Below, piece by piece: positions 1 through 64,000 of a DNA stretch of 64,000 nucleotides; the first letter of the stretch is position 1, and every line of letters starts with the position of its first letter. A model generated the notes under the pieces. That model worked only from the letters and a program-made list of their open reading frames with translations. It had not been told where the DNA came from and did no database searches. A program made the translations under genes and the position numbers. Source of the stretch: an uncultured Alphaproteobacteria bacterium. Its GTDB lineage: Bacteria > Pseudomonadota > Alphaproteobacteria > Rs-D84. Location of the stretch: positions 1 to 64,000 of the forward strand of contig CALXMU010000003.1 of NCBI GenBank assembly GCA_944389555.1. The letters are read 5' to 3'.

Positions 1-1668
1 ACAGTAAGTGCAACATTCCAAGCTGATCCTGGTGCGTATGTTACGGGAAGTGGTGCAAGCTCAAGCTGCAGCCGGTGCGGTGCAAATGACTATTGTGCCG
101 GTGGAACCAGTGCCGCTCAGAATTGCCCGACAAATTATCCGTACTCTGCGGCCGGATCTTCGGAAATAACGCAGTGTTATAGTGGAACAAAATCTCGTGC
201 ATGGACTGGAAGTCAGGTAAATGGTAGCGTTCCAGCAAATTGTGCAAGTGTTACTAGTTGGAATTCTTGTTCTATACCTGCGTGTGATTATGTAGCGTAT
301 TCTAACAGTGCTGGTACGGGAGATGGCACAATAAAGAGTGGTTGCTCGTCTAATAGTGCATCTTGTACAAAAACTCCGGCATCAGTAACTGCAGATAGCG
401 GTTATTATGACGCAGGTAGCAGTTGTTCTAAATGCCCTACTGGGTATCCAAACTCTGCGGATGAAAATGACGGCGGAATAACTCAGTGTTATAGTAATAC
501 GAAGTCTCGTGCATGGACAGGAAGTCAGACGGCCTGTACAAAACCAACAGGATGCTATTCTGTTACTTGTAACGCATGTTCTGGTGAGGCGTGTTCGTAT
601 GTCGCATACTCTAATAGCACAGGTACAGGTGACGGAACTATAAAGAGCGGTTGTTCAACAAATAATGCTTCTTGTCAGCAGACGGTCAATACAGTTACTG
701 CAAATGCCGGTAGGTATGTAAGTGGTAAAACCTGCCCTGTTTGTTCGGTTGGAACTTACCAAGGTACAAATGGGGCAACCGTAACTAGTTGTTCTGTGTG
801 TTCTGGAAATACTTATGCTGCGTCAGAAGGTATGTCTGCATGTAGTAGTTGCCCATCTGGATATAGCATATCTGGAACAACCGCCGCAAATCACGATGCG
901 AAGTCTGATTGTAAGATAAGCTGCGCTGCAGGAACGCAAGTGGTAACCGCAGACGCTGCTTGTACTACGCCGGCTGATAGTTGGTATTCTGCAGCTCATA
1001 CAGTGCCCGCGGGTTCTACGTCTGGGACAAATGTAAAGGATTGTTTGACTAATTATTATACGCCTGATACTACAACACGTACGGATCATGATTCTTCTAC
1101 GGATTGTAAGATAAGTTGTTCGGCTGGAACTAGAATCGTGTCGGCAAATGCCACAAGTTGTACAACGCCATCAGGTAACTGGTATATTGGTGCACACAGC
1201 GTTTCTCAAGGTAGTACAAGCAGTGTAAACAGCTGTCTGGCTAATTATACGATAAGTGGCACAGCAGCAACAAACCATGATGCGGCGAATGACTGTAAGA
1301 TAACATGCTCTGGTGGCTCTTATATCGCTACGGCTAATAACACTTCCTGTTCACCTGTGGGTGCTGGATTCTGGGCAGCTGCCTCTACTGTTTCACAAGG
1401 AAGTGCTGGGTTACGTAACGCTTGTGCAGATGGTTTGACCACTATCGGATCGGGAAGCGGCGCCGACGAAGCTGGTGATTGCGGCCGAGTGCTGAATTTC
1501 AACGGTGAAAAAGTTTATCTGCGTAGTGATAAAAAGACGACTCCATCGTTGAATGTAAGCATTAGCGGAAAGACCTTCTACGGTAATATGGGAACTGGTG
1601 TTGATGGGGCATTGAAAATAAAGTCCGGTAGCACGACTTATTCTGTATATGATGACAGTATGGAATAA
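1..1668 (+). CDS. Cysteine-rich repeat surface/secreted protein, 3' part only
   Basis: The reading frame is open from base 1 to the stop at 1666-1668, so the start lies outside the window; methionine 796 is internal. The 555 visible residues are rich in Cys, Ser, Thr and Gly. Two units about 103 residues apart share CYSGTKSRAWTGSQ and YVAYSNSAGTGDGTIKSGC. Further on, a unit with NHDA..DCKISC and WY.AAH.V..GSTS occurs three times with a period of 63-66 residues. The last ~65 residues lack cysteine and look like a small beta-rich C-terminal domain. The style matches the giant protein at 49627-56118, so I infer a secreted or surface role with many disulfides. A strong terminator follows. No enzymatic motif is visible and the function is unknown. 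Confidence 0.85.
   Translation, partial: TVSATFQADPGAYVTGSGASSSCSRCGANDYCAGGTSAAQNCPTNYPYSAAGSSEITQCYSGTKSRAWTGSQVNGSVPANCASVTSWNSCSIPACDYVAYSNSAGTGDGTIKSGCSSNSASCTKTPASVTADSGYYDAGSSCSKCPTGYPNSADENDGGITQCYSNTKSRAWTGSQTACTKPTGCYSVTCNACSGEACSYVAYSNSTGTGDGTIKSGCSTNNASCQQTVNTVTANAGRYVSGKTCPVCSVGTYQGTNGATVTSCSVCSGNTYAASEGMSACSSCPSGYSISGTTAANHDAKSDCKISCAAGTQVVTADAACTTPADSWYSAAHTVPAGSTSGTNVKDCLTNYYTPDTTTRTDHDSSTDCKISCSAGTRIVSANATSCTTPSGNWYIGAHSVSQGSTSSVNSCLANYTISGTAATNHDAANDCKITCSGGSYIATANNTSCSPVGAGFWAAASTVSQGSAGLRNACADGLTTIGSGSGADEAGDCGRVLNFNGEKVYLRSDKKTTPSLNVSISGKTFYGNMGTGVDGALKIKSGSTTYSVYDDSME
178..665 (+). repeat. Two-copy internal repeat of the cysteine-rich gene
   Basis: Near-identical stretches begin at 178 and 487 (309 bp apart, encoding CYS.TKSRAWTGSQ) and again near 286 and 595 (encoding YVAYSNS.GTGDGTIKSGC). 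They indicate duplication of a ~103-residue module. Confidence 0.75.
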
Positions 1669-1681
1669 AATTTAAGTAAGT

Positions 1682-1712
1682 AAAAAACGCGCAAATTTGC
1701 GCGTTTTTTATT
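1682..1712 (+). terminator. Rho-independent terminator after the cysteine-rich gene
   Basis: Palindrome AAAACGCGCAAA/TTTGCGCGTTTT with a T tract on both strands. It serves the upstream + gene and probably also the convergent small gene at 1727-1948. Confidence 0.85.
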
Positions 1713-1726
1713 TGTCTTAATAAAGT

Positions 1727-1948
1727 TTAGCGTTTTTCACCTTGGTGGCGGGCCGCAGATAACGCGGAACGTAATGATTGTTCTGCTATCTGACGAATTT
1801 TCTGTGAAAATGTGCGTAAATTTAGAGTGTCTGCAACAGAATCCGCAAAAATCTGGGCAATATATTCAATTTGAGTGGGTGCCACTATAAAAACTTCACT
1901 TGTAATATTTGCTGGATTTAATCGACGTATATTGGTTGGTTCGCGCAT
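1727..1948 (-). CDS. Small hypothetical protein (73 aa)
   Basis: A short minus-strand gene starting ATG at 1948 with a good Shine-Dalgarno (GGGAG) about 8 nt upstream, ending TAA at 1727-1729. The 73-residue product has no signal peptide or membrane segment. It reads as a hydrophobic/amphipathic helical region followed by a basic C-terminus (RSALSAARHQGEKR). I recognise no family. It stands alone between the terminator of the cysteine-rich gene and secA, which is transcribed divergently. The ribosome site and clean spacing support a real gene; function unknown. Confidence 0.6.
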   Translation of the reverse strand: MREPTNIRRLNPANITSEVFIVAPTQIEYIAQIFADSVADTLNLRTFSQKIRQIAEQSLRSALSAARHQGEKR

Positions 1949-2082
1949 ATTTTTGCTCCCTATTTAAGAATTTTTACGTTTCTATACTTGTTTGTGCCTT
2001 TGTTTGCATTATATCATAAAGTACCTTGACCGCAAGGTTCAAAATTGCTATACCTTTCAAAGAAAAGACAAGGATTATTAGT

Positions 2083-4692
2083 ATGTTAAAAAATGTAATT
2101 GCAAAATTATTAGGTTCTGCCAATGACAGGGTGGTAAAATCTTATGATAAAATTGTTTCTTTAATAAATGATTTGGAACCGAAATATCACGCGATGTCTG
2201 ATGAAGAATTGCGCGCGCAAACGGATGTTTTACGGAAACGTATCGCCGACGGGGAAAAAGAAAAAAACATATTACCAGATGCTTTTGCCGCGGTAAGAGA
2301 AGCGTCTATTCGTTCCATAGGATTAAGACATTTTAATGTTCAGCTGATTGGTGGTATGGTTTTGACAAACGGTCAAATCGCTGAGATGAAAACCGGTGAA
2401 GGTAAAACCTTGGTTGCCACGTTGGCTTTATACTTAAAGGCTTTGTACGGTAAAGGTGCTCATTTAATTACTGTAAATGATTATTTGGCCTCTCGTGATG
2501 CTGAGTGGATGGGGCAAGTTTACCGTTTCTTGGGTATGTCTGTTGGAATCATTCAGCACGATATGACTGACGATGAACGGCGTAACGCGTATGCGTGTGA
2601 TATTACATATGTTACAAATTCGGAGTTAGGTTTTGATTACTTACGTGATAATATGAAGTTTTCAAAAGCGCAACAAGTTTTGCGACCTTTGTTCTATGCA
2701 ATCGTTGACGAGGTGGATAGCATTTTGATTGATGAGGCTCGTACGCCTTTGATTATATCGGGGCCCGCGGAAGATACTAGCGAATTATATGAAAAGGTAG
2801 ACGCTGTTGTCGCTAAATTGTCTGCGGATGACTATAAAAAGGATGAAAAAGATCGTCATGTCACATTGACTGAAAGTGGTGTGGATAATGCTACTCGTCT
2901 ACTTAAATCTGCAGGTTTGTTAGTAGGAGATAATTTGTATGCTTCTGAAAATGCCGCATTAGTTATGCATATTCAGCAATCTTTGTTAGCACACCACTTA
3001 TACCAGAAAAATGTAAATTATGTTGTTAGAGACGGAGAGATTTTAATCGTAGATGAGTTTACGGGGCGTGTTATGACAGGTCGTCGTTTCGGCAAGGGTT
3101 TACATCAGGCAATAGAAGCGAAAGAGCATGTTAAAGTTCAACCGGAAAATCAAACTGTGTCTAGCATATCGTATCAAAATTTATTCCGTTTGTACCCGAC
3201 TTTGTCTGGTATGACCGGAACGGCGATGACAGAAGCTGCTGAATTTGAAGAAATTTATAAACTACGTGTAGTTTCTATACCGACAAATCGCCCTGTCGCT
3301 CGTATAGACCATCATGATGAAATATATCGTAATAAGGAAGAAAAATACGAAGCCATTATAAAACAGATTGAAGACTGTATGAACCGTAAACAACCTGTAT
3401 TGGTTGGGACAGTTTCAATAGAAAAATCGGAAGAGTTGGCAGCAATAGTGCGTAAGAAGTTAGGCATAAATCCAGCTGTCTTAAACGCAAAGCATCATGA
3501 GTCAGAGGCTAAAATAGTTGCTCAAGCTGGTGCACCAGGAGCGGTTACAATCGCAACGAATATGGCTGGACGCGGAACAGATATTAAATTAGGCGGTAAC
3601 GCAGAAGAACTAATCGCAGAATTGGACCCAGAGGCACCAGATTTCGAATCTAAAAAACAAGAAATCTATGCAAAAATTGAAAGCAATAAAAAGTTAGTTC
3701 TGGATGCGGGCGGATTATATGTAATCGGTACAGAACGTCACGAGTCGCGTCGTATTGATAATCAGTTGCGTGGTCGTAGCGGTCGTCAAGGCGACCCTGG
3801 GGACTCTAAGTTCTTCTTGGCTTTAGATGACGATTTAATGCGTATATTTGGTGCGGCACGTTTGCAGGGCATGTTGACTACATTGGGGTTAAAACCGGGT
3901 GAAGCCATAACGCATCCTTGGATAACGAAAGCATTAGAAAAAGCGCAAAAACGAGTTGAGGCAAGGTACTTTGAATCTCGTAAGGAATTGTTGAAGTACG
4001 ATGATGTTATGAATGAACAACGTGGTGTCGTATATAAACAACGTGACGATTTGATGGTTTCTGATGATTTAACTTCTTTGGCGCACGAAATGATAGGTGA
4101 CGTCATAGAAATGATTTGTGAAACGAATATACCAGAAAAATCTCATCAAGCTGATTGGAATATAAAAGGTATCCATGATGCTATGTTGCGTACGTTCGCT
4201 TTGGATATTACAGATTTAGAAAAATGGAAAACAGATGAAACTGTATCAGAACGTAGAGCTTTTGAAATATTACATAATTTGGCGATGAGACGTTATCAAC
4301 AACAAGCCGAAAAATACGGCCCTGAATTGATGCAAATGGCGTCCAGACAAATGATGCTTGGTGCGTTGGATTCTGTATGGAAACGTCATTTGCAGCAAAT
4401 GGATTATCTGCAGACGGCGATAGGTTTGCGTGGTTATGCACAGAAAAATCCTTTGTATGAATACAAACGCGAAGCATTAGACTTGTTTAGAAACACAATA
4501 AATAACTTTAAGATAATGTCTGTATCATATATATGTCGTATGGAGTTGACTCGTGAAGACGTTGACGCCACAGAAAAAGAACGCGCACAGCATGATGCTT
4601 CATTAAACGACGCTGGTGAAGCACGCAGAAATGCCCCCTGCCCGTGTGGCTCCGGATTGAAATACAAACATTGTTGTGGCAAGCTTAAATAA
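2083..4692 (+). CDS. secA: Preprotein translocase ATPase SecA
   Basis: SecA is the ATP-driven motor that pushes unfolded preproteins through SecYEG. The 869-residue product is of normal family length and order: Walker A (MKTGEGKTLVATL, about residue 105), the DEVDSILIDEARTP Walker B region, NBD2 with GTVSIEKSE and NMAGRGTDIKLG, the conserved TERHESRRIDNQLRGRSGRQGD segment, the helical scaffold (ESRKELLKYDDVMNEQR) and a C-terminal zinc SEC-C motif (CPCGSGLKYKHCCGK) typical of SecB-using proteobacteria. I chose ATG 2083 (MLKNVIAKLL) because it has AAGG upstream and matches the usual N-terminus; an in-frame TTG at 2026 would add 19 unusual residues. A bidirectional terminator follows. Confidence 0.97.
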   Translation: MLKNVIAKLLGSANDRVVKSYDKIVSLINDLEPKYHAMSDEELRAQTDVLRKRIADGEKEKNILPDAFAAVREASIRSIGLRHFNVQLIGGMVLTNGQIAEMKTGEGKTLVATLALYLKALYGKGAHLITVNDYLASRDAEWMGQVYRFLGMSVGIIQHDMTDDERRNAYACDITYVTNSELGFDYLRDNMKFSKAQQVLRPLFYAIVDEVDSILIDEARTPLIISGPAEDTSELYEKVDAVVAKLSADDYKKDEKDRHVTLTESGVDNATRLLKSAGLLVGDNLYASENAALVMHIQQSLLAHHLYQKNVNYVVRDGEILIVDEFTGRVMTGRRFGKGLHQAIEAKEHVKVQPENQTVSSISYQNLFRLYPTLSGMTGTAMTEAAEFEEIYKLRVVSIPTNRPVARIDHHDEIYRNKEEKYEAIIKQIEDCMNRKQPVLVGTVSIEKSEELAAIVRKKLGINPAVLNAKHHESEAKIVAQAGAPGAVTIATNMAGRGTDIKLGGNAEELIAELDPEAPDFESKKQEIYAKIESNKKLVLDAGGLYVIGTERHESRRIDNQLRGRSGRQGDPGDSKFFLALDDDLMRIFGAARLQGMLTTLGLKPGEAITHPWITKALEKAQKRVEARYFESRKELLKYDDVMNEQRGVVYKQRDDLMVSDDLTSLAHEMIGDVIEMICETNIPEKSHQADWNIKGIHDAMLRTFALDITDLEKWKTDETVSERRAFEILHNLAMRRYQQQAEKYGPELMQMASRQMMLGALDSVWKRHLQQMDYLQTAIGLRGYAQKNPLYEYKREALDLFRNTINNFKIMSVSYICRMELTREDVDATEKERAQHDASLNDAGEARRNAPCPCGSGLKYKHCCGKLK

Positions 4693-4693
4693 T

Positions 4694-4724
4694 AAAAAAA
4701 TCCCGCTTTTGCGGGATTTTTTAT
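4694..4724 (+). terminator. Bidirectional terminator between secA and the phosphofructokinase gene
   Basis: Hairpin AAATCCCGC-TTTT-GCGGGATTT flanked by A and T tracts, so it can end transcription from both convergent genes. It overlaps the last codons of the minus-strand gene. Confidence 0.85.
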
Positions 4725-5800
4725 TTTGTCTCTCCGATATAAATTCCCATGTCCGTAGCGATATCCAACAATGGGTCGTCCGGAGAAATATATGCGTCTG
4801 AAGTTTTTATGTCTGGAATATTTGGGTCTGGGGTAACTTCGCCAGATTCAAAAAATTGCTGTAAACTTACGGTCTTGCATGTGCAATCATTTATCGCTGT
4901 CATTACATATGTTTCATTGTTTTCTATTGCGTGTATTGCACAGTCTGCCATACGTGCCGCTAAAATTCTATCTGCGGCTGTTGTGTCGCCTACGCGTTGA
5001 GTATGTTCAGGATATGCGGTTCTATTCATAATGCCGGCCGCCGTCAATTTACGCGAAATCATATCGGCAGGTTTACCAGAATGCCCACGTAACGAAATAC
5101 CTTCGGATACTAAAATTATTCCGTAATCTGTCGGTGACTTTTTTATGTGATTTATAAGTGAGTCCACATCAAATTTTATTTCCGGAATTAGAATTGCTGT
5201 TGCACCAATGGCAATACCAGCATTTAATGCAAGTTGTCCGCAATCACGCCCCATAGTTTGTGTTACAAACCATCTGTGATGACTTCGCGCAGTCAGCATT
5301 AACTGATCACAAAAAGATGTTAGCTGTTGAACAGCAGTGTTAAAACCAATCGTTTTATCAGTTAACGGTATGTCCATATCTATCGTCTTCGGAATGCATA
5401 TCAACTGAAGTCCATTATAAATTTCACGGTTACACCAAGCCAAAGACAGGCTACCGTTGCCGCCAATTAAAATAACAGCGTCAAGTTTTAATTCTAATAA
5501 TGATTTTCGTAATTGTTTATTGAATTTCTCAAGTTTTCCTGTTTTTGCCGCGGTTTCAAAATTTAGAGCTTGCGCACGTCCATTATGTAAGAAACTGCCA
5601 GCAAGGCGAGCCGCCTCAATAGGTAAAGTATTATCATTAAATTCTATTATGCGTGGCGGCGTTTCACATAACCCGTCCGTACCGTCTAAGATACCGATTG
5701 TTTGCCAACCGCGAAGTGACGCTGCACGATATAAGCGCTGAATCACGGTGTTCAAACCAGAACAATCTCCCCCTGTTGTCATAATACCAATGCGTTTCAT
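4721..5800 (-). CDS. 6-phosphofructokinase family protein, divergent
   Basis: A 359-residue member of the PfkA superfamily (phosphorylation of fructose 6-phosphate in glycolysis). Family motifs are visible in order: TTGGDCSGLN (residues 8-17), GGNGSLSLA (113-121), PKTIDMDIP (137-145), GFNTAV, MGRDCGQLAL and VSEG. Lys138, where ATP-dependent enzymes such as E. coli PfkA have Gly (PGTIDND), is typical of the PPi-dependent/group III branch. The metal-site Asp of GGDG is Asn115 here; the catalytic TID aspartate (141) and the following Asp143 remain. The phosphate donor therefore cannot be assigned, and altered activity is possible. The start has GGAG 4-8 nt upstream. It is divergent from the LysM gene. 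Confidence 0.85.
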   Translation of the reverse strand: MKRIGIMTTGGDCSGLNTVIQRLYRAASLRGWQTIGILDGTDGLCETPPRIIEFNDNTLPIEAARLAGSFLHNGRAQALNFETAAKTGKLEKFNKQLRKSLLELKLDAVILIGGNGSLSLAWCNREIYNGLQLICIPKTIDMDIPLTDKTIGFNTAVQQLTSFCDQLMLTARSHHRWFVTQTMGRDCGQLALNAGIAIGATAILIPEIKFDVDSLINHIKKSPTDYGIILVSEGISLRGHSGKPADMISRKLTAAGIMNRTAYPEHTQRVGDTTAADRILAARMADCAIHAIENNETYVMTAINDCTCKTVSLQQFFESGEVTPDPNIPDIKTSDAYISPDDPLLDIATDMGIYIGETK

Positions 5801-5840
5801 TTGAACTCCATTTAATCCATTAAATTATATCACAAATAAG

Positions 5841-5868
5841 TTGACAAAGAAATTATTTTTGCAATAAT
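5841..5868 (+). promoter_or_regulatory. Promoter of the LysM gene
   Basis: TTGACA at 5841-5846 and AATAAT at 5863-5868 with a 16-nt spacer, 44 nt before the start codon. A strong AGGAG ribosome site lies at 5898-5902. Confidence 0.6.
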
Positions 5869-5911
5869 TTGTCCAAAGACAATAAAAGATAAAACGCAGG
5901 AGATTATTGGT

Positions 5912-7060
5912 ATGTCAAAGAATAACAAAAACAGCAATATCGGCAAAACAAAACGCTCAACCGACGAATTGATTGATTCTGCTATTGCACAGCAGAATGA
6001 TTGGATGGAAAATCGTCGGAATTTTGCGCGTCGTTTTTTGAAAACGTTAAATATTTTTGCACGTCCTAATCCCAAAAAAGAAGAAAATGAAGTTGCTTTG
6101 AGTGTAAATGTTAAGGAAACAAAGTCTCGTAAAGGTTTGGCTTCGTATTGGTTCCCTATTTTGTGTGCGATAATCGTTGTCTTTGTTGCTGTTTGGGTGG
6201 CGTTCTTTCATGGCGGCGTTCAGAAAGTTATCGTTGTACCGCCTGTCGCTGAACCAACAATACAAGCTGTTATAGAAAATCCTACCCCGTCTTTTGATAT
6301 CGTCCGTATCGAACAAGAAGGAAATATCATTGTTGCTGGTCGTTGGTTGGCAGACGAAAGCGTTTCCATAGTAATCAATGGCGATATCGTCGCTACAGAA
6401 CGCACAGATAAAAATGGTGAGTTTGTATATTCACCTAATCGTAAATTTGACGCAGGAAACTACACTATTTCTTTAATCGGCGTCAACGGCAATGTCAAAT
6501 CAGAAGAAAACGTGTTTGTTTATATCTCTGAACATGGGTATAAGAATTCTGTTTCGTTGTTAATGACCAAAGACGGCAGCACATTGCTTCAAGCTCCTAC
6601 TATGTTAACAGATGGTGACTTGGTCGTTTCTAAGATAGATTATTTAGATACAGGTCGTATTGTTGTTACAGGTGATTCTTTACCACGTTTGCGTGTGTCA
6701 TTAGCCCTAAACGATAAGTATTTAGGTTTTGCACGTGTTTCTGACCATAAACATTTTGGTTTGGGTGCAGACGTGGGAACGTTAGAAAGCGGTAAAGAGT
6801 ATAAACTAACTGTACGGTTGCACGATGGTGATGGAAGAACAATTGCCGAAATAAATCACGAATTTATTATGCCAGAAATGACAGGTGACGATGATACTTA
6901 TTACACCGTTAGAAAAGGCGATTGCTTATGGATTATTGCCCGTAACTTTTTACGTCGTGGCATTTTATTTAGCATCATAGCAGAACGGAACAATATTGGA
7001 AACCCAGATTTGATATTTCCTAAGCAGGAATTACAGATACCAACAGGGGCAAGTAAATAA
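5912..7060 (+). CDS. Membrane-anchored LysM-domain protein
   Basis: A 382-residue protein with a basic cytoplasmic N-terminus of about 80 residues, one membrane segment (about residues 81-100, FPILCAIIVVFVAVWVAFF), a long periplasmic part with Ig-like/beta-sandwich repeats (GRWLADESVSIVINGD...DKNGEFVYSP; GDSLPRLRVSLALND) and a C-terminal LysM (YYTVRKGDCLWIIARNFL...NPDLIFPKQELQIP). LysM domains bind peptidoglycan, so I infer envelope attachment. The layout resembles alphaproteobacterial LysM peptidoglycan-binding proteins near division or amidase genes, but no catalytic domain is present. AGGAG at 5898-5902 fixes the start. The stop overlaps the next start by one base (TAATG), implying translational coupling. 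Confidence 0.85.
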   Translation: MSKNNKNSNIGKTKRSTDELIDSAIAQQNDWMENRRNFARRFLKTLNIFARPNPKKEENEVALSVNVKETKSRKGLASYWFPILCAIIVVFVAVWVAFFHGGVQKVIVVPPVAEPTIQAVIENPTPSFDIVRIEQEGNIIVAGRWLADESVSIVINGDIVATERTDKNGEFVYSPNRKFDAGNYTISLIGVNGNVKSEENVFVYISEHGYKNSVSLLMTKDGSTLLQAPTMLTDGDLVVSKIDYLDTGRIVVTGDSLPRLRVSLALNDKYLGFARVSDHKHFGLGADVGTLESGKEYKLTVRLHDGDGRTIAEINHEFIMPEMTGDDDTYYTVRKGDCLWIIARNFLRRGILFSIIAERNNIGNPDLIFPKQELQIPTGASK

Positions 7061-7332
7061 TGAATGAAAAACGAAGAGATTTTTATCGTTTCAAAGAAGG
7101 GAAAACAGATACAGAATTAACGTTAGAGAATTTAATTGCATTAACCTCTTCTTTGGAAACGAAAGCGCGGGCATTAGGTGCCTTAACCATTATGCGAGAA
7201 TTATTTGCTTTAAGAAAATCCGCACAAAAAAATAATGGTAATAAAAGATTGATAAAATCAATTCAGAAAAAGTATGACTTATATTCAGCAAAAATTGTAG
7301 AGCTAGAAAAACTCAAAAAGAAAGTTCGTTAA
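7060..7332 (+). CDS. Small hypothetical protein coupled to the LysM gene
   Basis: A 90-residue, highly basic, mostly helical protein without signal peptide or membrane segment. Its ATG uses the last base of the preceding TAA, so it is almost certainly translated together with the LysM protein. The C-terminal half (IKSIQKKYDLYSAKIVELEKLKKKV) looks like a short coiled coil. I recognise no family. The strong terminator directly after it closes the two-gene unit. Confidence 0.75.
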   Translation: MNEKRRDFYRFKEGKTDTELTLENLIALTSSLETKARALGALTIMRELFALRKSAQKNNGNKRLIKSIQKKYDLYSAKIVELEKLKKKVR

Positions 7333-7343
7333 AAAATAAAATA

Positions 7344-7368
7344 GAGCGCATTAAGCGCTCTTTTTTTT
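7344..7368 (+). terminator. Terminator of the LysM operon
   Basis: GAGCGC-ATTAA-GCGCTC followed by eight T. Confidence 0.9.
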
Positions 7369-7374
7369 AAAACC

Positions 7375-7448
7375 TGGTGCGGGCGAAGGGAATCGAACCC
7401 TCGTCTTCAGCTTGGGAAGCTGACGTGCTACCATTATACCACGCCCGC
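7375..7448 (-). tRNA. tRNA-Gly(CCC)
   Basis: A 74-nt cloverleaf on the minus strand with acceptor GCGGGCG/CGCCCGC, T arm with GTTCGATTC, anticodon stem TCAGC/GCTGA and loop TTCCCAA, giving anticodon CCC. The terminal CCA is encoded (7375-7377). Confidence 0.93.
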
Positions 7449-7586
7449 GTTTTTATGGCACGATTTTATACCCTGCCGGTTAAAAAGTCCAGCATAAAAC
7501 GAACGCAGGCTTTTCTGGTTGCTTTTTTAATTCTTCGGTCCTACATTTAATCTTGCCTGTTAAACAAACATAAGGGAGTTTTAGTT

Positions 7587-8840
7587 ATGGCAAATGAAAA
7601 TTTAAATTCGCTGATTGGCGCTCAACAGCGCGTAAAAGTAGCGTGTGAAAAATTGGGTATGAGCGCAGACGTTTATGAAATTTTGAAATACCCACAACGC
7701 ATGATAGAAGTTTCAATACCCGTAAAGATGGATGACGGTTCAATTCGTGTCTTTACCGGTTTCCGTGCACAGCATAATACTGCTGTTGGACCGTCTAAAG
7801 GTGGCGTGCGTTTCCATCCAAATGTTACTCGTGATGAAGTTGCAGCTTTGTCTATTTGGATGACTTTTAAATGCTCTGTTACCGGTATACCATACGGCGG
7901 CGGGAAAGGAGGAATAATAGTTGACCCTAAAACATTGTCTCAGGGCGAGTTAGAACGTTTGTGTCGCGGTTATGTGGATGCAATTTATCCGATATTAGGC
8001 GAAAAGAAAGACGTCCCTGCTCCAGATGTAAATACTAACGGTCAGATTATGGCTTGGATGGTAGATGAATATATAAAATTATCTGGCGACGCTTCTTTCG
8101 GTACTTTTACAGGTAAGCCCGTTGAATTGGCTGGTTCAAAAGGAAGAAGTGCTGCAACCGGTTTAGGTATTTCTATTATTATGAACGAAGCATTAAAGAA
8201 AATGGGAAAAAACATAAAGGGCGCAAAGATTGCGATACAAGGCTTCGGCAACGTCGGCAGTTTCACTGCAAAATGTGCACATGATATGGGGGCGAAAATT
8301 GTAGCAATTGCAGAATGGAATACCACATTATTTAATGAAAACGGTTTAGATATAGATGCCTTGATGGCTTTCAAATCAGAAAACAATGGCAGCATTAAAG
8401 GCTTCCCACATGCATCCGAAATTAGCATAGAAAAATTCTGGGGCTTAGATATTGATGTCTTATCTCCTTGTGCTATGGAAAATACCATAAACAAAGATAC
8501 CGCACCTTTAATTAAAACTAATTTGGTAGTTGAAGGTGCGAACGGCCCGACAACAATAGAAGGTGAAGAAATTCTATTAAAAAACGGTGTTACGGTTGTG
8601 CCAGATATATTGGCAAACGCTGGTGGGGTTACGGTTTCTTATTTTGAATGGGTTCAAAATAGATATGGTTATTATTGGGAAGAAGACGAAGTCAAACAAA
8701 AAGAAGAAATCGCGATGAAGAATGCATTTGATGCAATTTATAAAATTAAAGAAGAATATAATGTATCAATGCGAGAAGCGGCGTATATGCACTCTATAAA
8801 ACGTGTCGCGTCGGCTATGAAATTACGTGGTTGGTGTTAA
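7587..8840 (+). CDS. gdhA: Glutamate dehydrogenase
   Basis: A 417-residue hexameric-type Glu/Leu/Phe/Val dehydrogenase that interconverts glutamate and 2-oxoglutarate plus ammonia. The N-terminal domain carries the glutamate-binding segment (FRAQHNTAVGPSKGGVRFHP) and the catalytic-lysine motif (PYGGGKGGIIVDP), followed by a Rossmann dinucleotide fold (IAIQGFGNVGS) and the conserved VVEGANGPTT and NAGGVTVSYFEW segments. Length and motifs fit the NAD-type bacterial enzymes (GudB/RocG/GluD-like) rather than the ~450-residue NADP GdhA; cofactor use is inferred. AGGGAG 8 nt upstream fixes the start. It is a single-gene unit ending in a good terminator. Confidence 0.95.
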   Translation: MANENLNSLIGAQQRVKVACEKLGMSADVYEILKYPQRMIEVSIPVKMDDGSIRVFTGFRAQHNTAVGPSKGGVRFHPNVTRDEVAALSIWMTFKCSVTGIPYGGGKGGIIVDPKTLSQGELERLCRGYVDAIYPILGEKKDVPAPDVNTNGQIMAWMVDEYIKLSGDASFGTFTGKPVELAGSKGRSAATGLGISIIMNEALKKMGKNIKGAKIAIQGFGNVGSFTAKCAHDMGAKIVAIAEWNTTLFNENGLDIDALMAFKSENNGSIKGFPHASEISIEKFWGLDIDVLSPCAMENTINKDTAPLIKTNLVVEGANGPTTIEGEEILLKNGVTVVPDILANAGGVTVSYFEWVQNRYGYYWEEDEVKQKEEIAMKNAFDAIYKIKEEYNVSMREAAYMHSIKRVASAMKLRGWC

Positions 8841-8842
8841 AT

Positions 8843-8872
8843 AAAAAAATCCCCGAAACGGGGATTTTTTTT
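8843..8872 (+). terminator. Terminator between gdhA and the lipoprotein gene
   Basis: AAATCCCCG-AAA-CGGGGATTT with A and T tracts on the two sides; probably bidirectional. Confidence 0.9.
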
Positions 8873-8889
8873 ATTTAAGGTTTGCTTGA

Positions 8890-9291
8890 TTATTCAGAGC
8901 AAACTTCAACTGCGTAAACCTCGGCTGCTGCATCTTCTACGGTGCCACAAAACAGACGGAAGTTACATTTGTTTTCTGGCATATTCATATCTTCCATAGT
9001 TTTGGCAGGAATAATATTTAATAAACATTTTCCCTCTTCAATAAAGGCAGACGGGTTTTCTGCGGATAAGAATGTAACAGTTTTTTTCATATCGGCAATT
9101 TTAAGTATTGTTTCACTGGCGTTGACGGTGACAACGTAATCGCCAGCAGGACCCAAAGTTACAATTGATACGACATCTGGATTTGCTTGAATTTCTTGTT
9201 CAATAGCAGAAAAATCTTCTGGTGTCGGTTTGTTTTCACCACAAGCGACTAAGGTAACAGCCGCCAAAGCAAGTAATGATAATTTCTTCAT
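8890..9291 (-). CDS. Small putative lipoprotein
   Basis: A 133-residue protein starting MKKLSLLALAAVTLVACGE, a signal peptide with a lipobox (LVAC) that predicts lipidation at Cys17 and membrane anchoring. I chose ATG 9291 because AGGAG lies 5-9 nt upstream; longer in-frame starts have no ribosome site and would hide the signal sequence. The mature part is acidic with four cysteines (GKCLLN, NKCNFRLFCG, VEVCSE) that may form disulfides. No family recognised. It is divergent from the rpsP operon. Confidence 0.8.
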   Translation of the reverse strand: MKKLSLLALAAVTLVACGENKPTPEDFSAIEQEIQANPDVVSIVTLGPAGDYVVTVNASETILKIADMKKTVTFLSAENPSAFIEEGKCLLNIIPAKTMEDMNMPENKCNFRLFCGTVEDAAAEVYAVEVCSE

Positions 9292-9351
9292 GCTTTTCTC
9301 CTTTTTGCGTTTACAGTATAACAAAAAAGAATTATAAAAACCATAAATTAT

Positions 9352-9380
9352 TTGACTTTTTGCATTTTTTGAAACATAAT
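9352..9380 (+). promoter_or_regulatory. Promoter of the rpsP operon
   Basis: TTGACT (9352-9357) and CATAAT (9375-9380) with a 17-nt spacer. A leader of about 140 nt follows before rpsP. Confidence 0.65.
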
Positions 9381-9387
9381 TACCTCG

Positions 9388-9527
9388 CAAATCCCAAAGA
9401 TTGCTATTACAGGTATCCCAGTACGCGGTATGCGTATGGTACATCAACCGGCGAGTATTCGCTCTTGATGATGTTTTTGTTGTGCGATTTATTTGGGTAA
9501 AACAGTTAAAAAATAAGGAGCAAAATT
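9388..9527 (+). promoter_or_regulatory. Structured 5' leader of the rpsP operon
   Basis: The untranslated stretch between the promoter and rpsP can form a two-step hairpin at 9442-9470 (CATCAA/TTGATG enclosing GCGA-GTAT-TCGC). A ribosome site (AAGGAG) precedes the rpsP ATG. The hairpin may serve autogenous control, but this is inference; I do not recognise a known leader family. Confidence 0.4.
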
Positions 9528-9977
9528 ATGGCAACTGTTATCAGATTGGCGCGTTTCGGTGCGAAAAAACGCCCATATTATCATGTCGTTGTTACAGATT
9601 CTCGTAACGCGCGTAATTCCGGTAATATTTTAGAAGTCGTTGGTAAGTATGATCCTATGCTGCCACGTGACAATGCAAATCGTGTTGTTTTGAAAATTGA
9701 CGAAGTAAAATCTTGGTTGGCAAAAGGTGCAAAACCTTCTGATCGAGTTTATAGATTTTTGGCTAATGCTGGTTTGGTAGAAGCACGCAAGGTTCCTAAT
9801 CAGACGAAAAAGAACCAACAATCTGAGAAGACTTTGCAGAAGATTAAAGATAAACAAGATAAATTGGCAAAAATAGCCGAAGAAAAGGCGGCAGCAGAAG
9901 CCGCGGCTAAGGCTGCTGCAGAAGCGCCGGCTGAGGCTCCTGCTGAAGAAAGCGCAACGGAAGCGGTTGCAGAATAA
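9528..9977 (+). CDS. rpsP: 30S ribosomal protein S16 with Ala/Glu-rich tail
   Basis: Residues 1-85 are a canonical S16 (MATVIRLARFGAKKRPYYHVVV, DSRNARNSG, LEVVGKYDP, GAKPSDRVYRFL), a small-subunit assembly protein. The remaining ~60 residues form a Lys/Gln-rich helix followed by low-complexity Ala/Glu/Pro repeats (AAAEAAAKAAAEAPAEAPAEE). Long C-terminal tails occur on S16 in other alphaproteobacteria. It is the first gene of the classical rpsP-rimM-trmD-rplS operon. An AAGGAG ribosome site fixes the start. Confidence 0.97.
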   Translation: MATVIRLARFGAKKRPYYHVVVTDSRNARNSGNILEVVGKYDPMLPRDNANRVVLKIDEVKSWLAKGAKPSDRVYRFLANAGLVEARKVPNQTKKNQQSEKTLQKIKDKQDKLAKIAEEKAAAEAAAKAAAEAPAEAPAEESATEAVAE

Positions 9978-9986
9978 TTTTGCTTT

Positions 9987-10009
9987 TGCCCGGGTTTATA
10001 ACCCGGGCA
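9987..10009 (+). promoter_or_regulatory. Perfect intergenic hairpin between rpsP and rimM
   Basis: A 10-bp perfect stem (TGCCCGGGTT/AACCCGGGCA) with a 3-nt loop, ending 5 nt before the rimM start and lacking a T tract. It may be an RNA-processing or partial-attenuation element that lets ribosomal protein genes be expressed more than rimM. Function is inferred. Confidence 0.6.
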
Positions 10010-10014
10010 TTAAA

Positions 10015-10500
10015 ATGAAAAGTTCGCCAATGGCAAATGTAAAAAAAATCTTAGTTGGAAAAATCGTTGCACCGCAAGGAATTCGTGGCGAGGTACGTGT
10101 TCAAACGTATACACAAACACCATCAGATTTTAAGACTTTGAATGTACATAGCCAAAATTTAAAAGAAGATGCGTTTCATTTTGTTAGGCAATTAAATCCT
10201 ACTTCAAGTGTAATTATTGCAAAAATTGACGGTGTAAACGACCGGAATTCCGCAGAATTACTACGGGGTATAGAACTTTTTATAAATCGTGATGAATTAC
10301 CAGAATTAAAAGACGGAGAATATTACCAGGCAGATTTAATTGGTATGCGGGTTGTTCGTGACGGTATAACTATCGGACGGGTTGACAATATTCAGAATTA
10401 TGGCGCCGGAGATATAATTGAGCTAGATAACGGTGAGATGATCGCCTTTGATAGTGTTGACGTGGACTTAAAGAACGAGACGATTTATCAAAAGGTATAA
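10015..10500 (+). CDS. rimM: Ribosome maturation factor RimM
   Basis: RimM binds S19 and helps mature the 30S 3' domain. The N-terminal beta-barrel (ILVGKIVAPQGIRGEVRVQTYT) and the C-terminal PRC-barrel (EYYQADLIGMRVV...GRVDNIQNYGAGDIIEL) are both present; length about 161 aa is normal. The start is uncertain: ATG 10015 or ATG 10030 (MANVKKILV), neither with a clear Shine-Dalgarno. A TTG at 9967 would overlap rpsP. Translation may depend on coupling or on the hairpin immediately upstream. Confidence 0.92.
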   Translation: MKSSPMANVKKILVGKIVAPQGIRGEVRVQTYTQTPSDFKTLNVHSQNLKEDAFHFVRQLNPTSSVIIAKIDGVNDRNSAELLRGIELFINRDELPELKDGEYYQADLIGMRVVRDGITIGRVDNIQNYGAGDIIELDNGEMIAFDSVDVDLKNETIYQKV

Positions 10501-10503
10501 AAT

Positions 10504-10857
10504 ATGCCAAAGAAAATGCAAATCACGTATAAAACATTTGTTCTAGAAAAAGAAGAAAGCGTTTTTGTGCCGAAGCCTCCAGTCGTAAGAAAAGCGGAAG
10601 AAGGAGTTTTTAGGTATTGTTCCTGCGTACATGTTTGCCCGCAATTTCTAAGCTATCCTGTAGATAGATGGGGACGCAGAATAATACCAGAAAACGCAAG
10701 GTGTCCTTATGTAAAATCACCCTATGTAAAGCAAAAAAATACGTTGATGTATTGTGCCGGAGATTTTGTATATATGGGGCATTTGGGAAAGATTACAACT
10801 CGTACTCGGGGTATGAATCATTTATATAAATTATATACCTGTACCAGGGAACGTTAA
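10504..10857 (+). CDS. Unknown small Cys-containing protein inserted between rimM and trmD
   Basis: A 117-residue protein, starting 3 nt after the rimM stop with AAAGG upstream and ending 3 nt before trmD, so clearly part of the operon. Five cysteines include a CSCVHVC cluster near residue 39-45, then C67, C84 and C113, and the protein is basic and rich in Tyr and Arg. The cluster could bind metal or nucleic acid, but I recognise no family. The usual gene order in bacteria has rimM directly followed by trmD, so this gene is an accessory insertion. No signal peptide. Confidence 0.8.
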   Translation: MPKKMQITYKTFVLEKEESVFVPKPPVVRKAEEGVFRYCSCVHVCPQFLSYPVDRWGRRIIPENARCPYVKSPYVKQKNTLMYCAGDFVYMGHLGKITTRTRGMNHLYKLYTCTRER

Positions 10858-10860
10858 GTT

Positions 10861-11541
10861 ATGCATTTTAATATATTGACTATTTTCCCAGAAATGTTTC
10901 CAGGCACACTTGGTGCCGGGGTGGTTGGTCGTGCGTTAGATAAAGATATTTGGTCGTATGATGTCATAAACATTCGTGATTTTGCGCATGATAATTACGG
11001 CAGCGTTGATGACGAACAGTTCGGTGGCGGTGTCGGTCAAGTTATGCGACCGGATGTTCTTGGTGACGCATTAGATTCTATTAAAGAACGGGGTAAAATA
11101 ATATATTTTTCACCTCGTGGTAAACAGCTGACGCAAAAATTAGTGCGTGAGTTTGCAAGCGATGAAAAGGCAAATTATACCCTGCTCTGTGGTCGCTATG
11201 AAGGAATAGATCAACGTATTATAGATGAGTATGATATAATGGAGCTGTCCATTGGGGATTACATACTGTCTGGTGGAGAAATTGCCGCGCAGGTTTTTGT
11301 TGACAGCGTGGTTCGCGTGATGGATAATGTATTGGGTGGTGGTAACGAAGCCACTGCTAATGAAAGTTTCGAAATCGGGGGGTTGGAATGGCCGTTATAT
11401 ACCCGCCCGTCGGCATGGCGTGGACACAAAGTCCCAGAAGTCCTGCTGTCCGGTCATCACGGCAATATAGAAAGATGGCGGAAACAACAATCGGACGAAA
11501 TAACAAAGAAACGTCGTCCGGATTTAATAAAGGAAAACTAA
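10861..11541 (+). CDS. trmD: tRNA (guanine-37-N1)-methyltransferase
   Basis: TrmD makes m1G37 next to the anticodon and prevents +1 frameshifting. The 226-residue product has the [14 protein letters not shown]-terminus, the [14 protein letters not shown] loop, and the trefoil-knot SAM site ([25 protein letters not shown]), followed by the tRNA-binding C-terminal domain ([21 protein letters not shown]). Length and motif order are normal. It is the fourth gene of the rpsP operon, with rplS one base downstream. Confidence 0.97.
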
Positions 11542-11542
11542 A

Positions 11543-11935
11543 ATGAGCATTATTAAAAAAATTGAAGCTGCTCAAGTTGAAAAATTAAAGGGCAGCAAGA
11601 AAATCCCGGCTTTTAAGGCTGGTGATACCGTCAAAGTACACGTAAAAATTAAAGATGGTGACAAATTCCGTATTCAGGTTTTTGAAGGCGTTGTAATTGC
11701 ACGTGACGGTGGCGAAGGAAATAATGCATCCTTTACAGTACGTCGTGAATCTTATGGGGTTGGCGTAGAACGTAAATTCCCATTGTATAGCCCTGCGATT
11801 GAAAAAATCGAAAAGGTTCGTACAGGTAAGGTTCGTCGTGCTAAATTATTCTTCCTGCGCGGGTTGTCTGGCAAAAAAGCGCGTATTGTCGAAGATTTGT
11901 CAGCTGCTGCTGCAGAAAAGAAAGCAGACAAATAA
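11543..11935 (+). CDS. rplS: 50S ribosomal protein L19
   Basis: A 130-residue L19 with the standard core: [54 protein letters not shown] and [20 protein letters not shown]19 sits at the subunit interface. AAGGA precedes the ATG. It is the last gene of the operon and is closed by a terminator at 11958-11981. Confidence 0.97.
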
Positions 11936-11957
11936 TATCTTATTGTGTATAATAAAA

Positions 11958-11981
11958 GACCCGCTTTTCGGCGGGTTTTTT
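11958..11981 (+). terminator. Terminator of the rpsP-rplS operon
   Basis: GACCCGC-TTTTC-GGCGGGTTTTTT. Confidence 0.9.
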
Positions 11982-11983
11982 GT

Positions 11984-12508
11984 TTAATAAGAATAACTAC
12001 GAGAACGTGAGATATATGGATTTATTAGTAAAACCGGTTTATAACCCGTTTTCTCTACCGATACATTTATACATTGCTGATGGTCTAAGAAGTCATAGTC
12101 TTGAATATGTATATGACCGTGATAATTTACTATTGGTGGGTTGTTACCGAATTCAGGTAGAGGCTCATGAGATAATAATATATAATTTTCCGCGTCATAA
12201 ATTGGATGTGAAAATACCTTGTCAAAGCCGCAAGACAACCACCATGTTTCAGAATGGTTCCTATCATGATTGCCCATAATAAGGTATTTACGACCGCGCA
12301 TACGGCTTAAGATATTAAAAACTTTATCCTTTGTTGCACCATACATTACATCGCCCAACCAATAACAGACATCATGCTTTTTTATAATCATATTGTAATT
12401 GTATATGAGTGTTTTGTTCATTTCATATATGTCCGCAAAAGGACGATGACAATTTTTAATGATGTTCTCTGAATAAAAGTGAGGGTCCGAAAATACATAA
12501 GTTGCCAT
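11984..12508 (-). CDS. Calcineurin-like metallophosphoesterase
   Basis: A 174-residue cytosolic phosphoesterase with the dimetal motifs DPH (8-10), GD (YWLGDVMYG), GNHD (MGNHDRN), H (LLSHEP) and GHIH (YHGHIHIQ). This short form resembles the YfcE/phage-type phosphoesterases; the substrate is unknown. GAGG lies upstream of ATG 12508. It follows the AbiEii-like gene on the same strand after 21 nt, so the two are probably co-transcribed. No terminator is evident at its 3' end other than the hairpin shared with rplS. Confidence 0.85.
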   Translation of the reverse strand: MATYVFSDPHFYSENIIKNCHRPFADIYEMNKTLIYNYNMIIKKHDVCYWLGDVMYGATKDKVFNILSRMRGRKYLIMGNHDRNHSETWWLSCGFDKVFSHPIYDAENYILLSHEPLPEFGNNPPIVNYHGHIHIQDYDFLDHQQCINVSVEKTGYKPVLLINPYISRSRSYSY

Positions 12509-12529
12509 AATAATTACCTCTTTATTACT

Positions 12530-13468
12530 TTATAGTGTTTTCAGCCTTTGATTCAGACAGCAGAGAGATTTTATAATCGTGTTCCAGTCGTTTTGTGGGC
12601 AAAGAAATTTATTGCTCATTTGAACATAATCTTTGCCGAGTTTTTCAAGTGCTTCTGCGTCTGGTAATAGTTGTATGTCGCTCATGCTGTTTAATGCAGG
12701 TATACACTTTTTGGTATATTTTGCCTGATGTTTTTCTATGTCAAACAGCATGTGTTTGCTTTTTGTTAAATCAACGCAGTTTAGATCATATAACCGCGAC
12801 ACATCATAATAATGTCGCGAGAAGAAAGAACCGCTTTTGGGACGTTTTGCTACTGTGTTTGAGTGTAACGCATATACTTTATCCCAAAAAGTATTCTCGT
12901 ACCTAACCGTTGGAATGTCGCCTAGCGACTGATTTATTGAATACGGAACAACAGATGTGTATTGTATGGAATCCGCTGGATATCTTCGCGGTATTATTTC
13001 TATACAAAGATGCCCAAGATTTGAACAGAATTCCGATTTATACATCAGATGAAGTGTCGGTGAAGTCATAAAAAGTTCTGTGTTTGCAAAACCTCGCCAG
13101 TCACAATCTGTAAGTATTAAGAACTGTTGGTTTTTATTTATAATTTCATTTATGCGCTGCTTTAATTCTGTAAATACCTTTGCGTTAAAACGTTTTCTAA
13201 ACTTTTCTAGTTGCTTGTTGGAATGGACGTCTGGTATATCAATGTCCGCAAAGTCTGTACAGACTAAATCAATGTCTTGACCTATACGCATGCTTAACTG
13301 ATAAGACTTCGATAAAGAAGCACCTCCCGCGAATAACATGTTGTCGGCCATATAAGAATCATTAAAAAGTTTATCCAATACGACACATTCTAAATAGTCC
13401 TTTTCAGCCATTTCTGGTTCCTTGGCTTGGCGTAGGATTTTATATGTGCCACTGCTAATTTTTACCAT
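12530..13468 (-). CDS. AbiEii/AbiGii-like nucleotidyltransferase
   Basis: A 312-residue protein with the signatures of the AbiEii toxin nucleotidyltransferase family (type IV toxin-antitoxin, phage abortive infection): EKDYLECVVLDKLF, LFAGGASLSKSY (GG.SL.K) and RIGQDIDLV with the paired aspartates Asp65 and Asp67, then FWDKVYALH and FSRHYYDVSRL. The usual SEDIDL is GQDIDL here. The cognate AbiEi antitoxin gene, normally upstream in the same operon, is not seen. The start shows no Shine-Dalgarno; the promoter places the transcript start close to the ATG. The phosphoesterase gene follows. Confidence 0.82.
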   Translation of the reverse strand: MVKISSGTYKILRQAKEPEMAEKDYLECVVLDKLFNDSYMADNMLFAGGASLSKSYQLSMRIGQDIDLVCTDFADIDIPDVHSNKQLEKFRKRFNAKVFTELKQRINEIINKNQQFLILTDCDWRGFANTELFMTSPTLHLMYKSEFCSNLGHLCIEIIPRRYPADSIQYTSVVPYSINQSLGDIPTVRYENTFWDKVYALHSNTVAKRPKSGSFFSRHYYDVSRLYDLNCVDLTKSKHMLFDIEKHQAKYTKKCIPALNSMSDIQLLPDAEALEKLGKDYVQMSNKFLCPQNDWNTIIKSLCCLNQRLKTL

Positions 13469-13474
13469 GGTTTA

Positions 13475-13502
13475 AGTATTGCACATAATTATAATTTGTC
13501 AA
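13475..13502 (-). promoter_or_regulatory. Promoter of the AbiEii-like gene
   Basis: On the minus strand TTGACA (13502-13497), 16-nt spacer, AATACT (13480-13475), then only 6 nt to the ATG at 13468. This implies a leaderless mRNA. Confidence 0.5.
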
Positions 13503-13531
13503 TACCTTTTTAAGTTGGGTAATTTAATAAT

Positions 13532-13560
13532 TTGACTTTGGTGTGGTGCAACTGTAATAT
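13532..13560 (+). promoter_or_regulatory. Promoter of the DUF2155 gene
   Basis: TTGACT (13532-13537), 17-nt spacer, TAATAT (13555-13560), then 7 nt to the ATG at 13568. No Shine-Dalgarno; a leaderless mRNA is predicted. Confidence 0.6.
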
Positions 13561-13567
13561 ACGAAAT

Positions 13568-13930
13568 ATGAAAAAAATATGTTCTTTGATTTTATTTAGT
13601 CTTTTTGCGGCGTCTTTTTTACCAAATGCTGCTGATGCTTACATAGATCGTAAAAATGCGGTAGTGCGTATTATGAATAAAGCCGCTGGTAAAGTACAGA
13701 CGGTTACCCTGCCCGTCGGTAAAAATGCACAATTTGAAAAATTAAATATGGTTGTGCGTTCTTGTAAACAAACCGACCCTTTTGATGCGGAAGATTTTTA
13801 TATGTTCATTGAGGTGGAAACCGATACAGACGGTAAAATTTTTAGCGGATGGATGAGTGCAAACGAACCTGGCGACAACCCGTTACAAAACGCAGATTAT
13901 GATTTATGGCTTGTACGTTGTGAGCAATAA
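13568..13930 (+). CDS. DUF2155 family secreted protein
   Basis: A 120-residue protein with a cleavable signal peptide (MKKICSLILFSLFAASFLPNAADA) and a DUF2155 domain: AVVRIMNKAAGKVQTVTLPVG, LNMVVRSC, AFLEI-like MFIEVETD, FSGWMSANEPG and YDLWLVRC. The two cysteines may be disulfide-linked. The family is almost confined to Alphaproteobacteria and its role is unknown. ATG 13568 was chosen because the signal peptide begins there and the promoter -10 lies 7 nt upstream; a longer in-frame start at 13532 lies inside the promoter. It leads a cluster running to tsaD. Confidence 0.85.
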   Translation: MKKICSLILFSLFAASFLPNAADAYIDRKNAVVRIMNKAAGKVQTVTLPVGKNAQFEKLNMVVRSCKQTDPFDAEDFYMFIEVETDTDGKIFSGWMSANEPGDNPLQNADYDLWLVRCEQ

Positions 13931-13947
13931 TATATTTGGAGGGTCAA

Positions 13948-14253
13948 ATGAAATTTATAAAAAAATATTTGAAATTTATTATAGGTATCGCTGTTTTGGT
14001 TTTGGCCATTATTGTTTTTGCTTTTGCAATGAGGACAAGCGACTTAGAAAATAGTAATCTAAAAAAATGGCGTAGCGCCGATTTAACGAGACGAACTGCG
14101 GCAGCTCAGATATTATCTGCATCTGACGAAAATTTAGACTTATTGGTTCAATGCGTAGATAAGATTGCGACCTTGCCGGAATCTGGTGATATGGCTGTCA
14201 GAGATGCTGTGGCGTTATGTTATACTGGAATACAGGTAAATCAAAATAACTAA
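13948..14253 (+). CDS. Small single-pass membrane protein
   Basis: A 101-residue protein with a strong membrane helix at about residues 10-29 (FIIGIAVLVLAIIVFAFAM) and a soluble C-terminal part rich in Ala, Asp and Leu. GGAGG 7 nt upstream fixes ATG 13948. The soluble part (RRTAAAQILSASDENLDLLVQCVDKIATL) looks all-helical. No family recognised. It lies 17 nt after the DUF2155 gene and 8 nt before the DUF1460 gene, so it belongs to the same unit. Confidence 0.75.
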   Translation: MKFIKKYLKFIIGIAVLVLAIIVFAFAMRTSDLENSNLKKWRSADLTRRTAAAQILSASDENLDLLVQCVDKIATLPESGDMAVRDAVALCYTGIQVNQNN

Positions 14254-14261
14254 TCTGTGAA

Positions 14262-14951
14262 ATGAAGTGGCTTACAATACTGCTTGCATTGGCTGGATGT
14301 TGCACTAATTCGTATAACAATGATATCGGGCGTGAATATTTAGGTGTTAAATACATTGCAGATCCTCTTGGTGAAGAAACAGCGCCAGATTTAGATCCGT
14401 TAATTAGAACAGATGCTTTTGATTGCACAACTTTTGTAGAAACTGTGTTAGCCGATGGTAATGTAGATTCCCTTACAAAAATAAGGTATAAAGACGGGAA
14501 AATTGGTTTCTTAAACAGAAATCATTTTATTGAAACCGATTGGCTGCAAAATAACTCAGAATTGGTAGAGAATGTAAGTTCAATATATGGACAAACATCA
14601 ATTCGTGAAGTTACTATAGATAAGCAAAACTGGTTAAAGAAAGTACACAATATAGAGGCGTCTTTTAATCCGCAGACCGTATACTTAGAATATATACCAT
14701 ATAAGAATATACAGACATTTAGTTTATCGTTTCCAATGATTGTACTATTTATTACTGGAAAATCAGAAAAAAGTGATAAAATAGGTACAGATTTAGCGGT
14801 TGTACATATGGGGCTTTTGTTGCCTAATGGGATTTTGCGGCACGCTTCATCGCAGTTTGGACGCGTAATAGATGTTGATTTTTACGATTATGCTTTACAG
14901 CGCGCTCAAAATAAAAATAATATAGGAATAGCATTGGTGAAAATAAAATGA
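14262..14951 (+). CDS. DUF1460 (NlpC/P60-superfamily) lipoprotein amidase-like
   Basis: A 229-residue protein with an N-terminal lipobox (LLALAGC) and DUF1460 motifs: YLGVKYIADPLGE, FDCTTFVETVLA with the likely catalytic Cys, NHFIETDW, VHMGLLL with the likely catalytic His, and LRHASSQFGRV. Structures of this family show a papain-like fold linked to cell-wall amidase activity, so I infer a membrane-tethered murein or amide hydrolase. Its TGA overlaps the ATG of tsaD (ATGA), implying translational coupling. Confidence 0.82.
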   Translation: MKWLTILLALAGCCTNSYNNDIGREYLGVKYIADPLGEETAPDLDPLIRTDAFDCTTFVETVLADGNVDSLTKIRYKDGKIGFLNRNHFIETDWLQNNSELVENVSSIYGQTSIREVTIDKQNWLKKVHNIEASFNPQTVYLEYIPYKNIQTFSLSFPMIVLFITGKSEKSDKIGTDLAVVHMGLLLPNGILRHASSQFGRVIDVDFYDYALQRAQNKNNIGIALVKIK

Positions 14952-16081
14952 GCGAAGATAAAATAATTCAAATGAATATGGGAAGTTTATCCGGCGACGT
15001 CCATGATGAAGCCGACAGTTCTAAACCTATATTGTGTTTAGGTATAGAATCTTCTTGTGATGAAACGTCTGCAGCGCTGGTAGATTCTGATCGTAATATC
15101 TTATCTCATATAATTTATTCTCAAATTCCAGAGCATCAAAAATATGGTGGGGTTGTACCAGAATTGGCGGCACGTGCACATATCTTGGCGATAGATGATG
15201 TTATTCATAAAACTTTATCCGCCGCAGGAAAAACGATAGAAGATGTAGACGTTATCGCTGCAACAGCAGGACCAGGGTTGATTGGGGGCGTTCTTATCGG
15301 ATGGATGGCTGCAACAGGTATGGCGCAGGCAGCTGGCAAACCCTTAGTCGCTGTAAATCATCTAGAGGGACATGCTCTTGTTCCTCGCTTGCACTCGGCA
15401 TCGGCTAATGGTGCAGATGGTGTAACCAGTATAGATTTTCCTTATTTATTGATGTTGGCGTCTGGCGGCCATTGTCAAATATTGTTAGTACGTGGTGTGG
15501 GACAATATGAAATGATAGGTCAAACACTTGATGATAGTGCCGGAGAAGCCTTTGATAAGGTCGCTAAAATGTTGGGGTTGGGCTATCCTGGCGGACCTGT
15601 TGTTGATAAACGTGCTTCGGCAGGAAATCCGAAAGTGTTTAGATTCCCACGACCTTTGTGTGACAAACCGGGATGCGACTTTTCTTTTAGCGGTATAAAA
15701 ACAGCGGCTCGCACATTTTTATCTAAGGTTGAACAGCCCTATTCTGACGAATTCATAAATGATTTTTGCGCATCTTTTCAAGCCGCAGTTGTGGATTGCA
15801 TTATAGACAGATTATCAAATGCGTTTAATGACAAGCGCGTCATTAACGCAGCACCAAAAACTTTAGTGGTTGCAGGCGGCGTTGCGAAGAACAGCGCCAT
15901 TCGCAGTGCAATGGAAGAATTGGCAAAAAAACGCAATGTTGTATTTGCCGCCCCACCGATGAATTTGTGTACAGATAATGGTGCTATGATTGCATGGGCA
16001 GGATTAGAAAATTATAAAATCGGGCATATTGTAAAAGAACCTGTCGCACCACGACCACGTTGGCCATTGACAGAATTATAA
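14948..16081 (+). CDS. tsaD: tRNA N6-threonylcarbamoyladenosine synthase TsaD
   Basis: TsaD transfers the threonylcarbamoyl group to A37 of ANN-decoding tRNAs, working with TsaB and TsaE. The 377-residue product has the ASKHA-fold motifs ILCLGIESSCDETSAA, the iron-binding HLEGH (H138, H142), LLMLASGGHCQILLV, GEAFDKVAKMLGLGYPGGP, FSFSGIKTA and VVAGGVAKNSAIR. About 27 residues precede the usual family N-terminus, so an internal start is conceivable, but ATG 14948 is coupled to the preceding stop. The partner tsaB is at 47147-47689. Confidence 0.96.
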   Translation: MSEDKIIQMNMGSLSGDVHDEADSSKPILCLGIESSCDETSAALVDSDRNILSHIIYSQIPEHQKYGGVVPELAARAHILAIDDVIHKTLSAAGKTIEDVDVIAATAGPGLIGGVLIGWMAATGMAQAAGKPLVAVNHLEGHALVPRLHSASANGADGVTSIDFPYLLMLASGGHCQILLVRGVGQYEMIGQTLDDSAGEAFDKVAKMLGLGYPGGPVVDKRASAGNPKVFRFPRPLCDKPGCDFSFSGIKTAARTFLSKVEQPYSDEFINDFCASFQAAVVDCIIDRLSNAFNDKRVINAAPKTLVVAGGVAKNSAIRSAMEELAKKRNVVFAAPPMNLCTDNGAMIAWAGLENYKIGHIVKEPVAPRPRWPLTEL

Positions 16082-16102
16082 AAATACTGTTTCATATAAA
16101 AT

Positions 16103-16651
16103 ATGGTGAACAAAAAGAAACTTTATGACGAGGCAACAGAAAAACTGGTTAAGCAGGTAGAAACAATGTACCTGCCTGCGGAATTTCAAACTAAATACGA
16201 TTTAACAGAAATAGTTCGGCGTTTCCGCGAAACCTTTAAAAATCCAAGCCTGCGAAGACTTGTTTTGAACCCAAAATATGAAAAAGAACGTGTGCATAAC
16301 GCACGTTTTTCTGCGGGCTTCTGCGGAATTGCTAGTTATACGTGGAATCATTTGTTTCGTATGCCGGACAGAACAGAGATATGGCGCTTAAAGCAATATT
16401 CTGGAAACAAAACAATATATGGATTATCCGATCATGTATGGCTAGAAAATAAATTTGATGGTTCTATTTTAGATTTGGCTTTTGACCAATCAATAGATGA
16501 AGAAGGAACTTTTGTAGAAATTCCGTATTTTTTGGGGGAAACTGCCGATAGTAATTTTGACTTTAAGCGCGCATTTCTTTTCGCAAAGCGTATGAATATA
16601 GACCTTGAAAACATAGTCTTTATAAATATGCTTATGAATCAGAAAATATAA
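16103..16651 (+). CDS. Hypothetical protein with papain-like Cys/His/Asp arrangement
   Basis: A 182-residue cytosolic protein (no signal peptide). It contains FCGIASYTWNHLF, DHVWLENKFDG and ILDLAFDQS, a Cys-His-Asp order and local context reminiscent of transglutaminase/papain-like hydrolases, where Cys starts a helix and His and Asp sit on strands. This is motif-level inference only. The start has no strong ribosome site and lies 21 nt after tsaD, so it may be co-transcribed. It ends tail-to-tail with the kinase-like gene, 3 nt apart. Confidence 0.7.
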   Translation: MVNKKKLYDEATEKLVKQVETMYLPAEFQTKYDLTEIVRRFRETFKNPSLRRLVLNPKYEKERVHNARFSAGFCGIASYTWNHLFRMPDRTEIWRLKQYSGNKTIYGLSDHVWLENKFDGSILDLAFDQSIDEEGTFVEIPYFLGETADSNFDFKRAFLFAKRMNIDLENIVFINMLMNQKI

Positions 16652-16654
16652 TGT

Positions 16655-17650
16655 CTATTTAGTTTTTTGTTTTATCTTTTTTATGTTGTTTTCTAGTTTG
16701 TTTTCTTCTTTTATAACAGTTGTCGCTTTTTTTAATTCTTCGGTTGAATTTATTTGATTATATATTTTCTTTATTTTTTCAATGTCTTGCTGAATAATTC
16801 CTATGCGAATTTTTGTCGCAATGTTAGGTTTGTGTAAAAATTCTGCGGCAGCACTTTTGAAATTATATAACGCATTGCGCATGCTTTTTACATTAGAACT
16901 TGTTCTTACATTTACATTTTGTTTTTTAGGTAACTTTTCGTATTCTGCGATCAATCTATCTATGTCTAACCAGCCAAGACGAGCGTAATCTACACCGAAC
17001 ATGTAATCTGCGTTTTGATATTTCGCTTCTGCGAAATCAATTATTGAAACTATTTTTGTTTTCTTATCAAAAAATATATTGTGTTCATTCATATCACCAT
17101 GAGCAAAAACAACACTTGCATCTTTATCCGAAGCAACGTCAAACCATTCTTTTGCTTTTCGTACAATTTGTAATTCTTTTTCTGGAATGTACTTTTTAAG
17201 TTTTTTTAATATTTCATCTATTTTTGTTGCCCCCATATATTCAACACTGGTTGACATATCAAAAGTATCTTTTTGCGTCAAAACTGGTCGCGATTGATTT
17301 ATGTCATTTGTAAAATTAGCTAAAGCTTTATAAATTACGTCTAAGTCTTTTGGTGTTAAAGTTTCTACGAAAGAAGTCTTTAACGGTGTTCCTATCATAC
17401 GTTCTTCTTTTACAAAAACTTCTTTATCTGAAATTTCCAACACCCGCGGGATTTTGTAAGCACTGTTATTAAAAGATAATATTCCGTCAGATACTTGACG
17501 AGTTAATTTTTGTTTTTCAAGCCATGTTTTTATATTTAACGGGTCTTTGCCTGAAACTGGTTTTTTATATACAGCGTCTTTATCTAAATAAGCCAAAGTT
17601 TCACGTGGTGCATTTGTATTTAATAGTTGCAAACTTTCCAGTTTCAGCAT
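16655..17650 (-). CDS. APH/choline-kinase-like phosphotransferase
   Basis: A 331-residue protein with a protein-kinase-like fold of the aminoglycoside phosphotransferase family. The catalytic loop VVFAHGDMNEHNIFFD (HGD..N) and the metal-binding IIDFAEAKYQ (DF.) are present; the N-terminal lobe has VFVKEERMIGTPL. The C-terminal ~70 residues are lysine-rich and helical. The substrate is unknown; family members act on small metabolites as often as on antibiotics, so no resistance is claimed. GGAG lies upstream of ATG 17650. It is divergent from xseA. Confidence 0.8.
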   Translation of the reverse strand: MLKLESLQLLNTNAPRETLAYLDKDAVYKKPVSGKDPLNIKTWLEKQKLTRQVSDGILSFNNSAYKIPRVLEISDKEVFVKEERMIGTPLKTSFVETLTPKDLDVIYKALANFTNDINQSRPVLTQKDTFDMSTSVEYMGATKIDEILKKLKKYIPEKELQIVRKAKEWFDVASDKDASVVFAHGDMNEHNIFFDKKTKIVSIIDFAEAKYQNADYMFGVDYARLGWLDIDRLIAEYEKLPKKQNVNVRTSSNVKSMRNALYNFKSAAAEFLHKPNIATKIRIGIIQQDIEKIKKIYNQINSTEELKKATTVIKEENKLENNIKKIKQKTK

Positions 17651-17695
17651 AATATAATCTCCATAAATCGTTATTTATAATTATACCATAAAACA

Positions 17696-18931
17696 ATGCA
17701 AAAACCAGAGCCTTTTGTTCAACCAGATATGATTTTTAGCGTTTCGGACGCGTCTGCGTTGTTAAAGAATGTTGTTGAAACGGCCTTTCCCCGTATTCGC
17801 ATCCGTGGGGAATTGTCACAAATAACACGTGCAACTTCTGGGCATATTTATATGACAATAAAGGACGCTGGGGCCGCAATTTCTGTGATAATTTGGCGTG
17901 GCACACCAATACCGTTTAAGTTAGAAGATGGCTTGGAAGTAATAATAACAGGTCGTTTTACAACCTATCCTGCACGTAGTAATTATCAGATTATAGTCAA
18001 TGAAATAGAAATGGCGGGAGTTGGCGCGATTCTTAAAATGCTAGAAGAGCGCAAAAGGAAACTAGCAGCCGAAGGCTTGTTTGATCAGGCTCGTAAAAAA
18101 GCACTCCCTAAATTTCCACAACGTATAGGTATCGTCACGAGTCCGACGGGGGCGGCATTCCAAGATATTCAAAATCGCCTGCGAGAACGTTTCCCAGTAG
18201 AGATAGTTTTGTATCCTGCAACCGTACAAGGGGCAACTGCTGCCGCTGAGGTTGCTGCTGGTATAGAATATTTTAATCGTGCAAAAAATGTAGATGTTAT
18301 AATTGTCGCGCGCGGTGGTGGTGCTTTGGAAGATTTGTTACCTTTCTCAGAAGAGATTGCGGTCAGAGCAGCTGCGGCCAGTGAAATACCTTTGATTTCT
18401 GGCGTGGGGCATGAACCAGATTGGATGCTGATAGATTATGCGGCGGATGTTCGCGCTCCGACTCCGACGGGTGCAGCAGAAATGGTTGTACCAACAAAGT
18501 TATCTCTTATTCAAGAACTTGATAACTTGTGGCACAGATTATCTAATAACTTTACTACGCGTCTGGCAAACGCTAAATCTCGTATAGATGCAATTGTAAT
18601 AAAAAGCCCTAAACAAGTAGTTATGGAACAGCAACAGCGCTTAGACGATGTGGCCAGAACCATGAATATTATTGTCAGTAATAAACTAATGTCCACACGG
18701 CAAAAAATGGATGTTGTGTCTAATTTTCCGGGTATATTACAAAACAAGATGACAAGCCTTGTACAAGATGTGAATCATCTTGGGCAGATGTTAAATTCTT
18801 TAAGTTATAAAAATGTATTACAACGTGGTTACGCTATTGTAAGAGATAAAGACAATATAATTATCAGTCGCGCTGAAGAAAATAGAAAACCTGCAAGCAT
18901 TGAATTCGCAGACGGTAGCATAAAAATTTAA
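17696..18931 (+). CDS. xseA: Exodeoxyribonuclease VII large subunit
   Basis: XseA is the catalytic subunit of the single-strand exonuclease ExoVII. The 411-residue protein begins with an OB-fold (IRIRGELSQITRATSGHIYMTIKD, YPARSNYQIIV) and continues with the catalytic region (RIGIVTSPTGAAFQDI, VDVIIVARGGGALEDLLPFSEE, PLISGVGHEPDWMLIDYAADVRAPTPTGAAE) and a long coiled coil, ending LQRGYAIVRD. Slightly short but complete. No Shine-Dalgarno precedes the ATG. The small subunit xseB is not seen in the window. Confidence 0.95.
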   Translation: MQKPEPFVQPDMIFSVSDASALLKNVVETAFPRIRIRGELSQITRATSGHIYMTIKDAGAAISVIIWRGTPIPFKLEDGLEVIITGRFTTYPARSNYQIIVNEIEMAGVGAILKMLEERKRKLAAEGLFDQARKKALPKFPQRIGIVTSPTGAAFQDIQNRLRERFPVEIVLYPATVQGATAAAEVAAGIEYFNRAKNVDVIIVARGGGALEDLLPFSEEIAVRAAAASEIPLISGVGHEPDWMLIDYAADVRAPTPTGAAEMVVPTKLSLIQELDNLWHRLSNNFTTRLANAKSRIDAIVIKSPKQVVMEQQQRLDDVARTMNIIVSNKLMSTRQKMDVVSNFPGILQNKMTSLVQDVNHLGQMLNSLSYKNVLQRGYAIVRDKDNIIISRAEENRKPASIEFADGSIKI

Positions 18932-18952
18932 CAAAATGCCTTATACAGCGTT

Positions 18953-20602
18953 TCATTTTATAAGTGTTTTCGCTGTAGCTAAAGATTCCGGCGTTATTTG
19001 TGTCCCGCTAATTATTCTGGCGATTTCGTTTATGCGGTCGTCGCCATTTATTTCTACTACATTTGTTGTTGTGCTTTCGTTTTGTGTCGTTTTTGAAATC
19101 TTGAAATGTTTATCGGCAAAACCTGCGACCTGTGCAGAATGCGTAATTACAAGGGTTTGAGCCGTTTCTGCCAAACGATTTAATCTTTGACCGACCGCAC
19201 TGGCCGTTGCCCCGCTAATTCCTGTATCTATTTCATCAAAAACGAAAGTGTATGCGCCATCGTTATTTGCTAAAACAACTCTCAAAGCCAGCATGAAACG
19301 CGCCAGTTCTCCGCCGGATGCCGCACGGTGTAATGGCGCAAAAGGCATTCCGGGATTCGTTTTTATCATAAATACGACATCGTCACATCCTGCGATAGAC
19401 GGCGAAGCCGGTGTTATATCTACCATAAAATCTGCGCCACCAAGTTTCAAATCCGGTAGTTCTTTTAATATTCTGCTTCGTAATTCTTTGGCGACGGCCT
19501 TCCGCTCGGCATTTAATTCTGTCGCAGAAGAATCAAAAGCTGATTTCAGCTGTTGTAGCTCTGCTGAAACTTTTTTTAACTCTGAATCAGAATTTTCAAT
19601 TGCGTTTAATTCTGCAGACATTTGTTCAAGTTTTGCAGGTAATTCATCCGCTGATACACGATGTTTGCGCGCCGCGGCTCGTATTGCGAATAATCTTTCT
19701 TCAACCGCATCTAAATTTTCTACGTCTACATCAGTTGGAGATAATTGTTCTGTTACATCTGATATGATTTGTGCAGCATCATAAAGAGCATCTATTTGTT
19801 TGGAATACGGATTCGGTTCGGTTTTTATGCGCTGTAAAATATGTGCAACCGAGAAAATCTGAGAGTCTATAGATTCACCGCGAGAGTTCAAAGCGGCAAT
19901 TGCCTCAGATAAAATTGCTGCGTCTTTTTCGGCATTCATCATAATTGTACGTTTGGCGGCTAATTCATCTTCTTCTCCCAATTTTACATTCAAGGTCTCT
20001 AACTCACGTACATTATGCTCTAAAAATTCACGTTCGCTGGCAGATTTTTCTAACATTTGCTCTAAGTCGTGCAAACGCTTTTCTGCTGCATGATACTTGT
20101 TGTAATTTACTCGAACTTTTTCTAACAACTCATTGTATTTTGTGTTATTTGTTTTACCGAATGTATCAAGTGCACCACGGTGCATTATGGGATTTAATAA
20201 TGCATGATTTGCAAATTGTCCATGTATTTCAACTAACGTATCACCAATTTGTTTTAGAGTCTTTATTGATACAGGAACATCATTTACCCATGCACGACTT
20301 TTGCCATCGCTAGATAACGTTCGTCGAAGTATTAGACTGCCGTCAAAATCTATCACGTTTTCATCAAGAATATTTCGTAATTCTGAATTTGTTTCGTCAA
20401 ATTCTGCGATAACAGTCGCAGTATCGCAACCATGACGAACCAGCCCTGTATCAGAGCGTGCGCCCAACGCAAGAGAAAGGGCATCTAATAAAATGCTTTT
20501 ACCTGCCCCGGTTTCACCTGTTAGAACGTTTAAGCCCCCGCCGAATTCAAGGTTCAGTTTTTCAATTAAAACTATATTAGAAATATACAAACGTGTCAGC
20601 AT
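18953..20602 (-). CDS. recN: DNA repair protein RecN
   Basis: RecN is an SMC-like ATPase acting in double-strand break repair. The 549-residue product has Walker A (LNVLTGETGAGKSILLDALSLALG), two coiled-coil arms, and the C-terminal signature and Walker B (HRAASGGELARFMLALRVVL, TYVFDEIDTGISG-like FVFDEIDTGISG) with AQTLVITHSAQVAG. I chose ATG 20602 (MLTRLYISNIVLIEKL), the usual RecN N-terminus. A TATAAT lies 6 nt before it, so the longer in-frame start would sit inside the promoter. It is followed convergently by xseA. Confidence 0.95.
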   Translation of the reverse strand: MLTRLYISNIVLIEKLNLEFGGGLNVLTGETGAGKSILLDALSLALGARSDTGLVRHGCDTATVIAEFDETNSELRNILDENVIDFDGSLILRRTLSSDGKSRAWVNDVPVSIKTLKQIGDTLVEIHGQFANHALLNPIMHRGALDTFGKTNNTKYNELLEKVRVNYNKYHAAEKRLHDLEQMLEKSASEREFLEHNVRELETLNVKLGEEDELAAKRTIMMNAEKDAAILSEAIAALNSRGESIDSQIFSVAHILQRIKTEPNPYSKQIDALYDAAQIISDVTEQLSPTDVDVENLDAVEERLFAIRAAARKHRVSADELPAKLEQMSAELNAIENSDSELKKVSAELQQLKSAFDSSATELNAERKAVAKELRSRILKELPDLKLGGADFMVDITPASPSIAGCDDVVFMIKTNPGMPFAPLHRAASGGELARFMLALRVVLANNDGAYTFVFDEIDTGISGATASAVGQRLNRLAETAQTLVITHSAQVAGFADKHFKISKTTQNESTTTNVVEINGDDRINEIARIISGTQITPESLATAKTLIK

Positions 20603-20608
20603 GCAGGA

Positions 20609-20638
20609 ATTATAGCCGTAGAAAGTACATTTTTTCAA
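20609..20638 (-). promoter_or_regulatory. Promoter of recN
   Basis: Minus strand TTGAAA (20638-20633), 18-nt spacer, TATAAT (20614-20609), then 6 nt to ATG 20602. A leaderless mRNA is predicted. Confidence 0.6.
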
Positions 20639-20643
20639 GGATT

Positions 20644-21090
20644 TTATAAAACTTCTTCTAACGAAAAATCATTTAACCACAATAAGTAAGCATGAATTTT
20701 ATACTCAGGATATATACCATATAATAGCGTTACATATTCTTTAATTTGTGCGACATATTTATCATGAAAAGTACTTTTGTCTACGTCAGTTTTATAATCC
20801 AAAATACTAACCTCTTTTTTGTCGTCGTTTATAACTAACCTATCTATACGACGACTAACAAAGCGGCCGTTTATATACCCTGCCACAGGTACTTCTGTTT
20901 TAGATTTTTCATCAAAAAAACTTAATAAATTAGGATGACTAGAAATCTTTTCGCACAAACTTATGTCGCCAATGAAAGCATCTTTTTTTATAACAATATG
21001 CTGCATTTTGGTATGAACAGCTCGCCCAGTTTCAGTTGCGAATTCTTGACGTTCTATCTGTGATAATACATCTTTTAATTTATTCGACAT
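20644..21090 (-). CDS. addA: AddA nuclease domain as a separate protein
   Basis: A 148-residue PD-(D/E)XK nuclease matching the C-terminal domain of AddA: GRAVHTKMQHIV, INGRFVSRRIDRLVIND, VSILDYKTDVDK and QIKEYVTLLYGIYP, ending AYLLWLNDF. In normal AddA these motifs are fused to the helicase, encoded here by the gene immediately upstream. The ATG overlaps the helicase stop by 11 nt and has its own AGGA ribosome site, so the two parts are probably made by coupled translation. RecN follows 41 nt downstream. AddB is not in the window. Confidence 0.85.
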   Translation of the reverse strand: MSNKLKDVLSQIERQEFATETGRAVHTKMQHIVIKKDAFIGDISLCEKISSHPNLLSFFDEKSKTEVPVAGYINGRFVSRRIDRLVINDDKKEVSILDYKTDVDKSTFHDKYVAQIKEYVTLLYGIYPEYKIHAYLLWLNDFSLEEVL

Positions 21091-23737
21091 TTTCTATCCT
21101 GATTTTCTCTTCCGTTACAACGGCCTTGGGGTCTTTTGATAAAACTCTCCACAATTGTGTATGCCATGACAAATCTTGCGCGGATTTGTTTTTAGGCACA
21201 AATCCATATATATATAGCCGATTGATTGCGCGAGTCATTGCGACATATAACAAACGATAATATTCGGCAATTCTTACTTTGTTTAAAGATTTTTCCGCTT
21301 TCCCACGTAATTCGTTACAATCTGTTTTGGGCGACCATAACCATGGCATTGGGAAGCCTTTTCCCTGCAAACGCAGAGTTTTATTCTGCATTTCTGGGGT
21401 AATAGGAAATATTGATTCTTTTTTAGGAAGTCTAACGGTGTCTATCAAAAATATAACCGGCGCCTCTAAGCCTTTGCTGCTATGGACTGTAACAATGCGA
21501 ACCCCCGACGCGCTATCCATATCGCGTTTTATAGTACTCCCCCCGGTTATAAACCATTTTAAAAAGTGGTATAAAGTACCACTTTGTGTGCGTTCATAGG
21601 CTAGGCATATTGTTAAAAATTCTTCTATCGGGTCTATAATTTGATTACCTAACGCTGCAACCATACTTTCTCGAGTGTTGTTTGTGTTTAGTACATTTGT
21701 AAAAAACGAATAAGGCCCTTTTGCCGTTGCCCAATTTATAATTTCATTTAATCTATCCGATATTTCAGGATATAGTTTTTGTACAACATCAAAAACAGTT
21801 GTTGGTAAACAATCGAAGCTGTTCTTTTTCTTTGATTTGTTTTCTTCGTTTTTAATTTTGCAAATATTAAAAATTTCGGCTTCATTCAATCTAAAAACTG
21901 GGCTTTTTAATACACAACATAAACTATAATCATCCGATGTATTTATGCAAAAACGAACCAGATTTAACAAGTCTTTTATCGCAGGAAAATCCGGCAACGT
22001 AATTCTGTCACTGCCTGCGACTGGTATTTTTCGTGACTTTAATTCTTTAACCAACATCGGTGTCATCGGTTCGCGATTTTGGACCAGCACCATTATATCA
22101 CTTGGTAAATACACACCCTCATCTAACACAGAATTTATTTTATCTGCTATTAAAGATATATAGTCGCTAATTGTTTTATCGTCTTCCTGACAATCAAATA
22201 TTTTATTTATTTCTACGAATGCGTTTTTATCAGATTTTACCCATTTGTGAGAATTATTTATAAAACCTGTTTTTTCTTTTGTTTCTGCGTCATTAAAGAA
22301 AGTGTCAACTGTGTATAATATCTGCGGCATGGAACGAAAGCTTTGGACGAGTGGCACTTCTTGAATTTTGCGCATACTTTGTTGTATTTGACGTTCTATT
22401 TCTGTGCGACTGTTATCAAAAGCCTTTGGGTCGGCACCTTGAAAACCGTAAATAGATTGCTTTGTGTCACCTACCACAAAAAGAGAGTGCGTTTTTTTAT
22501 CTGTGTCGCCCTCAGTAAAGAAGTCGCCTGATAAAAGCCGCAATATGTCCCACTGTGCCGGGCTGGTATCCTGCGCTTCGTCTACTAATATGTGCGATAA
22601 TTTGATATTTAATTGAGACAATACCCATCCCATAACCTCTGGCGTAGAGAATAGTTTGCGGGTATATAAAATTAAATCTTCAAAATCCAATAAATTTCGT
22701 TGTGTCTTTATTTCCCCGTAAATCTTCGCAAAGGCCGCAGACAAATCAAAAACAGAAAGTGTGTCTTTGAAAATTTGACAGGCAAGATTATACTGATTTA
22801 CCTCATAAACACGTTGTTGCTCTTCTATTAAAAAATCTTTCTTCGAAACGTTTTTTATTGGCGTTCCGTCTTGGGTTAAATATGCACTTTTGTATTTTGC
22901 AAAATCTATCGTTTTATCAATATATTGTTTAGTATAGTTGATAATCTTTTCTAAGTATTTGACCGGCGTTTTTTGTGTTTTCTGTTCGTTTATAGAATCT
23001 GATACGATTTTTTTCAGTTTTGCATCAGAAATATCTACCTGAATCGGTTTTGATAAATTTAGAAATTCTTTAGTCGTATCAATAAAATATTTGCGATAAT
23101 TGTCAAAATTATTAACTTGAAAAAAGTCTTTGTATCGGTCGCTCAAAATAGACAAAAGTGCGCCGATTCTCGTTTCATCGATTCTTCCTACTATATGTGT
23201 AAAAGCCTCGTTAGTACGTGAATCATTTGATGTATTTATCAGGTGTGAGAAAGAGTCTTGTAATAAAACGCGCTGTGTGTCATCTGAGACCAAAGACCAC
23301 GAAGGTGACAAACCGGCCTCTAATGGGAAGCGCCGCAGAATTTCTTCGCAAAAGCCATGGATGGTTTTTATTTTTAATAATTCTGGGTCGTCTATATACT
23401 TAAAAAATATAGTGCGAGCGTGCGCTATGTCTTCAGCTGTTGCCGGTTTGTTCTCTGCAACGCCGTCTAGTAATTCAATCAGTTCCTCATCTGATGTCAT
23501 TGCCCACTTTTGCAATTCCGTTAAAATTCGATTCCGCATTTCACCGGCTGCTGCTTTAGTATATGTAAGGCACAAAATTCCACAATTATCTATATCATCA
23601 CTGCGAAACAATATGCGCAGCAAACGTTGCACTAAAACGCTGGTTTTTCCGGTGCCAGCATTTGCCTGAACCCATACGTTTTCTGCTGGATTGGCGGCCA
23701 TGTCTTGTCCTGGAGAAAGGTTTATTTTTTTAACCAT
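21080..23737 (-). CDS. addA: AddA helicase part (UvrD-family), lacking the nuclease domain
   Basis: An 885-residue superfamily 1 helicase. Motifs in order: Walker A (NAGTGKTSVLVQRLLRILF), GILCLTYTKAAAGEMRNRI, IKTIHGFCEEILRRFPLEAGL, the DEAQDTSPAQWDILR Walker B, VVGDTKQSIYGFQGADP, VPLVQSFRSMPQIL, IVTVHSSKGLEAPVIFLID and YRLLYVAMTRAINRLYIYG. This pattern (FPLEAG, QGADP) is that of AddA of the AddAB double-strand break resection complex. It stops after the 2B/lid region, where the ~150-residue nuclease normally follows; that domain is the next, overlapping gene. Together they give about 1033 residues, near normal AddA size. Confidence 0.92.
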   Translation of the reverse strand: MVKKINLSPGQDMAANPAENVWVQANAGTGKTSVLVQRLLRILFRSDDIDNCGILCLTYTKAAAGEMRNRILTELQKWAMTSDEELIELLDGVAENKPATAEDIAHARTIFFKYIDDPELLKIKTIHGFCEEILRRFPLEAGLSPSWSLVSDDTQRVLLQDSFSHLINTSNDSRTNEAFTHIVGRIDETRIGALLSILSDRYKDFFQVNNFDNYRKYFIDTTKEFLNLSKPIQVDISDAKLKKIVSDSINEQKTQKTPVKYLEKIINYTKQYIDKTIDFAKYKSAYLTQDGTPIKNVSKKDFLIEEQQRVYEVNQYNLACQIFKDTLSVFDLSAAFAKIYGEIKTQRNLLDFEDLILYTRKLFSTPEVMGWVLSQLNIKLSHILVDEAQDTSPAQWDILRLLSGDFFTEGDTDKKTHSLFVVGDTKQSIYGFQGADPKAFDNSRTEIERQIQQSMRKIQEVPLVQSFRSMPQILYTVDTFFNDAETKEKTGFINNSHKWVKSDKNAFVEINKIFDCQEDDKTISDYISLIADKINSVLDEGVYLPSDIMVLVQNREPMTPMLVKELKSRKIPVAGSDRITLPDFPAIKDLLNLVRFCINTSDDYSLCCVLKSPVFRLNEAEIFNICKIKNEENKSKKKNSFDCLPTTVFDVVQKLYPEISDRLNEIINWATAKGPYSFFTNVLNTNNTRESMVAALGNQIIDPIEEFLTICLAYERTQSGTLYHFLKWFITGGSTIKRDMDSASGVRIVTVHSSKGLEAPVIFLIDTVRLPKKESIFPITPEMQNKTLRLQGKGFPMPWLWSPKTDCNELRGKAEKSLNKVRIAEYYRLLYVAMTRAINRLYIYGFVPKNKSAQDLSWHTQLWRVLSKDPKAVVTEEKIRIENVE

Positions 23738-23879
23738 TATAACTCTTGCTTTATTTTTTGGATTTTAGTATATATTTCATAGAACTGCAAGAATATATAC
23801 AAAGAGCGCCTAGTACATTACTCTGTGTATGATGCGTGATAGTTATTACAGTTGTTATATATAACCACGGGGGGAAGGT

Positions 23880-25808
23880 ATGGATTTCGGTCAACTTTAT
23901 TTAATTGTAGGTGGCGCTTTGGGTGGTTTGCTGGTGTTGGCGTTGTTGGTTTTGTTCTTCGTTTCCAGAAAATCACAAAAAGTTATGCAGTCTTTGTTGG
24001 TTTTGCTTACTAAGCCAGAAAAAGCAAAGATTCAAGACGCTGTCCGGGTCTTAAACACCATTTTGGCCGATGAGATGATAAAAATGGAGGCTAATTTTCA
24101 AAATATCCGAGATGAATTAAACTCCCAAATAAATACCGCGACTGAATTAAAAAAATCTTTAGATGAGCAAAATGACCGTTTAACGGCAACAACAGATGAA
24201 ACGACAAAGAAAATTGCTTTAATGGCACAACGTTTGGAAAATACGGTTTCCGATTTAAGAGGTGTTGTAGAGTCAAATGGCTGGCAAGACGTAGAGACAT
24301 CTACTGATAAATTTAGCGCAACAGTTAATGACTTGCTTGGTAAAATAGAAGTTACTTCTCAAGACACAAGTGAACAAATTTCCCAGATACAAAACAATAT
24401 TGATAAATGGGTAGAAACGAGTAATACGTTGTCTCAACAATTACAGACGGAGTTTGAATCTAATACCGAACAAATGAAGAATCTAAATATAGAATGCGAT
24501 TCTATGCGTCAGAATTTAACTGAATTGGCAAGTACAACCGCGACAGGATTTGATAACGTAAAAACTGCTGCAACCGATTATGCCGAGATAATGGAATCAA
24601 ACAATAAGAATTTAGATGAGCATCTGACAAAGTTGGATACTTTTGGTAAACAGGCGAAGAAACAGTTAACCAGTCAAGTAAATACACTTACAAATACGGC
24701 GAATGTCGTTGCTGGTCAGGTTCGTTTATCCGAGACATCTATTGAGTCACAAGTTCGTAAATTGACTGACGCAGTTGAGGCGTTGATGTCATCAGCGACA
24801 TCTACTGAAGCGGCCGTGCGCAATATATCGAAAGAATTAACCGAACTATGCAACCACTTTAATAAAGACATACGCGGTTTTACAAATGATATCGTTGGTG
24901 AACTAAATACTGTATCTGGGGTTGCGAATTCCACTTTAGAGAACACTCGTTCAGCAGCTGGCGCATTTTCAGAATCTGTAAAAGCAATGGCAACCGGTGT
25001 GCGAGAAACTTTGATAGAGATGAATACTGCTCATACCCAACTATCTGGGCAATCTGAGAATCTGATAAAGATGTCTGCGGAAACAACGGCGCAATTACAA
25101 CCGTTGTCAGAGCTTATAGAAAAATATTATTCCGCCCTGCCCGACTTAGCCAAAGATTCTGTTAGCACAGGCGACAATTTGCAAAAAATTGTAGAATCGT
25201 TAAACGAGAAGATCTCACTTATGAAGCAAACAGTAAGTGAATCTACAACTACGATAGCGGATTCTGCGGGGAAACTGGAAGATTTGGCGGGCCAATCTCG
25301 GCAGCAAATGATAGACTTGATGTCTGATTATGCAAAGGCCGTGAATACAATGCAGACGTTAAACAAGCAAATGATGGTTGCTCGTGCTACGGCGCCAATG
25401 GATGCAATAAACACAACTCCTAGCGCACCTGCATACGGTCGCATTAGCCCGCAAGACTTTCTGAAACAAAGCGAACGTATGTTTGAGAAATTACACGAAC
25501 AGACGATGGATTTGACACGGTCTGCTGGTGTAGAGATACCTGACGTGGTATGGAAAAAATACCATGGAGGAGACCAAACGATATTTTCTAAATGGTTCGC
25601 GAAAATAATGGCGGCTGCCGACAAAAAACAAGTTAGAGAAATGTTAAAAAACAATGCGGCATTTCGTTCACAAGCCACACAATTCGTACGTAGTTTTGAA
25701 AAAATATTAAATTCAGCGCGTCAAGCAGATGGAAGTGACAAGTTGGCCACTACGATTACCAAAACAGACTTAGGTCAAATTTATATTGTATTGCAAGCGC
25801 AAATATAA
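23880..25808 (+). CDS. Membrane-anchored long coiled-coil protein
   Basis: A 642-residue protein: one N-terminal membrane helix (about 8-29, IVGGALGGLLVLALLVLFFV), then ~450 residues of almost unbroken coiled coil rich in Thr, Ser, Asn and Glu, resembling chemoreceptor or apolipoprotein-like helical bundles, and a globular C-terminus of ~110 residues (PDVVWKKYHGGDQTIFSKWF...TITKTDLGQIYIVLQAQI). No HAMP or receptor signalling hairpin is recognised. A GGGGGGAAGG ribosome site gives strong translation. Topology predicts a short periplasmic end and a large cytoplasmic rod, suggesting a scaffold role; this is inference. A terminator follows. Confidence 0.8.
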   Translation: MDFGQLYLIVGGALGGLLVLALLVLFFVSRKSQKVMQSLLVLLTKPEKAKIQDAVRVLNTILADEMIKMEANFQNIRDELNSQINTATELKKSLDEQNDRLTATTDETTKKIALMAQRLENTVSDLRGVVESNGWQDVETSTDKFSATVNDLLGKIEVTSQDTSEQISQIQNNIDKWVETSNTLSQQLQTEFESNTEQMKNLNIECDSMRQNLTELASTTATGFDNVKTAATDYAEIMESNNKNLDEHLTKLDTFGKQAKKQLTSQVNTLTNTANVVAGQVRLSETSIESQVRKLTDAVEALMSSATSTEAAVRNISKELTELCNHFNKDIRGFTNDIVGELNTVSGVANSTLENTRSAAGAFSESVKAMATGVRETLIEMNTAHTQLSGQSENLIKMSAETTAQLQPLSELIEKYYSALPDLAKDSVSTGDNLQKIVESLNEKISLMKQTVSESTTTIADSAGKLEDLAGQSRQQMIDLMSDYAKAVNTMQTLNKQMMVARATAPMDAINTTPSAPAYGRISPQDFLKQSERMFEKLHEQTMDLTRSAGVEIPDVVWKKYHGGDQTIFSKWFAKIMAAADKKQVREMLKNNAAFRSQATQFVRSFEKILNSARQADGSDKLATTITKTDLGQIYIVLQAQI

Positions 25809-25832
25809 AAACTCCTGAAAAGGAGTTTTTAT
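25809..25832 (+). terminator. Terminator after the coiled-coil gene
   Basis: AACTCCT-GAAA-AGGAGTTTTT, overlapping the end of tmk on the opposite strand by a few bases. Confidence 0.8.
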
Positions 25833-26515
25833 TTTATATGTTGTTTTATCAATTTATCAATAATTGGGCGCAAATGTGAAAACACTTCTTCAATTCCCAT
25901 TCTGCGACCGTCTGACCGCATCTCGTCCACAATTGTCCAAGTTTTTGGGTTGGATGCGGCAATTTGTTTATACACATTAGATACATCATATAAAAGTTTA
26001 AAATCACTTTCATGTATGTCTGCTTTGCCGTTTTGATACTGTTTTAGACCTTCGTTACGCATGCCATACGAAATCTTTGGGTCTAGATATAAATAAATAT
26101 TGTAATCAGGACGAATAATTCCTAATTGGTTGAATTCCAAATCTTCCATAAATTGTATTTTTTGAGCCCATTGTTCCTTTGGACACTTCGCAACAGAAAA
26201 AGAATTGCTGTATGTATATCTGTCTAATATCACCCATTTACCTTCGTTTAACCACCGGGCAATTTTAGGTTGATGCCGCAATCTATCAAGTGCATACGGC
26301 AACATGGTATATTCAGCAGGCAAATCCCGCGTTGCACCGAATTTTCCATTTAAGTAGTCTTTTACCAACGTGCCAAAAAAAGCGTTGTATTGAGGAAAAT
26401 CTAACGTTTCTGCACGAATATTGCGTTTGCGCAAATAATTTATAATATTCATTACTTGCGTGTGCTTCCCGGATTTGTCGGTACCTTCTATCGCAATCAT
26501 ATACCCCTTATACAT
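25829..26515 (-). CDS. tmk: Thymidylate kinase
   Basis: A 228-residue P-loop kinase that phosphorylates dTMP to dTDP. The P-loop is IEGTDKSGKHTQ, with His where most have Ser or Thr; related GKHTQ/GKQTQ variants occur in a dTMP kinase branch known from Firmicutes. The LDFPQY motif, the DRYTYSN motif and NQLGIIRPDYNIYLYLDP support the assignment. It overlaps nothing and has an AGGAG ribosome site. It lies downstream of rpoD beyond a terminator. A second thymidylate kinase-like gene starts at 63807. Confidence 0.88.
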   Translation of the reverse strand: MYKGYMIAIEGTDKSGKHTQVMNIINYLRKRNIRAETLDFPQYNAFFGTLVKDYLNGKFGATRDLPAEYTMLPYALDRLRHQPKIARWLNEGKWVILDRYTYSNSFSVAKCPKEQWAQKIQFMEDLEFNQLGIIRPDYNIYLYLDPKISYGMRNEGLKQYQNGKADIHESDFKLLYDVSNVYKQIAASNPKTWTIVDEMRSDGRRMGIEEVFSHLRPIIDKLIKQHIK

Positions 26516-26533
26516 AAAAATCTCCTTATATAA

Positions 26534-26558
26534 AAACCCGCAATAATGCGGGGAATAT
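26534..26558 (-). terminator. Terminator of rpoD
   Basis: Minus strand CCCGCA-TTAT-TGCGGG followed by TTTTTA. Confidence 0.85.
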
Positions 26559-26559
26559 T

Positions 26560-28647
26560 TTATTCTTCTAAGAAACTACGTAATTTACGAGCACGTGTAG
26601 GATGTTTCAATTTCGTAAGAGCTTTTTGCTCTATCTGACGAATACGTTCACGGGTAACGCCGATATATTCACCAACCTCTTCCAACGTGCTGGTTTTGTT
26701 CGTGCTCATGCCAAAACGTTGGCGAAGAACCGTTTCTTCTTTCGGATCCAATTCAGACAGAATTTGCGTTACAATCTTACGTAAATTCTTCTGAGCGGCA
26801 GATACAAATGGGTTTTTTGCCGTTTCATCAGCAATGATTTCTATACGACTGCTGTCGTCTTCTGTTCCAACAGGTGCTTCCAGCGATATCGGTTTTAAGT
26901 TCACTTTTAACGCTTTATGGATTTTATCTACCGGCAGATATATTATCTTTGATAATTCTTCCGGTGTTGGTTGACGCCCATATTTGTGCATAAATTGACG
27001 CGTGGCGCGTTGAATTTTATGTATGTTATCAATCATGTGCACCGGTATGCGAATTGTGCGTGCTTGGTCGGCAATGCTTCTAGAAATACCCTGCTGTATC
27101 CAGTTCGTTGCATATGTTGAGAATTTGTTACCTAAACGATAATCAAATTTATCAACTGCTTTCATTAAACCGATATTACCGTCTTGAACCAAATCAGAAA
27201 AATCAAGTCCTAGTCCACGGTTGCTAGATTTCTTCGCAAACTTTATAACTAAACGCAAGTTTGCTTCTATCATTTCACGCTTTGCGCGTGCAGCTTCTGC
27301 CTGCCCGCGGCGAACCAATTCTACCACCTTCTTATATTCACTAGTAGGTTGCCCCGTCTCTGTCGCAATTGCAGTAATATCTTCTTGAATTTTCAGAATA
27401 TCCTTCTCATGCTTTTTAGCAAAATTAGCCCACGTTGAGTTTTTGCTACGCATCAATTTCTTTACCCAATTACGATTTATTTCGTTACCAGTATATTCCG
27501 CCAAGAAATCTTCACGTTTTATTTTATTTGCCAACGCCAAGCGTAATAATTTTCCTTCTAGCCCCATCAACAACTGATCGCGTTTGGTTAGTTGCTCTAA
27601 TATTTCAGCGATACGGTCATCGTTTAGACGAATTTTGCTTACGTGTTCAAATAATTCCAAACGCATTTTAGTATATTTCTTTTCCAATGCTTCGTCTGGT
27701 TTAGAAGATGTTTCTAAATTTTCTAAGCGCTTCGCCTGTAATTTTTGCATATTGTTAAACGTGCGTTTGATTTTTCCGAAAAGTTCCATAACCATCGGCA
27801 TCAAAGATTCTTCCATTACAGGAATTGGCACACCAGAGGTTCCGCGAGGTGTATCTTCTTTTTTGATACCATCTTCGTCATCTTCTTCGTCTTCATCGTC
27901 TTCATCATCTTCAGACATAGTAGACTCTTCAAGGTCGTCTAAATCATCGTCATCCAACTCATCTACGTGTTCAACGCCTTTAGATTTTAAGGTTTCAGAA
28001 ATTGCGGCCAACGATTTTTGTTCTGCATCGCTAGAATACATTACTTCCAAATTTACAATATAGCGTAAGCGAATATCTTCGTTTAGTAACTGTTGATACC
28101 AATCCAACATCGCTTGAATCGTCATCGGGCTTTCACATAAACCATATACCATTAGTCGTGAAGCCGCCTCTATACGTTGCGCAATGGCAACCTCGCCTGC
28201 CGCCGTCAAAAGCTGTACTGTGCCAATTTGTTTCAAATATGATTGAACAGAATCTTGAACGCCTAAAACCAAATTACCCGTCTGGCTGCGCTCTAATTGC
28301 TTTGCGTAATGTTCGTAATCATCATCGTTTACATCTACTTGTTCAGCATCCGCATTTAGCAAATTACGGGTTTTGTCTAACTGATTTTCAGAATCTTCGT
28401 CATCATAATATTTTTCCATATTTTTGGAAAAACTATCTGTTTCTAAAATTTCTAAGCCTAAATCCTGTTGAAAGAAATCAAGAACTTCATCTTGTTCTTC
28501 TGTAGGTATTTCGTCAGCTTCTGTTGCGGCAGTAAAATCCATCTGGGACAAATACCCAACTTCTACTGCACTAGTAGCCAATTTCTGTAAATTTTCTGGT
28601 AATGAATCAATCAATAACTTGGTTGCTTCGTCCAATTTCTTAGCCAT
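26560..28647 (-). CDS. rpoD: RNA polymerase primary sigma factor RpoD
   Basis: The housekeeping sigma-70, 695 residues. An N-terminal region 1.1, a strongly acidic insert (DEDDEDEEDDEDG) in the non-conserved region, region 2 (DLVQDGNIGLMKAVDKFDYRLGNKFSTYATNWIQQ), region 3 and region 4 with the helix-turn-helix (TLEEVGEYIGVTRERIRQIEQKAL) are all visible. ATG 28647 has GGGAAGG upstream; a TTG two codons earlier is less likely. The promoters found in this window (TTGACA-like, TATAAT-like) are those expected for this factor. dnaG, often adjacent, is not here; trcR lies upstream on the same strand. Confidence 0.97.
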   Translation of the reverse strand: MAKKLDEATKLLIDSLPENLQKLATSAVEVGYLSQMDFTAATEADEIPTEEQDEVLDFFQQDLGLEILETDSFSKNMEKYYDDEDSENQLDKTRNLLNADAEQVDVNDDDYEHYAKQLERSQTGNLVLGVQDSVQSYLKQIGTVQLLTAAGEVAIAQRIEAASRLMVYGLCESPMTIQAMLDWYQQLLNEDIRLRYIVNLEVMYSSDAEQKSLAAISETLKSKGVEHVDELDDDDLDDLEESTMSEDDEDDEDEEDDEDGIKKEDTPRGTSGVPIPVMEESLMPMVMELFGKIKRTFNNMQKLQAKRLENLETSSKPDEALEKKYTKMRLELFEHVSKIRLNDDRIAEILEQLTKRDQLLMGLEGKLLRLALANKIKREDFLAEYTGNEINRNWVKKLMRSKNSTWANFAKKHEKDILKIQEDITAIATETGQPTSEYKKVVELVRRGQAEAARAKREMIEANLRLVIKFAKKSSNRGLGLDFSDLVQDGNIGLMKAVDKFDYRLGNKFSTYATNWIQQGISRSIADQARTIRIPVHMIDNIHKIQRATRQFMHKYGRQPTPEELSKIIYLPVDKIHKALKVNLKPISLEAPVGTEDDSSRIEIIADETAKNPFVSAAQKNLRKIVTQILSELDPKEETVLRQRFGMSTNKTSTLEEVGEYIGVTRERIRQIEQKALTKLKHPTRARKLRSFLEE

Positions 28648-28674
28648 AAACAAACCTTCCCGTATGTTTGTAAG

Positions 28675-29199
28675 TTATTTTTGTTTTCTTGCCTTGGCGA
28701 CAGCGTCGTGCAACGCAGATTCCGACACCAGCCCCAAAACAATCGGGCTTTGTATTTGGATTATCGAATAAGATTTATGCGTTTTATTACGAACAGATGC
28801 AACTGTCGGGTTAGTACTACGCATCAATCTTGCAACCTGACCATCTGATAATTCAGGATAATTCTTCAAAATCCATAAAATACCACCTAAGCGGTTCTGA
28901 CGATGTAATTTAGGCGTATATCCGACGCCTTTCTTGTTTTGCGCTTTCTGAGCGTTTACGATTTCTTCACGTAATTCTAAACGTGCGTTCGGATCTGCCT
29001 CGCAACGTTCAATATCTTCACGAGTTAGCTGACCATTTAATATCGGGTTCAAACCTTGAACTTTCGTTGTTTCAGCATCAGCAATATTTTTAACCTCTAA
29101 TTCATGCAAACCACAGAAATCTGCAATCTGTTCAAACGTCAAAGACGTGTTTTCAATTAACCACAAAGCTGTGGACTTTGGCATATACGGGTAATTCAT
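28675..29199 (-). CDS. trcR: TrcR/DUF1013 family regulator
   Basis: A 174-residue protein matching the alphaproteobacterial DUF1013/TrcR (cell-cycle transcriptional regulator) family: MPKSTALWLIENTSLTFEQIADFCGLHELEVKNIADAE, a first helix-turn-helix, and LGGILWILKNYPELSDGQVARLMRSTNPTVASVRNKTH, a second. The family is a good taxonomic marker. GAGGA lies upstream of ATG 29199; a longer in-frame start at 29235 is less likely. It precedes rpoD by 27 nt on the same strand, so the two may share a transcript. Targets cannot be read from the sequence. Confidence 0.85.
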   Translation of the reverse strand: MNYPYMPKSTALWLIENTSLTFEQIADFCGLHELEVKNIADAETTKVQGLNPILNGQLTREDIERCEADPNARLELREEIVNAQKAQNKKGVGYTPKLHRQNRLGGILWILKNYPELSDGQVARLMRSTNPTVASVRNKTHKSYSIIQIQSPIVLGLVSESALHDAVAKARKQK

Positions 29200-29323
29200 C
29201 GAACGTTCCTCTTGTTGCTGGGGTGCAATATACACTAAAATGCCCCTAATTTCAAGCCCTTTTTACACAAAATTATGACCCGAGACAAAAATCCCGGGTA
29301 CAAACCTGTATTCTTGCGAATTT

Positions 29324-30748
29324 TTACGCTTTTTTCACAAGTTTTGCACCTTCTTTAGCATCAATCACAGACCAACCTGCAGCTTCTATCTGCGTGCGAA
29401 GTTCGTCCGCACGGGCCCAATTCTTTTCTGCTTTAGCTGTGGCGCGCTCTAATGCTAACGCTTGAATTTCTGCAGGTGCTTCTTCGGATTTCAAATCATT
29501 TAACTTCTTTGCTCGGTCAATGAACTGTAACCCTAAAAGTCTATCAATGAATTCAAATAATTTTAGTTTTGTCGCATCATTTATGATATTATCACGTAAC
29601 AACTCCTGAACTGCAACCAAAGCCTCCGCCGTTTTCATATTGTCTGAAACTAAAGCCAAAATCTTATCATGCCACGTTTTATAAGTTTCTTCGTCGACGT
29701 CGCCTTTGTTTTGGTTTGAAAGCATTTCTGCAACACGTTTTACAATGTTTTTATAACCGTTCGCGGCAGACTCTAAACCCGCCCAAGAGAACGCAAGTTG
29801 CGATTGGAAATGGCTTAACAAAACCAAATATTTATAGGCCATTGTATCATAACCACGGTTTCGAACCGCATCTAACCCCATAAATTCACCCGAAGATTTG
29901 CTCATCTTTTCACCGCTTTTATCAACTAAAAAGCTTGTGTGCATCCAATAAGAAACCCATGGCGCACCCACGATAGGTTCCGCTTGCGCAATTTCATTAT
30001 TATGGTGAATTCTTGATAAGTCTTCGCCACCTGTATGAATATCAAAGTGATTTCCTAATAATTTCATACTCATGGCGCAGCATTCCGTGTGCCAACCAGG
30101 AAACCCTATACCCCACGGACTGTCCCATTCCATCTGACGCTTTTCGTTTTTTGGCGAGAATTTCCACAAAGCAAAATCAGTTGGATTCCGTTTTGAATCA
30201 TTAAATTCTACTCTGGCACCAGCGCGGTTTCCCGATAAACTGCCGCCAGTAAGTTTTCCATAACCCGGGAATTTACCAGTATCATAATAAATTCCGTCAC
30301 CTTCAATTTCATACGTATAACCTAATTTTTCTAACTTTTCTATCAAATCAATTTGTTCGTTAATGTATTCTGTGGCTTTCGGCATATATGTAGGGCGTAT
30401 AAGATTTAAGTCATCAAAATCTTTTAGAAATTCTTCTGTATAAAATTTTGCAATTTCCCAAACAGATTTATTGTCCCGAGCAGCCCCTTTTTCCATCTTA
30501 TCTTCCCCAGAATCTGCATCACTTGTTAAATGACCGACGTCTGTGATATTCATTACGTGCGTGACTTCATATCCATTTTCCATAAACATACGTTTCAATA
30601 TATCGTTTTGTATAAAATGACGAAGATTTCCAATATGAGCATAATGATAAACAGTTGGTCCGCAAGAATAAAAACCCATTTTGCCGGGGATTAAGGGTTT
30701 AACTTCTTCTATTTTTCTGGACATAGTATTAAATAATTTGATGGTCAT
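29324..30748 (-). CDS. cysS: Cysteinyl-tRNA synthetase
   Basis: A 474-residue class I synthetase charging tRNA-Cys. The zinc-site SCGPTVY, the HIGH-type HIGNLRHF (residues 38-45), the WDSPWGIGFPGWHTECCAMS zinc/amino-acid-binding region, HHNNEIAQAE and the EKMSKSSGEF catalytic loop are all present, followed by the anticodon-binding helices and a short C-terminal domain (LERATAKAEKNWARADELRTQIEAAGW). Length is normal. A promoter and a ~120-nt leader with a strong hairpin lie upstream. Confidence 0.97.
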   Translation of the reverse strand: MTIKLFNTMSRKIEEVKPLIPGKMGFYSCGPTVYHYAHIGNLRHFIQNDILKRMFMENGYEVTHVMNITDVGHLTSDADSGEDKMEKGAARDNKSVWEIAKFYTEEFLKDFDDLNLIRPTYMPKATEYINEQIDLIEKLEKLGYTYEIEGDGIYYDTGKFPGYGKLTGGSLSGNRAGARVEFNDSKRNPTDFALWKFSPKNEKRQMEWDSPWGIGFPGWHTECCAMSMKLLGNHFDIHTGGEDLSRIHHNNEIAQAEPIVGAPWVSYWMHTSFLVDKSGEKMSKSSGEFMGLDAVRNRGYDTMAYKYLVLLSHFQSQLAFSWAGLESAANGYKNIVKRVAEMLSNQNKGDVDEETYKTWHDKILALVSDNMKTAEALVAVQELLRDNIINDATKLKLFEFIDRLLGLQFIDRAKKLNDLKSEEAPAEIQALALERATAKAEKNWARADELRTQIEAAGWSVIDAKEGAKLVKKA

Positions 30749-30796
30749 TTGATATTCCTTGTGCGTTTTTGAATAAGAATTGATAAAATAATTTTT

Positions 30797-30817
30797 GCGT
30801 GCGAAAAAATCGCACGC
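30797..30817 (-). promoter_or_regulatory. Hairpin in the cysS leader
   Basis: 8-bp perfect stem GCGTGCGA/TCGCACGC with a 5-nt loop, about 50 nt before cysS and without a following T tract. Role unknown; it is not recognisable as a T-box. Confidence 0.5.
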
Positions 30818-30876
30818 CTAAGAACTGTTTATCGACAACAGTAAAAAAGCATTGGATATGTTATCATCATAAGTAA

Positions 30877-30905
30877 TGTATACCAAAAACACCGCACAAG
30901 GTCAA
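30877..30905 (-). promoter_or_regulatory. Promoter of cysS
   Basis: Minus strand TTGACC (30905-30900), 17-nt spacer, TATACA (30882-30877), just downstream of the glycosyltransferase stop. Confidence 0.6.
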
Positions 30906-30915
30906 TAATAAACTT

Positions 30916-32016
30916 TTATACCAACGAGTTATAAATGTCTATTGTTTTTGATAACATTTTTTTAAGTGTATACCTGCTTAAGTATCTTGAATATCCTAAG
31001 GCGCTTAATTTAACGCGCAAAGCTTTGTCTTCTATTATTCGCAGCATCTGTTTCGCATATTCTGTAGCATTGACAGCGAATTCTGGTCCTGGCCCCATTT
31101 CTACAAATAACGCTGCAGGCCCGAACATCTCAACCATTGCGGATTCATTTGTTGATATTACAGGCAGATTATAAGCCATTGCCTCTATCCCCGCGAAACT
31201 GCAGGCCTCTGTTTGAGATGCAAACAAAGCGCAATCTGCTTTTTCATAACATTCTCTGATTTTCTTTTGATCGTTGGTAAGACCTAAATTTATAATCGGT
31301 AGATCTTTAATTTCTTCGAACAAAGGTTCTACCTCGCGAGAATGTCCACCTAAAACAAAAACCTCTATTTTATGCTTTTTTGCGACCTGCCTAATTGCAG
31401 GAATAATTTTTGCAAAACCTTTGTGTGGGGACCAACCATTTGCAAATATAAATCTAAATACATTATCTTTCGGTTTTTTATGCGTAATTTTGGGTTTTTC
31501 AACGCCGTTATAGATTACATCAAACGGACGTTTACAGCGCCAATAGTCCATATATTTGCGTCCATTGTCCCCGACTAAAATAATATGGTCCATATTAAAA
31601 TAAGGATCACCAGGAACGAATCCGGGTGCAAGATTCATTGTTGGCTGACAATGTAATACCCCGATAGTTTTACAATACATGCGACTTTTTATCATATATG
31701 CCAAACCTTCGCAAGATAAACAATCGCTTTTTACAATAAGATTTGTCATGTTTTGAAGTTTTGGCCAAACAAACGCAAAAACTGTTTCAAACATTGAAAC
31801 AACAGATATAGTATCCGGATGATATATTTGTAATTCTTGGTCTGTATTTTTGATATGAATTTCTTTATATTCTGGGGATCTATAAAAAACAATATTATAT
31901 GTATTTATATAATCCGGCATCCCGTCACGTAATACATTAAAATAAGTCGCGATGCCACTTTGATAGCGTGCATCGCGAGCGTCTAATTCTATTATATTAA
32001 TTTGTTTTTTTTTCAT
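30916..32016 (-). CDS. Glycosyltransferase, GT4-like (GT-B fold)
   Basis: A 366-residue retaining glycosyltransferase. The C-terminal half shows RFIFANGWSPHKGFAKIIPAI, a nucleotide-sugar-binding region and the E-x7-E motif (EACSFAGIEAMAYNLPVISTN); the N-terminal half has the acceptor domain (DARYQSGIATYFNVL). GT4 enzymes transfer sugars to lipids, LPS or exopolysaccharide; acceptor and donor are not determinable. The gene stands without other polysaccharide genes. AAGGTG precedes ATG 32016. Confidence 0.85.
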   Translation of the reverse strand: MKKKQINIIELDARDARYQSGIATYFNVLRDGMPDYINTYNIVFYRSPEYKEIHIKNTDQELQIYHPDTISVVSMFETVFAFVWPKLQNMTNLIVKSDCLSCEGLAYMIKSRMYCKTIGVLHCQPTMNLAPGFVPGDPYFNMDHIILVGDNGRKYMDYWRCKRPFDVIYNGVEKPKITHKKPKDNVFRFIFANGWSPHKGFAKIIPAIRQVAKKHKIEVFVLGGHSREVEPLFEEIKDLPIINLGLTNDQKKIRECYEKADCALFASQTEACSFAGIEAMAYNLPVISTNESAMVEMFGPAALFVEMGPGPEFAVNATEYAKQMLRIIEDKALRVKLSALGYSRYLSRYTLKKMLSKTIDIYNSLV

Positions 32017-32047
32017 ACATGCACCTTAATTCGAAAGAATCTATATC

Positions 32048-32878
32048 TTAATTTTTATACGGACACCCCGAAGAAATATCATATTTACCTTTAGCATCAG
32101 TATATATACCATTCCCACTAGTAAACGCTATACAAGAAGTAATACCTACGCCACTACCACCCGCATACCAAAAATACCCATTATAAGTGTTTGTATTCGA
32201 TGTATTAGTAAAAGTCTCTCCAGTTGGATAATTCCTAAAACCAGGACACGCAGCACAACACGCAGATATATTACTTAACGAAGGTGTTGCAGTACCCGAG
32301 CAATAATTATTTGCATTGGTAATATACCAACCCGTTTCACAACGATCAAAAACGTATTCATTTCTCAAAAAACGATCCCAAACGGCCCCCTGGGTATTTG
32401 GGATTACGCCATAATGAGCAAAAATTCCGCTATTAACACAATATAGTCCCGAAGGATTGCAAAAACCATAGCCGGTGCCACTACAATAATCTAATCCGGT
32501 TTGGTAACTGCTTGATAAACATCTAACCAATGCACAACGTATAGAATCTTCACCCGAAATAAACGTTTGTCCCCCACCACTACCAGTGCCAGTAGGAAGG
32601 GAGCCGTCACCACCAACTGTTCTATCAAAACAAACTGTCGTATCAAAGTTACATCCCGTAACAATAGGAGCTATATTAGTACCCTCCAGCCTACAATTAT
32701 AATTTTGCAAGAGATTTTGGCCGGTACCATAATACGCGAAACCACTTAGCTTCTGATAAACTGGCTTTGTGGTATAATATGCAAACCCCGTTTTCGTTTC
32801 CGCCAATCCTGTACGGTGAAATACAGAAGTAAATACAGCAACCAAGCAGCCAAGAAACCTTATCCCCGAACGATACAT
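32048..32878 (-). CDS. Secreted cysteine-rich protein of unknown function
   Basis: A 276-residue protein with an N-terminal hydrophobic signal (RFLGCLVAVFTSVFHRTGLAE) followed by two copies of a FAYY-containing segment (TKTGFAYYTTKPVYQ, LSGFAYYGTGQN). The rest is rich in Gly, Ser, Thr, Tyr and Cys, with paired cysteines (SACCAACPG, CNPSGLYC, RCALVRC). It resembles the other cysteine-rich secreted proteins of this window in composition but shares no clear repeat. A good ribosome site (AGGGGGAAAG) and promoter are present. Function unknown. Confidence 0.78.
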   Translation of the reverse strand: MYRSGIRFLGCLVAVFTSVFHRTGLAETKTGFAYYTTKPVYQKLSGFAYYGTGQNLLQNYNCRLEGTNIAPIVTGCNFDTTVCFDRTVGGDGSLPTGTGSGGGQTFISGEDSIRCALVRCLSSSYQTGLDYCSGTGYGFCNPSGLYCVNSGIFAHYGVIPNTQGAVWDRFLRNEYVFDRCETGWYITNANNYCSGTATPSLSNISACCAACPGFRNYPTGETFTNTSNTNTYNGYFWYAGGSGVGITSCIAFTSGNGIYTDAKGKYDISSGCPYKN

Positions 32879-32905
32879 ATCTTTCCCCCTTTAACTATTG
32901 TAATT

Positions 32906-32934
32906 ATAATATCAAAAATGATATTTTATGTCAA
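32906..32934 (-). promoter_or_regulatory. Promoter of the secreted-protein gene at 32048-32878
   Basis: Minus strand TTGACA (32934-32929), 17-nt spacer, TATTAT (32911-32906), 27 nt before the ATG. Confidence 0.65.
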
Positions 32935-32971
32935 TGGTTTATTCAAAACCTTACAAAAAAATAAACTTTTC

Positions 32972-33060
32972 TGGCGGAGCGTATAGGACTCGAACCTATG
33001 GACCGCTATAACACGGTCACGGATTAGCAATCCGCTGCATTACCACTCTGCCAACGCTCC
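32972..33060 (-). tRNA. tRNA-Ser(GCT)
   Basis: An 89-nt class II tRNA: acceptor GGAGCGT/ACGCTCC, anticodon loop TTGCTAA (anticodon GCT), a long variable arm (GACCGTGTTATAGCGGTC), T arm with GTTCGAGTC and encoded CCA. Confidence 0.93.
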
Positions 33061-33136
33061 GCGTGGTTGCGACGCTCATTATACAGAAATCGTTTTTTAA
33101 ATGCAAGCCGGAAAATTTATAAAAATATAAAAAATA

Positions 33137-33160
33137 AAGCGCCTTTTTATAAAGACGCTT
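33137..33160 (-). terminator. Terminator after accDA
   Basis: Minus strand AAGCGTC...GGCGCTT stem followed by TATTTTTT. Confidence 0.7.
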
Positions 33161-33166
33161 CGTTTC

Positions 33167-34909
33167 TTAATTTTCTTCCGTAACGTGTTCCGGCGCACAG
33201 AATTCTACATCTCTCGTCATCGCTAAAAACTTTTCTGCTCTTAACGTTGACATATCCGCTTTCTTTGCTTTCTGTAAATCACGCACCTGCTCCGCAACCG
33301 CCGCAGATAATAATTCCATCGTCGTTTGCCAATCTGTATGTGCACCACCAGATGGCTCGTCAATAATCTGGTCAATAATATTTAATTTAGCCATGTCGCG
33401 GGCGGTCAATTTCATTGCTTCCGCTGCAACAGCTTTATATTTATTATCTTTCCATAAAATACTCGCACAAGATTCTGGCGAAATAACAGAGTAAATAGTG
33501 TTTTCTAACATCAATACTCTGTCCCCCGTACCTATCGCAATAGCACCGCCACTGCCGCCTTCACCAACATTTACGGCGACATATGGTGTGTTTACATCTA
33601 AACCCGTTGCTATTGTTTCTGCAATCGCTTGCGATTGACCGCGCTCTTCTGCCGCACTGCCCGCAAATGCACCGGCGGTATCAAATAAAGAAATTATAGG
33701 CAACTTAAATTTCTCGGCTAAACGCATCAGACGTTGCGCTTTACGATAGCCTTCGGGATTAGGCATTCCAAATCTATGAAATTGACGCGTTTCTATTGTA
33801 CGCCCTTTCTCCTGTCCTATTATAACCGCAGGAATGTCACGCCAATAGCCAATACCTCCGCACATGGCTGGGTCTTCACCAAACAATCTATCGCCCGCCA
33901 AATAAGTCCATTCCCCCACTATCCCGTGTATATAATCTAAAAAGTGAGGTCTATTCTCATTTCGGGCTAACAATACTTTATCATACGCATCTGTTTCACC
34001 CATACCACGCACTTTTTTATTATCGTACGCCGGTGTAGTAACGTTAATCGAATGCGGCGTATACGGTTGCTTCGTCAGGACTTTTAATATCTTTTCTAGC
34101 TTTTCTTTAAGTTCCGTACGTGGAACAACCATATCTACCATACCGTGCTCGTACAAATATTCTGCTGTTTGGAAATTCGAAGGTAATTTCTCGCGAATGT
34201 TTTGTTCAATCACACGGCGCCCAGCAAACCCAATACGTGCACCCTTTTCTGCAATATGAATGTCACCTAACATTGCAAACGAAGCAGTTACACCGCCAAA
34301 AGTTGGGTCAGTCAATAAAACAATGTAAGGTATACCATTTTTATGAAGTTTATTTACGGCAACTGTTGTGCGCGCCATCTGCATCAAAGACAATATATTT
34401 TCTTGCATGCGCGCCCCACCACTGCACGTTACCATAATAAACGGTTGCTTGGTTTCTATTGCGTGCTCCATACTGGCAACAATACCGTCACCCGCGGCAC
34501 GCCCCATAGAACCCAACATAAAGTCGCCATTTAATATACATATTGTTGTCGGTATTCCGCCAATTACACCGTCCGCAGTTGTTATCGCATCGTTATAACC
34601 AGTTTCGTTTCTTGATTCCACCAATCTGTCCTTATAGGCCTTTCGGTCAACAAAATGTAAAGGGTCATCTGACACAACAGGTAACTGCAATTTTGTCCAT
34701 TCGTTATTGTCAAACAACAAGTCAAAACGTTGCTTTGGCGTCATTATAAAAGCACGCCCACAACGAGGACAAATATAATGATTAGTTTTATAATCTTTAT
34801 AATATACTAAACGCCCACAAGATTCACATTTTATCCACATCAGACGACGAATACGGTCGTAACGCTCACGATTGTGGTTCTTTATTCCAGATTTCTTACC
34901 GAATAACAT
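33167..34909 (-). CDS. accDA: Acetyl-CoA carboxylase carboxyltransferase, fused beta and alpha subunits
   Basis: A 580-residue single polypeptide. Residues ~1-285 are AccD: four-Cys zinc ribbon (CESCGRLVYY...CPRCG), TADGVIGG, DFMLGSMGRAAGDGIV, VTCSGGARMQENILSLMQMARTT and DPTFGGVTASFAMLGDIHIAE. Residues ~300-560 are AccA: AYDKVLLARNENRPHFLDYI, DRLFGEDPAMCGGIGYW, GQEKGRTIETRQFHRFGMPNPEGYRKA, SLFDTAGAFAGSAAEERGQSQAIA and SVISPESCASILWKD. Together they transfer the carboxyl group to acetyl-CoA for fatty acid synthesis. In Proteobacteria the subunits are normally separate; here they are joined in frame without a stop. HU/IHF lies one base upstream. Confidence 0.94.
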   Translation of the reverse strand: MLFGKKSGIKNHNRERYDRIRRLMWIKCESCGRLVYYKDYKTNHYICPRCGRAFIMTPKQRFDLLFDNNEWTKLQLPVVSDDPLHFVDRKAYKDRLVESRNETGYNDAITTADGVIGGIPTTICILNGDFMLGSMGRAAGDGIVASMEHAIETKQPFIMVTCSGGARMQENILSLMQMARTTVAVNKLHKNGIPYIVLLTDPTFGGVTASFAMLGDIHIAEKGARIGFAGRRVIEQNIREKLPSNFQTAEYLYEHGMVDMVVPRTELKEKLEKILKVLTKQPYTPHSINVTTPAYDNKKVRGMGETDAYDKVLLARNENRPHFLDYIHGIVGEWTYLAGDRLFGEDPAMCGGIGYWRDIPAVIIGQEKGRTIETRQFHRFGMPNPEGYRKAQRLMRLAEKFKLPIISLFDTAGAFAGSAAEERGQSQAIAETIATGLDVNTPYVAVNVGEGGSGGAIAIGTGDRVLMLENTIYSVISPESCASILWKDNKYKAVAAEAMKLTARDMAKLNIIDQIIDEPSGGAHTDWQTTMELLSAAVAEQVRDLQKAKKADMSTLRAEKFLAMTRDVEFCAPEHVTEEN

Positions 34910-34910
34910 T

Positions 34911-35192
34911 TTATCTCTCGTTCATCTTTTTAGTTAATTCACGGCTAGGTTTAAACAAGATGGTTGTGCTTGCTTCCAGATGCATTGGTTTACCTGTACA
35001 CGGATTATAACCTATTTTTGTTGCTCTAGCACGTGGCTGAAACGTACCGAAACCGCGAACTTCTATTCTATTACCGTCTGCGACAGCCTCTATCATCTGG
35101 TCGGACACTGTATCTAATATGGCCGCTGCATCAGACGCACGCATGTGCTTAAATTGAACTTGAATAGATCTTACAATATCAGAACGTTTCAT
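34911..35192 (-). CDS. HU/IHF family DNA-binding protein
   Basis: A 93-residue histone-like protein, nearest IHF-beta in appearance (MKRSDIVRSIQ, DTVSDQMIEAVADGNRIEVRGFGTFQPRARA). The DNA-intercalating arm reads IGYNPCTGKPM, where IHF/HU usually have GRNP.TG: Tyr replaces Arg and a Cys is introduced. AAGGAA precedes the ATG. It ends one base before accDA and is probably co-transcribed with it. Partner identity (homodimer, or IHF-alpha elsewhere) cannot be told. Confidence 0.85.
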   Translation of the reverse strand: MKRSDIVRSIQVQFKHMRASDAAAILDTVSDQMIEAVADGNRIEVRGFGTFQPRARATKIGYNPCTGKPMHLEASTTILFKPSRELTKKMNER

Positions 35193-35343
35193 TTCTTTTT
35201 CCTTTTCTTTTTACGCCTTATTATTGATTTCTTATCGCATTTTATCAAGGACAAAGTTTGTTAACAGATTTTACAAGATTATATGCCTGTTTTAATAACT
35301 TGTTACTGAAGATATAATAAAAATGTCACTAAAAGGAGATAAT

Positions 35344-36075
35344 ATGCAAGAAGAAACACAACACCAAATGCCACTTATCGGTGATGCCGCACCAGAATTT
35401 ATCGCACATACTACTAACGGTAACATAAAATTTCCATCAGATTATGCTGGAAAATGGGTAATTCTATTTTCTCATCCCGCCGACTTTACCCCAGTATGTA
35501 CAACAGAATTTATGACTTTTCAATCCATGCTGCCAGAACTGCAAAAATTAAATACAGATATAATCGGTCTATCCGTAGGAACTTTAACTGGTCACTTAGC
35601 TTGGATAGAATCAATAAAAAATCTTGAATATAACAACTGGAAAAATATGGAAATTACTTTCCCGATAATTGATGACATAAATATGACCGTTGCAAAAAAA
35701 TATGGGATGATACATAGCCACGCTTCTGATAACAAAACCGTAAGAGCGGTATTTTTTATAGATCCCAAAGGTATAATAAGAGCAATTTTATATTATCCGC
35801 TAACTACTGGACGTAACTTTGATGAAATAAAACGCGTTTTAATCGCTTTACAAACGACCGATGCTTTCGGCGTATCAACACCAGCAGATTGGCAACCAGG
35901 TAAAGACGTCGTTGTACCAGCCCCAGCAACAACAAAAGAAATGGCTGAAAGACTAAATACCAAAGATAAAAACCTAGATGTAAAAAGTTGGTATTTAACT
36001 ATGAAAAAGATGCCGAACGAAATGATAGCAAGTAAACTATATAATAAATCTGTTACAAAAAATTTGAAAAAATAA
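35344..36075 (+). CDS. Peroxiredoxin, 1-Cys/Prx6-like
   Basis: A 243-residue peroxiredoxin reducing peroxides. The peroxidatic site is HPADFTPVCTTEF with Cys52, and the protein has the long C-terminal domain of the Prx6 branch (GRNFDEIKRVLIALQTTDAF...PADWQPGKDVVVP). No other cysteine is present, so it lacks a resolving Cys, unlike archaeal long-form enzymes; it must be reduced by an external thiol. ATG 35344 has AAGGAG 5-10 nt upstream; an earlier in-frame ATG at 35323 precedes that ribosome site and is unlikely. Divergent from HU/IHF. Confidence 0.92.
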   Translation: MQEETQHQMPLIGDAAPEFIAHTTNGNIKFPSDYAGKWVILFSHPADFTPVCTTEFMTFQSMLPELQKLNTDIIGLSVGTLTGHLAWIESIKNLEYNNWKNMEITFPIIDDINMTVAKKYGMIHSHASDNKTVRAVFFIDPKGIIRAILYYPLTTGRNFDEIKRVLIALQTTDAFGVSTPADWQPGKDVVVPAPATTKEMAERLNTKDKNLDVKSWYLTMKKMPNEMIASKLYNKSVTKNLKK

Positions 36076-36104
36076 AACAAAGGGGCTTTTTTTGTCCCTT
36101 TGTT
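36076..36104 (-). terminator. Terminator of the alkyltransferase-like gene
   Basis: Minus strand AACAAAGGG/CCCTTTGTT stem with T-rich tail (TTTTATTTTTTC), overlapping the stop codon at 36103-36105. Confidence 0.65.
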
Positions 36105-36444
36105 AGAATACTAATGGGAAATCTCTGACATCCATTGGAACAGAGTCCCGTTCAGGGTTCCACTGGAATTCGTCCATTTTTACTCTTTTTTCTTTATCAA
36201 ACTTTATGCCCTCAGATTTTAACTGGCGATATTGTTCGTCAAAATACCCAGAACATAAACTGCCGTCTTTAAATACAACGCGATGCCACGGTAAATGCCA
36301 ACTGTTTTTATTATTAGACGCGTAACCAACAAAGCGAGCCATACGCGGTCGTCCCATCATATTGGCAATTTGCCCGTATGTTGCCACCCTACCCGCGGGT
36401 ATTCTGGCAACTATATCATACACTTGTTCGTTAAATGATTTCAT
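36103..36444 (-). CDS. Alkyltransferase-like protein (ATL)
   Basis: A 113-residue homologue of the C-terminal domain of O6-alkylguanine-DNA alkyltransferase: VYDIVARIPAGRVATYGQIANMMG and ARFVGYASNN are conserved. The active-site PCHRV motif reads PWHRVV, with Trp53 replacing the acceptor cysteine. This is the hallmark of ATL proteins, which bind alkylated DNA without repairing it and pass it to nucleotide excision repair. An extra ~40 residues at the C-terminus (MDEFQWNPERD...) are unusual. No strong ribosome site. Confidence 0.88.
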   Translation of the reverse strand: MKSFNEQVYDIVARIPAGRVATYGQIANMMGRPRMARFVGYASNNKNSWHLPWHRVVFKDGSLCSGYFDEQYRQLKSEGIKFDKEKRVKMDEFQWNPERDSVPMDVRDFPLVF

Positions 36445-36492
36445 AATGCTTTATATTTTAATTCTCTGCCCCACAAAGTCAAATATAAAGCC

Positions 36493-36520
36493 TTGCAAAA
36501 CGAAATGTAATCTGTATAAT
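36493..36520 (+). promoter_or_regulatory. Promoter of tRNA-Ser(CGA)
   Basis: TTGCAA (36493-36498), 16-nt spacer, TATAAT (36515-36520), 11 nt before the tRNA. Confidence 0.7.
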
Positions 36521-36531
36521 TTCACAGCGTT

Positions 36532-36621
36532 GGAGACGTGGCAGAGTGGTCGAATGCGCGCGACTCGAAATCGTGTATACGGGCAACCGTATCAAGGGTT
36601 CGAATCCCTTCGTCTCCGCCA
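36532..36621 (+). tRNA. tRNA-Ser(CGA)
   Basis: A 90-nt class II tRNA: acceptor GGAGACG/CGTCTCC, anticodon stem CGCGA/TCGTG with loop CTCGAAA (anticodon CGA), long variable arm (ATACGGGCAACCGTAT), T arm with GTTCGAATC and encoded CCA. Confidence 0.94.
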
Positions 36622-36627
36622 AAATTA

Positions 36628-36645
36628 AAAGCCCGTTCGGGCTTT
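36628..36645. terminator. Bidirectional terminator between tRNA-Ser and the amidase gene
   Basis: AAAGCCC-GTTC-GGGCTTT; on the minus strand it is followed by TTAATTTT and ends the amidase transcript. Confidence 0.75.
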
Positions 36646-36648
36646 CTC

Positions 36649-37845
36649 TTATACATCGAAATCATACGCTTGGACTGATTTTACTATTGCCGATACTAAT
36701 TTATTCTGATGCTCGTCCGTTTTTAATAATGCTTCTTCAGACGCGTTTGATAAATGTCCTAATTCTATCAGCGCACCAGGAACCGTTGACCGCAATACTG
36801 CAAATGGTGCATGACGCACATCAGGTCCAGGCTGCTGCGTTATTTTTGCACGCTTAAACTGTGATGCACAACCGTTCGCATATTCAACAGACATTGCTGC
36901 AACTGCATGTTGCTGTAATGAAGATAGCGCGATTCTAATATCCTTATCAAACTGTTCAAATCCGCTTACGTCTATTTTATCAGCCGCGTTTTCTGCGTCC
37001 GCCAATTTCTGAGCCTCCTCGTCTGACGCCTTTTCTGACAAGGTATAAATTGAAAATCCCTTCATGGAACGACTTGGATTTGCGTTAGCATGCAAAGATA
37101 AAAACAAATCTGCATGCTTTTGTTCACCAATAGAAGCCCGCTGCGCCAACTTCAGATATGTATCACCACTTCTTGTCAAATATGTATTAAAACCGGCTGC
37201 TGATAATTTGTCTTTTAATTTTTTCGCTACAGATAAAACAATTACCTTTTCTTTCGTCCCGCCCTTACCTATACAACCAGGATCTTTCCCACCGTGACCG
37301 GCATCAATGACTATCGTATATTTACGACCAGATGTTGTTTTCTGTTTTGTTGACTGACTGCTGCTACTTGTTTGAGAATTGTTCGAAGCTGTCGCTGCCG
37401 CAACCGTTTTACCACCACTGTTTCCATTGGCGACAAAATCCATTACCAAACGATAGTCGTTGTCACCATTAGGGCTTAACAGCATTATACTATCTCGTGG
37501 AATTTCATTTATGGGTTTAGCTAAATCTGCAATTATTTGTAACTTATCCCCCGACTGAACCTGCGTAATAGCGGTGACAAGAGTACCTGCCGCCATTGCC
37601 GGCGCCAAAGAGCGGTTTGCAGATGTGTTTGATAAAGTTACCACAACTTGATTATTCGGATACGATATCGAATAAGATGGACGCGCAGAAGTTTCAATTA
37701 CTAATCTTGTTTTATTCCCAGGTTGAATGCCTGTGCGAACAGTACGCAAAGAATTACGCGCTGCAAACGCCATACGCGGCAGCAAAGTAATAACTGCAGC
37801 AGACAATCCTGTAATTCTTAAAAGACTTCTTCTTGTCAATTGCAT
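36649..37845 (-). CDS. amiC: N-acetylmuramoyl-L-alanine amidase (AmiC-like, AMIN + Amidase_3)
   Basis: A 398-residue periplasmic murein hydrolase that cleaves the stem peptide from MurNAc at division. A twin-arginine-type signal ([15 protein letters not shown]) is followed by an AMIN domain ([22 protein letters not shown]), a Ser/Thr/Gln linker, and a zinc-dependent Amidase_3 domain ([16 protein letters not shown], the Glu of [25 protein letters not shown]). The family's regulatory helix region is present ([15 protein letters not shown]). Tat export fits AmiA/AmiC. No Shine-Dalgarno: the promoter -10 lies 8 nt before the ATG. Confidence 0.93.
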
Positions 37846-37853
37846 TTGGATAT

Positions 37854-37882
37854 ATTATATCAAAAAAAAGCCCCCTATTCAA
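37854..37882 (-). promoter_or_regulatory. Promoter of the amidase gene
   Basis: Minus strand TTGAAT (37882-37877), 17-nt spacer, TATAAT (37859-37854), 8 nt to ATG 37845. The -35 box lies in the loop of the terminator-like hairpin at 37872-37895. Confidence 0.55.
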
Positions 37883-37895
37883 GTTTTATAGGGGA
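37862..37895 (-). terminator. Second terminator downstream of the 37939-39189 gene
   Basis: Minus strand CCCCTAT-AAAACTTGA-ATAGGGG followed by GCTTTTTTTT. Confidence 0.75.
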
Positions 37896-37902
37896 ATAAA
37901 AA

Positions 37903-37926
37903 CCGCCCGCAAAGGGGCGATTTTTA
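37903..37926 (-). terminator. First terminator downstream of the 37939-39189 gene
   Basis: Minus strand CGCCCC-TTTGC-GGGCGG followed by TTTTTA. Confidence 0.75.
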
Positions 37927-37938
37927 TTTTGAATTTGT

Positions 37939-39189
37939 TTATTGACTTACACAACTTGCAAACATTTGTGCTATCAAATTCGTTTCCTGCGTCGTCATTG
38001 TTTGTACTGGGACGATATAACAACGAGCACTGTCGCGAATAATGAACACCTTTGTGCCACGAATATATGCAGTCTGCATAGAACTTAACTGCGCCGTAGT
38101 TAAAAACGCATTTTGTGTAGTCGCAGGATTACTCATCGCAGCCTGAACCAACTGGTATGCAGTGTTATAATCGTATACTTCAGACATAGTTGTTAAATCC
38201 ATGTACAAACTTTGATTTTCATATGGATTTTCTACGTTTGCCGCTGTTGTTGGAAAAGCAACACCAGTTGCCAAAGCAGCAACTGTTTGTAAGGTAGACG
38301 GTTGCGAAGAATCTGACGTGGATACAGACGCGGTATTTATTTGTAAGTTCTCACCGCACGCCAAGTTCATACGATTAGTATAACTTGCCAAAACAGAATC
38401 AACGGCCATTTGCCAATCTTCGCCTTTTTGGTTCATGTCAAGATTTAATATCTTTTCAGCCCAGCCCCAAACATTAGCCCCTACATTACCAGCGTTTGCG
38501 AACCGTGTAACCATTTCGGCGGAACCACCAGGAACACCGGCACCACAAGCGTCGGTTAACTGAGTAGTTAACATGCTGGTCGTTTCATTACCATATGCTA
38601 ACGCAACTGCATGACATGCCATTGCCGCCTCTAATTCCTGACGACGTTGTAGGCATAAATCACTGTGTGATTTAGATAACTCATCCGCCATATTTGCCAT
38701 AGATAAATAAGACATAACTTCCTGTTGAACGTATGGTGGGCATAAACGAGCCGCTGTGTTTAACCCATTTGCACCTGTTTTCGTGTTAGTGTTGTATTGA
38801 GGTAATAATACAGACGTATCTTTTTGTAGACATAACAACGCATAATTATACAATTCGCTTTCCGTTGCGTACTGACAACGACCTGTACGTTGCCCTGGCA
38901 CAACAGTTACGTCACCACAATATTCTACCAAACAGTTATAAATTTTTTCACGACACGCAGAATCAACATCAGGTTGCGTTACCATGTAGTAAGTATTTCT
39001 TTGGTTCTGTTGATAAACATTTGCCAAACCTTGATACCCACGATTTACTGTATTTGTTGTACCAGATGAAGTGTATGCAGCCGCCCTACGTGAAACAGAG
39101 TCCGTTGCGACGGTTCCTGCAGAAACTGCAAGCGCCGCAGACGCATAAAGACTTGTCACGAAACCTAATGCAAAAAGCGTTTTTTTCAT
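37939..39189 (-). CDS. Secreted protein of unknown function
   Basis: A 416-residue protein with a clear signal peptide (MKKTLFALGFVTSLYASAALA). The mature part is Ala/Thr/Gln/Asn-rich with about ten cysteines, including REKIYNCLVEYCGD, TGRCQYATE, YALLCLQ and DACGAG, suggesting a disulfide-bonded periplasmic or outer-surface protein. The C-terminus (KVFIIRDSARCYIVPVQTMTTQETNLIAQMFASCV) is predicted beta-helical. No known family recognised. AGAGGG lies upstream of the ATG. Two terminators follow, indicating a highly transcribed single gene. Confidence 0.8.
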   Translation of the reverse strand: MKKTLFALGFVTSLYASAALAVSAGTVATDSVSRRAAAYTSSGTTNTVNRGYQGLANVYQQNQRNTYYMVTQPDVDSACREKIYNCLVEYCGDVTVVPGQRTGRCQYATESELYNYALLCLQKDTSVLLPQYNTNTKTGANGLNTAARLCPPYVQQEVMSYLSMANMADELSKSHSDLCLQRRQELEAAMACHAVALAYGNETTSMLTTQLTDACGAGVPGGSAEMVTRFANAGNVGANVWGWAEKILNLDMNQKGEDWQMAVDSVLASYTNRMNLACGENLQINTASVSTSDSSQPSTLQTVAALATGVAFPTTAANVENPYENQSLYMDLTTMSEVYDYNTAYQLVQAAMSNPATTQNAFLTTAQLSSMQTAYIRGTKVFIIRDSARCYIVPVQTMTTQETNLIAQMFASCVSQ

Positions 39190-39310
39190 ATTGGAATCCC
39201 TCTCGTTAAAGAAATTTTAACACATCGTAACAAAAAAGGCAATCGTTCATTTTACTTATTGAGCACAAAATTATTGATTTGATTCAATATCTTGATAAGA
39301 TAACAATATT

Positions 39311-40397
39311 ATGATTATGTCAAATGAACTTTTAGCGCAAATTTCCGACGACATTTCTGCCGTCAGGGGGTTCCTTTGACCCTGATAGATTAGAAAAACA
39401 AATTTCAGAATTAAATGAGCAAGTAAATAACCCTGACTTATGGGGCAATCCCGACAATGCTCGTACACTACTTCAGAAAAAATCTAGTTTAGAAAAATCG
39501 TTAACCCAATTATTAGATTTAGAATCAGAATATCAAAATCTTGTTGAGTTATACGAAATTGCACCAGAAGACAAGGACGTCATTAAAGCAATAGAAAGCT
39601 TAGCAGATACCGCGCATCGTGCAAAATTTATTACTCTGTTCAACAATCCTGCTGATGATAACGGTGCTTTTTTATTTATCCAGGCTGGTGCCGGTGGAAC
39701 AGAGGCGCAAGACTGGGCTCAAATGTTATCAAGAATGTATGCTCGTTGGGCAGAGCGTCACGGTTTCCAATGCGAAGTTATAGAAGAGCATCTTGGGGAT
39801 ACCGCTGGTATAAAAAACATAACATACCGAATATCCGGTGAACGCGCTTATGGTTGGTTAAAAAATGAAATCGGTGTTCATCGTTTGGTACGCATTTCAC
39901 CTTTTAACGCGAATGGTAAAAGACAAACAAGTTTCGCATCTGTTGATGTATGGCCAGACGTTGATGACTCTATTGAAATTGAAATAAACGAAAAAGATTT
40001 GCGGATAGACACATATAGATCATCTGGTGCTGGCGGTCAACACGTAAATAAAACTGATAGCGCCGTTCGTATAACTCATATTCCAACAGGAGTTGTGGTT
40101 ACCTGTCAGAACGAACGTAGTCAGATTCAGAATAAAGAAATGGCGATGAAAATGCTTCGCAGCCGTCTATATGAACTTGAAATGCAAAAGCGGGCCGAAG
40201 AAGAAAATGCTGCTTTGGCTCAACAAAAGAAAATTGAATGGGGCAGCCAGATAAGAAATTATGTTTTATACCCTTATCAGTTGGTAAAAGATGTAAGAAC
40301 GGGCGTCGAAAAGACAGATTCTGGTGCAGTATTAGACGGCGACCTAGACGATTTTATGCTTGCCTGCCTGCAACGCGACCAAAATAATTCTAAGTAA
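39311..40397 (+). CDS. prfB: Peptide chain release factor 2 with programmed +1 frameshift
   Basis: RF2 recognises UAA and UGA stop codons. A short frame from ATG 39311 (or 39317) runs through CAATTTC... to the in-frame TGA at 39377-39379; the site is AGGGGG TTC CTT TGA C, with an internal Shine-Dalgarno-like AGGGGG (39365-39370). A +1 slip on CTT continues in the frame that ends at 40397, giving about 360 residues. The main frame has the SPF anticodon-like region in ERAYGWLKNEIGVHRLVRISPFN, the GGQ motif (YRSSGAGGQHVNKTDSAVRI) and RSQIQNKEMAMKML. This is the classical autoregulated RF2 gene. Confidence 0.95.
39365..39380 (+). promoter_or_regulatory. RF2 programmed +1 frameshift signal
   Basis: AGGGGG, TTC, CTT, TGA, C: stimulator, slippery CTT and stop codon as in E. 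coli prfB. Confidence 0.93.
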
Positions 40398-40402
40398 TAT
40401 AC

Positions 40403-40430
40403 TTGACTTTTTATATGCTTGACATAAAAT
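40403..40430 (+). promoter_or_regulatory. Promoter of the kinase-like gene downstream of prfB
   Basis: TTGACT (40403-40408), 16-nt spacer, TAAAAT (40425-40430), 23 nt before ATG 40454. Confidence 0.5.
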
Positions 40431-40453
40431 ATCTTTGTACAAAAAGAGATGTC

Positions 40454-41260
40454 ATGTTAAAAGATTCTGATGCTTTTCCGGTTATACATAGCATAATTCC
40501 GCATGCATATAATATTAAACGTCCTACTTTGCAAGGTAGTCTACGAAGTGTTTTTATTGCAAAATCTATCGACGGACATTTTGTATGCAAATTCAATCAT
40601 AAAGATTTAGCACAGAAAAACGAAATTATAAGTAAAACGATGCTGTCTGATGGAATAAATGTACCAGATATTAAAATTTATAATGAAGGCGGATTTTTTA
40701 TTGAAGTTTATCGTCTTATACCAGGAAAAACTTTATACGAACATATAGGGAATGGTTTACCCAGCGAAAAGATTCAGTATGTATATCATGATATAGTAGA
40801 CGCTTTTATAAAAATGGGCTCATTGCCTACAAAAGCACTTGATGGCTTAAAATGTAGTCGCACCGACCAAGTTGCAAAAGCCAACATCACTGACACTAAC
40901 AATCGTATTATTGCGGCAATATGTTCAAAAGCGATCAAGACAGTAAATAACGGTGACCAAGCACACAAAGGTTTGTATCATTGTGGCATAACGCCTAAAA
41001 ATGTAATTTTAAATGACGCATGTCAATTCAAAGCCATATTAGATTTAGACGAAGCTGCCATTGCAGATAAAAATTATGCTTTTGGTATGATGGTCGCAAA
41101 ATACCAACAATTGGGACAAAATATAAATGATTTAATTGATTATTATGAATTAAAAAGCGGTAAAAAATTAAATCACAAAAAGGTTCAGCGTATTGCCAAT
41201 ATAACTAATGCAGGTAAATCCATACTTTGGCACATAAGCCACTTAACAAAAACAAAATAA
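40454..41260 (+). CDS. APH-like phosphotransferase, degenerate
   Basis: A 268-residue kinase-like protein. The N-lobe has FVCKFNHKDLAQKNEIISKTML (Lys in CKF) and IEVYRLIPGKTLYEHI, as in aminoglycoside phosphotransferase/choline kinase relatives. In the C-lobe the catalytic loop reads KGLYHCGITPKNVILND, where HGD..N is expected: Cys-Gly-Ile replace Gly-Asp, so the catalytic Asp is missing; ILDLDEAAIADKNY retains the metal-binding Asp (DLD). It may be a pseudo-kinase or use altered chemistry. ATG 40454 is chosen because the promoter covers the earlier in-frame starts. A terminator follows. Confidence 0.68.
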   Translation: MLKDSDAFPVIHSIIPHAYNIKRPTLQGSLRSVFIAKSIDGHFVCKFNHKDLAQKNEIISKTMLSDGINVPDIKIYNEGGFFIEVYRLIPGKTLYEHIGNGLPSEKIQYVYHDIVDAFIKMGSLPTKALDGLKCSRTDQVAKANITDTNNRIIAAICSKAIKTVNNGDQAHKGLYHCGITPKNVILNDACQFKAILDLDEAAIADKNYAFGMMVAKYQQLGQNINDLIDYYELKSGKKLNHKKVQRIANITNAGKSILWHISHLTKTK

Positions 41261-41266
41261 TAAAAA

Positions 41267-41292
41267 GGCCCGCATAAAATTACGCGGGCTTT
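41267..41292 (+). terminator. Terminator after the kinase-like gene
   Basis: GCCCGC-ATAAAATTAC-GCGGGC followed by TTTAATT. Confidence 0.8.
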
Positions 41293-41297
41293 AATTA

Positions 41298-41374
41298 TGG
41301 CGCACCCGGCGCGATTCGAACGCGCAATCCCCGCCTTCGGAGGGCGATGCTCTATCCAGTTAAGCCACGGGTGC
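41298..41374 (-). tRNA. tRNA-Arg(CCG)
   Basis: A 77-nt tRNA: acceptor GCACCCG/CGGGTGC, anticodon loop CTCCGAA (anticodon CCG), T arm with GTTCGAATC, CCA encoded. Confidence 0.93.
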
Positions 41375-41479
41375 AAGTCAATGATATTATAAATACCAAA
41401 GCGTTAAATGCAAGAATTTAACAATAAAACTTGTTTTCATCTGTATTTATTTTTACACTATGTTTTATAAGGACTAACT

Positions 41480-41956
41480 ATGCGGGCAAGTTTTTTATTT
41501 TTCTTAGCGTTTTTATTTACTGGGTGCAACAGCGTATATGTAAAACCAAACTCTATTGATCCCACACAGGTTTTTTACGCGGATCGCGGCGGTTATGGCT
41601 TGCGTAAAAGTATAAAACAAAAAATGGACGACCGCGGATATAAAGTAGTCGTCGGCAAAGCCAACTCAAGCAAAGATATTGTCGACAATAACACAACTAT
41701 TGAAATAGACTCTTCCATTATTCCGCAAGACGTAAGGTATATCATTAAAGTAAATGAACGCAAAGAATTGTTTAATCCTATATGGTGCCCATTAAACGGT
41801 TTCTGGTGGTGGAATTTTAACGTTTCTATTGCAGATCAACAAACTGGTGAAGAATTGATGACTTGGCGTGGACGAGCTTGTCAAAACACTGCTCTACGAA
41901 TGATAGATGATATATTTGATAAAATGGAGATAAATACTGATGAACGAGAAGATTAA
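41480..41956 (+). CDS. Putative lipoprotein, complement-resistance/TraT-like
   Basis: A 158-residue protein with a signal peptide and lipobox (FLAFLFTGCNS) predicting lipidation at Cys16. The mature protein contains GYGLRKSIKQKMDDRGYKVVVGKANSSKDI and a Trp-rich segment (NGFWWWNFNVSIADQQTGEEL), reminiscent of small outer-membrane lipoproteins; I do not recognise the family firmly. ATG 41480 follows an AAGGA ribosome site. Its last 17 nt overlap the next gene. Confidence 0.75.
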   Translation: MRASFLFFLAFLFTGCNSVYVKPNSIDPTQVFYADRGGYGLRKSIKQKMDDRGYKVVVGKANSSKDIVDNNTTIEIDSSIIPQDVRYIIKVNERKELFNPIWCPLNGFWWWNFNVSIADQQTGEELMTWRGRACQNTALRMIDDIFDKMEINTDERED

Positions 41957-42365
41957 ATCAATCATAGAAATTATAAAGTCTTGTGACGATGTACAGCTAT
42001 GTACTAATCGTTCTGACGGTTTCCCAGAAACTCGCCACGTAATGAATGGAATGAATCAAAATATAACTTCTCTTGATTTACATTTCCTAACCATGAAATC
42101 ATCACCTAAATTTCAGCAATTAAAAGATAATGACAAATGTTGTCTGTATTATTTTAACCCAAATAATCGTTATGCTGTACGATTATTCGGTCAAATGGAA
42201 AACATTGATGACCTAAACACAAAAAACAAGTATTGGTTAGAAAAATATTCACGTTTTGGTTTTTCAGGTCCAGATGACATGAATTTCGCTTTATTGCATT
42301 TTATCCCAGAAATATATAAATTTTATATTGGTGATAAATTATACACAGGTAAAATAAACCAATAA
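41940..42365 (+). CDS. Pyridoxamine 5'-phosphate oxidase-fold protein
   Basis: A 141-residue protein of the FMN-binding split-barrel superfamily, like general stress protein 26: DVQLCTNRSDGFPETRHVM, LHFLTMKSSPKFQQLKDNDKCCLYYFNPNNRYAVRLFGQMENI. The pattern suggests flavin binding, but enzymatic PdxH residues are not all evident, so a stress-related role is inferred. It overlaps the lipoprotein gene by 17 nt and has GGAG 11 nt upstream, so translation is coupled. Confidence 0.8.
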   Translation: MNEKIKSIIEIIKSCDDVQLCTNRSDGFPETRHVMNGMNQNITSLDLHFLTMKSSPKFQQLKDNDKCCLYYFNPNNRYAVRLFGQMENIDDLNTKNKYWLEKYSRFGFSGPDDMNFALLHFIPEIYKFYIGDKLYTGKINQ

Positions 42366-42368
42366 AAA

Positions 42369-42393
42369 ACAGACGGCATAAAACCGTCTGTCT
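42369..42393. terminator. Bidirectional terminator between the split-barrel protein and rubrerythrin
   Basis: ACAGACGG-CATAAAA-CCGTCTGT; the minus strand continues with TTTTTTATT. Confidence 0.8.
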
Positions 42394-42413
42394 ATTCTTT
42401 GTAAGAATCTAAT

Positions 42414-43040
42414 TTATTCATCAATGTTTGAATATTCGCAAAAACCTTCGTTGGTATCACAACGAGAGATTGTACCTTCACTGATGAAATAACCTTGCGG
42501 ATGTAAGCATGCTGGGCATACTTTTGGTGCTTCTGTACCAATATGCCACATACCGCAATTCGTGCAACGCCACATAACAACCTTATCTTGTTTGAATAAA
42601 GTACCTGACTCAATGGCGTCAATCAACGCACGATAACGAGATTCGTGATAACGTTCTGCATAACCAATATTTTTTAATATTTCGGCAATCGCCTCAAAAC
42701 CTTCTTGCGCGGCTATCTGAGCAAATTTTGGGTACATTACGGTATTTTCTTCATGCTCGCCATATGCAGCGGCTTTCAAATTTTCCAATGTAGTACCAAT
42801 CTTTCCCGCAGGAAAAGATGCGGTAATTTCTAAATCCCCGCCCTCTAAGAATTTGAACAAACGAGATGCGTGCTCACGTTCTTGTTCCGCTGTTTCTAAA
42901 AAGATTTTAGAAATCGCTTGATAGCCTTCATCTTTAGCCTTAGATGCAAAAAAACTGTAACGATTACGTGCCTGAGATTCCCCGGCAAACGCAATCAGCA
43001 AGTTCTTTTCTGTCTGTGTGCCTTTTAGTGACAACGCCAT
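42414..43040 (-). CDS. rbr: Rubrerythrin
   Basis: A 208-residue peroxide-scavenging protein. The diiron four-helix part has the ligand motifs FAGESQARNRYSFF, TAEQEREHASRL, YGEHEENTVMYPKFA and YAERYHESRYRAL; the rubredoxin part has WRCTNCGMW and KVCPACLHPQGYF for one iron. About 25 extra residues follow, including two more cysteines. Rubrerythrins are typical of anaerobes and microaerophiles. AAAGGAG precedes the ATG. Confidence 0.95.
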   Translation of the reverse strand: MALSLKGTQTEKNLLIAFAGESQARNRYSFFASKAKDEGYQAISKIFLETAEQEREHASRLFKFLEGGDLEITASFPAGKIGTTLENLKAAAYGEHEENTVMYPKFAQIAAQEGFEAIAEILKNIGYAERYHESRYRALIDAIESGTLFKQDKVVMWRCTNCGMWHIGTEAPKVCPACLHPQGYFISEGTISRCDTNEGFCEYSNIDE

Positions 43041-43088
43041 TTTTTTCTCCTTTATGTATTAAACTGATGTTTGTGATTTCTGCCCCAG

Positions 43089-43117
43089 ATATTACCAGAT
43101 AAAACCATGAAAATCAA
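43089..43117 (-). promoter_or_regulatory. Promoter of rubrerythrin
   Basis: Minus strand TTGATT (43117-43112), 17-nt spacer, TAATAT (43094-43089). Confidence 0.5.
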
Positions 43118-43141
43118 ATTTTTATAACTTATTATTTATGC

Positions 43142-44660
<1,519 letters not shown>

Positions 44661-44668
44661 TTAAAAAC

Positions 44669-44696
44669 TTGCATTTGCCACTATAAATATTATAAT
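44669..44696 (+). promoter_or_regulatory. Promoter of the tmRNA gene
   Basis: TTGCAT (44669-44674), 16-nt spacer, TATAAT (44691-44696); predicted start near 44703. Confidence 0.65.
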
Positions 44697-44702
44697 TATT
44701 TT

Positions 44703-45020
44703 ATCGCGAAAGCGATGATGATTCTGAATCCGTTGCGAAATAGTCGTTTTGGACTGGGGGGCGGTACCCCACAGCTCCACCAACAAAATTCATGGGGCTG
44801 ACATAGTTTCGACAGGCGCAGTAAAGGCAAATCGGTTGAATCCGACATGGCGTCGTTAAAAGCCGAATAAAAACTGAATGGCGATAGAATCGCTGCGAAC
44901 GACAACGTTCGCCTTGCAATGGCTGCCTAATATGGCATTGAATATAATTGGCAATTGTTAGTTATATTCGTTTAGCTTATTGCGGGGCTTACCGGGTGCC
45001 CGGCAACAGAAACCCGGCGT
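44703..45020 (+). ncRNA. ssrA: Permuted two-piece tmRNA
   Basis: tmRNA rescues stalled ribosomes and tags the nascent chain. The acceptor piece comes first and ends in CAGCTCC-ACCA (CCA at 44780-44782). An 11-nt spacer follows, then the coding piece from 44794, whose GGGGCTG pairs with CAGCTCC to rebuild the acceptor stem. This circular permutation is the alphaproteobacterial form. The tag frame GCT GCG AAC GAC ... TAA at 44892-44930 encodes AANDNVRLAMAA. The T stem is TGGGG/CCCCA with loop GGCGGTA, not the usual TTC-type loop. The mature ends are approximate. Confidence 0.9.
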
Positions 45021-45027
45021 TTATATT
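44992..45027 (+). terminator. Probable terminator or end hairpin of the tmRNA
   Basis: CCGGGT...ACCCGG stem followed by a T-rich tail (TTTATATTTT). Confidence 0.5.
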
Positions 45028-45054
45028 TTACTAATTAACGAAAAAGGTTTAAAT

Positions 45055-45285
45055 ATGTTCGGAAAAATTAAAAAAGTATTCTTCACAGGTATGTTTGGTA
45101 TTCTGTATTTGTCTTTCGTCGCACAAATTGTTTATGTTTTGGGCTGGGTACCAACATGGGATGCAAAATTAGGCTTTATGGGAATGTTAGTGTTTGAATG
45201 GTTGGCATTGATTGCAGCACGCTACCTGTCAAAGCGTTCCAGTAACAGTGCTCAATACAATGGGTTCAGCGGACGCCGTCGTTAA
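45055..45285 (+). CDS. Small membrane protein downstream of tmRNA
   Basis: A 76-residue protein with two hydrophobic segments (about 10-31, FTGMFGILYLSFVAQIVYVLGW; about 39-56, LGFMGMLVFEWLALIAARY) and a basic, Ser/Asn-rich tail. AAAAAGG lies 8 nt before ATG 45055; an upstream in-frame start at 44980 falls within the tmRNA and is rejected. Two-helix hairpin topology with both ends in the cytoplasm is predicted. No family recognised. Confidence 0.72.
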   Translation: MFGKIKKVFFTGMFGILYLSFVAQIVYVLGWVPTWDAKLGFMGMLVFEWLALIAARYLSKRSSNSAQYNGFSGRRR

Positions 45286-45309
45286 AAAATACGGTAAAAA
45301 AGTTCCAAA

Positions 45310-45333
45310 GTCCCCATTACGGGGGCTTTTTTT
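45310..45333 (+). terminator. Terminator before the Lon-like gene
   Basis: AAGTCCCC-ATTA-CGGGGGCTTTTTTT. Confidence 0.85.
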
Positions 45334-45340
45334 ATAACTC

Positions 45341-45369
45341 TTGAAAAAACATAAAAAACTTCTTATATT
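45341..45369 (+). promoter_or_regulatory. Promoter of the Lon-like gene
   Basis: TTGAAA (45341-45346), 17-nt spacer, TATATT (45364-45369), 9 nt to ATG 45379; nearly leaderless. Confidence 0.55.
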
Positions 45370-45378
45370 AAATACACT

Positions 45379-47136
45379 ATGAAAAATTATATTTTACCTT
45401 TTCGTGATTTGGTAGTACACCCAGGTTTAACGGTTCCAATTTATATTGACAACCCTTTATCTGTGGCGTGCATTGAAGCCGCTACAAAAGCGGGTCAGAA
45501 ATTAGTCATCACCCCCCAGCATAGCTGGTCTTACCCCACTGCCGCAGAAGATATTTATGATATTGGTACAGTTGGTGATATAGCACAGGTATTACGCTTA
45601 CCTGACGGCACTTTACACGCGATTGTACGAACCACTGACGTTGTTTCTTTATCAGATATAAAAGTTGAAAACGGATTGTTCTCCGCAGAAATAACACCTC
45701 TTGAAATAATTGACGACAGTAATTTTGAACAAACTTTGGCGCTGCGTGACAAAGTCGCAGAAAACATGCAGGCTTTATCTGCCGTACGTAAGTTCAAATT
45801 AGATAAAATGCGTGCCATAATTCAGAATTACCCTATGGCGGCATTTGTTGATTCTGTGATTCAATCTGCCGACATTGAGACAGATGATGCGGTTCGTATC
45901 TTACGCGCACAGTCTTGGCGTGAGAAATTGATGCTGCTTTTAGAACAAATCAACCTAATGGCAGAAACAGCAAAAATTGAAGAATCCATAAACCGTCGTA
46001 TACATCAACAAATGGAAAATGGACGTCGTGAAGCAATACTGCAAGAAAAAATGCGCGCAATACAGAAAGAGATGGGTGACGATAGCGAAGAAATGGACAC
46101 GGAAAGTTTACGTAAACGTATTGAACGTTCCGCAATGCCGCAAGACGCCAAAGAAAAAGCGATGTCAGAATGGAAACGTATGCGCAGTATGTCTCCGATG
46201 TCAAACGAAGGCGGTTTATTAAAAACTTATATTGAAGAATTATTGGCTATGCCATGGGATAAATCCGACGCAATGCCAATTGACTTAAAAAGTGCTAGAA
46301 AAGTTTTAGACTCTCAACATTCCGGCATGCAGGCGGTAAAAGAGCGCATTTTGGAACATATAGCCGTTATGAAAAAAACTGGTGGTAACCAAGGAAGCAT
46401 TCTTTGTTTTGTCGGTGCCCCTGGTGTAGGAAAAACGTCTTTGTGCAAATCAATTGCTGATGCATTAGGTCGCAAATATCAACGTATATCTCTTGGTGGC
46501 GTTTCGGATGAGGCGCATTTCCGTGGGCATCGTAAAACTTATATAGGTGCTCAAACGGGACGCATTATGGACTCCTTAAAGCGCTGCAAGGCCAACAACC
46601 CTGTTATCGTTTTAGACGAAATTGATAAAATGGGCCGAGATTGGCGTGGTGACCCTGAATCAGCTATGCTAGAAATATTAGACCCAGAACAAAATAAGTC
46701 TTTTCGCGATCATTATTTGGAAGTAGATTTTGATTTATCCAACGTATTGTTCATCGCAACAGCAAATAGTTTGAATATGTCGAATGCGCTGAAAGACCGT
46801 ATGGAAATAATAGAAATCCCCGGATATAGTGAAGACGAAAAAATTCAAATCGCACGTGAACATTTAATATCTCGAGCTGCACATGATACAGGTTGGAATC
46901 CTGATAACATAATCATTTCAGATGAAGATTTAAGATATTTAATCCGTAACTATACATCTGAAGATGGTGTACGTGAATTACAACGAGAATTGACTGCATT
47001 ATTGCGCCGTACTTTGTTGGAAAACGACGGTGAAGACGTAAAAACTGAATTCACTAAACAAAAAATTGACGATTTATTGGCAACTCACAAATCTTTAACT
47101 TTATCTAAAAAAATTGGGTTTGGTGCACGCGCATAG
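45379..47136 (+). CDS. Lon-like AAA+ ATPase lacking the protease domain
   Basis: A 585-residue protein with the two N-terminal parts of Lon. Residues 1-~200 are the substrate-binding LAN domain (YILPFRDLVVHPGLTVPIYID), ~200-300 the coiled coil, and ~300-585 the AAA+ module: Walker A GAPGVGKTSL (346-355), ISLGGVSDEAHFRGHRKTYIGAQ, Walker B PVIVLDEIDKM (408-418), LDPEQNKSFRDHYLEVDFDLSNVLFIATAN and the lid (TSEDGVRELQRELTALLRRTLLE). It ends at FGARA where Lon (about 780-800 aa) continues with the Ser-Lys peptidase domain, which is missing. tsaB starts 10 nt later, so no hidden peptidase frame follows. It may unfold substrates without degrading them. Confidence 0.9.
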   Translation: MKNYILPFRDLVVHPGLTVPIYIDNPLSVACIEAATKAGQKLVITPQHSWSYPTAAEDIYDIGTVGDIAQVLRLPDGTLHAIVRTTDVVSLSDIKVENGLFSAEITPLEIIDDSNFEQTLALRDKVAENMQALSAVRKFKLDKMRAIIQNYPMAAFVDSVIQSADIETDDAVRILRAQSWREKLMLLLEQINLMAETAKIEESINRRIHQQMENGRREAILQEKMRAIQKEMGDDSEEMDTESLRKRIERSAMPQDAKEKAMSEWKRMRSMSPMSNEGGLLKTYIEELLAMPWDKSDAMPIDLKSARKVLDSQHSGMQAVKERILEHIAVMKKTGGNQGSILCFVGAPGVGKTSLCKSIADALGRKYQRISLGGVSDEAHFRGHRKTYIGAQTGRIMDSLKRCKANNPVIVLDEIDKMGRDWRGDPESAMLEILDPEQNKSFRDHYLEVDFDLSNVLFIATANSLNMSNALKDRMEIIEIPGYSEDEKIQIAREHLISRAAHDTGWNPDNIIISDEDLRYLIRNYTSEDGVRELQRELTALLRRTLLENDGEDVKTEFTKQKIDDLLATHKSLTLSKKIGFGARA

Positions 47137-47146
47137 GGGAACGCAA

Positions 47147-47689
47147 ATGATTTTGATTTTGAACACGTCTGGGAGCGGCTTAGATTTTGTATTAGAAGAT
47201 AAATACAAACATGTTGACACGGAAAAACAATCTGTTGCTTTACCTATTGAAACAGAACATTTCTTAAAAGAATGCGATACTAAGTGGACAGATTTGACAG
47301 CAATCGGTGTTGTTGTGGGACCGGGAAGTTTTACAGGAATTCGTCTTGGTATAGCCTATGCAAAAGGACTCGGTATGGGGTTAAACATACCAGTAATACC
47401 TGTAAATGCTTTCGAAATATATTTACACGAAACACCCGACGCGTTTGTTGCAATAGATTCGGGGCGCGGAGATTTTTTTGTCGCAGCAAAAGGCTTAGAA
47501 CCTTGCGTTATGTCAATAGACGATGTAGAGGTTAAACAAATGAACTGGGCACGTACTGTTGGGCACAAACCTTTTAATTTGAAAGACGCATTACCTATAA
47601 TAAAAGAAAAAATTGATTCAGATGTTAAAGAACCCGTTGTACCTATGTACTTACGTCCAAGTTACGCCGAACAAAACAAACAATGTTAA
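47147..47689 (+). CDS. tsaB: t6A modification protein TsaB
   Basis: TsaB is a non-catalytic ASKHA-fold partner of TsaD. The 180-residue protein starts MILILNTSGSGLDFVL and has the conserved VVGPGSFTGIRLGIAYAKGLGMGLNIPVIPVN. An AGGGGAACGC ribosome site supports ATG 47147. It partially resembles the short TsaB of other bacteria and lacks the longer C-terminal domain. rimI overlaps its last 7 nt; the classical tsaB-rimI pairing is thus kept. Confidence 0.92.
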   Translation: MILILNTSGSGLDFVLEDKYKHVDTEKQSVALPIETEHFLKECDTKWTDLTAIGVVVGPGSFTGIRLGIAYAKGLGMGLNIPVIPVNAFEIYLHETPDAFVAIDSGRGDFFVAAKGLEPCVMSIDDVEVKQMNWARTVGHKPFNLKDALPIIKEKIDSDVKEPVVPMYLRPSYAEQNKQC

Positions 47690-48069
47690 ATGAATTGGCA
47701 AATCTTCATAGTACCTGCTTTCCCCACAAACCGTGGACGGCAAATGACTTTAAGGAATTAAAAGAATCTGGTTGTGATATAATTGCCAGTCAAAATGGTT
47801 TCGTCGTATGGCGCGTGGTCGCAGACGAGGCAGAAATAATAACGATAGGTGTTCATCCTGACGCACGGGGAAGCGGTATTGCAAGTGCGATGCTAACATT
47901 AGTTGAACAGGATGTAAAAAAACGCGGCGGCAAAAAAATATTTTTAGAAGTTGCGGAAGATAACTTACCAGCCAGAAGATTATACGAAGGTAATGGTTAT
48001 ATGCAAATCGGTATTCGTCCCAAATATTATGACGGCATTGATGCGATTATGATGGAGAAAACTTTATAA
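47683..48069 (+). CDS. rimI: Ribosomal-protein-alanine N-acetyltransferase-like GNAT
   Basis: A 128-residue GNAT acetyltransferase. The acetyl-CoA site is IGVHPDARGSGIASAMLTLVE, followed by KIFLEVAEDNLPARRLYEGNGYMQIGIRPKYY, typical of RimI, which acetylates the N-terminus of ribosomal protein S18. It overlaps tsaB by 7 nt (ATG within the end of tsaB), matching the common tsaB-rimI order. Convergent with the helicase gene, 2 nt apart. Confidence 0.87.
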   Translation: MLNELANLHSTCFPHKPWTANDFKELKESGCDIIASQNGFVVWRVVADEAEIITIGVHPDARGSGIASAMLTLVEQDVKKRGGKKIFLEVAEDNLPARRLYEGNGYMQIGIRPKYYDGIDAIMMEKTL

Positions 48070-48071
48070 AA

Positions 48072-49343
48072 TTAAATTGCGGAAACAAAATCTAAAACTC
48101 GATTATCAAAAATAACATCTCGCGCATGTAAAGGCGACGCAATGTGCATATCTGACGCATTACGAGTTCTGGACAAAGCCACATATGTCTGCCCGTGTGC
48201 AAAAGCTCCCCGAGAAATATCAACTATTACACTATCCAGAGTCTTACCTTGGGCTTTGTGTATTGTCATCGCATATCCAAGGTTTAACGGAAATTGCTTA
48301 AAACTACCAACTTCGTTTTCTTGCAATCTATCATTTTCATCACGCGAATATTCAATCTTTTGCCATTTTTCTGGTTTTACACTTACAACATCGCGCGTTT
48401 TATTTAATAATTCAACGATAATTTCTCGTGACAACAAATTCCGAACTATTCCCATAGAACCGTTATGCCATTTATCCCCGTTTTTAACGAACACCACCAA
48501 CGCACCAACTTTCAAAGTTAAATTCATAGGTGCCGGAACGTCCCTTTCTTGAAACGTACCCGTCAATTCTCCGGTATACATTATTTCTGGTGCATTTATC
48601 TGTGCTAAGCGTGAGGCGTTTATACGTTCCGCCACCGCACGAAACGGTGTAATTATAACCGCGTTTTCTAAACGTGCCGCATCAGTAATTTTACAGGAAT
48701 TGAAAAATTCTAATGCGCTTAAATCATTATGTCTTAATCTACGTAAGTTTTCTAACAAACTTATATCATTTTGACGGTATACTAAATCGAAATCATACCT
48801 AAGAAATTCTGCTCTTTTATACACATTACTGTCAAAGAAATATGCGTTTTCATACTCATAAGCCATTCTATAATAATCCATTGCTTCGCGAGTAATCACT
48901 GGCGGCAATTGAAACAAATCACCTATGGCAACAACCTGTAATCCTCCAAAAGGTTCATTATTATGCCTTGCACTACGAGCCAATATATCAACGGCATCTA
49001 ACAAGTCTGGTGCGACCATAGAAATTTCATCGATTATTAAAACATCCGCAGCATTTAATATATTACGAGGTTTCGCTTTTAATTTTAATAATTCTGGCAT
49101 TATAAAGTCGCGCGGTTGTATTTGAAATAAAGAATGTATAGTCTGTCCTCCGACATTTAGTGCCGATACAGCCGTCGGGCAAGCACATATTATACGCTTC
49201 TTTGACGAGGTTTTTAAGTAATTTACAAAAGTAGATTTTCCTGTACCTGCCTGCCCTAATATAAGTAAATTAGAATTTGTGCGTTCAATCGTATTGAAAG
49301 CACGTAATTGCGCGTCGCTTAAAATTTTAACTAATTCCGCCAT
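48072..49343 (-). CDS. PIF1-like helicase (AAA ATPase)
   Basis: A 423-residue superfamily 1B helicase of the PIF1/RecD branch: Walker A (LLILGQAGTGKSTFVNYLK), CPTAVSALNVGGQTIHSLF, Walker B (LIIDEISMVAPDLLDAVDIL), GGLQVVAIGDLFQLPPVI, and the C-terminal LNLGYAMTIHKAQGKTLDSVIVD and YVALSRTRNASDM. These enzymes unwind G-quadruplex and forked DNA. Start: ATG 49343 chosen; the earlier in-frame ATG would precede a TATACA box 7 nt upstream of this ATG. It faces rimI head to tail. Confidence 0.9.
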   Translation of the reverse strand: MAELVKILSDAQLRAFNTIERTNSNLLILGQAGTGKSTFVNYLKTSSKKRIICACPTAVSALNVGGQTIHSLFQIQPRDFIMPELLKLKAKPRNILNAADVLIIDEISMVAPDLLDAVDILARSARHNNEPFGGLQVVAIGDLFQLPPVITREAMDYYRMAYEYENAYFFDSNVYKRAEFLRYDFDLVYRQNDISLLENLRRLRHNDLSALEFFNSCKITDAARLENAVIITPFRAVAERINASRLAQINAPEIMYTGELTGTFQERDVPAPMNLTLKVGALVVFVKNGDKWHNGSMGIVRNLLSREIIVELLNKTRDVVSVKPEKWQKIEYSRDENDRLQENEVGSFKQFPLNLGYAMTIHKAQGKTLDSVIVDISRGAFAHGQTYVALSRTRNASDMHIASPLHARDVIFDNRVLDFVSAI

Positions 49344-49401
49344 GACTGTATGTATAGTTACACAGTACAAAATAAAAATAAAGCATATAAATAAAAATCA
49401 C

Positions 49402-49429
49402 TTGCAACGGTAATAAAATAGTATATAAT
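49402..49429 (+). promoter_or_regulatory. Promoter of the CAT-anticodon tRNA
   Basis: TTGCAA (49402-49407), 16-nt spacer, TATAAT (49424-49429), 9 nt before the tRNA. Confidence 0.75.
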
Positions 49430-49438
49430 TGATCCCGT

Positions 49439-49515
49439 GGGTTAGTAGCTCAGTTGGTTAGAGCGGAGCGCTCATAACGCTTTGGTCGTGGGTTCAAGTC
49501 CTACCTAACCCACCA
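49439..49515 (+). tRNA. tRNA with CAT anticodon, probably tRNA-Ile2
   Basis: A 77-nt cloverleaf with acceptor GGGTTAG/CTAACCC, anticodon stem GAGCG/CGCTT, loop CTCATAA (anticodon CAT), T arm GTGGG-TTCAAGT-CCTAC and encoded CCA. The variable region and GGTTCAAGTCC resemble E. coli ileX rather than elongator tRNA-Met, so a lysidine-modified tRNA-Ile2 is likely; Met cannot be excluded. Confidence 0.85.
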
Positions 49516-49523
49516 CAATTATT

Positions 49524-49547
49524 ACACGCCTGGGGCGTGTTTTTTTA
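49524..49547 (+). terminator. Terminator after the CAT-anticodon tRNA
   Basis: ACACGCC-TGG-GGCGTGT followed by seven T. Confidence 0.9.
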
Positions 49548-49626
49548 TTTTATTATAAATCTTGTATTTTTCTCTTGCGTGATATGTATGTTTTTTTCTA
49601 GAATAAAATATAAAAGAGAGGAAAGT

Positions 49627-52600
49627 ATGGGAAAAAATCGCTGTTTTCTGGGCATTTTTGCATCTTTGTTCATTGCATTATTCACAAGTAATTTGCTTGC
49701 CAGTGGGTATGATTGTTCGGTTTATAAAAAATATACAAGCTGTAATACAGGATACTATCTAAATGGAACTGGTGTTGGAAACAGCTGTACCGCTTGCACG
49801 AGTGTTGCTGCAACAGATTTAACCCAAACATGTAATCGAAATGCAACAAGTACAGAATTATCAAATGCTCATGCATCCGCTGGTACAATTAGTGGTGCGT
49901 CACAACGTTGTACAGGCAAACATACCGGTGGTGCTGGTGGTACATCGGCGGCAACAGCATGTACTGGTTGTAGTGCTTGGGGCACATGTACTGGGGGTAC
50001 ATTTAAAGCCACTTCGTGTTTAGCTAGCTATTATCTTAATAATGGCACATGTACGTCATGTACGAGTGTTGCTGCAACAGATTTAACCCAAACATGTAAT
50101 CGAAATGCAACAAGTACAGAATTATCAAATGCACATGCGTCCGCTGGTACAATTAGTGGTGCGTCACAACGTTGTACAGGGAACCATACAGGTGGTGCCG
50201 GTGGAACTTCAACTTCTACATCATGTTCTGGTTGTAGTTCTTGGGGAACTTGTTCTGGCGGTACATTTAAAGCTACGTCATGTTCTGCAAACTATTACCT
50301 TAGCAATGGAACTTGTACATCTTGTACAACGGTTAGTGCAACAGATCTAACTCAATCATGCTCTCGTTCTTGCACGACTCAAGAACTAAATACTTTGCAC
50401 GCAACCTCAGGTACTGTTAGCGGTGCAAATCAGGCTTGTACAGGCAAACATACCGGTGGTGCTGGTGGTACATCGGCGGCAACATCTTGTACTGGTTGCA
50501 GTAATTGGGGCACATGTACCGGGGGCACATGTACGGCAACAGCTTGTTCGTCAGGGTATTATTTCAGCAACAATAAATGTACGTCGTGCACGACTGTTGC
50601 TAACAACACCCAAATTGGCTCAACCAGTATAACTGGTGGTAAAAGAATTCAAACATGTACTGGTTATTATACTGGTGGTGCTGGTGGTACTAATGGTTCA
50701 TCATCATGTACTGGATGTTCTGCGTCCACATATACATGTTCATGTAATGCAGGTTATCATGTTTCTGGTTCTGGTGCTTCATGTACATGCAAACCAGACA
50801 ATATATCAGTTTCATGTTCTGGTGGAAAATACATAGCAAAAGGTGCGACGACTTGTTCCACACAATGCCCTGCAAATAGTTATTGTGCTGCCAAAAGTTA
50901 TACCATTCCATATACAGGCGCAACGGCAAATACTGGTATAACAGGTACATGTGATTCTGGTTATTCTTCACCAGCAGGTTCATCTGCAGAAACTCAGTGT
51001 ACAAAATCTTGTTCTGTGGCCTGTAAACGCCCATCGTGTCCGTCAAATGCATCATGCTCCTACGGATCAGAAACTGGTAATGGTACGATGAACCAGGTAA
51101 CACAAACTTGTAATGCTACGGCTCCGTCATGTTCGATGCGGTTTACATGTAATAGTGGTTACACAAAAAGTGGAAATTCTTGTGTGCCTGCAACATATAC
51201 TATAACATATAAAAATGGTGGCGGTGTCGGTGCTGACGAAACCCAAAGTGTAACTTATAAATCAACTTTCAAAACTAAACCATCGACAACGTTTACTCGG
51301 CCGGGCTATAACTTCAGCAGTTGGGGTGGTTCATATCCGAATCCTAATAGTGACTATACTTATAATACTGCCGGAAATACAACCTTAACGGCACAATGGT
51401 CCGCATGTAGTAGAGCGCCAACCGCACCTGGAACATGTAATTGTCCAAGCACACAGTTCCCTAATGGTTCTGGTTGTGAAGCCTGTTCAAAGTCTTGCGC
51501 TAGCGTTTCTGGCTTTACATTGGGTACATATGATGTATGTAAAAGTCAAACAAACGGTCAATGCTATCGTAACTGTACAACATCAGATGTAGCCAATTCA
51601 TCAGAAGTTTCTGGCACGGTAACAAAGTCTGGCACAAAAACATGTAAAGCAACATCGTGTAAAGAAAATTACTACGTTTCTGGAAGTGGTTGTGCTGCAT
51701 GTATACCAAACGCAACCTGTCCAGGCGGTGATGAACCTCCACAGTGTAATTCTGGTTATCATATGTCCGATGGGGTTTGTGAACCTGATGAATACTCCAT
51801 TACTTTGAAGAAAAATGGTGGTACCGGCACAATCAATGGTTCAACAGGAACAACTGACGCCACTCAAAAGTGTAAACATGGAGAATTATGTGATTTACCG
51901 TCTAGTGGTTTAACACGTACAGGTTATGCCTTTACGGGATGGGGTGATTCTGCCGGCTGCACAAGTGGTATATACCAAAAGATATTTACGGGTGCTGCTA
52001 CTATGTATGCTTGTTGGTCACAACAAACAGTACAGTGTCAAGCGGGTAAATATTATAATGGTTCTAGTCACGTTACCTGCCCTGCTGGGAAATATTGCCC
52101 GGGCACAGGAAGTGCCAGCGTAGGTGCAGCAGGTTGTGGAAGTGATTGTCCTCCATCTGGAACGTCTGATGCAGGCGCAACAAGCAAGAACCAATGCTAT
52201 ATTACTTGCTCAGCTAAAACCATTACTGGCGGTAAGTTGACGGCAACTTCTAACAAATCAAATTATAACGGTTCTGCTTATCCGGCATGTACTTATACGG
52301 CAACATGTAACGTTGGTTACGTAGCATCTGGAAATGGTACAGCTGCAGCTACTTGTACCAAATGCGAAGACGGTCAAAATTGTCCGGGCGGTTCAAGTGA
52401 AGACGAACCGGAAGATTGCCCAGTCGGTTCATACTGCGAAGACGGTGTAAAAAAGCAATGCCCGTCCGGCGGAACTTCTGCTGCGGGAGCCGGTTCTATA
52501 AACGACTGTTATAAGGTGTGCCCACCAACATTAAGCATAGAAAATGGTAACGGTATATCCACAGGTAATGCTTACTATAGCGGTTCATCATACCCTGCGT

Positions 52601-55600
52601 GTCAATATCGCGCAGAGTGCGATAAAGGGTATACTGCTAAAAACAGTCCAAGTGCCGCACCATCTTGTGTATGGGCTGATCCAGACGCTTGTCCTGTCGG
52701 TTATTACTGCCCAGATGGTGGAAACCCTGTTAAGTGCCCAGATGGTGGTACGTCTGATGGCGGTGCACTATCTATAACTCAGTGTTATAAGATATTTGAT
52801 GACTATGAAGGTTTCCAGAATGGTGTTGCTTCTGCGAAATGCTTCTATCAAACTTCTACAACTAAATATGATGCTTGCAGCATATTAGAAGTAAAAAGTT
52901 GTATTGCCGGTTATTGGTACGCCCAACAGAATGCATTCTTATGCAGCGGCACAGAAAGCGGTTATTATAGCCCAGCAGGACAAATAACTCAGACGGCCTG
53001 CCCTGTTGATAAAAGCGGCGGAAAAGTAGAGTCGTCAGAATATGCCTCAAGTTATATAAACTGTTATAAAACTTGCGCTCTGACGGTTGCTAATTCTACA
53101 TCAGTAGCTGCTAAGGATAATACAGTATACGGGATAAGCGCAACAGAATATGCCGCATGTTCATTCAATGTAACTTGCAAAACAGGTTATACTGTTGCAA
53201 ACAACAATACTGAAAATCCTTCTTGTAAGGCGAATGAATATACCATTACCTTAGACAAGAATGGTGGTTCAGGTTCTACACCGGCAAGTGTAAAATGTAC
53301 ATTTGATAGTGGTAGCTGCGAATTGCCGGCAGTAACTGGGTTGTCAAGACCGGGTTATACCGTACAGACAAAATGGTGCACAGATAAAAACGGTACGGGT
53401 ACTTGTTATTATGCGGGTCAATCAACGTCAACGAACATATCTGCAACGGGTACAAGCATAACTCTTTATGCTGTGTGGTCGCCGAATATCTATGAGGTAG
53501 ATTTGGACCACCAAAGTGCTACTACAGCAGGTGCTCCGAACACTGTATACTTGAAATATGCGACAGGTTGGTACAGCAATAGTGGCGCGACAACTTCTAT
53601 ATCAAAGTTGACAACCATACCAAAAAGAACAGGTTACGAGTTCGCTGGATACTACAGTGCAAAATCTGGTGGAACGCAAGTAATCGGTGCAACAGGAATT
53701 TTCCAGACGTCGGAAAATGCTCTGACCTTCACGACAACAGATTCTGCAACAATATATGCTAGATGGTCTCGAGGAACAGCTTATTGTGCACCTGGTACAT
53801 ACTATACCGGAACTGGTACTCAATGTAAGACATGCAAAGCAAATAATTATTGCCCAGGTGGAAACTTTGATACGGATAGCGGTGTAGAAGAAGGTTTGAA
53901 CGCATGTCCGGAGCAAGGTAGTTCAACCACAGGAGCTGACTCTATCGAGAAATGCTATAAAACGAAGTTAGTTTACAATGCTTCGCATGGTTCTGGTACA
54001 CAAACATGTAACTATAATGATACCGCTAAGTCGTATAGCGCAAACTGTAAAGATAAGGTAATAAATATCTGTGACGCGGGTTATTACCTAGCTGATTCTG
54101 GTAACGCAAACCCAGATTGTGACCCTGTTGGCAGGGGATACTACAGCGATGGTAAAGGTACTTCTCGTACACAGTGTCCAAACGGTGGTGACACAGAAAC
54201 AGATACTTCAACCGTCATACAGCAATGCTTTAAAACAGGATTGCAATATGAGGCGGTATACGGTTCCGGAACGCAACGCTGCTTCTATTCTAGCGGTTCA
54301 GGTACATCTGCGATATACCAACGCGACTGTGACACCAAGGTTATTAACAGCTGTCGTGGTGGATATTGGCTGGCAGATAGCGACGACATAGATTGCGTAG
54401 AAGTACAACAAAACTATTATAGTGTATCTGGTGACATAGAACGCCACGCTTGCCCAGCCAACGGTAAGACCAACGGGACAACGTCAGACGATATACTGTT
54501 GTGCTACAAAGACGGTCTACCTTACACAGAGGCACAACATGGTACTGGAGAATATCTGTGCTACTACACCAGCGGTGAAGGTGATAACGCAATATATGCT
54601 TCAAGTTGCGATTTGCCGACCATGACAAGCTGTGATGCAGGTTACTACTACGACCACATTATATTAGCCACAGACTGTATGCCTGCTGACATAGGATATT
54701 ACAGCCCAGCAGTAGATACAGCGCGCTACAAGTGCCCATTGGATGGTACGACAGAAACAAAAACAAGCGCATCCGCATCTGACTGTTATCGTGATGATAT
54801 GGCTTGCGACATCGTAAATGGTTCTGGTGAGCAAACGTGTAACTATAGTGAGGTTGACAGCGATTATACTCTAAATTGTAAAACTTGCTATGTAACCAAG
54901 TGCGATGAAGGGTTCTCTCAGGTTGGTAACACCTGTATCAATTGCCCAGAAGGTAGTGTATGTTCTGACGGTAAGCAAGAAACTTGCGCCTCACTAACCG
55001 ATGGCAAGTATCCTAAATCTGACCAAGGAACAACCGATGTCGCGATGTGTTATACAGATTGTAAGATAGCCTCTAACGCGGCAGCAATGGAAGGTAGAGA
55101 TTACTACCAGAGCCCAGACACCTGCAAAATAAAGCGTTGTCTGGCTGGATATACGCTTGAAAACGGTCAATGCGTAGAATGTCCGGAAGGTAGTTTCTGC
55201 GACGGAACCACGGATCCAGATAACCCTGGCGATGATGTAAAATCATGCGCAGACTTGGGAGACGGTGACTGGAAGTATTCTATGCCTGGTGCGACCGACG
55301 AAAGCGGTTGTTATCAGACTTGCCAAGCGTATGAAGTAATTTACGGTATGGCAATACCGGTCGCTGATAAAGCTTTCTATCCGGAAGAATGTGAGTATAG
55401 AGGTGAATCAGACACTGGAAATCCATGTGATATCATAGACGGTGTTTGCGTAGAAACTTCTTGTAACCCGGGATATGAAATGAAAGATGGTATTTGCGTA
55501 GACTGTGACCGTGAATATGCCCTATCCTATAAGGAAGGTGGAATATGCCAAGTTGCAGAATGCGTATTAGGTTATCATCCAAACGGCGACAAGTGTGAAA

Positions 55601-56118
55601 CTAACGTTCAATCGTGTACTGCACCAAATGCTATATCAGCAGAAAGAACGTGGGATTATTCAAAGAACGCGTTTGGGTCTTGCATGATAAAAGAATGTGA
55701 TTACGGTTATCACTTAGCTCTAAACGCCTGCGTATCTGACGTACAACCATGTAACGTTGAAAATGGCGCAGGATTTAAAGAATGGGATTCCGCAATCAAT
55801 GACTGGGGAGAATGTGTAGCAACCTTGTGTAACCCAGGCTATACAAATGACCCGTCTGAAACAAACGAACACACAAAACAATGTGGTGAGTGTAAAAATA
55901 AATATAGTGTTTTTGGTAAGCTTGCCGCAAGTAGTTATGTCCAAGGTTGTGAGATTGCATCTTGTATGTATCAGGGAGAGTTGTACAACCTAGAATATAA
56001 TGAATGTGTACCTATCTGCCCGATGTCTGAGTATGAAGACGAAACTGGAACGATGGTATGGGACGAAAGTAGGAAAAAGTGCGTTCGTACGTGTAAAGAA
56101 GGTTACACAATGTGGTAA
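49627..56118 (+). CDS. Giant cysteine-rich repeat protein, secreted
   Basis: A 2163-residue protein starting ATG 49627 with AGAGAGG upstream; MGKNRCFLGIFASLFIALFTSNLLASG is a signal peptide. A cysteine occurs roughly every 10-15 residues throughout. The N-terminal part has three 88-residue tandem repeats (SVAATDLTQTCNRNATSTEL..., GGAGGTS) and a degenerate fourth. Four InlB/Flg_new-like beta-grasp repeats (about 51194-51402, 51793-52020, 53238-53481, 53490-53771; each with ITL/ITY.KNGG and a terminal TLYA.W-type strand) interrupt it. Later modules resemble EGF- or GCC2/GCC3-type growth-factor-like repeats (CPAGKYCPG, CP.GGTS.AGA). No transmembrane anchor or LPXTG is seen at the C-terminus. Role inferred: large surface or secreted adhesive protein. 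Confidence 0.9.
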   Translation: MGKNRCFLGIFASLFIALFTSNLLASGYDCSVYKKYTSCNTGYYLNGTGVGNSCTACTSVAATDLTQTCNRNATSTELSNAHASAGTISGASQRCTGKHTGGAGGTSAATACTGCSAWGTCTGGTFKATSCLASYYLNNGTCTSCTSVAATDLTQTCNRNATSTELSNAHASAGTISGASQRCTGNHTGGAGGTSTSTSCSGCSSWGTCSGGTFKATSCSANYYLSNGTCTSCTTVSATDLTQSCSRSCTTQELNTLHATSGTVSGANQACTGKHTGGAGGTSAATSCTGCSNWGTCTGGTCTATACSSGYYFSNNKCTSCTTVANNTQIGSTSITGGKRIQTCTGYYTGGAGGTNGSSSCTGCSASTYTCSCNAGYHVSGSGASCTCKPDNISVSCSGGKYIAKGATTCSTQCPANSYCAAKSYTIPYTGATANTGITGTCDSGYSSPAGSSAETQCTKSCSVACKRPSCPSNASCSYGSETGNGTMNQVTQTCNATAPSCSMRFTCNSGYTKSGNSCVPATYTITYKNGGGVGADETQSVTYKSTFKTKPSTTFTRPGYNFSSWGGSYPNPNSDYTYNTAGNTTLTAQWSACSRAPTAPGTCNCPSTQFPNGSGCEACSKSCASVSGFTLGTYDVCKSQTNGQCYRNCTTSDVANSSEVSGTVTKSGTKTCKATSCKENYYVSGSGCAACIPNATCPGGDEPPQCNSGYHMSDGVCEPDEYSITLKKNGGTGTINGSTGTTDATQKCKHGELCDLPSSGLTRTGYAFTGWGDSAGCTSGIYQKIFTGAATMYACWSQQTVQCQAGKYYNGSSHVTCPAGKYCPGTGSASVGAAGCGSDCPPSGTSDAGATSKNQCYITCSAKTITGGKLTATSNKSNYNGSAYPACTYTATCNVGYVASGNGTAAATCTKCEDGQNCPGGSSEDEPEDCPVGSYCEDGVKKQCPSGGTSAAGAGSINDCYKVCPPTLSIENGNGISTGNAYYSGSSYPACQYRAECDKGYTAKNSPSAAPSCVWADPDACPVGYYCPDGGNPVKCPDGGTSDGGALSITQCYKIFDDYEGFQNGVASAKCFYQTSTTKYDACSILEVKSCIAGYWYAQQNAFLCSGTESGYYSPAGQITQTACPVDKSGGKVESSEYASSYINCYKTCALTVANSTSVAAKDNTVYGISATEYAACSFNVTCKTGYTVANNNTENPSCKANEYTITLDKNGGSGSTPASVKCTFDSGSCELPAVTGLSRPGYTVQTKWCTDKNGTGTCYYAGQSTSTNISATGTSITLYAVWSPNIYEVDLDHQSATTAGAPNTVYLKYATGWYSNSGATTSISKLTTIPKRTGYEFAGYYSAKSGGTQVIGATGIFQTSENALTFTTTDSATIYARWSRGTAYCAPGTYYTGTGTQCKTCKANNYCPGGNFDTDSGVEEGLNACPEQGSSTTGADSIEKCYKTKLVYNASHGSGTQTCNYNDTAKSYSANCKDKVINICDAGYYLADSGNANPDCDPVGRGYYSDGKGTSRTQCPNGGDTETDTSTVIQQCFKTGLQYEAVYGSGTQRCFYSSGSGTSAIYQRDCDTKVINSCRGGYWLADSDDIDCVEVQQNYYSVSGDIERHACPANGKTNGTTSDDILLCYKDGLPYTEAQHGTGEYLCYYTSGEGDNAIYASSCDLPTMTSCDAGYYYDHIILATDCMPADIGYYSPAVDTARYKCPLDGTTETKTSASASDCYRDDMACDIVNGSGEQTCNYSEVDSDYTLNCKTCYVTKCDEGFSQVGNTCINCPEGSVCSDGKQETCASLTDGKYPKSDQGTTDVAMCYTDCKIASNAAAMEGRDYYQSPDTCKIKRCLAGYTLENGQCVECPEGSFCDGTTDPDNPGDDVKSCADLGDGDWKYSMPGATDESGCYQTCQAYEVIYGMAIPVADKAFYPEECEYRGESDTGNPCDIIDGVCVETSCNPGYEMKDGICVDCDREYALSYKEGGICQVAECVLGYHPNGDKCETNVQSCTAPNAISAERTWDYSKNAFGSCMIKECDYGYHLALNACVSDVQPCNVENGAGFKEWDSAINDWGECVATLCNPGYTNDPSETNEHTKQCGECKNKYSVFGKLAASSYVQGCEIASCMYQGELYNLEYNECVPICPMSEYEDETGTMVWDESRKKCVRTCKEGYTMW
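49798..50655 (+). repeat. 264-bp tandem repeats in the giant gene
   Basis: Copies start at 49798, 50062, 50326 and, degenerate and truncated, 50590, with an exact 264-bp (88-codon) period. Copies 1 and 2 are nearly identical over about 120 bp at their starts, while copy 3 matches copy 1, not 2, in the later 50-bp GGAGGTSAAT-coding tract. Confidence 0.88.
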
Positions 56119-56122
56119 AAAC

Positions 56123-56147
56123 AAACGCCCCTTATACGGGGCGTTTT
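56123..56147 (+). terminator. Terminator of the giant gene
   Basis: AAACGCCCC-TTATAC-GGGGCGTTTTTTA. Confidence 0.9.
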
Positions 56148-56200
56148 TTATTGCTTAATCAATAATAGATTTTTCTTACTACATATTATACAATCTAACT

Positions 56201-57355
56201 ATGGCGAAACACTATGACGTTGTAATTATAGGGGCTGGGGCAGCCGGTTTAGCGGCAGCAGCTACAGCTATTGCCAATGATAAAAAGGTGGCAATTCTGG
56301 AAATGGGCGACTCTCCAGCAAGAAAAGTCTCTATATCTGGTGGTGGCAGATGTAATTTTACTAATGCCGCTGTATCTGTAGACAAATATTTCGGGCAAAA
56401 TCCAAACTTCGTACGAAGTGCCATTTCACGTATTACACCCAACGACATACTTAAATGGGCGTATGAACATCAAATTAAATGGGAAGAGAAAAATCCAGGG
56501 CAATATTTCTGTTCAACTGGTGCAAAAGACATAGTAAAAGCTCTTTTAAAAGATGCAAAAAACGCAGACCTATTTCTTACCACACTTGTTACCAATATTG
56601 AATTTATTGATAACAAATTTTATATTTACTCGAAATCTGATGAATTTATTGCAACTTCTTTAATAATTGCCACTGGCGGCACATCTTTTCAAACAGTCGG
56701 TGTTTCTGATTTTGGATACAAAATAGCCAAACAATTCGGACATAAAATAATTCCTGTACGCCCCGCTCTATGCGCAATCCAAACAAACTCTTTTTCTTCT
56801 GATTTGTCTGGCATAGCGATAAACGTGGAAATTACCATAGCTAAACATAAAATAAAAGATTCTATGCTATTTACTCATTTTGGAATTGGTGGTCCCGCAA
56901 TATATAAAACAACCGTACGCGATTTTAACGATATCCATATAAATCTACTGCCGGACACTAATGCATATGACTTTTTACGTTCCGCAAAACAAAAAGTCGG
57001 GCGGAAAAGTGTGGCAAACGTATTGTCTGAAAAGTTACCAATGCGCCTTGCTAAATGGATTTGTAATAATACTAAAAATATCGCAGATTATAAAGACGCA
57101 GAATTAAAACTGATTGCAGAACGAATAAACAATATAACCATTACAAATAAAGACATAAAACTACATAATTTACAAAGTGCAGAGGTCGTTCGCGGTGGCG
57201 TTGATACTTCGAACGTTTCCTCCAAGACAATGGAATCAAAATTGCAACCTAGATTGTTTTTTGTTGGTGAAGTGCTAGATGTAGCTGGTGATCTTGGCGG
57301 TTTTAATTTACACTGGGCTTGGGCCAGCGGTCGAATAGCAGGAGAAAACGCGTAA
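56201..57355 (+). CDS. HI0933/BaiN-family flavoprotein
   Basis: A 384-residue NAD(P)/FAD-dependent oxidoreductase: FAD-binding MAKHYDVVIIGAGAAGLAAAATA, the family signature RKVSISGGGRCNFTNAAV, LIIATGGTSFQTVGVSDFGYKIA, FTHFGIGGPAIYK and the C-terminal FVGEVLDVAGDLGGFNLHWAWASGRIAGE. The family's substrates are poorly known (BaiN acts on bile acid intermediates; others are uncharacterised), so only the cofactor is predicted. No Shine-Dalgarno is evident; the ATG is preceded by a TATACA 8 nt upstream, though no clear -35 is seen. Confidence 0.9.
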   Translation: MAKHYDVVIIGAGAAGLAAAATAIANDKKVAILEMGDSPARKVSISGGGRCNFTNAAVSVDKYFGQNPNFVRSAISRITPNDILKWAYEHQIKWEEKNPGQYFCSTGAKDIVKALLKDAKNADLFLTTLVTNIEFIDNKFYIYSKSDEFIATSLIIATGGTSFQTVGVSDFGYKIAKQFGHKIIPVRPALCAIQTNSFSSDLSGIAINVEITIAKHKIKDSMLFTHFGIGGPAIYKTTVRDFNDIHINLLPDTNAYDFLRSAKQKVGRKSVANVLSEKLPMRLAKWICNNTKNIADYKDAELKLIAERINNITITNKDIKLHNLQSAEVVRGGVDTSNVSSKTMESKLQPRLFFVGEVLDVAGDLGGFNLHWAWASGRIAGENA

Positions 57356-57421
57356 TAAGGAAAAAGAACCTATAATCTTTATCTATCGTTGCGATATAAA
57401 ATCATGGTAAGAGGCTGCGTC

Positions 57422-58333
57422 ATGAAAGAAATAAAATTTACCGCAAAAGATGGTAAAACTATATTTTGTTCTTTATGGGACGAAGTAAAAAAACCAATCG
57501 GTGTTGTACAACTAATTCACGGAATGGACGAACATGTAAGAAGATACGATAGATTCGCAAAATTTCTAAATAGGAACGGTTATATTGTATTTGGAGACGA
57601 CCACAGAGCTCACGGTCGTACCGCAGGTAGCATAGAAAACATAGGAAAACCCAACGGAGATCCTGATTTGTTTGCATATATTGTTTCCGATGAAATCGCA
57701 ATAACAAAATACTTAAGAAGAAAATATAGACTTCCTGTAATTATTTTCGGTCATAGCTATGGCAGTTTTATAACACAACGAGTCATAGAAGAACCTAATT
57801 TAGCTGCTGCTGGGGTGTGCTTATCTGGTTCTGCTAAATACCCATTAGCCTTTTTGCTGCTAGCTGCGACAATCGCTTTTGTCGGTCAAAAATTATTCGG
57901 TCCAAATGCCCCTGCTAGGCTTATAGAATTTTTTTCACCAATTAGAGGCAATACACACGGAGTTAGTAAACTTACCAGAGATAAAAAACAAGCGCAATTA
58001 CACGATAAGGACCCAGAACGAGCACGATATTTTTCATACGGTTTTTATTATTCAATGTTCAAAAATCTAATAAAACTTTCGGGCTACGTAAACCCCAATT
58101 TGCCTATTTTAATTATAAGCGGAAGTCACGATTTAGTAAGTATGAACAGCCATTTAGCGCGTAAATTATATAATATGTATAAATCAGAAAATGTGAATAA
58201 TTTAACAATAATAATTTACCCAGGTGCTAAGCATGAATTACTAATGGAAACAAATTATAAACAAGTACAAAACGATATATTAAACTTTTTTAATTCTGTT
58301 GCGTGCAAATGTCAAAAAATGAAATCGGTATGA
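57422..58333 (+). CDS. Alpha/beta hydrolase, monoacylglycerol lipase-like
   Basis: A 303-residue serine hydrolase of the lysophospholipase/monoglyceride lipase type. VVQLIHGMDEHVRRYDRFAKFLNRNGY is the HGxxEH oxyanion region, GDDHRAHGRT the DxRGHG-type motif, and IIFGHSYGSFI the nucleophile elbow with the catalytic Ser. SGSHDLVS and AKHELLME supply the catalytic Asp and His. GAGG lies 7 nt upstream of ATG 57422; a longer start at 57404 is less likely. The 3' end overlaps ybaK on the other strand by 44 nt. Confidence 0.88.
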   Translation: MKEIKFTAKDGKTIFCSLWDEVKKPIGVVQLIHGMDEHVRRYDRFAKFLNRNGYIVFGDDHRAHGRTAGSIENIGKPNGDPDLFAYIVSDEIAITKYLRRKYRLPVIIFGHSYGSFITQRVIEEPNLAAAGVCLSGSAKYPLAFLLLAATIAFVGQKLFGPNAPARLIEFFSPIRGNTHGVSKLTRDKKQAQLHDKDPERARYFSYGFYYSMFKNLIKLSGYVNPNLPILIISGSHDLVSMNSHLARKLYNMYKSENVNNLTIIIYPGAKHELLMETNYKQVQNDILNFFNSVACKCQKMKSV

Positions 58334-58769
58334 TTTTTTCAAGATTTTCTGTGGAAAGTTCTACTTGATATCCTATACGCCCTGCACTAAAAATAATCGT
58401 ATTAAATTTTTTCGCTGATGCATCAATAACAGTTTTGAACTGTTTTTTCATACCTATTGGACTGCAACCACCGTGTACGTAACCGGTAAGCCCAAGTAAA
58501 TCACGCATCTTTAACATATCCACCGACTTTTCACCCACCGCTAATGCTGCGTGTTTTAAGTCTAACTCTGCACAAACTGGCAACATAAAAACATAATGTT
58601 GCCCAGAACGTGCAACGGTTACTAACGTCTTAAAAACTTGGGCCGGATTCTGATTTAACGCAATTGCAATTTCTTCGCCACTTAATGCCCCAGTTCCGAC
58701 GTAAGAATATGATTTATAAGGTATCTTATGCGCTTCTAATATACGCATAACGTTCGTTTTTGTTTCCAT
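58290..58769 (-). CDS. ybaK: Cys-tRNA(Pro)/aminoacyl-tRNA deacylase YbaK
   Basis: A 159-residue YbaK/ProX-type deacylase that clears mischarged tRNA: ILEAHKIPYKSYSY, NQNPAQVFKTLV (with the conserved catalytic-site Lys), VFMLPVCAELDLKHAALAVGEKSVDML and GYVHGGCSPIGMKKQFKTVIDASA. Length normal. It uses ATG 58769 and its last 44 nt run into the 3' end of the convergent lipase gene. With cysS at 29324-30748 it forms part of Cys-tRNA quality control. Confidence 0.9.
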   Translation of the reverse strand: METKTNVMRILEAHKIPYKSYSYVGTGALSGEEIAIALNQNPAQVFKTLVTVARSGQHYVFMLPVCAELDLKHAALAVGEKSVDMLKMRDLLGLTGYVHGGCSPIGMKKQFKTVIDASAKKFNTIIFSAGRIGYQVELSTENLEKIIPISFFDICTQQN

Positions 58770-58820
58770 GATAAATGAAAGTATATCTTCTATATCAAAT
58801 TAGGTCAAATACAACAGATC

Positions 58821-59690
58821 TTATCTAGAATTTCGCTCTAAAAATAATCTGCTCAACGAATTACGAGTTATTTGTGCAATTTTTTCCTTATATTTATATT
58901 TAATGGCGTATAGATTTTGGTTTATCTCGTTAGCGTAATAGCCTCTTTTGAGATCGTAACAACATACATTACCGAAAGTAAGATAATTCTTTACCAAGTT
59001 TTTAAATGCCCACGAATAATCTATCACAAACGGTATTATATCTTCGTCTTTTAATTTTCCCATAGATTTTCGTAACAAAGCAACCATTAAAACTTTTTCA
59101 AAATGTTTATCCAAATAAATTGGAGCAACTTCCATAAAATCACGAACTCCCATCATCAATGCATGCTGCGCTTCTTCCTCTGTAATATTTGAAACACCAT
59201 ATAAATTAGATTGCGCAAAAGCCGATATTTCATCAAACGCATAAGATAAAGATAACTCTACTAAATTATTGATCAAGTCTTCTTTTATACCCAATTTATG
59301 ATTTTTCCAGTGCTTCTTTTCGTGTTCAAGCACTCTAAATTCTGCATCTTTACATTTCTGCTGTTCCATAAGGAATCTATCAAAACTTATATTTGAGTTT
59401 AGTTTAATTTTTTCGTCTAATTTATAACGATATATTATAATTTTATCTTCTTCTATATCCAAGCAGCCACTTACGAAAGCCCTTTTCCCGTTGCGATAAA
59501 GATATAAAATCGAGTCATTAATTATTATTTCACGATACTCTATTTGAGGTTCACGTTCGTCTATTTCTTGTTTTATACCAGAAGTTTCTTTAATAGACTG
59601 TATTTTTTTCATATTTGAAGCATCAGAAGTATCTAGAGCTTTTTCTGCCCCGATGTTAAAAGAATTTTTTAACTTTTTTATAAACTCCAT
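58821..59690 (-). CDS. HExxH protein, putative metallopeptidase (copy 2)
   Basis: A 289-residue protein, second of a tandem pair. HEKKHW (residues 123-127 plus W) is an HExxH zinc-peptidase motif, and DEISAF lies 26-27 residues later with Glu154 as a possible third ligand. The copy upstream shows HEYHHV and DEISAR at equivalent spacing. The N-terminal ~100 residues contain beta strands (REIIINDSILYLYRNGKRAFVSGCLD). No signal peptide. It starts 22 nt after the paralogue; no firm family recognised, so peptidase activity is inferred from the motif and spacing. Confidence 0.7.
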   Translation of the reverse strand: MEFIKKLKNSFNIGAEKALDTSDASNMKKIQSIKETSGIKQEIDEREPQIEYREIIINDSILYLYRNGKRAFVSGCLDIEEDKIIIYRYKLDEKIKLNSNISFDRFLMEQQKCKDAEFRVLEHEKKHWKNHKLGIKEDLINNLVELSLSYAFDEISAFAQSNLYGVSNITEEEAQHALMMGVRDFMEVAPIYLDKHFEKVLMVALLRKSMGKLKDEDIIPFVIDYSWAFKNLVKNYLTFGNVCCYDLKRGYYANEINQNLYAIKYKYKEKIAQITRNSLSRLFLERNSR

Positions 59691-59712
59691 AATCCAACCC
59701 CAAAGTAAAGTA

Positions 59713-60507
59713 TCATTTTTGTAAATCTTTAATACAATCCCTTGCGTACGCTAGGATCTGCACCTCTAAAACTTCCCATTCCTTTTTTATTCTTTCAAGT
59801 GCAGATTTGCTTATTTTATTTTTTATACAATTACCATTAAAAGTAAAGTAACTCTCAACGACCCTGTACAAATCTTGTGAATAAAGAGAAGTCTTAAAAT
59901 CGTTTAACCCATACCTATAAAGTTCATCTTGTATTTTTAATATAGCACTCATATCAATATCGTTTTTATTAAATAGCCCTATTTCCTTTTTATACGAGCT
60001 TACCCATTTATTGCAATAATAAGGCAATACGGTTTTAAAACTTTTAATTGCATTTAATATGGCTCTATCTTCTGGTTTCTTACCGCCCAAACGCATAATT
60101 TTAGTTTTTACGTTTTTCCCAAAAGTACTAGACATATCGTACAGCTCTTCTGCCGTTCGCGCAGAAATTTCATCTAAACAAGACAAACCGATATACAAAA
60201 AGCACATAGCCTTTGCAATGTGAATCCTTAAACCTTGGCTTTCATTATGAACGTGGTGATACTCGTGATACAGGGTTTGCTTATGATTAGAATTAATTTT
60301 CTTAACCAACTTACGCAAAGGCGCATTACGAGGCAAACCCAAACGTGAATCTATTGTATAAGTATAAAGCGTTATTTTCCCGTCTCCAGCCTTTACATTG
60401 CTTAACAACTTCCATTCAGAAGTACGTTGCCCTTCATGTAAACCATTGGCTTTATATTGTTCTACGTTTTCAGCGCTTATTAAAATGTTTTTATATTCTA
60501 TTTTCAT
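59713..60507 (-). CDS. HExxH protein, putative metallopeptidase (copy 1)
   Basis: A 264-residue protein with LYHEYHHVHNE (HEYHH at 81-85) and LDEISARTAEELY (Glu113, 28 residues after the second motif His). It precedes a related gene with the same arrangement. No signal peptide. Start ATG 60507 is chosen because TTGACA and TATTAT lie upstream; a TTG at 60525 is possible. The arrangement resembles gluzincin-like peptidases (HExxH plus downstream Glu), but the family is not identified. Neighbours are an ABC-F gene upstream on the same strand and ybaK downstream. Confidence 0.7.
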   Translation of the reverse strand: MKIEYKNILISAENVEQYKANGLHEGQRTSEWKLLSNVKAGDGKITLYTYTIDSRLGLPRNAPLRKLVKKINSNHKQTLYHEYHHVHNESQGLRIHIAKAMCFLYIGLSCLDEISARTAEELYDMSSTFGKNVKTKIMRLGGKKPEDRAILNAIKSFKTVLPYYCNKWVSSYKKEIGLFNKNDIDMSAILKIQDELYRYGLNDFKTSLYSQDLYRVVESYFTFNGNCIKNKISKSALERIKKEWEVLEVQILAYARDCIKDLQK

Positions 60508-60526
60508 TGTTGTAACTTTTGACAAA

Positions 60527-60554
60527 ATAATAATACAATTTTATATTTTGTCAA
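60527..60554 (-). promoter_or_regulatory. Promoter of the HExxH gene pair
   Basis: Minus strand TTGACA (60554-60549), 16-nt spacer, TATTAT (60532-60527), about 20 nt before ATG 60507. Confidence 0.65.
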
Positions 60555-60572
60555 CACAATGTAACGTTTTTA

Positions 60573-61982
60573 TCAAGAAGTTTTATTCTGTCTCTGTATA
60601 ACCGCTAATTTGTCTATATTCAAATTATTTATAAACGCTTCATCGTGTGATACAATTAAAATTGCACCACGATACTGTTTCAATACATCTTCCAAAACTA
60701 TTGTGCTTTTTATATCCAAATTATTTGTTGGTTCGTCTAACATCAATAAATCTGGTTGCTTTCCACTGCCAATCACAGCCGCCAAAGTCGCTTTTAATAG
60801 TTCCCCGCCAGACAAAATACCAATTTTTTTCTTGGTCGCATCCCCACGAAAGCCAAAGTTCGCCGCAATCGCATGCGCATTATGTTGTAATATTCCCGCA
60901 TACTCTGCAATATTTTCAACAACGCTTTTATCAGGATTCAACAAAGACAAGTCTTGATTCAAATATGCAATATTTCCTGATGTCTTTATATAGCCAGCCG
61001 ATGGCTGTAAAACACCGCCTATCAATTTCAACAAAGTTGTTTTCCCTGCAGCGTTCTTACCAAGTAATCTGACTCGTTCGCCAGCACGCACCGTAAAATT
61101 AAAATCCGATAACACATTTTGATCATCATAAGAAAAGAAAACATTTTCTAATCTGACAATTTCCTTATCATAAACTTTTTCATTCGGCAGCGGAATTTTT
61201 ATTGTTTCATTGCGCATTTGTTCCGATAATTCAGCAGAAAATTCTAATTGTTTACTTAACTTTTTCTGTATTAGTTTTCTACGCTTTGCTTCGGTTTCTT
61301 GACTTTTACCCTTCAGGGCATTTACCGCAATTTTTGAACCTGCAGATTTATTATTTTTATCTTTTTGCTGTTTAGCTTCGTGATGCTGACGCGTATTTTG
61401 CGCTTTCGTAATTGTAGTATTTAATCTGGCAATTTCTTTCTGTACGTCCGTATATTTTGATTCTAGACTTTCTTGCAGTTGTCTTTTTTGAGCAATATAG
61501 AAATCGTAATTTCCCCCGAACACAGATATTTTACCATTATGCAATTCCAACAGCATATCCATTTGATTCAACAATTCCCTGTCATGCGACACGATAACCG
61601 CACCACCATGATAAGAAAATAGTTTTTTGAAAAAATCTTGGCGGGCAGTTGCGTCTAAATTATTGGTTGGTTCATCCAACAATAAAATATTCGCCCCTGA
61701 ATCAAATACTCGTTCCAGCGCCTGTTGCTGACTTTGTCCCCCACTTTTTGTTGCCTCAGTATTTATTTGATTTAATAATTTGCACGTTGCATTACGTACC
61801 AACCGCCCAGAATCAGGTAATAAATCGCCAGAAATTATTTTTAATAATGTAGTTTTCCCCACCCCATTATCACCGATAATGGCGACTTTTTTATCTGTAC
61901 TAAACGAATACGATAAATCTGTGAATAAATCGTCCATGCCAGAATATGCAAAACTAATATTTAATAAAGAGATAGACTTCAT
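60573..61982 (-). CDS. ABC-F family ATPase, compact Msr/Vga-like form
   Basis: A 469-residue soluble twin-NBD ATPase (no membrane helices). NBD1: GDNGVGKTTLL, then very soon the signature TKSGGQSQQQ (unusually short helical subdomain), LLLDEPTNNLD and IVSHDREL. A basic linker (LNTTITKAQNTRQHHEAKQQKDKNNKSAGSK region) follows; NBD2: GKNAAGKTTLL, ILSGGELLKATLA, LMLDEPTNNLD, IVSHDEAF. Length and compact NBD1 resemble antibiotic-responsive ribosome-protection ABC-F proteins (Msr/Vga type, about 490 aa), but substrate is not known. AAAAGG upstream of ATG 61982. A leader ORF and hairpin precede it. Confidence 0.88.
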   Translation of the reverse strand: MKSISLLNISFAYSGMDDLFTDLSYSFSTDKKVAIIGDNGVGKTTLLKIISGDLLPDSGRLVRNATCKLLNQINTEATKSGGQSQQQALERVFDSGANILLLDEPTNNLDATARQDFFKKLFSYHGGAVIVSHDRELLNQMDMLLELHNGKISVFGGNYDFYIAQKRQLQESLESKYTDVQKEIARLNTTITKAQNTRQHHEAKQQKDKNNKSAGSKIAVNALKGKSQETEAKRRKLIQKKLSKQLEFSAELSEQMRNETIKIPLPNEKVYDKEIVRLENVFFSYDDQNVLSDFNFTVRAGERVRLLGKNAAGKTTLLKLIGGVLQPSAGYIKTSGNIAYLNQDLSLLNPDKSVVENIAEYAGILQHNAHAIAANFGFRGDATKKKIGILSGGELLKATLAAVIGSGKQPDLLMLDEPTNNLDIKSTIVLEDVLKQYRGAILIVSHDEAFINNLNIDKLAVIQRQNKTS

Positions 61983-61996
61983 AAGGTGCCTTTTAT

Positions 61997-62050
61997 GTAA
62001 ACTTTAACCGCCCCGAAAAATTCGGATTTTTTGATAAAAAATAAGTTTAC
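61997..62050 (-). promoter_or_regulatory. Hairpin leader upstream of the ABC-F gene
   Basis: GTAAACTT (61997-62004) and AAGTTTAC (62043-62050) are perfect 8-nt complements. On the minus strand the 5' arm coincides with the last codons and stop of the leader ORF, and the 3' arm lies just before the ABC-F ribosome site. An inner CCGAA/TTCGG stem (62013-62025) adds structure. Confidence 0.6.
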
Positions 62051-62061
62051 ATACGACTCAT
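62047..62061 (-). CDS. Leader ORF (MSRM) upstream of the ABC-F gene
   Basis: ATG AGT CGT ATG TAA on the minus strand, with an AGGG ribosome site 6 nt upstream (62071-62068). It encodes a four-residue peptide, MSRM. Its stop lies in the 5' arm of the leader hairpin, the arrangement used in ribosome-mediated attenuation of resistance genes. Translation is not proven; inference only. Confidence 0.5.
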   Translation of the reverse strand: MSRM

Positions 62062-62087
62062 TGGCGACCCTTTTTATATACACACTT

Positions 62088-62333
62088 TTATTTTATCAAG
62101 GAATACCCAATTGTCAAATTATAAAAATATGCGAATACAACAAACAGCAGGAAAGAAGCCCAGTATTCATTAGACTTGTCGCGATTAGGAAGATTTTTCT
62201 GGTTGGGTTCCTGTGAGATAGCTTTTAACTTTGCCTGTGATTTACCGTCTAGTATGCTTGGCATATTATGTCCCCAAACCAGTTCTATTAAGTAATCGTT
62301 TAAAACTTTCTCATTCAATAAATTTATCGGCAT
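62088..62333 (-). CDS. Small hypothetical membrane protein
   Basis: An 81-residue protein: charged N-terminus (MPINLLNEKVLNDYLIELV) and a C-terminal hydrophobic segment (YWASFLLFVVFAYFYNLTIGYSLI) likely to span the membrane as a tail anchor. GAAGG 8 nt upstream of ATG 62333 supports translation. The last ~30 nt overlap the ABC-F promoter, which could therefore be affected by its transcription. No family recognised. Confidence 0.6.
   Translation of the reverse strand: MPINLLNEKVLNDYLIELVWGHNMPSILDGKSQAKLKAISQEPNQKNLPNRDKSNEYWASFLLFVVFAYFYNLTIGYSLIK
62090..62117 (-). promoter_or_regulatory. Promoter of the ABC-F leader and gene
   Basis: Minus strand TTGACA (62117-62112), 16-nt spacer, TAAAAT (62095-62090), giving a leader of about 100 nt. 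It lies inside the 3' end of the small upstream gene. Confidence 0.65.
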
Positions 62334-62455
62334 AATTTTACCTTCTTTGCTGTTGGTTATTATACCACATTTTATTGATTTTTCTGGCGGAGTATGATTT
62401 TATCACGATCAACCACATACAAATTCCATTTTTACAGGGAATTTACAGGGATTTT
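62334..62455. other. Short intergenic stretch
   Basis: About 120 nt between the small membrane protein and the Hsp70-like gene. A TATAAT on the minus strand (around 62363) may serve the small gene, but its -35 is weak. I see nothing else in it. Confidence 0.4.
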
Positions 62456-63739
62456 TTATTTCGTATGTTGTGGTTCGGCAAATCGACGCATTGCATCGTA
62501 TGCCAAGCCAAGGCCCACACTGGCCATTTTGTTTGCCGATGACAATTCTGCGTTTGGAAAATATGACTGCATAACACGACTGACATATGGAATTTCGGTT
62601 GAACCACCCGTTAAAATGACTAATTCTATATCTGTATTTTTTATGCCTGCCTGGGCGATGCACTCTTGAACAGACTTTTCAATTTTGGCCATATCAGACT
62701 TGATAGAGTCTTCAAAAATAGAACGATTAGTTTTGACCAATGGAGCATCTGCTAAAAAGTCTAAAACTATTTCATAGTCCTGCTGTGAAGATAGTGCCAT
62801 TTTAGCATTTTCAACATAATCTAAGTTTTTATGCCCCAGACGATTTTCTATTATTTCATATAGACGTTTTGTTTTTTCTGGTTCCAGCCCCCAAACAGTA
62901 TAGCCACGCACCATATTCAGTGTTTTATAGTTATACACTTCGTTCACAGATGACCATGTGGAAAGACTAATATACGGACTGGTTGGGATTGTGATGTTTT
63001 TATCATACGATTTATATTCTGTTCCCAATCCAAAACATGGCATAAATGATTTCATTGATAGTGCCTTGTCAAAATCATTCCCGCCAATACGAACACCCGT
63101 ATTAGCCAATACATCTTCGGTTCTGTCCAACTTGAACTTGCGTTCTGGCGATAGTCTGATAATGGTAAAGTCAGATGTTCCGCCACCAATATCAACAACA
63201 AAAGCAAGCTTTTCCGATGTTAAATTCTGTTCGTGTGCAAAGGCCGCCGCAATTGGCTCATACTGAAATGCGACATGTTTAAATCCAGCTGCAAGCGCGA
63301 TTTTTTCCAATTCTGCCTGAGCTTGGGCATCACCAGCAGGATCGTTATCACGAAAATGTACCGGTCGCCCCATAACAACATATTCAACCTTGGCGCCTGC
63401 AGCCTTGTCAATTTTCTGTTTCAGGTGTTTTACAAAATATTCAATAATTGTATCAAAGCGGGTCATTTTTCCATTTACAACCGTCCCGCCACGCATTGTT
63501 TGCGACCCCAAAATACGCTTCATGCTACGCATAAAACGACCAGAACCATCGCCATTTGTATATTTGTTTTGCGCATCACGGCCATAGTGAACACGGTTGG
63601 TTTTATCCGCAAAAAAAAGTGCTGTTGGAATCGTGTCTTTGCCGCCTTCTACATCCACCATACGTGGTGTCGCCCCATCAGAAATCGCAGCAGCAGAATT
63701 AGTTGTTCCAAAATCAATCCCTGCAACATATTTAGCCAT
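62456..63739 (-). CDS. yegD: Hsp70 family protein, YegD-like
   Basis: A 427-residue ATPase domain of the Hsp70/actin fold without the peptide-binding domain of DnaK. VAGIDFGTTNSAAAI (phosphate 1), FVVDIGGGTSDFTII (phosphate 2), EPIAAAFAHEQ, and ILTGGSTEIPYVSRVM (adenosine motif) are all present. The ~450-residue size matches E. coli YegD. Its in vivo substrate is unknown. AGAGGTG lies upstream of ATG 63739. Divergent from the thymidylate kinase-like gene. Confidence 0.88.
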   Translation of the reverse strand: MAKYVAGIDFGTTNSAAAISDGATPRMVDVEGGKDTIPTALFFADKTNRVHYGRDAQNKYTNGDGSGRFMRSMKRILGSQTMRGGTVVNGKMTRFDTIIEYFVKHLKQKIDKAAGAKVEYVVMGRPVHFRDNDPAGDAQAQAELEKIALAAGFKHVAFQYEPIAAAFAHEQNLTSEKLAFVVDIGGGTSDFTIIRLSPERKFKLDRTEDVLANTGVRIGGNDFDKALSMKSFMPCFGLGTEYKSYDKNITIPTSPYISLSTWSSVNEVYNYKTLNMVRGYTVWGLEPEKTKRLYEIIENRLGHKNLDYVENAKMALSSQQDYEIVLDFLADAPLVKTNRSIFEDSIKSDMAKIEKSVQECIAQAGIKNTDIELVILTGGSTEIPYVSRVMQSYFPNAELSSANKMASVGLGLAYDAMRRFAEPQHTK

Positions 63740-63806
63740 AAAAGCACCTCTTTTTACTTGAAAAGTTTATAACAAACTGCTTAAATGTCAAGCATAAGGT
63801 TATACT

Positions 63807-64000
63807 ATGTTTATTGTAATCGAGGGTGGTGATGCCGCTGGCAAAACCACATTGATAAACGGACTCAAACAAACAATCCAACAAAATGGACTGGGGAATT
63901 TGTCACCACAAAACACTCATTTTCTCAAATCCCCAACCGCCCCATTTGCCCCCGTATGGAAGGATTTAATCAAAACATCCAGCCCACTAACTCGATTCTA
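63807..64000 (+). CDS. Thymidylate kinase-like P-loop kinase, 5' part
   Basis: The gene runs off the right edge; 64 residues are visible. It opens MFIVIEGGDAAGKTTLINGLKQ, a classical kinase P-loop (GGDAAGKTT) close to thymidylate and deoxynucleoside kinases, and continues NTHFLKSPTAPFAPVWKD. Since a divergent tmk is at 25829-26515, this is either a second thymidylate kinase or a nucleoside kinase. AAGG lies upstream. Confidence 0.75.
   Translation, partial: MFIVIEGGDAAGKTTLINGLKQTIQQNGLGNLSPQNTHFLKSPTAPFAPVWKDLIKTSSPLTRF

Follow-up and report, generated by a model that had tools for sequence, protein, structure and literature searches.

The locus at positions 49627..56118 (+) of the window (the whole stretch of 64,000 nucleotides that was analysed) raises the question of what a bacterium with a genome of 882,323 bases in five contigs does with an apparently secreted, cysteine-rich protein of 2163 aa, whose gene takes up, with its stop codon, about 6.5 kb (statements below on the content of this genome come from targeted searches and selected stretches). 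The frame is unbroken over the 2163 residues claimed by the first-pass annotation, and the longest open frame in 200 shuffles of the DNA of 49627-56118 had 232 codons. An assembly or chance artefact is ruled out by this unbroken frame, by kept synteny and by purifying selection. From the sequence, ATG 49627 is the likely start of the gene, because GTG 49537 precedes the conserved promoter at 49574-49604 and because a conserved ribosome site (AGAGAGGAA) sits 5' of the ATG in relatives. The dense cysteines described at first pass are real: 177 of the 2163 residues (8.2%) are Cys, compared with 0.88% across 17 other genes of the window. The protein begins with a Sec-type signal peptide (49627..49701, +; recognised from sequence and hydropathy, and kept in relatives), which signal peptidase, to judge from the residues around the site, likely cuts after residue 25 (LLA/SG). 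Hydropathy over all 2163 aa found a strongly hydrophobic stretch only within residues 1-33 and no further membrane segment, in agreement with the signal peptide and the missing membrane anchor that had been claimed. A lipobox was not found either (LLA/SGYDC has no Cys at +1).

The gene is preceded by a promoter-like element, CTTGCRY-N11-TTTTTTCTANNAT (49574..49604, +), with a -35-like TTGCGT and a -10-like TAGAAT at a spacing of 18. It is the sole exact match in the window and also precedes the giant gene in relatives; a looser form was found at 72 of the 157 loci, a count in which some genomes were fetched more than once in overlapping stretches. A phase-variable promoter was considered and rejected: by eye, a T run varies by 1-2 bases while the -35/-10 spacing stays at 18. 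Upstream lie a tRNA-Met (CAT; 49439..49515, +) and, after it, a terminator-like hairpin (49524-49540), and another such hairpin follows the giant gene (56123..56146, +; readable on the other strand too). Hairpins of this kind are no commoner than chance in the region, and for the one at 56123-56146 only its position speaks. Given the upstream tRNA-Met and hairpin and the downstream hairpin, the giant gene is probably transcribed alone. The conserved left neighbour is a divergent gene for a RecD2/TraA-type helicase homologue (48072..49370, -), and the conserved right neighbour encodes a flavoprotein of the aminoacetone oxidase family (56201..57355, +). The same two genes flank the giant gene in most relatives; at five loci that lack it (L148, L149, L150, L152 and L153) they are 0.2-0.3 kb apart, and at L041 and L042 two or three giant copies stand in tandem. 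No exporter gene was found beside the giant gene at the locus.

The variable N-terminal part of the protein contains three tandem repeats of 264 nt (88 aa) each (49786..50577, +). Three Flg_new repeats (InlB-type beta-grasp, PF09479) lie at 51196..51396 (30.5 bits), 51793..52011 (32.5 bits) and 53239..53472 (26.6 bits alone, 27.5 bits with its neighbours; all on the + strand, cut-off 27), and the whole protein scores 64.8 bits; the InlB/Flg_new-like repeats proposed earlier were thus recovered by profile search, all three above the curated cut-off. Flg_new repeats are present in 18 of 20 full-length relatives. Similarity to the giant in the Flg_new region is also seen in two relatives, in open frames of 6344 aa (G088:C2, L053) and 6610 aa (G091:C2, L054). 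The protein continues with a stalk of disulfide modules of about 90 aa (residues 1436-1763; 53932..54915, +) and ends with a conserved, Cys-framed C-terminal region (residues 1764-2163; 54916..56115, +), in which conservation is highest over the last 250 residues. The last codon (56113..56115, +) encodes Trp, the final residue in 67 of the 71 members checked; the simplest guess is that it signals sorting or docking. Pfam and NCBIfam scans found neither leucine-rich repeat families, which places the protein outside the InlB-type internalins, nor an autotransporter barrel family; RTX repeats gave no match in the Pfam scan, and no enzyme or toxin domain was found in the domain scan. The cEGF family stayed below threshold (17.0 vs 26.6 bits), short of EGF membership, and GCC/Ephrin_rec_like had no match in the protein itself.

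Structure prediction by segment, proposed at first pass as a check, gave confident AlphaFold models for residues 1436-1763 (mean pLDDT 95.2, pTM 0.72) and 1764-2163 (mean pLDDT 90.9, pTM 0.50); because of these pTM values, the packing of the modules along the rod is less certain. For the modelled stalk, whose fold is TNFR/ELAPOR1-like, Foldseek returned ELAPOR1 (E 4.6e-5) and mastigonemes (4e-3 to 9e-3), followed by regions of TNFR and Eph type; TM-scores taken over whole alignments were low (0.08-0.28), so that the likeness is one of module type and not of the whole protein. For the C-terminal region Foldseek found nothing at E <= 0.001, and sequence searches of the PDB with both family profiles and with the Flg_new segments gave no match. 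One relative (L131) contains four tandem TNFR_ELAPOR1 stretches (86.3 bits, cut-off 33.2), and this match, made at the level of sequence profiles, is independent of the fold match for the stalk. On the models, the modules would be better named TNFR/Eph-type than EGF; the EGF/GCC-like modules of the first-pass annotation are therefore kept as a likeness of fold to TNFR/Eph-type Cys-rich regions and given up as family assignments. The modelled C-terminal region consists of short strands within disulfide modules. A type V autotransporter was rejected on this account, there being no translocator barrel in the model and no barrel family in the sequence.

With the whole giant protein as query, matches occur in 82 of the 95 genomes of its bacterial family. 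When the order was searched with a profile (A1) built from the last 250 residues, 111 of 190 genomes gave a match. In 93 of them it was strong (E < 1e-30), and all of these are from the same bacterial family; the remaining matches were short and weak and fell in other Cys-rich proteins. The longer C-terminal profile matched the own genus only (191 genomes of the class searched), and the stalk-module profile only the own genome (299 genomes of the phylum). A strong A1 match is missing from about half of the genomes sampled in the order, and the function is therefore not shared by all of them. The collections of phages, plasmids and viral contigs gave no match to the family, and an origin from a mobile element was rejected for want of a counterpart in them. 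As far as sampled, these profile matches point to a large family restricted to its own bacterial family. The count of relatives that had been suggested yields a family built on a single giant gene that usually keeps to a fixed locus throughout the bacterial family, with some genomes lacking it. We found no published description in the literature searched (which covered few subscription journals), and the family is apparently previously undescribed.

Conservation along the protein is graded: identity to relatives is 0.12-0.16 at residues 101-300 and rises to 0.76 at the C-terminus, and over the last 400 residues the Cys are kept at an identity of 0.98, the other residues at 0.61. The giant gene is under purifying selection, with a dN/dS of 0.04-0.13 by segment in the most closely related full-length pair. 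The genomes G068 and G064 differ at synonymous sites by 0.18-0.21 in three adjacent genes and by 0.08-0.19 in the C-terminal third of the giant gene; over residues 1-450 the difference is 0.59-0.79 and over 901-1200 about 0.7. We read the divergent stretches of this one pair as replaced segments; at identities of about 30% the modules may lack position-by-position homology, which would in itself be replacement. In other close pairs, divergence of the tip is milder.

The window also encodes, at 1-1668 (+), a Cys-rich protein truncated by the contig start, which the first-pass annotation had grouped with the giant. Its C-terminal domain (YLRSDKKTTPSLNV...YSVYDDSME) is unrelated to the C-terminus of the giant and occurs once in the own genome; a similar end is seen in another genome, on a protein of 512 aa (L147:6462-8000). 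Possibly the domain is a second C-terminal sorting domain. Membership of this protein in the giant family by a common C-terminus was rejected because the ends differ. The link between the two is a partial one, through their richness in cysteine. A family of host-interaction or surface-coat proteins, as had been suggested, is plausible from the conservation gradient, the segment replacement and the predicted receptor- or filament-like fold, and it is not the pair originally named. Further proteins of the own genome (797 and 807 aa at L133:1067-3460 and 4327-6750, contig C4, and 443 aa at L134:2326-3657, contig C1) look secreted and are moderately Cys-rich; the terminal module of the one at L133:1067-3460 resembles the C-terminal modules of the giant, and many relatives have similar proteins. 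At 32048-32878 (-) the window encodes a secreted Cys-rich protein of 276 aa (5.8% Cys) without a Pfam match.

The source organism, a gut bacterium, falls within Candidatus Enterousia or close to it; this genus of Alphaproteobacteria, incertae sedis, has been assigned to the order Rs-D84 (PMC12306168). Genomes of Rs-D84 are about 1 Mb or smaller, without a respiratory chain and with biosynthesis missing, and life as an obligate symbiont or parasite has been suggested (PMC12306168). Rod shape and wall-synthesis genes were inferred for the lineage, and as to interaction with a partner only hypothetical membrane-bound proteins were mentioned (PMC12306168). A targeted search of the own genome found a DsbA-type protein. 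On contig C1 a secretin adjoins a TcpQ homologue (L160:6752-9322), and GspE, GspF and PilO-like genes are grouped at L171:3089-7781; by homology, these sets would make up a type IVb pilus or a type II-like machine in a genome of less than 1 Mb. In the search for exporters, TolC-type genes were found to accompany MacAB and an RND pump. None of these DsbA, secretin/TcpQ, GspE/GspF/PilO-like and TolC genes is linked to the giant gene.

Our proposal, with a probability of roughly 0.6, is that the giant protein is exported by Sec and forms a modular fibre or adhesin on the cell surface, stiffened by disulfides; its surface location, a host and adhesive activity are what we infer from the following evidence. 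The protein has a signal peptide and no other membrane segment; its stalk and C-terminal folds are confidently modelled, with the ELAPOR1 ectodomain and mastigonemes as the nearest solved folds, and the L131 relative carries its four ELAPOR1-type TNFR stretches above cut-off. The identity gradient, the purifying selection, the replaced segments of the G068/G064 pair and the tandem repeats near the tip point in the same direction, as do the fixed locus with its promoter in a lineage that is probably partner-dependent (PMC12306168), and the presence of DsbA, secretin, TcpQ and GspE/GspF in the genome. Against it count that no outer-membrane anchor or secretion signal was recognised in the protein, that its gene has no exporter gene next to it, that a strong A1 match is confined to about half of the sampled genomes of the order, and that the TM-scores of the fold matches are low. 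The chain would cross the inner membrane via Sec, a DsbA-type oxidase would form its disulfides, and the folded rod would leave by an outer-membrane route, for which the secretin or type IVb pilus-like set of the genome is a candidate; the C-terminal region may then serve as the base, as a signal for export or docking, and contact with the partner cell may fall to the variable N-terminal tip.

The cysteines might instead join copies of the protein into a crosslinked coat that stiffens the outer envelope in chlamydial style and binds no partner. This is unlikely, although 177 is an odd number, so that at least one Cys is unpaired unless bonded to another chain, and although the conserved, strong-looking promoter would suit a bulk protein and the small genome of a bacterium that probably lives in dependence on others (PMC12306168) would suit such a coat, because nearly all Cys of the conserved part sit in confidently modelled module frames, the rapid change of the tip fits an exposed binding surface better, and the gene is cleanly missing from several genomes of the same genus. 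A substitute for the wall would also be unneeded, given the rod shape and wall-synthesis genes inferred for the lineage (PMC12306168). It is likewise improbable that the protein is set free into the surroundings as an unattached decoy, mucus binder or receptor mimic, as its lack of both a transmembrane anchor and a lipobox and the receptor-type (TNFR/Eph-like) fold of its modules would allow, since the strictly kept C-terminal region and last residue suggest docking or sorting to a cell component and no enzyme or toxin domain was found. A structural protein that never leaves the periplasm, for which the Sec signal and DsbA would suffice and with which the absence of a dedicated exporter from the neighbourhood agrees, is very improbable, because a periplasm would hardly have room for 2000-3400 residues of rod-like modules and the changing tip suggests exposure.

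As a surface fibre or adhesin, the giant protein can be set beside several known systems. With InlB it has in common the Flg_new or Listeria-Bacteroides repeat (PF09479, TIGR02543; the InlB B-repeats), which here makes up about one tenth of the protein, embedded between Cys-rich modules, and it differs from InlB in having no leucine-rich repeat and no Gram-positive wall anchor. Its predicted stalk is like the ELAPOR1, TNFR and Eph regions at 14-15% identity only, without a membrane anchor or signalling part; the protein itself reaches no Pfam TNFR family, and the likeness is one of fold that does not imply descent. The Chlamydomonas mastigoneme filament protein (8wa2, 9b4h), a weak Foldseek match, is also a very long extracellular disulfide-rich rod, but it is a eukaryotic glycoprotein filament, whereas here only rod modules are predicted. 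The signal peptide, repeat-module stalk, variable distal region and conserved C-terminus recall the large modular adhesins of Gram-negative bacteria, which are disulfide-free; the giant protein is disulfide-rich, has a lineage-restricted C-terminus and matches no autotransporter barrel or RTX family. Type I (RTX) adhesins are marked by RTX repeats, for which the Pfam scan gave no match here, and by a dedicated ABC exporter; the TolC-type genes found in the genome pair with MacAB and the RND pump. Giardia-type variant surface proteins need a C-terminal transmembrane segment and a short cytoplasmic tail, and the giant protein has neither; no family of the chlamydial Cys-rich outer-membrane complex proteins was matched in the Pfam and NCBIfam scans. 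It would act like modular adhesins and filament rods and stands outside internalins, autotransporters and EGF proteins. A tentative and rather doubtful extension is that Rs-D84 has a new class of contact fibre, in which a giant rod of disulfide modules would bear a lineage-specific sorting or anchoring domain at its C-terminus, with Trp as the last residue, and an exchangeable tip that chooses the partner cell.

If the models are right, receptor-like disulfide modules would be deployed at scale in an alphaproteobacterium. The family also offers a C-terminal region with a putative role in export or anchoring, and tip variants that can be compared with partners. For the reduced-genome Rs-D84 bacteria, which would take up metabolites from other cells, it would be a concrete, large and conserved candidate for the contact device.
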